Shown one piece after another: positions 1 to 16,258 of a stretch of 16,258 nucleotides of DNA. Origin of the DNA: Paracoccaceae bacterium (lineage in GTDB: Bacteria > Pseudomonadota > Alphaproteobacteria > Rhodobacterales > Rhodobacteraceae); contig SLKB01000298.1 in NCBI GenBank assembly GCA_007134805.1, positions 1 through 16,258 of the forward strand. The letters are read 5' to 3'. Positions within the stretch are counted from its first letter, which is position 1; each line of letters opens with the position of its first letter. Under the pieces are notes generated by a model, which was not told the origin of the DNA, did not search any database, and worked only from the letters and a program-made list of their open reading frames with translations. The position numbers and the translations under genes are program-made.

Positions 1-1079
1 AGCAGGAGCATCGCTTCCCCTGCGCGCAATGCGGGGCCGTGCTGAGGTTCGACCCCGGTCAGGCGAGCCTCACCTGCGCCTATTGCGGGCACGACCAGCC
101 CATCCCGCAGATCGACGACGCGACGCGGCTCAGCGTGCTCGAATCGCTCGACTATCACGAGGCCGTCGCCAACAGCCTGCCACCCTCGGCGTTCGAGGAA
201 ACCCGCGTGATCAATTGCGCCACCTGCGGCGCGCAGGTGGAATTCGAGCGCAACACCCATTCCGACCAATGCCCCTTCTGCGCAAGCCCCGTGGTCACGG
301 ATACCGGCACCAACCGGCACATCAAGCCGCAGGCGATCCTGCCCTTCCGGCTCGATGAGCGCGCCGCGCAGGAAAAGATGCGGGCCTGGCTCAAGGGGTT
401 GTGGTTCGCGCCCACCGGGCTTGCAGCCTATGCGCGCGACAGCGAACGGCTCAGCGGGCTCTACCTGCCCTACTGGGCCTTCGATGTGGCGACCCGCACG
501 CGCTATAGCGGCCAGCGCGGCACGCATTACTATGTCACCAGCGGGATCGGCAAGAAAGCCCGGCGGGTGCGGCGCACGCGCTGGCAGCCCTCACGCGGCA
601 AGGTCGCGCGGAAGTTTCTCGATCTGCTCGTCATGGCCTCGACCACGCTGCCGCGCCCGATGATCCGCCGGCTGGAGCCCTGGACGCTCGCCGATCTGCA
701 GCTCTACACGCCCGATTACCTCTCGGGCTTCCGCGCCGAAGCCTACAGCGTCGATCTGCCCGAGAGCTTCGAGATCGCGAAAGTGCGGATGGAGGAGCAG
801 ATCCGCGCCGATGTCGCGCGCGATATCGGCGGGGACGAGCAGCGAATCACATCGCTGCAGACTGACTTTTCCGATGAGCGCTTCAAGCATCTGCTGCTGC
901 CGATCTGGATGGCCGCCTATCGCTATCGCGGCCGCAGCTACCGCTTTATCATCAATGGTCAGAGCGGCCGCGTGCAGGGCGAACGGCCCTGGTCCCGGGC
1001 CAAGATCGCAGGCGCCGTGCTGGCCGGGCTGGCATTTCTCGCGCTGGCCTTCTATGTCGCGGAACTGGGCGGCTTCTGA
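1..1079 (+). CDS. Zinc-ribbon, membrane-anchored protein (5' truncated)
   Basis: The reading frame is already open at the window edge (first full codon at 3), so the gene starts upstream. A GTG at 39 is not the start, because the first half of a zinc ribbon (CAQC, codons at 21-32) lies before it and pairs with CAYC about 15 residues later. A second ribbon follows: CATC, then CPFC roughly 20 residues on. A long middle region rich in aromatic and basic residues (YLPYWAFDVATRTRYSG) comes next, and one hydrophobic helix near the C-terminus (AGAVLAGLAFLALAFYVAEL) probably anchors it in the membrane. Proteins of this build are often labelled TFIIB-type zinc finger or, misleadingly, primosomal protein N'-like. 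There are no helicase motifs here. The molecular role is unknown. The stop is 11 bp before the next start, so the two are probably co-transcribed. Confidence 0.8.
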   Translation, partial: QEHRFPCAQCGAVLRFDPGQASLTCAYCGHDQPIPQIDDATRLSVLESLDYHEAVANSLPPSAFEETRVINCATCGAQVEFERNTHSDQCPFCASPVVTDTGTNRHIKPQAILPFRLDERAAQEKMRAWLKGLWFAPTGLAAYARDSERLSGLYLPYWAFDVATRTRYSGQRGTHYYVTSGIGKKARRVRRTRWQPSRGKVARKFLDLLVMASTTLPRPMIRRLEPWTLADLQLYTPDYLSGFRAEAYSVDLPESFEIAKVRMEEQIRADVARDIGGDEQRITSLQTDFSDERFKHLLLPIWMAAYRYRGRSYRFIINGQSGRVQGERPWSRAKIAGAVLAGLAFLALAFYVAELGGF

Positions 1080-1090
1080 GGGAGGCGAAG

Positions 1091-2008
1091 ATGATCCTGT
1101 GTGCAGGCGAGGCCTTGATCGACATGTTGCCACGCGCGACACAAGCCGGCGAGAACGGCTTTGTCCCCTATCCCGGCGGTGCCGTGTTCAACACGGCCAT
1201 CGCCCTGGGGCGGCTGGGGTCCGAGGTGGGCTTCTTCTGCCCGCTCTCGGATGACATGTTCGGCGCGCAGCTGCGCGCAGCGCTTGCAGCGTCCCATGTC
1301 CGCCACGACCTTTCGCCCGATGTCGACCGGCCCTGCACGCTCGCCTTCGTCACGCTCACGAACGGGCAGGCACGCTATGCCTTCTACGACCGCGCCACCG
1401 CGCTGCGCGATCTGACCGAGGCCGAATTGCCCCGGCTCGACGACAGGGTGCGCGCGCTCTTTCTGGGCGGGATCTCGCTTGTGGGCGATCCCTGCGGGGC
1501 AAGCCTGCAGGCGCTGGGGGCACGCGCAGGCAGCCGCGTCGTGATGATCGACCCCAATATCCGCCCCGATTTCATCCGCGATGAGGCAGCCTATCGCGCG
1601 CGGCTGGGCGCGATGCTCGCGCAGGCCGATATCGTCAAGGTGTCGGACGAGGATCTGCACTGGCTGGTCGGCGCAGGCGCGACCGCGGAATGCGCGGGGG
1701 CGCTGCGCGCGCAAGGGCCGGGGATCGTCATTGTCACCGAAGGCGCGCAGGGCGCGCGCGCCTTCTGGGAGGGGGACGCGGCGCACATGCCCGCCCCGAA
1801 GGCGCAGGTGGTCGATACCGTCGGGGCGGGCGACACCTTCAATGCGGGCTTTCTTGCCGCGCTCGACCGCGCGGGCGCGCTCGACAAGCGCGTGCTCAAG
1901 GATCCGGGGGCCGCGCCCTTGCAGGACGCGCTCGCCCTCGGGGTGCGGGCCGCCGCGGTCACAGTGTCGCGCGCGGGCGCCAACCCGCCCTGGGCCACCG
2001 AGATCTGA
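1091..2008 (+). CDS. PfkB-family carbohydrate kinase (fructokinase-like)
   Basis: A 305-residue ribokinase/PfkB-fold sugar kinase, the usual length for the family. It should phosphorylate a sugar with ATP in the cytoplasm. The N-terminus [13 protein letters not shown] fits the family's first glycine/aspartate block, and [13 protein letters not shown] (residues 242-254) is the second signature. Asp248 in GAGD is the expected catalytic base that deprotonates the sugar hydroxyl. The IDPNIRPDF segment is typical of fructokinase and KDG-kinase-like members. ATG at 1091 is preceded by GGGAGG at 1080-1085 with a 5-base gap. The substrate cannot be fixed from sequence; fructose is the best guess. No sugar transporter or regulator is nearby, and dtd begins one base after the stop. 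Confidence 0.9.
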
Positions 2009-2009
2009 C

Positions 2010-2453
2010 ATGCGCGCCCTTGTCCAACGCGTCAGCCAGGCGCGGGTCGAGGCCGGCGGCGCGGTGATCGGCGCGATCGGCCCGGGCCTCGTGGTGCTGG
2101 TCTGCGCCATGCAGGGCGACACCGAGGCCGACGCGCACAGGCTTGCCAGCAAGATCCACAAGCTGCGCATCTTCCGCGACGCCGGAGGCAAGATGAACCG
2201 CGCGCTCGCCCAGACAGGCGGGGCCGCGCTGGTCATCAGCCAGTTCACCCTCGCCGCCGATCTGCGCAGCGGCAACCGCCCCGGCTTTTCAAGCGCGGCC
2301 CCGCCCGATCAGGGCGAGGCGCTTTATCTTGCCGTGGCGGACGCGCTGCGCGGGCTCGGCACAAGCGTCGAGACCGGGCGCTTCGGGGCCGAGATGGAGT
2401 TGCATCTGGTCAATGACGGGCCGGTGACGATCTGGATCGACACGCGCGCCTGA
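2010..2453 (+). CDS. dtd: D-aminoacyl-tRNA deacylase (D-Tyr-tRNA deacylase)
   Basis: Removes D-amino acids (and glycine mischarged on tRNA-Ala) from tRNAs, a chirality proofreading step in translation. The 147-residue length matches the DTD1 family. Both active-site motifs are visible: SQFTL (residues 77-81) and NDGPVT (135-140). The Gly-Pro pair of the latter forms the cross-subunit Gly-cisPro element of the dimer. The start ATG at 2010 is one base after the kinase stop (TGACATG), which suggests translational coupling. The frame stays open upstream inside the kinase, but only this start gives the conserved [14 protein letters not shown]-terminus. It converges on the HAD gene with an 8-bp gap. 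Confidence 0.96.
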
Positions 2454-2461
2454 CAGCGCGC
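2444..2461. terminator. GC hairpin at the dtd/HAD convergent junction
   Basis: GCGCGC (2444-2449), a six-base loop CTGACA and GCGCGC (2456-2461) form a perfect 6-bp stem. It covers the dtd stop codon and fills the gap to the opposing HAD stop (2462-2464). No T-tract follows on either strand, so intrinsic termination is uncertain. It may only limit read-through or antisense transcription. Confidence 0.35.
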
Positions 2462-3151
2462 TCACAGATGCTCGGTCAGATGGCCGATATGCGGCAGCAC
2501 CAGATCGGCATGCGGGCTGAGCACCTCAGCCGGGGCCATCCCGGTCAGCACGCCCACTGTGACCATGCCCGCCGCGCGCCCGGCGATCAGGTCATGCGTG
2601 CTGTCGCCCACCATCACCACCTGCGCCGGCGCGAGCCCGGCGCGCGCGGCGAATTCGAGAAGCATGTCGGGCGCGGGCTTGGGCGTGAAGCCACTGTCAT
2701 AGCCCAGCACGGCGGTGAACTCGGCCAGAACGCCCGCGCGGGTCAGATGCGCGCGCGCGGCGGCCTCGGCATCATTGGTGGCCACGCCCAGCGCGAATTG
2801 GCGCAGGCGCAGTTCGCGCAGGAACGGGCCAAGCTGGACCGGTGCGACCATCTCGGCGCGCACAGCACTCTCCAGCAGATAGCGCGTCAGCTCGGCATGC
2901 GACAGCTCCGGCAGATGCCCGCCCAGACACATGGCGGCCTCGTCGAGCGTGCCCGCGATCACTGGCGAGGTAGGCTCAAAACGCCCCGCCGCGCGGTCAA
3001 ATCCGATCGCCGCCGCCATGGCGCTGGCGCGCCCCTCATCCCCCGCGGACAGATCCTCGAGCAGCCCCGCCGCCCATCCCGACCAGCTTTCCGAGAAATC
3101 GAACAGGGTGCCGTCCTTGTCGAAAAGCACCCCCCGGATCCCGGCCAGCAT
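2462..3151 (-). CDS. HAD-superfamily hydrolase (phosphoglycolate phosphatase-like)
   Basis: A 229-residue Mg-dependent phosphatase. All four HAD motifs are present: DKDGT (Asp11 nucleophile, Asp13 acid/base), VATND (Thr125), TPKPAP (Lys158) and VGDSTHD (Asp183, Asp187). The helical cap between motifs I and II (about residues 17-110) fits the Gph/PGP subgroup, so 2-phosphoglycolate is possible. The substrate range of these enzymes is broad and the call stays general. The ATG at 3151 overlaps the upstream reductase stop as TGATG, a classic coupling arrangement. A longer in-frame extension from 3307 lies wholly inside the reductase gene and lacks family character. Confidence 0.92.
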   Translation of the reverse strand: MLAGIRGVLFDKDGTLFDFSESWSGWAAGLLEDLSAGDEGRASAMAAAIGFDRAAGRFEPTSPVIAGTLDEAAMCLGGHLPELSHAELTRYLLESAVRAEMVAPVQLGPFLRELRLRQFALGVATNDAEAAARAHLTRAGVLAEFTAVLGYDSGFTPKPAPDMLLEFAARAGLAPAQVVMVGDSTHDLIAGRAAGMVTVGVLTGMAPAEVLSPHADLVLPHIGHLTEHL

Positions 3152-4191
3152 CAATAGACCTGCGGCATCGCGCGATTGAGCTGGTCGATCGCAGCGCGAA
3201 TCTCCTCCGGGATCGCAATTCCCACCCCGCCCAGCAGATGCGCCAGTTGCTCGGACGTGGTCGCCCCGATGATCGGAAGCGTGGTGGCAGGCCGCGTGCG
3301 CGTCCATTGCACCGCCAGATGCACCGGGTCGATCTGCGCCTCATGGGCAACCGCCATATAGCCCGAGACCGCCTCGAACACCCGCCCCGTGATCCGCCCG
3401 CCCAGATCGGGGTTGCCTTCGCGGCGCGAGCCTTCGGGCGTCACATTGCCGGCATATTTCCCGGTCAGCAGCCCCGCGGCCAGCGGACTGAAGGCCAGGA
3501 GGGGCACATCCTCGTTCACGCAGGCCTCGGCAAGGTCGAGATCGAAGATCCGGCACAGCAGCGAATATTCGTTCTGCACGCTGAGCACCCGCGGCAGCCC
3601 GTGCTCATCGGCGAGGCGCACCCACATCGCAAGCCCCCAGGCCGATTCGTTTGACAGCGCCAGATGCCGGATCTTGCCCTCGGCGATCAGATCGCGCGCA
3701 AGCTCCAGGATCTCGAGCATATGCGCCACTGTCGCGGCGCGGTCCTGGCCCGAGGGGTCGAACTGCCAGCTCTTGCGGAAATGATACGAGCCGCGATTGG
3801 GCCAATGCAGCTGGTAGATGTCGATGCACTCCACCTGCAGCCGCCGCAAGGACGCCTCGACCGCCGCACGCATACGCGCGGCCGTGATCGGTGCGCGATC
3901 CTGCACCGCAACCGAGCCCACGCCCGTGATCTTGGTCGCGATCACTGCATCCGCGGGCTTGCGCGCGGTAATCCAGCGGCCCACGATCTCCTCGGTCAGC
4001 CCTGCAGTCTCGAAGGTCACGGGGTTGACCGGATACATCTCGGCGGCATCAAGGAAGTTGATGCCATGCTCCCAGGCCATGTCGAGCTGGCGATGCGCAT
4101 CCGCCTCGTCGGTCTGGCTGCCATAGGTCATGGTGCCAAGGCAATATTCCGACACCATCAGATCCGATTGGCCGAGCTTCAGTTTCTGCAT
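3151..4191 (-). CDS. Tas-like NAD(P)H-dependent aldo/keto reductase
   Basis: A 346-residue cytosolic aldo/keto reductase, matching the length of E. coli Tas. It shares Tas landmarks: GTMTYG, INFLDAAEMYP, QLHWP, LSNESAWG and QNEYSLL. The catalytic tetrad is visible as Asp48, Tyr53, Lys87 (ATKITG) and His129. The physiological substrate is unknown; reduction of an aldehyde or ketone with NADPH is expected. Two ATGs are adjacent (4194 and 4191). AAAAGG at 4204-4199 is 7 bases from the second and only 4 from the first, so 4191 is preferred. It is the middle gene of a minus-strand run, coupled to the HAD phosphatase and 72 bp after the I78 lipoprotein gene. Confidence 0.93.
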   Translation of the reverse strand: MQKLKLGQSDLMVSEYCLGTMTYGSQTDEADAHRQLDMAWEHGINFLDAAEMYPVNPVTFETAGLTEEIVGRWITARKPADAVIATKITGVGSVAVQDRAPITAARMRAAVEASLRRLQVECIDIYQLHWPNRGSYHFRKSWQFDPSGQDRAATVAHMLEILELARDLIAEGKIRHLALSNESAWGLAMWVRLADEHGLPRVLSVQNEYSLLCRIFDLDLAEACVNEDVPLLAFSPLAAGLLTGKYAGNVTPEGSRREGNPDLGGRITGRVFEAVSGYMAVAHEAQIDPVHLAVQWTRTRPATTLPIIGATTSEQLAHLLGGVGIAIPEEIRAAIDQLNRAMPQVY

Positions 4192-4263
4192 CATTGCGCC
4201 TTTTCTGTTCAGTCCCTCGCGCGGCACTCTAGGCCGAGATCGGGCGCGGGGGAATGCCCCAGT

Positions 4264-4575
4264 TCAGCCGCAGTACACCCGCGTGACCACCTCGGTCGCA
4301 TCATGCTCGATATTCAGCCGCTCGGGGCGATAATCCATCGTCACTGCTGTGTCCGGGGCAATGATCCGGGTGCCGGGCGGCAGCGACAGGGCGCTCACCC
4401 GCGCCAGCGGCTGGCCGACGAATTGTTGCAGCTGGGGCGCCGCGCAGGACGCGGCGGGATCCTCCGGCGCGGCGTCGGGCGCCTCGATCTGGCAGGCCGC
4501 CAGAAGCAGGACAACCGGCAGGAGACAGGCGCGCGGCAAGGTCATGGGAAAGGACGGGGGTATGGAGAAGGGCAT
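4264..4575 (-). CDS. I78-family peptidase-inhibitor-like lipoprotein
   Basis: A 103-residue precursor. A hydrophobic stretch ends in the lipobox LLAAC (Cys28), so signal peptidase II processing and membrane anchoring facing the periplasm are expected. The mature part of about 76 residues has the I78 inhibitor pattern: CAAPQLQQFVGQPL, then PPGTRIIAPDTAVTMDYRPERLN and a C-terminal VYCG. The two cysteines flanking the fold may form a disulfide. Related proteins inhibit serine proteases, but the target here is unknown. The start at 4575 has CGGAG seven bases upstream. An internal ATG at 4545 lacks a ribosome site but would leave a shorter, still workable signal peptide. It is divergent from the imuA-like gene. 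Confidence 0.85.
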   Translation of the reverse strand: MPFSIPPSFPMTLPRACLLPVVLLLAACQIEAPDAAPEDPAASCAAPQLQQFVGQPLARVSALSLPPGTRIIAPDTAVTMDYRPERLNIEHDATEVVTRVYCG

Positions 4576-4588
4576 GGGACAGCTCCGT

Positions 4589-4604
4589 TCAGGATCTCAG
4601 GATC
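4589..4604 (+). repeat. Tandem 8-bp repeat TCAGGATC x2
   Basis: Two exact back-to-back copies of TCAGGATC lie 14 bases upstream of the I78 lipoprotein start, in the divergent region shared with the imuA-like gene. On the minus strand they fall just before the ribosome site, within the likely 5' leader. A regulatory role is possible but unsupported; chance is a real alternative for a unit this short. Confidence 0.4.
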
Positions 4605-4667
4605 GAGCGATAGCAGGCTCCGGGCCGGCGCGCAGCCCCTGACGCATGTTTGAGGGCGACAAAATGC

Positions 4668-4695
4668 TTGCAGCAGGATGGCGCGGCGCTAGAAT
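4668..4695 (+). promoter_or_regulatory. Predicted sigma-70-type promoter of the imuA-like gene
   Basis: TTGCAG (4668-4673) and TAGAAT (4690-4695) are separated by 16 bases. The -10 box matches TATAAT at five of six positions; the -35 box matches only in TTG. Transcription would start near 4702-4703, at the ATG itself, and no ribosome site precedes that codon. The adjacent LexA box covers the start region, as expected for a repressed promoter. Confidence 0.55.
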
Positions 4696-4696
4696 G

Positions 4697-4711
4697 GAAC
4701 ATATGAAGAAC
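4697..4711 (+). promoter_or_regulatory. LexA box GAAC-N7-GAAC (SOS operator)
   Basis: GAACATATGAAGAAC contains two direct GAAC repeats separated by exactly seven bases. This is the reverse complement of GTTC-N7-GTTC, the LexA site known from Rhodobacter and other alphaproteobacteria. I found no other exact copy when scanning the window by eye. It begins one base after the -10 box and runs over the proposed start codon at 4703, so bound LexA would block initiation. The site precedes an ImuA-like gene, a family commonly under SOS control. Confidence 0.75.
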
Positions 4712-5332
4712 ATCGCACTCCCTCACCCCTCTGCCGTGCCCCTGGCGCAGGTGCTGCGGCTCGTGCCCGGGCGCGCGCATGAAGGCTGCGGACCGGCGCG
4801 GCGGGTGCTCGCGGCCTGGATGATGGCGCAACTCGCGCCCGACGCGCCCGTGATCTGGATCCGCCCGCGCTGGAACCCCGACCGGCTCTGCCCGCAGGGC
4901 CTGCGCGCGTTTGCCAGCCCCGACGCGCTGATCATCGTCGAGCCTGCGCGGGCGTCCGAGATCCTTGCCTGCGCCGAAGAGGCGCTGCGCACGGGCGCCT
5001 GCGCGCTTGTGGTGGCCGAACTGCCCGACCCGCCCGCCATGACCCCGCTGCGCCGGCTGCATCTCGCGGCCGAGGCGGGGCTGGAACGGCGGCGCAGCGC
5101 GCAAAGGCAGGCCGGGCTCACGATGCTGCTGCTGACCCCGGGCGCGGGCGGCACGCCGGGGGTCGAAAGCCGCTGGCATCTGGCCCCTGTCCCGGCACCG
5201 CGCGCGCCGCATGACCCCTCTGTCGAGCCGGCCTGGCGGCTGGGGCGGCTGCGCGCGCGCATGGCCCCGCCCGCCGCCTGGGAGATCGATGCCGCACTGC
5301 GCGCCACCCCTTGCGCGCCCGCGCTGCCCTGA
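4703..5332 (+). CDS. imuA: ImuA-like RecA-fold protein, SOS mutagenesis type
   Basis: A 209-residue cytoplasmic protein resembling ImuA/SulA-like RecA-fold proteins. ImuA proteins work with ImuB and DnaE2 in damage-induced translesion synthesis. Seen here: GCGPARRVLAAW near residues 28-39 where a Walker-like region would lie (no intact Walker A), a strand VIWIRPRW, the EEALRTGACALVVAEL block and LRRLHLAAEAG, all in ImuA order. The C-terminal third is proline- and arginine-rich and poorly conserved. The start is uncertain: ATGs at 4646, 4694 and 4703 share the frame, none with a good ribosome site. The promoter and LexA box favour 4703 as a leaderless start. imuB and dnaE2 are not adjacent; the next gene is unrelated. 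The family call rests on overall pattern and the SOS box. Confidence 0.62.
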   Translation: MKNIALPHPSAVPLAQVLRLVPGRAHEGCGPARRVLAAWMMAQLAPDAPVIWIRPRWNPDRLCPQGLRAFASPDALIIVEPARASEILACAEEALRTGACALVVAELPDPPAMTPLRRLHLAAEAGLERRRSAQRQAGLTMLLLTPGAGGTPGVESRWHLAPVPAPRAPHDPSVEPAWRLGRLRARMAPPAAWEIDAALRATPCAPALP

Positions 5333-5352
5333 CCCGTGCCCCTGTTGCCACA

Positions 5353-5371
5353 TTGCCCGCGATATGGGCAA
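5353..5371. promoter_or_regulatory. Inverted repeat TTGCCC-N7-GGGCAA
   Basis: A perfect 6-bp dyad, TTGCCCGCGATATGGGCAA, sits 20 bp after the imuA-like stop and 115 bp before the flavoprotein start. It could be an operator for the downstream gene or a weak hairpin ending the imuA transcript. No T-tract follows. No regulator is encoded beside it. Confidence 0.35.
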
Positions 5372-5486
5372 AAGCGCGCCCCGCCGCCCTCAGAGAACCG
5401 ATCATCGCTGGCCTGACCGCCCGACAGCCAGTATGAACACTCTCAGGCGCCCCCGCACAGCACACCCCGCTCGGAAAGGCAGGCAT

Positions 5487-6656
5487 ATGCAGCACTTCGA
5501 CGTTGTCGTCATCGGCTCCGGACCTGCCGGCAGCGCAGCCGCGCTCACGGCCGCGAAGGCGGGGCTCTCGGTCGCGCTCGTCGACAAATCCGCCTTCCCG
5601 CGCGAGAAACTCTGCGGCGGCGGCGTCACTGGCCGCTCGGCGCGCTACCTTGCCGAGATCTTCGATCTGCCCACTGGCCCGGACCTCTTCCTGCCCTCGA
5701 CCCGCGTGCGCCTGACCTTCGCCGGCCGCCCCATCGGCGGGCAGGAGGACGCGCCGCGGCTGCACATGACCATGCGGCGCGACTTCGACGCGGCGCTGCA
5801 CGCGCGCGCGGCCGCCTCCTGCGCGCAGGTCTTCGCGCCCGCAAGGATCACCGCCATCGACACCGAGGCACCCTCGGTCACACTCGCCGATGGCCGCTGC
5901 CTGACCGCGCGCCTCCTGATCGGTGCGGATGGCGCGAACTCGGCCGTTGCCCGCGCGCTCTACGGGCGCGCCTTCGATCCAGAAAAGATCGGCTTCGGGC
6001 TCGAGGTCGAACTCGACCGCGACCTCACCCCCGACAACACCACCGAGATCGACCTCGGCGCGGCCAACTGGGGCTATGGCTGGGTCTTCCCGAAACATGG
6101 CTCGATCACGCTGGGCGTCGGCGGGGTGCATGCGCGCAACCCCGACATGAAGGCGCATTTCCAGCGCTACCTCGCGCAGCACGCCCCGCATCTGGCCGAC
6201 AGCCCGCGCCTGCGCTGCAAGGGCGCCTTCCTGCCCTTTGGCGAATACCGCAAGGTGCCCGGGCGCGGCGCCGTGCTGCTGGTCGGCGATGCGGCAGGTC
6301 TCGTGGACCCGATCACTGGCGAGGGCATCGCCTGGGCACTGAAATCAGGCCAGTACGCGGGCGAGGCCGCGGCCGAGGCGCTCGCGGGCGGCGCGCAGGC
6401 CCTGCCGGCCTATCAGCGCCGGCTTGCCTATATCCACGGCGAGATGCGCGCCGCGATCCGCATTCGCGCGCTCATCTATGCAGGGCCGATCCGCCACTAT
6501 TTCCCACGCGCGGTCGAGCGGAACCCCTCGATGTCGCACTCCTATCTGCAACTGCTGGCGGGCGAGAAGGATTATGCCGATCTGGGCCATGCAGTGCTCT
6601 GGCGGCTCGCGCGCCGGCTGGGCGGGTCCGTGCTGGGCCGGCGCCGTGCGGCCTGA
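5487..6656 (+). CDS. Geranylgeranyl-reductase-family FAD-dependent oxidoreductase
   Basis: A 389-residue flavoprotein of the geranylgeranyl reductase family, whose members use FAD and NAD(P)H to saturate isoprenoid chains or act on other hydrophobic substrates. The dinucleotide fold is at the N-terminus (VVVIGSGPAGSAAA, residues 7-19), then FPREKLCGG (37-45), GADGANSAVAR (147-156) and the second FAD contact VGDAAGLVDPITGEG (266-280). The start at 5487 is preceded by GGAAAGGCAGG and begins exactly at the flavin motif; a longer frame from 5211 runs back into the imuA-like gene and is rejected. No photosynthesis gene is nearby, so bacteriochlorophyll reductase BchP is unlikely; quinone or lipid isoprenoid reduction is possible. 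The last 60 residues are basic and may contact membrane. Confidence 0.85.
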   Translation: MQHFDVVVIGSGPAGSAAALTAAKAGLSVALVDKSAFPREKLCGGGVTGRSARYLAEIFDLPTGPDLFLPSTRVRLTFAGRPIGGQEDAPRLHMTMRRDFDAALHARAAASCAQVFAPARITAIDTEAPSVTLADGRCLTARLLIGADGANSAVARALYGRAFDPEKIGFGLEVELDRDLTPDNTTEIDLGAANWGYGWVFPKHGSITLGVGGVHARNPDMKAHFQRYLAQHAPHLADSPRLRCKGAFLPFGEYRKVPGRGAVLLVGDAAGLVDPITGEGIAWALKSGQYAGEAAAEALAGGAQALPAYQRRLAYIHGEMRAAIRIRALIYAGPIRHYFPRAVERNPSMSHSYLQLLAGEKDYADLGHAVLWRLARRLGGSVLGRRRAA

Positions 6657-6698
6657 GAGGGCTTTCCGCGCGTCCGCCCAGGCGTTATATGCCCGCGG

Positions 6699-8075
6699 AT
6701 GAGCCAGAACCCGCCCCAGCTTCGCCCCGACCTTGCCCCCCGCGCGCGCCTGCCCGACAGCCCGCGCCCCGGCCAGCCGACCATCGGCATGGTCTCGCTC
6801 GGCTGCCCCAAGGCGCTGGTGGACAGCGAGCGCATCCTCACCCGCCTGCGCGCCGAAGGCTACGGCATCAGCCCCGATTACGCCGGCGCCGATGCAGTGA
6901 TCGTCAACACCTGCGGGTTTCTCGACAGCGCGAAGGCGGAATCGCTCGACGCGATCGGCGAAGCGCTTGCCGCGAACGGCCGCGTCATCGTCACCGGCTG
7001 CCTCGGCGCCGAGCCTGATTACATCACGGGCGCGCACCCGAAGGTGCTCGCCGTCACGGGCCCGCATCAATACGAGCAAGTGCTCGACGCAGTGCATGCA
7101 GCAGTCCCGCCCCAGCCCGACCCGTTCCTCGACCTGATGCCCGCGCAGAGCGTGCAACTGACCCCGCGTCATTACAGTTATCTCAAGATTTCAGAAGGTT
7201 GCAACCACAAGTGCAAGTTCTGCATCATCCCCGACATGCGCGGCCGCCTTGTCTCGCGCCCCGCCCATGCCGTGATGCGCGAGGCCGAGCGGCTGGTTGG
7301 CGCGGGCGTGCGCGAGCTTTTGGTGATCAGCCAGGACAGCTCTGCCTACGGGGTTGATCTGAAGCATGCGCGCGACAAGGGCCACCGCGCCCATATCACC
7401 GATCTCGCGCGCGATCTGGGCAGCCTCGGCGCCTGGGTGCGGCTGCACTATATCTACCCCTACCCGCATGTGCGCGCGCTGATCCCGCTGATGGCCGAGG
7501 GGCTGGTGCTGCCTTATCTCGACATCCCCTTCCAGCATTCCCATCCCGACACACTGCGGCGCATGGCGCGGCCTGCGGCAGGCGAAAAGACACTGGAGCG
7601 CATCGCGGAATGGCGCGCCATCTGCCCCGAGATCACGCTGCGCTCGACCTTCATCGTCGGCTATCCCGGCGAGACCGAGGCCGAGTTCGAGCATCTGCTG
7701 GACTGGCTGGACGCGGCACAGCTCGACCGGGTGGGCTGCTTTCAGTATGAAAACGTGGCCGGCGCGCGGTCGAACGCGCTGCCTGATCATGTGCCCCCCG
7801 AGATCAAGGCAGACCGCTTCGCGCGGTTCATGGAAAAGGCGCAAGCCATTTCCGAGGCGAAGCTTGCCGCGAAACTGGGCCAGCGCCTGCAGGTGATCGT
7901 CGACGAGATCGACGCAGACGGCATCGCCACCTGCCGCACCAGGGGCGACGCGCCCGAGATCGATGGCAATCTCTTCATCGACGCGGGCACCGAGGCGCTC
8001 AGCCCCGGCGATATCGTCACTGTCGAGGTCGATGAGGCCAGCGACTACGACCTCTGGGGGCAGCTCGCGCCGTGA
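6699..8075 (+). CDS. rimO: Ribosomal protein S12 methylthiotransferase RimO
   Basis: A radical-SAM enzyme that adds a methylthio group to a conserved aspartate of ribosomal protein S12. Domains in order: N-terminal UPF0004 domain with Cys36 ([12 protein letters not shown]), Cys72 (VNTCGFL) and Cys101 (TGCLGAE), ligands of the auxiliary iron-sulfur cluster; the radical-SAM domain with CNHKCKFC (Cys168, Cys172, Cys175); and a C-terminal TRAM domain from about residue 385 that binds RNA or the partner protein. [12 protein letters not shown] separates RimO from the tRNA-modifying MiaB. The length of 458 residues is normal, including a 25-residue proline-rich N-terminal extension. No ribosome site precedes ATG 6699; TTATAT lies 8 bases before it, so a leaderless mRNA is possible. 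Confidence 0.97.
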
Positions 8076-8174
8076 CACGCGCGCGGCTCGCATCTTTCCT
8101 CTGTCACCTGGCCATGCTAAGGGCTGCGCGGCTTGGGCGAACCCTGCCCTGACAGTCTTTCTGGAGAACATCAC

Positions 8175-8597
8175 ATGCCCATCGAGCGGACGCTTTCGAT
8201 CATCAAACCCGACGCCACCACCCGCAACCTGACCGGCAAGATCAACGCCAAGTTCGAGGAAGCGGGCCTGCGCATCATCGCGCAGAAGCGCATCCACCTG
8301 ACCCGCGCGCAGGCCGGCAAGTTCTACGAGGTCCATGCCGAACGCCCCTTCTATGATGAGCTGTGCGAGTTCATGGCATCAGCCCCTGTCGTCGTGCAGG
8401 TGCTCGAAGGCGAGGGTGCGATCGGCAAGAACCGCGAAGTCATGGGCGCGACCAACCCCGCCGATGCCGCCCCCGGAACGATCCGCGCGGAATTCGCGCA
8501 ATCTGTGGGCGAGAATTCGGTGCATGGCTCGGACGCGCCGGAAACCGCCGCGCTCGAGATCGCCTATTTCTTTTCGGGCCTCGAACTGGTCGGCTGA
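8175..8597 (+). CDS. ndk: Nucleoside diphosphate kinase
   Basis: A 140-residue cytoplasmic enzyme that transfers the gamma phosphate of ATP to nucleoside diphosphates by a ping-pong mechanism. The family signature NSVHGSD (residues 114-120) contains the phosphorylated His117. The N-terminus [11 protein letters not shown] carries Lys11. Length and whole sequence fit bacterial Ndk. ATG 8175 has GGAG at 8163-8166, eight bases upstream, and a 99-bp leader region separates it from rimO. Upstream in-frame codons from 8133 have no family character. It is followed by a T-rich hairpin and the structured repeat. Confidence 0.98.
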
Positions 8598-8608
8598 CGC
8601 GGCGCGGC

Positions 8609-8638
8609 GCCCGCCCTTCAAGACGCCGGGGCTTTTTT
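8609..8638 (+). terminator. Probable weak rho-independent terminator of ndk
   Basis: GCCC (8609-8612) can pair with GGGC (8629-8632), extended by one pair past a bulged base, directly followed by six Ts (8633-8638). The stem is short and the loop large, so efficiency is doubtful. Position just after ndk and the T-tract are the main support. Confidence 0.4.
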
Positions 8639-8664
8639 GTTGCAAGGCGCGCGCGCCTTGCAAC
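8639..8664. repeat. 26-bp perfect palindrome downstream of ndk
   Basis: The left half GTTGCAAGGCGCG (8639-8651) is followed without a spacer by its exact reverse complement CGCGCCTTGCAAC (8652-8664). It abuts the ndk T-tract, and its right half overlaps the beginning of the structured repeat (GCCTTGC at 8655). It may be an extra hairpin of the ndk 3' end, part of a REP-like element, or a protein site. Perfect symmetry over 26 bases is unlikely by chance even in GC-rich DNA. Confidence 0.8.
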
Positions 8665-8734
8665 CGGGGGGAGCGGCCACTCGGGGTGCTGAAGCACGCC
8701 TCGCGGCCGCTGCCCCTGCGACCGCAGGGGCGGG
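8654..8734 (+). repeat. Structured intergenic repeat, copy 1
   Basis: This copy aligns with the reverse complement of 15874-15962. From 5' to 3' it shows: GCCTTGC, a G-rich linker, an outer stem AGCGGCC/GGCCGCT (8672-8678 with 8705-8711), a conserved TC/TC internal loop, an inner hairpin GGGGTGCT/AGCACGCC (8683-8690 with 8693-8700) with one G-G mismatch, and a separate hairpin GCCCCTGCG/CGCAGGGGC (8712-8720 with 8723-8731). The second copy differs mainly in loops or by compensatory changes in stems. It lies 3' of ndk in the same direction and 75 bp before the acyltransferase gene. It could be a REP-like mobile palindrome, an RNA-processing or stability element, or a sRNA/3'-UTR module. No protein reading is convincing. 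Confidence 0.75.
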
Positions 8735-8774
8735 CGCAGCCCCTTTGCCCGCGCGCGGAAGGCACCAAGCGGGA

Positions 8775-8803
8775 TTTACCATGCCGCGCATTGATGCCAG
8801 ATT
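8775..8803 (+). promoter_or_regulatory. Possible promoter of the acyltransferase gene
   Basis: TTTACC (8775-8780) and CAGATT (8798-8803) are 17 bases apart. The -35 box agrees with TTGACA at four positions; the -10 box is weak. The start codon lies only six bases after the -10 box, which would give a leaderless transcript. No ribosome site is seen in its place. Confidence 0.35.
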
Positions 8804-8809
8804 GCGCCC

Positions 8810-10228
8810 ATGTTCCAGCCGATTGAGCTTCCTCTCTGGTCCTTGATTCTGGTGCTGGCCTTCGCGGCCGTCACTTTTGCGTCGCATTTCCTGTTCCCCT
8901 CGGTGCGCTGGTTCTTCCGCCGCCGGATGGAGCGCGCGGTCGCACGGCTCAATGAGCGGCTCGAGCGCCCGATCGAGCCGTTCCGCATCATGCGCCGGCA
9001 GGATCAGGTCACACGCCTGATCTATGACGCGCAGGTGATGGAGGCCGTGCGCGCCTATGCCGATGACGAGGGCGTGCCGCCCAATGTGGCCTTCGAGAAG
9101 GCCCGCTCCTACGCGCGCGAGATCGTGCCGGGATTTTCCACCGCCACCTATTTCGGCTTTGCCATCAAGCTTGCCCAGCGCATCAGCCAGGGGCTTTATC
9201 ATGTCCGCCTCGGCGGGGCGGATCAGCCGGCACTTGCGCAGATCGACCGGCGCGCGGCCGTGGTCTTCGTGATGAACCACCGCTCGAACATGGATTACGT
9301 GCTGATCACCTGGCTTGCGTCGAAACACTCGGCGCTGAGCTACGCGGTCGGCGAATGGGCGCGGGTCTGGCCCCTGAAGGCGCTGATTCGCGCGATGGGC
9401 GCCTATTTCATCCGCCGGCGCTATTCCAACCCGCTCTACCGCGCGATCCTCGCGCGCTATGTGCAGATGTCGGTCGAACAGGGCACCACGCAGGCGATCT
9501 TCCCCGAAGGCGGGCTCTCGCTCAATGGCGCGGTCGGCAATGCGCGGATCGGGCTTTTGCATTACATCGTGCGCGGCTTCAACCCGAATGCGGGGCAGGA
9601 TGTGGTCTTCGTGCCCGTGGCGTTGAACTATGACCGCGTGCTCGAGGACCGGGTGCTGATCACTGCCGGCATGCAGGGCATCCGCCGTTTTCCGATCCGC
9701 GCAAAGGTGGTGCTGGGCTTCACGCTGCGCATCCTGTGGCAGAAGCTGCGCAAGCGCTTCACGCCGTTTGGCGTGGCCGCTGTCTGCTACGGCGCGCCGT
9801 TGTCGCTGCGCGCCTACTTCAAGGACCATCCCGGCGTCGGCACCGAGGCGCTGGCCGCAGAGCTCATGGAGCGCATCCGCGCCGCGGTCCCGATCCTGCC
9901 GCTGCCGCTTGCCGCGGCGGCGCTGGTGCGACAGGAGGGGCTGTGCACCCGCGATCAGCTCGCCGAAGAGGCAGCCCGGCTTTGCGACGCGCTCGAGGCC
10001 CGCCGCGCCTGGCGGCATTTCGACGGCACCCCGCGCGAGGCTGTCGAGGCCGGGCTTGCCGGCCTTGCGCTGCGCGGCATCGTCACCCTCAAGGGCGACC
10101 GGGTCCAGATCAGCCCCGGCGAAGAAGGGGTTCTGGGCTATTACGCGGCCTCTGTCCTGCAGCGGCTGAGCGCACCGCAGGGCGTCGCGCCCCAAGACCA
10201 TATGCAGCTTGACAAACCGGGCGCCTGA
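8810..10228 (+). CDS. PlsB-type glycerol-3-phosphate acyltransferase-like protein
   Basis: A 472-residue membrane-associated acyltransferase, expected to acylate glycerol-3-phosphate (or a related acceptor) in the first step of phospholipid synthesis. An N-terminal membrane helix (about residues 10-29) is followed by the acyltransferase blocks: NHRSNMDY (His157, Asp162 of HX4D), GAYFIRRR (197-204), FPEGGLS (231-237) and VPVALNYD (268-275). The GAYFIRR and NHRSNMD forms are PlsB-like rather than PlsC-like. It is much shorter than the roughly 800-residue E. coli PlsB, so the large N-terminal domain of the latter is absent. About 130 C-terminal residues after position 340 look like a helical extension. 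There is no ribosome site at ATG 8810. ccr follows after 151 bp with its own leader. Confidence 0.88.
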   Translation: MFQPIELPLWSLILVLAFAAVTFASHFLFPSVRWFFRRRMERAVARLNERLERPIEPFRIMRRQDQVTRLIYDAQVMEAVRAYADDEGVPPNVAFEKARSYAREIVPGFSTATYFGFAIKLAQRISQGLYHVRLGGADQPALAQIDRRAAVVFVMNHRSNMDYVLITWLASKHSALSYAVGEWARVWPLKALIRAMGAYFIRRRYSNPLYRAILARYVQMSVEQGTTQAIFPEGGLSLNGAVGNARIGLLHYIVRGFNPNAGQDVVFVPVALNYDRVLEDRVLITAGMQGIRRFPIRAKVVLGFTLRILWQKLRKRFTPFGVAAVCYGAPLSLRAYFKDHPGVGTEALAAELMERIRAAVPILPLPLAAAALVRQEGLCTRDQLAEEAARLCDALEARRAWRHFDGTPREAVEAGLAGLALRGIVTLKGDRVQISPGEEGVLGYYAASVLQRLSAPQGVAPQDHMQLDKPGA

Positions 10229-10269
10229 ATCCCGCGAGACATATTATTACCAAAAACATCAAAACAGGG

Positions 10270-10298
10270 TTGCATTGTTGCGCATCGCCCCGTATCCA
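10270..10298 (+). promoter_or_regulatory. Possible ccr promoter/control region
   Basis: Unlike its surroundings, the stretch 10240-10275 before ccr is AT-rich. TTGCAT (10270-10275), 17 bases, then TATCCA (10293-10298) could be a weak promoter. TTGC occurs twice eight bases apart (10270 and 10278). In relatives, ccr is controlled by RamB/ScfR-type regulators that bind TTGC/GCAA half-sites, so the pair may be a binding site; this link is inference. A GC palindrome AGCCCC-G-GGGGCT (10335-10347) lies farther down in the leader. Confidence 0.33.
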
Positions 10299-10379
10299 TG
10301 CTGCGAGCGCTACATGTCCTTCTGCGGTGCAGAAAGCCCCGGGGGCTGTGGCCTGAAATCATTTGGAATGGAGGCCCTG

Positions 10380-11672
10380 ATGGCTCTGGACGTGCAGACC
10401 GGCATTGCCGCTTACGATGCCCCTGAAAAAGACCTCTACGAGATCGGCGAGATGCCCCCGCTCGGCTATGTCCCCAAGCAGATGTATGCCTGGGCCATCC
10501 GCCGCGAACGCCATGGCGAGCCCGATCAGGCGATGCTGGTCGAGGTGGTCGATACCCCCACCCCCGACAGCAACGAAGTGCTGGTCCTGGTGATGGCCGC
10601 GGGCGTGAACTATAACGGGATCTGGGCCGGCCTCGGGCAGCCGATCTCGCCTTTCGATGTCCACAAGGCACCTTTCCATATCGCAGGCTCCGACGCCTCG
10701 GGGATCGTCTGGGCCGTGGGCGACAAGGTCAAGCGCTGGAAAGTGGGCGATGAGGTCGTGATCCATTGCAACCAGGACGATGGCGATGACGAACATTGCA
10801 ATGGCGGCGATCCGATGTACTCGCCCAGCCAGCGGATCTGGGGCTATGAGACGCCCGACGGATCGTTCGCGCAATTCACCAATGTGCAGGCCCAGCAGCT
10901 GATGCCGCGCCCCAAGCATCTGACCTGGGAAGAATCGGCGTGCTACACGCTGACCCTGGCTACGGCCTACCGGATGCTCTTCGGCCATGAGCCGCATGAC
11001 CTGAAACCGGGGCAGAACGTGCTGGTCTGGGGCGCCTCGGGGGGCCTTGGGTCCTATGCGATCCAGCTGGCCAACACCGCCGGCGCGAATGCCATCGGCG
11101 TGATCTCGGACGAGAGCAAGCGGCAATTCGTCCTCGATCAGGGCGCCAAGGGGGTGATCAACCGCAAGGAGTTCAAGTGCTGGGGCCAGCTGCCCAAGGT
11201 CAATACACCGGAATACAATGACTGGCTCAAGGAAGCCCGCAAGTTCGGCAAGGCGATCTGGGACATCACCGGCAAGGGCGTGAATGTCGACATGGTGTTC
11301 GAGCATCCGGGCGAGGCGACCTTCCCGGTCTCGGCGCTGGTCGTCAAGAAAGGCGGCATGGTGGTGATCTGCGCGGGCACGTCGGGGTTCAACTGCACCT
11401 TCGATGTCCGCTACATGTGGATGCACCAGAAGCGCCTGCAAGGCTCGCATTTCGCGCATCTCAAGCAGGCCTCGGCCGCCAACCAGCTGATGATCGAGCG
11501 CCGCCTCGACCCCTGCATGTCCGAGGTCTTCCCCTGGGACGAGATCCCGCAGGCGCATCTGAAGATGTACCGCAACGAGCACAAGCCCGGTAACATGGCC
11601 GTGCTGGTGCAAGCCCCCCGCCCCGGCCTGCGCACCTTCGAGGACGCGCTCGAGGCCGGCACCAGGGGCTGA
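10380..11672 (+). CDS. ccr: Crotonyl-CoA carboxylase/reductase
   Basis: Converts crotonyl-CoA, NADPH and CO2 into ethylmalonyl-CoA, the defining step of the ethylmalonyl-CoA pathway used to assimilate acetyl-CoA where isocitrate lyase is absent. The 430 residues equal the length of the characterised Rhodobacter enzyme. It is a medium-chain dehydrogenase/reductase: GroES-like N-terminal domain, then a Rossmann domain with VLVWGASGGLGSYAIQL (214-230). Asn77 in GVNYNG probably corresponds to the CO2-binding asparagine of studied homologues. ATG 10380 has GGAGG five bases upstream; the frame upstream of it (to 10209) overlaps the acyltransferase end and has no Ccr similarity. The usual partner genes ecm, mcd and mch are not in the window. 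A strong terminator follows. Confidence 0.97.
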   Translation: MALDVQTGIAAYDAPEKDLYEIGEMPPLGYVPKQMYAWAIRRERHGEPDQAMLVEVVDTPTPDSNEVLVLVMAAGVNYNGIWAGLGQPISPFDVHKAPFHIAGSDASGIVWAVGDKVKRWKVGDEVVIHCNQDDGDDEHCNGGDPMYSPSQRIWGYETPDGSFAQFTNVQAQQLMPRPKHLTWEESACYTLTLATAYRMLFGHEPHDLKPGQNVLVWGASGGLGSYAIQLANTAGANAIGVISDESKRQFVLDQGAKGVINRKEFKCWGQLPKVNTPEYNDWLKEARKFGKAIWDITGKGVNVDMVFEHPGEATFPVSALVVKKGGMVVICAGTSGFNCTFDVRYMWMHQKRLQGSHFAHLKQASAANQLMIERRLDPCMSEVFPWDEIPQAHLKMYRNEHKPGNMAVLVQAPRPGLRTFEDALEAGTRG

Positions 11673-11717
11673 GCCCGTCGGCACCGTTGCGTCGAAGGCG
11701 CGCATCCGCGAAAAAAA

Positions 11718-11748
11718 CCGTCCGGCACATTGCCGGGCGGTTTTTTTT
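11718..11748 (+). terminator. Strong rho-independent terminator after ccr
   Basis: CCGTCCGGC (11718-11726) pairs with GCCGGGCGG (11732-11740) as a 9-bp stem with one G-T pair and a five-base loop, followed by eight Ts (11741-11748). Seven As precede the stem (11711-11717), so the same hairpin can also terminate minus-strand transcription. Confidence 0.93.
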
Positions 11749-11853
11749 CGAACAGGCTGTTAGGATTTCTGGCGCCCTGGCACCCCACATGTGGTAAGAA
11801 TGAGAAAGTCGGGCCGTATATGTATCGCGCGCGCCCTGTGGAGAGTGTGTTCT

Positions 11854-12036
11854 GTGTCACATGCCTGGTTGATCGAAACCCTGACCGAATTGCGTTCACA
11901 TGCCGAACAATCAGGGCTTCCGATGCTGGCGGATCATCTCGAGACGGCCATCCACCTCGCCCATGCAGAGATCGCCTCACAGGAAGATGTCTACCGCGAG
12001 AACCGCGACGAGCGACGCCGCTTTCCCAGCAAGTGA
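11854..12036 (+). CDS. Conserved small alphaproteobacterial protein, unknown function
   Basis: A 60-residue soluble, mostly helical protein beginning MSHAWLIETLTELRSHAEQS (GTG read as Met). The sequence resembles a short conserved protein family I know from Rhodobacteraceae, but no function is known. GTG at 11854 is preceded by GGAGAG (11840-11845) with an 8-base gap, a much better site than the ATG at 11791, whose extra 21 residues are basic and cysteine-containing and look untranslated. The last ten residues are highly charged (ENRDERRRFPSK). It lies after the ccr terminator and 55 bp before the helicase, so it has its own promoter. No cysteine or metal motif is seen in the 60-residue form. 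Confidence 0.72.
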   Translation: MSHAWLIETLTELRSHAEQSGLPMLADHLETAIHLAHAEIASQEDVYRENRDERRRFPSK

Positions 12037-12079
12037 CACCCCGCGCGACAGGGCCCTTTCTCGCCCCGCCCGGATCGAC

Positions 12080-12085
12080 TAGACA
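12080..12085 (+). promoter_or_regulatory. Possible -10 box of the helicase gene (leaderless start)
   Basis: TAGACA lies six bases before ATG 12092, 17 bases after a poor -35-like TTTCTC (12057-12062). The start codon has no ribosome site, so transcription beginning at or next to the ATG would explain the layout. The hexamer matches consensus at only three or four positions. Confidence 0.3.
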
Positions 12086-12091
12086 GGCCCG

Positions 12092-13624
12092 ATGACCGTG
12101 CCCGCGCTTCAGTTCTCCGACGATCAGGCCCAGGCCTGGGACCGGGTCGCGGCCATCCTCACCGCGGCCGGCATCGATCTGGACGCCGGCCATTGCCTGC
12201 CCGCGCAGGAGGGCGCGGCCCAGACGCTCGCGATCATGGGCAAGGCGGGATCGGGCAAGACGATGCTGCTGGCCGCGCTCACCCGCCGCCTGATCGATGC
12301 AGGGGTCGAGATCGTCTCGGGCGATTATGAGGCCCGCCGCCGGCGCGAGCGGCGCAGCCTCGCTGTGCTCGCCCCCACCAACAAGGCCGCGAGCGTCCTG
12401 CGCGGGCGCGGCGTGCCGGCCACGACCATCCACCGCATCCTCTACACGCCCGTCTATGACCCCGAATACGAGAAGATCGCCGAATGGCTCGCCGGCAACC
12501 GCCCCCGCCCCAGTGTCGAGGGCTTGAGCGACACGGCCCTTGACCGTGCCCAGGCCTTCTACGCGCAGGTCAAATCCATCCCCGGGGCGCTGGCCGCGGC
12601 GGGGCTGCGCGGGTCGGATTTCATCACCGGCTGGAAGCGGCGCGACGAGCCGCTCGATATCGGCTTTGTCGATGAAAGCTCAATGCTGGATGCCCGCCAA
12701 CTCGACGATCTGCGCGAGCTGTTCTCGACGCTGATCCTCTTTGGCGACCCCGCGCAGCTTGCCCCCGTCGGCCAGTCGGGCGAGATGGTGTTCGACACGC
12801 TGCCCGCGCCCGCGCGGCTCGAACTGTCGCGCATTCACCGCCAGGCCGAGGGCAACCCGATCCTCGATCTCGCCCATGCGCTCGCCGAGCCCGATCTGGA
12901 GTTCGAGGATTTCGAGCAGCGCGTCGCCGCAGCCGCCGCGCGCGACCCGCGCGTGCAGATGGCCGAACGGGTGGACAGCGACCTCATGGCGCGCTCGCCG
13001 GTGCTCGTATGGCGCAATGTGACGCGGCTGCGGCTGATCAACGCCTTCCGGCGCGCGCATGACGCGCCCGAGGCCGCGCTCAGCCCCGGCGAGCCCTTGA
13101 TCTGCGACGGGCTGGAGCTGCCGCTCAAGCACCGCAAGCGCCGCATCGACCTCGAGGCGCGCGGCCTGATCAAGGGCGCGCAGGTCGTCTATCTCGGCCC
13201 CGGCCGCAAGCCCGGCTTCTCGCGGCTGCACATCTTCGGCGCCGAAGAGCCGCAGATCTCGGTCGCCTCGATCATCAAGATCGAGACCGATCCCGATGAA
13301 GAGCCCGTCATCCCCTATGCCGCAACCATGGGCGCGGCTTTCGTGCATGGCGCCGCCTGCACCATCCACAAGGCGCAGGGCTCGCAATGGCCCGATGTGC
13401 AGGTCTTCGCCCCCGATCTCTACGCCGCCGCGCGCGCCGGCCGGTCCGAGGCCGGGCTGCCGCTGTGGAAACGGCTCGCCTATGTCGCCATCACCCGGGC
13501 CGAGCATCGCCTGCACTGGGTGATCCGCAACCGCCTCGCCCGCCCGCGCGCGCCGCTCTCCACCGAGGATCTGAGCGCCGAGACCGCCCCCGCCCGGCTG
13601 ACGATGCAAGAGGACGAGTTGTAA
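12092..13624 (+). CDS. RecD/Dda-like superfamily 1B DNA helicase
   Basis: A 510-residue stand-alone helicase with SF1 motifs in order: Walker A GKAGSGKT (50-57), Ia APTNKAA (94-100), TIHR (112-115), Walker B FVDESSM (192-198), motif III LFGDPAQLAPVG (216-227), motif V TIHKAQGSQWPDV (424-436) and motif VI VAITRAEHR (465-473). It should translocate 5' to 3' on single-stranded DNA using ATP. It lacks the N-terminal and RecBC-contact regions of true RecD and is shorter than RecD2, closer in size to phage T4 Dda. A role in replication-fork or repair processing is inferred. An acidic stretch and a variable insertion (about 250-360) lie between motifs III and V. No nuclease domain is visible, and no recB/recC or addAB gene is nearby. 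Confidence 0.88.
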   Translation: MTVPALQFSDDQAQAWDRVAAILTAAGIDLDAGHCLPAQEGAAQTLAIMGKAGSGKTMLLAALTRRLIDAGVEIVSGDYEARRRRERRSLAVLAPTNKAASVLRGRGVPATTIHRILYTPVYDPEYEKIAEWLAGNRPRPSVEGLSDTALDRAQAFYAQVKSIPGALAAAGLRGSDFITGWKRRDEPLDIGFVDESSMLDARQLDDLRELFSTLILFGDPAQLAPVGQSGEMVFDTLPAPARLELSRIHRQAEGNPILDLAHALAEPDLEFEDFEQRVAAAAARDPRVQMAERVDSDLMARSPVLVWRNVTRLRLINAFRRAHDAPEAALSPGEPLICDGLELPLKHRKRRIDLEARGLIKGAQVVYLGPGRKPGFSRLHIFGAEEPQISVASIIKIETDPDEEPVIPYAATMGAAFVHGAACTIHKAQGSQWPDVQVFAPDLYAAARAGRSEAGLPLWKRLAYVAITRAEHRLHWVIRNRLARPRAPLSTEDLSAETAPARLTMQEDEL

Positions 13625-13632
13625 GCGCGCCC

Positions 13633-13662
13633 TTGCACCCGCGCCCGGCCAGTGCCAGATGT
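13633..13662 (+). promoter_or_regulatory. Possible promoter of the aldehyde dehydrogenase gene
   Basis: TTGCAC (13633-13638), an 18-base spacer and AGATGT (13657-13662) precede a proper ribosome site. Both boxes are weak matches; the position inside a 64-bp gap between two same-strand genes is the main support. Confidence 0.3.
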
Positions 13663-13688
13663 AGCCCAACGACAAGGGAGTGCGCGCA

Positions 13689-15134
13689 ATGCTGGACAAA
13701 CGCCAATTCTATATCGACGGAACCTGGACCGACCCGCTCGCGGGCCAGGATCTCGAGGTGATCGACCCCTCGACCGAAGACGCCTTCGCGGTGATCTCGC
13801 TCGGGGCCGAGGCCGATACCGACCTTGCCGTCGCCGCGGCCAGCGCCGCCCTGCCCGGCTGGATGTATACCGACCCGGCCGACCGGCTGGCCCTCGTCAC
13901 GCGCATCCTCGAATGCTACGGCGCGCGCGCCGAGGATATGGCGAAAGCGATCAGCCAGGAAATGGGCGCGCCGATCGACCTTGCGACCAGTTCGCAGGCT
14001 GCCGCCGGCTACTCCCACATCAAGAATTTCATCAAGGCGTTCGAGCATGTCCGCTTCATCGAACCCCTGGGCGATCACGCCCCCGATGACCGCATCCTCC
14101 GCGAGGCCGTGGGCGTCTGCGCGCTCATCACGCCCTGGAACTGGCCGATGAACCAGGTCACGCTCAAGGTGATCCCGGCGCTGCTCGCGGGCTGCACGAT
14201 GGTGCTCAAACCTTCCGAAATCGCGCCGGTCTCGTCGATGATCTTCGCCGAGATCCTGCATGAGGCGGGCACGCCGCCGGGCGTGTTCAACCTCGTGAAC
14301 GGGGATGGCGCGGGTGTGGGCACGCAACTCTCGCGCCACCCCGAGGTCGACATGGTCAGCTTTACCGGCTCCACCCGCGCGGGAATCGCGATTTCCAAGA
14401 ACGCGGCCGAAAGCCTCAAGCGCGTGCATCTCGAACTCGGCGGCAAGGGCGCCAACATCATCTTCGCCGATGCCGACGACAAGGCCGTCCGGCGCGGCGC
14501 GATGCATTGCTTCCAGAACACCGGCCAGTCCTGCAATGCACCGACGCGGATGCTCGTGCAGCGCGAGATCTACGACCAGTCGGTCGACGCCGCGGTGGCT
14601 GCGGCCGAGGCCACGCAAGTGGGACTCGCCTCCGAGAAGGGGCGTCATATCGGCCCGCTCGTGTCGGCCGCGCAGTTCGAGAAGGTGCAAGGCCTTATCG
14701 AGACCGGCATCAACGAGGGCGCGCGCCTCGCCGCCGGCGGGCTGGGCCGGCCCGAAGGCTTCAATCGCGGCTATTTCGTCCGCCCCACGGTCTTCGCCGA
14801 TGTGCATAACGACATGACCATCGCGCGCGAGGAAATCTTCGGCCCCGTGCTCTCGATCATCCCCTTCGAGACCGAGGACGAGGCCATCCGCATCGCCAAT
14901 GACACCCCCTACGGGCTCACCAACTACGTCCAGAGCCAGGACGGCGCACGGCGCAACCGGCTCGCGCGCAAGCTGCGCTCGGGCATGGTCGAGATGAACG
15001 GCAAGTCGCGCGGCGCGGGCTCGCCCTTCGGCGGCATGAAGCAGTCCGGCAACGGGCGCGAAGGCGGGGTCTGGGGGATCGAGGATTTCCTCGAGGTCAA
15101 ATCCGTCTCCGGCTGGGATGGCAGCGCCGCCTGA
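13689..15134 (+). CDS. NAD(P)-dependent aldehyde dehydrogenase
   Basis: A 481-residue member of the ALDH superfamily that oxidises an aldehyde to the acid. Catalytic elements are complete: PWNWP with Asn151, KPSE with Lys174, SFTGST (224-229) for cofactor binding, LELGGKGAN with Glu249 as general base, and GQSCNAPTR with the nucleophile Cys282. EEIFGPVLS and the C-terminal SPFGGMKQSGNGREGG are also typical. The substrate cannot be assigned from sequence. ATG 13689 has AAGGGAG (13674-13680) eight bases upstream; the GTG at 13680 is part of that ribosome site. It follows the helicase by 64 bp and precedes the HIT gene by 29 bp. Confidence 0.95.
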   Translation: MLDKRQFYIDGTWTDPLAGQDLEVIDPSTEDAFAVISLGAEADTDLAVAAASAALPGWMYTDPADRLALVTRILECYGARAEDMAKAISQEMGAPIDLATSSQAAAGYSHIKNFIKAFEHVRFIEPLGDHAPDDRILREAVGVCALITPWNWPMNQVTLKVIPALLAGCTMVLKPSEIAPVSSMIFAEILHEAGTPPGVFNLVNGDGAGVGTQLSRHPEVDMVSFTGSTRAGIAISKNAAESLKRVHLELGGKGANIIFADADDKAVRRGAMHCFQNTGQSCNAPTRMLVQREIYDQSVDAAVAAAEATQVGLASEKGRHIGPLVSAAQFEKVQGLIETGINEGARLAAGGLGRPEGFNRGYFVRPTVFADVHNDMTIAREEIFGPVLSIIPFETEDEAIRIANDTPYGLTNYVQSQDGARRNRLARKLRSGMVEMNGKSRGAGSPFGGMKQSGNGREGGVWGIEDFLEVKSVSGWDGSAA

Positions 15135-15163
15135 CACTGGCCCATAAGCGAAGGACGCGGCCC

Positions 15164-15550
15164 ATGAGCAGCTACAGCTACGACGACCAGAATGTCTTCG
15201 CCAGGATCCTGCGCGGCGAGATCCCCTGCAAGCGCGTGCTCGAGACCGAGCACACGCTCGCCTTCAGCGACATCGCCCCCAAGGCCCCGCATCATGTGCT
15301 GGTGATCCCGAAAGGCCCCTACGTCTGCTACGACCATTTCGCGCAAGCCGCCTCCGAGCCCGAGATCGTGGATTTCACCCGCACGCTCGGCCGGCTGTGC
15401 ACCGAGCTTGGGGTGGCCCCGGGCGATGGCGGGGCAGGCTACCGGCTGATCGCGAATGCGGGGTCCGACGGGGTGCAGGAGGTCCCGCACCTGCATGTCC
15501 ATCTTCTGGCGGGGCGCAATATCGGCCCGATGGTCATGATGCGCCCTTGA
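15164..15550 (+). CDS. HIT-family nucleotide-binding protein (HinT-like)
   Basis: A 128-residue histidine-triad protein. The motif HLHVHLL (His109, His111, His113) with the preceding SDGVQEVP is the HinT/PKCI pattern; the middle His111 is the expected nucleophile in hydrolysis of adenosine phosphoramidates. DIAPKAPHHVLVIPK in the first half is equally typical. Length is slightly above the usual 110-120 residues. GAAGGA (15149-15154) is nine bases before ATG 15164, and a CATAAG hexamer (15143-15148) may be a -10 box. The stop codon overlaps the -35 box of the following tRNA promoter. Confidence 0.94.
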   Translation: MSSYSYDDQNVFARILRGEIPCKRVLETEHTLAFSDIAPKAPHHVLVIPKGPYVCYDHFAQAASEPEIVDFTRTLGRLCTELGVAPGDGGAGYRLIANAGSDGVQEVPHLHVHLLAGRNIGPMVMMRP

Positions 15551-15574
15551 CGAGACTCGGCCACGTGGCATAAG
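15547..15574 (+). promoter_or_regulatory. Promoter of tRNA-Cys
   Basis: TTGACG (15547-15552, five of six matches) and CATAAG (15569-15574, four of six) are 16 bases apart, placing the transcript start around 15581, six bases before the tRNA. The -35 box contains the HIT gene's TGA stop. Confidence 0.62.
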
Positions 15575-15586
15575 CACGCGCTCAGA

Positions 15587-15660
15587 GGCGAGTTGGCGGA
15601 GTGGTTACGCAGCGGATTGCAAATCCGTGTACACCGGTTCGATTCCGGTACTCGCCTCCA
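15587..15660 (+). tRNA. tRNA-Cys, anticodon GCA
   Basis: A full cloverleaf is visible: acceptor GGCGAGT (15587-15593) with ACTCGCC (15650-15656), a 3-bp D stem GCG/CGC (15596-15598 with 15608-15610), the anticodon stem GCGGA/TCCGT around loop TTGCAAA with anticodon GCA at 15619-15621, and the T arm ACCGG-TTCGATT-CCGGT. The discriminator base is U73 (15657), the main identity element of cysteine tRNAs, and CCA (15658-15660) is encoded in the gene. Confidence 0.98.
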
Positions 15661-15694
15661 GTTCTTCACCCCGTGACAAAGCCTGTCAGCTGCC

Positions 15695-15728
15695 GCGCCC
15701 TGCGCGGCCGCGCGGCGGGCGCTTTTTT
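15695..15728 (+). terminator. Probable terminator of tRNA-Cys
   Basis: GCGCCC (15695-15700) pairs with GGGCGC (15717-15722); a small internal loop leads to CGCG/CGCG (15703-15706 with 15711-15714) closed by GCCG. Six Ts follow directly (15723-15728). The T-tract is also the start of the first 29-bp repeat. Confidence 0.7.
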
Positions 15729-15750
15729 CACTGTGCGAAATCATTTTTCA
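15722..15750 (+). repeat. 29-bp AT-rich direct repeat, unit 1
   Basis: Matches unit 2 (15785-15813) at 25 of 29 positions. It begins CTTTTTTCAC and ends TTTTTCA. Inside is an imperfect dyad TTTCAC-TGT-GCGAAA (one broken pair). Its T-run doubles as the tail of the tRNA-Cys terminator. Confidence 0.75.
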
Positions 15751-15784
15751 GAATCCGCCGCTGTGCGCAGTGCTCCGTGGTGGC

Positions 15785-15813
15785 CTTTTTTCACTCTGTG
15801 AAATGCTTTTTCA
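15785..15813 (+). repeat. 29-bp AT-rich direct repeat, unit 2
   Basis: Second unit, starting exactly 63 bp after the first. Here the internal dyad is perfect: TTTCAC-TCT-GTGAAA (15788-15802). No good terminator stem precedes this copy, so its T-run is not explained by termination. Dyad plus phased spacing resembles a pair of repressor or regulator sites; which gene would be controlled is unclear. Confidence 0.75.
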
Positions 15814-15873
15814 TTTTCGCAGGCGCTGCAACCGGCCTGATGACAGGTCCGGTTCACTGGCGCTGCCACATGT

Positions 15874-15962
15874 CCCGCCCCTGCGCCACGCAGGGGCGAG
15901 CGCCCGCGAGGCGTGCCAGCGGCACCCCGAGCGGGCGCTTCCCACCGGCCGGGCGCAAGGCT
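15874..15962 (-). repeat. Structured intergenic repeat, copy 2
   Basis: Reverse-strand copy of the element at 8654-8734. Outer stem AGCGCCCGC/GCGGGCGCT (15899-15907 with 15931-15939), inner hairpin GGCGTGCC/GGCACCCC (15910-15917 with 15921-15928) with loop AGC, and separate hairpin GCCCCTGCG/CGCAGGGGC (15877-15885 with 15889-15897). Relative to copy 1, one outer-stem pair changes G-C to C-G and the inner hairpin closing pair changes T-A to C-G, both keeping pairing. It starts 12 bp after the stop of the minus-strand gene, in that gene's direction, like copy 1 behind ndk. Confidence 0.75.
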
Positions 15963-15973
15963 CGAAAAGCGTT

Positions 15974-16258
15974 CTAGATCAGCATGATCCGCGCCATGCC
16001 AGTCTCGGCGACATAGTTGCAGCGCACTTCGATCTGCGCGCCATCCCGGCTGACCCGCAGCATCACATCCTGCGCGGGCGCGCCCTCCGATGTCGTGACC
16101 GCGCGCGAGCCTGCAACCCCCATGACCTGCAAGCCCCGCTCGCGGCCCGCCGCGATACAGGCCTGCTCGGCGCCCTCGGACATGGTGCCCGTGGCGCCGA
16201 AATCGCCGAAAGTGTCGACTTCCTGCGAGGGCGCTGTCGGCGCGGGAGCGGGTGCGGG
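15974..16258 (-). CDS. Secreted or envelope hypothetical protein (5' truncated)
   Basis: The frame is open to the window end, so only the last 94 residues are seen. They begin with a proline/alanine-rich segment (PAPAPAPTAPSQE), a typical linker behind a signal peptide, then a compact domain: EQACIAAGRERGLQVMGV, a central strand region DVMLRVSRDGAQIEVRCNY and a hydrophobic end ARIMLI. Two cysteines (in EQACIAA and VRCNY) could form a disulfide, which fits an exported protein. I have seen this pattern in small uncharacterised Rhodobacteraceae exported proteins, but no function is known. An ATG at 16183 is internal to the frame and not a likely start. Confidence 0.7.
   Translation of the reverse strand, partial: PAPAPAPTAPSQEVDTFGDFGATGTMSEGAEQACIAAGRERGLQVMGVAGSRAVTTSEGAPAQDVMLRVSRDGAQIEVRCNYVAETGMARIMLI

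Follow-up and report, generated by a model that had tools for sequence, protein, structure and literature searches.

The REP and BIME elements of enterobacteria and pseudomonads are RAYT-linked, short, imperfect palindromes that lie outside genes and are dispersed in both orientations. RAYT-linked REPs carry a GTAG- or GGAG-type tetranucleotide 5' of the hairpin. The repeat described here resembles REP and BIME elements in its short imperfect palindromes, its dispersed extragenic position behind genes and its occurrence in both orientations, but it is a two-hairpin unit with a C-rich loop and no fixed tetranucleotide, and no RAYT was found in the element-rich genomes examined. It adds a dispersed palindrome family to bacteria for which we found none described, without the transposase to which the spread of REP elements is attributed.

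Several other systems come close in single respects. The GGGNATC repeats of Xanthomonas and Nostoc are tandem heptamers associated with G-quadruplexes, few between divergent genes and frequently no more than 50 bp from a stop codon (PMC4692102). They share with our element a four-run G-rich motif, dispersal, scarcity between divergent genes and proximity to stops, whereas the element carries its four runs at the tip of a conserved hairpin, in the apical loop. TMECO, which is described from E. coli and its relatives as an always intergenic, GC-rich repeat with an intrastrand triplex motif (PMC4666352), is similar by description: both are GC-rich, structured and intergenic, with no strand bias and variable sites. 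The Rhodobacterales motifs HRC-8-4 and uORFC-8-2 are likewise structured and restricted to the same order, and in HRC-8-4 a terminator-like stem bears a loop with conserved bases; they are, however, tied to particular genes (cco operons and cysS), which the element is not (PMC8632094). Bidirectional intrinsic terminators also have a hairpin between convergent genes and an A-containing leader on one side, but the element has a second hairpin without a T run, a C-rich loop and patchy, lineage-specific sites. No description of the element was found in open-licence literature on Rhodobacterales or alphaproteobacterial palindromic repeats, quadruplex REPs and structured RNAs; because the search covered open-licence papers, this absence is weak evidence of novelty.

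The window, the whole 16,258-nucleotide stretch of DNA that was analyzed, belongs to the assembly G000, a MAG of 2.68 Mb in 412 contigs rated 82.5% complete and 4.1% contaminated. The initial annotation had aligned two intergenic stretches (8654–8734 and 15874–15962), and their relationship was confirmed: both are members of a repeat family of ~80 bases. The double change in the outer stem (AGCGGCC/GGCCGCT versus AGCGCCC/GGGCGCT), the swap of the closing pair from T-A to C-G, and the TC/TC internal loop and G-G mismatch kept in both copies were all present as reported. The similarity held, but the exact limits did not, as the models placed copy 1 at 8665–8739 (+) and copy 2 at 15869–15946 (−). 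The previously noted 5' end of copy 1 overlaps a separate 24-nt perfect palindrome (8640–8663). The preceding stop codon is ~67 nt away from copy 1 and ~27 nt away from copy 2, against 56 and 12 bp before, because the earlier borders were wider.

Copy 1, matched by both covariance models described below (R1 and R2), starts with a G-rich leader, the family's purine leader, at 8665–8671 (+) according to position counts. Alignment and fold place its hairpin 1 (AGCGGCC...GGCCGCT, with the TC/TC loop and the G-G mismatch) at 8672–8711 (+) and its hairpin 2 (GCCCCTGC GACC GCAGGGGC, followed by GGGC) at 8712–8731 (+). On the minus strand, copy 2 has hairpin 1 (AGCGCCCGC...GCGGGCGCT) at 15899–15939 and hairpin 2 (GCCCCTGCG TGG CGCAGGGGC, 9 bp) at 15877–15897 on the same grounds. 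A hairpin with 9-bp stems in both copies and loops of AC versus TGG had been proposed here, which is correct for copy 2; copy 1 has an 8-bp stem and the loop GACC, because a ninth pair would leave a loop of 2 nt.

Upstream of copy 1 lies ndk, encoding nucleoside-diphosphate kinase (8175–8597, +; NCBIfam NF001908, above cut-off), followed by the position of the ndk intrinsic terminator (8607–8638, +), where a scan and the comparison with relatives revealed a weak stem and TTTTTT in G000. The 24-nt palindrome TTGCAAGGCGCGCGCGCCTTGCAA stands between this position and copy 1, and its 20-nt core occurred, among the collected loci, only in three that cover the same place. Copy 2 is preceded by a partial gene without an NCBIfam name (15974–16258, −; gene finder and NCBIfam), whose stop is the one ~27 nt away; a tRNA-Cys gene (15587–15657, +; Rfam RF00005) is convergent with it. 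A terminator pattern scan found no terminator-like site at either copy and three in all, against 4.9 expected in shuffles, and a sigma-70-like promoter search of window positions 7000–16258 found none. With Rfam 15 at gathering scores, the window matched tRNA only, and 19 element loci of relatives gave no match. We also considered a small RNA or riboswitch and rejected it: permissive Rfam scans returned eukaryotic miRNAs and others, far below gathering scores.

Using copy 1 as a blastn query, we found 10 places at E < 1e-3 in G000, copies 1 and 2 included. The covariance model R1, built from these ten copies, gave 30 matches at E ≤ 0.1 in the same assembly, including one overlapping pair on opposite strands. 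Copy 2 ranked best (87.8 bits) and copy 1 fourth. In the ten-copy alignment, 10 pairs changed on both sides and 93.6% of the cells paired, and each value was reached by 0 of 500 shuffles. A wider model, R2, was built from 55 copies. For gene context, 173 model matches were reduced by 17 duplicates to 156 unique cores, and the leader was readable in 152 of the unique copies (23 from G000 and 129 others). An exact-pattern search of IMG/VR for phage carriage had 0 matches, and a plasmid search yielded a single partial 31-nt match, in Paroceanicella. The element is a dispersed family beyond chance that appears in no catalogue searched.

The unit consists of two adjacent hairpins, and no terminal inverted repeats were seen by eye. 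Its order, 5' to 3', is purine leader, hairpin 1, hairpin 2 and often GGGC. Hairpin 1 comprises a 9-bp outer stem, typically AGCGCCCGC/GCGGGCGCT, the TC/TC internal loop, a GG/CC step and an apical stem, with the G-G mismatch present in many G000 copies. Hairpin 2 follows after 0 or 1 base and has a stem of ~8–9 bp whose sequence differs among copies. The predicted folds of copy 1 (−44.5 kcal/mol, z −3.85) and copy 2 (−51.8 kcal/mol, z −4.34) were both stable relative to shuffles. We discarded a pseudoknot that would pair the CCCGCCC loop with a GGGCGGG tail, as some orthologues do not keep this tail.

Relatives mostly carry, at the tip of hairpin 1, a C-rich loop of the CCCACCC(A/G)CCCGCCC type. 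Four C runs were present in this loop in 113 of 129 copies outside G000 and in 0 of 23 scorable G000 copies; the pattern with single-base spacers matched 103 of the 129, the spacers being variable and mostly A or G. The opposite strand of such a loop therefore carries a G-quadruplex motif, which might fold as a quadruplex. A comparable four-run pattern on either strand was found in 99 of 20,000 random 41-nt windows, which possibly contain some element sequence. The leader of the 23 G000 copies has G at 78–100% at positions −7 to −2, while the leaders of the 129 other copies hold more A and are A/G-rich and variable. The scored G000 copies thus combine the lack of a four-run C-rich loop with a G-run leader in place of an A-containing one, and the two changes may be linked. 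Since the quadruplex-capable loop is common in two genera and missing from the scored G000 copies, it offers a comparative test of the role of the loop.

Two further structural variants were seen. In the G097 copies L200, L204, L206–L210 and L212, the TC/TC loop has become fully paired GAG/CTC (GGG/CCC in L210), a change that looks like the rewriting of one arm from its partner. At L039 of G000, two inverted copies (1501–1580, + and 1624–1699, −) lie ~43 nt apart as a BIME-like doublet, and the relatives L196 and L071 have a single copy at the matching flank.

Besides the window's own genome, other Rhodobacterales hold the element, in its own genus and in a second one. Within its own genus, that of Natronohydrobacter thiooxidans, R2 at E ≤ 1e-3 matched 21 of 37 genomes, the richest carrying 45, 40, 27, 25, 25 and 23 copies; no copy was detected at this threshold in the other 16, ten of which are rated 99–100% complete. 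The family-wide sample had matches in 3 of 295 genomes (G000, G097 and G292). All five genomes of the second genus, that of G097, matched, with 5 to 42 copies each. In the other families of the class, none of the 24 genomes scanned matched R1 at E ≤ 0.01. The exact outer-stem pattern was present in at least 111 stretches of named genomes. Among the matches listed (80 titles), 70 belonged to Natronohydrobacter or other Rhodobacteraceae and 10 were actinobacterial; many of those 70 are MAGs, and their isolate names suggest an origin in soda-lake sediments. When R2 was run on 100 of the at least 111 pattern loci, 16 had no match at E ≤ 1e-3, namely the 10 actinobacterial ones and six others. The actinobacterial loci, all ten without an R2 match, were treated as chance palindromes.

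To describe the gene context, genes were called with a purpose-written codon-bias gene finder. Among the 156 unique copies, 76 lie between convergent genes, 35 are tandem sense, 27 tandem antisense and 4 divergent; one is apparently within a gene, and for 13 a neighbor is missing at the contig or locus end. The nearest stop codon is at a median of 15 nt (≤30 nt in 102 of 148 copies), and 28 of the 76 convergent copies leave ≤30 nt of the gap over. The ratio of tandem sense to antisense copies does not differ from even (p 0.37). The earlier placement of both copies 3' of a gene and in its direction is thus accurate for the window, but as a family rule it fails, since both orientations occur. 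Within the same loci, the 84 intergenic regions with the element were 37 tandem, 2 divergent and 45 convergent, compared with 174, 86 and 30 of the 290 element-free regions of ≥60 nt, a minimum applied to the element-free gaps alone. This same-loci comparison corrects the selection bias in part: many loci were picked via the element, so the convergent share is inflated. The near-absence of the element from divergent gaps is not accounted for by locus selection.

We located ndk in 33 of the 37 genus genomes, scanned 30 loci (one per genome) and inspected their gaps. The element stands behind ndk in one of the 30, G000, and was not seen in the 29 testable relatives. Most relatives have a GC-rich hairpin with a T run there, commonly CCCCGGA..TCCGGGG, and no element; the hairpin count of 27 of 30 comes from a crude scan with a few misplaced picks. 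In most relatives ndk is followed by the acyltransferase-like gene, which in G000 is PlsB-like, below the cut-off of that family. The T run is kept at 8633–8638 in G000, but the stem is weak, and we therefore stop short of calling this a fully functional terminator of its own. At the hinT/tRNA-Cys site, the model again matched G000 alone among 30 loci; 25 of the 29 relatives hold ≥650 nt behind hinT with the tRNA-Cys in place, and in G002, G011, G016 and G027 the locus is short or does not extend far enough for a judgment. Both window copies are apparently recent, lineage-specific sites.

Other sites are shared between genomes. After pairs with identical flanks had been collapsed, 46 site pairs (21 sites) with both flanks alike had the element in the same orientation and one pair in the opposite orientation, at flank identities of 67–98% plus one near-identical flank; with one flank alike, 19 pairs agreed in orientation and 21 did not. 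The G000 copy of the single discordant pair, and perhaps those at further shared sites, has G000's own loop type, which fits either a fresh insertion or homogenization within the genome. Between bchO (NCBIfam TIGR03056, above cut-off) and crtC (NF045922, just below cut-off), 7 of 30 genomes have a clear copy of the element, in one orientation in all seven; an eighth copy looks decayed and none was seen in the others. Three relatives whose next gene has the length of crtC have the two stops 5, 0 and 0 nt apart, so that there is no room for any hairpin, and in the other element-free genomes the next gene is different or was not found. G016, which has the most copies of all, is without the element at this site. 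We read this pattern as gain of the element followed by inheritance and loss, and the element would not be indispensable. The persistence of one site over 67–92% flank identity fits a selected function and inert passengers equally. We infer insertion and loss from presence and absence, because no mobilizing enzyme was found and no insertion with a target duplication was resolved.

The changes in the stems are strongly two-sided. When 90 and 81 distinct copies were aligned by fitting them to the model, a procedure that favors the structure, 294 and 281 cells carried both-sided changes, 3 and 4 carried one-sided changes that still pair, and 94.5% and 95.5% of the cells paired. For hairpin 2, the two alignments together gave 340 both-sided changes, 3 one-sided pairing changes and 57 unpaired cells. 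The 90 copies were found by the exact outer-stem pattern, so the constancy of the hairpin-1 outer stem and its absence of G-U are partly built in; for this reason, no argument rests on hairpin-1 constancy, and the pooled G-U test is unusable. The number of further standard pair types was a less clear measure, reached by 19 of 500 and 98 of 500 shuffles. A MAFFT alignment misaligned hairpin 2 and was left out. A fixed-position parse of hairpin 2 in 169 of the 173 matches, with duplicates kept, yielded 1114 Watson-Crick, 27 G-U and 38 mismatched pairs.

At orthologous sites, 33 comparisons of hairpin 2 yielded 34 double Watson-Crick changes, 3 double changes with G-U and 1 with a mismatch, against single changes of which 2 were to or from G-U and 9 involved a mismatch. 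Because all members of a site were set against a single reference, any change found in that reference alone is counted repeatedly (13 of the 34 doubles, in six of the 33 comparisons). Without one site of doubtful register (L115, 9 of the 34), 25 double Watson-Crick changes remained versus 9 single ones. Such copies, at the same site and in the same orientation in several species, are data for distinguishing selection acting via G-U from one-step template switching.

The Y1 domain (PF01797) at E ≤ 0.01 was found in 0 of 5 element-rich genomes (G031, G014, G016, G097 and G292), and G013 also had no match. Over the cut-off, it was present in two of the 37 genus genomes, G000 and G001. The strong match of G001, which has 25 copies, is an IS200-type transposase with no element at its locus. 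G000 contains a RAYT above the NCBIfam NF047646 cut-off at L023:1420–1905 (−), on a contig (L023, G000:C406 1–3336) where it is surrounded by several copies of an unrelated repeat (CTGTGGGAG..GCAGGCGCCGAAGGCGACGCAGCGA type) and by EPS/PEP-CTERM-like genes; this contig, itself a neat RAYT-REP unit, is probably a contaminant. R2 at E ≤ 1e-3 found no element in the Y1 loci L023 and L214–L217. A fixed GTAG/GGAG-type tetranucleotide 5' of the hairpin is absent, the leader being G-rich in G000 and A/G-rich and variable elsewhere.

The initial annotation had named a REP-like element as one candidate. Copy number, extragenic 3'-end placement, scarcity between divergent genes, both orientations and patchiness agree with this, and the element is a dispersed, short, imperfect, extragenic palindrome as REPs are; what is not supported is membership of the RAYT-linked class, because no RAYT was found in the element-rich genomes examined. 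With a probability of about 70%, we regard it as a new REP-like family without RAYT, made up of small dispersed palindromes that Rhodobacterales either tolerate or employ as a hairpin module at 3' ends.

A true REP of a RAYT system, with the transposase lost or missed, appears improbable. The element's dimensions, its position outside genes at their 3' ends, the mismatch retained in its imperfect hairpin and the purine leader next to that hairpin would all suit such an origin, as would the RAYT in the G000 assembly, but that RAYT sits on a contig that looks like contamination and has its own unrelated repeats and no element, the G001 protein is of the IS200 type, and the five element-rich genomes lack a Y1 match, including G031, which is rated 100% complete and has 23 copies. 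The same placement would also suit a bidirectional terminator or 3'-end module under selection that ends both convergent transcripts, an account that is possible but that we consider doubtful. One transcript would then end in two hairpins, and the opposite one in hairpin 1 followed by a T/C-rich run, the reversed purine leader. The position directly behind stops and between convergent genes, with little spare sequence in 28 of 76 convergent gaps, is compatible with this, as is the higher A content of leaders outside G000. Leaving G000 out, antisense leaders, which become a T run in the transcript, are richer in A (mean 3.08, n = 24) than sense leaders (2.41, n = 29; p 0.043) and than those of 62 convergent copies (p 0.005), both p values being uncorrected; this excess is a small sign of a terminator role, which G000 with its G-run leader does not share. 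Against such a module, no U run follows sense copies, the G run of G000 becomes a C run on the other strand where a T/C run is found elsewhere, and tandem copies are almost evenly oriented. Relatives also manage without the element at the same sites, with a hairpin and T run behind ndk and with bchO and crtC stops 5, 0 and 0 nt apart, and 16 of the 37 genus genomes have no copy at E ≤ 1e-3. For the termination or 3'-UTR module named in the initial annotation, this leaves the placement as compatible and the orientation and the element-free relatives as contrary. Its third candidate, a small RNA, received no support. A trans-acting family using the C-rich loop as a seed is very improbable: the four-run loop in 113 of 129 copies outside G000 and the stable predicted fold speak for it, but the loop is found in 0 of 23 G000 copies, both orientations occur behind genes with no clear bias, and neither a sigma-70-like promoter in window positions 7000–16258 nor an Rfam match was found.

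The suggestion that pairing-preserving changes indicate selection for a fold survives as one of two readings. Since more double than single changes are seen, a competing reading, template switching at DNA hairpins, has to be taken seriously. It is described for RNA stems as rewriting one arm from the other in a single step (PMC8794818). We consider it possible, though less likely than not, that the compensatory pattern is largely mutational, with template switching during replication producing matched stems without selection on each. The excess of both-sided over one-sided changes in hairpin 2 (340 versus 3) and of double Watson-Crick over single changes at orthologous sites (34 versus 11) is what this would leave behind, and so are the scarcity of G-U relative to 11 tRNAs (27 of 1141 versus 14 of 226, p 0.005) and the conversion of the TC/TC loop into paired GAG/CTC or AAG/CTT in some copies. 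The G-U deficit is, however, not significant against 27 ndk-terminator hairpins (10 of 239, p 0.12), 13 of the 34 doubles come from six copies compared with one reference, 57 cells are unpaired, and hardly any variation is seen in the C-rich loop or in the four opening pairs of hairpin 1, which correction by itself does not explain. Selection and template switching may both be active. A more elaborate scenario, speculative and in our judgment unlikely, would derive the family from an ancestral hairpin with a G-quadruplex tip on the G strand or an i-motif on the C strand, beside a freely rewritten second palindrome. This unit would act on DNA at gene ends, by halting polymerase or absorbing supercoils between convergent genes, would be spread by a non-RAYT enzyme and have its arms matched by template switching, and in the lineage of G000 a plain loop would have replaced the quadruplex loop in every copy. 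If so, the orthologous copies would be a natural record of palindrome rewriting.

The data establish the family, its structure, its gene context, its inheritance and its patchy distribution. For the REP-like family without RAYT that we favor, we propose the following course. Copies would arise in the space after stop codons, pointing either way and in many cases between convergent genes, and those between divergent genes would rarely be kept. New sites would appear in single lineages, while old sites are passed down in fixed orientation and would later be lost. From their placement, the hairpins may form a structural barrier on transcripts ending there, against read-through and exonuclease trimming, and their arms may be kept matched partly at the DNA level.

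The ndk gap of L243, L245 and L246 contains another repeat-like stretch, GGGGGC..GCCCCC..CTCACCCC..GAGGATATTT..GCAAGGATGAA, with a similar one in L247, which is perhaps another dispersed family of this group.
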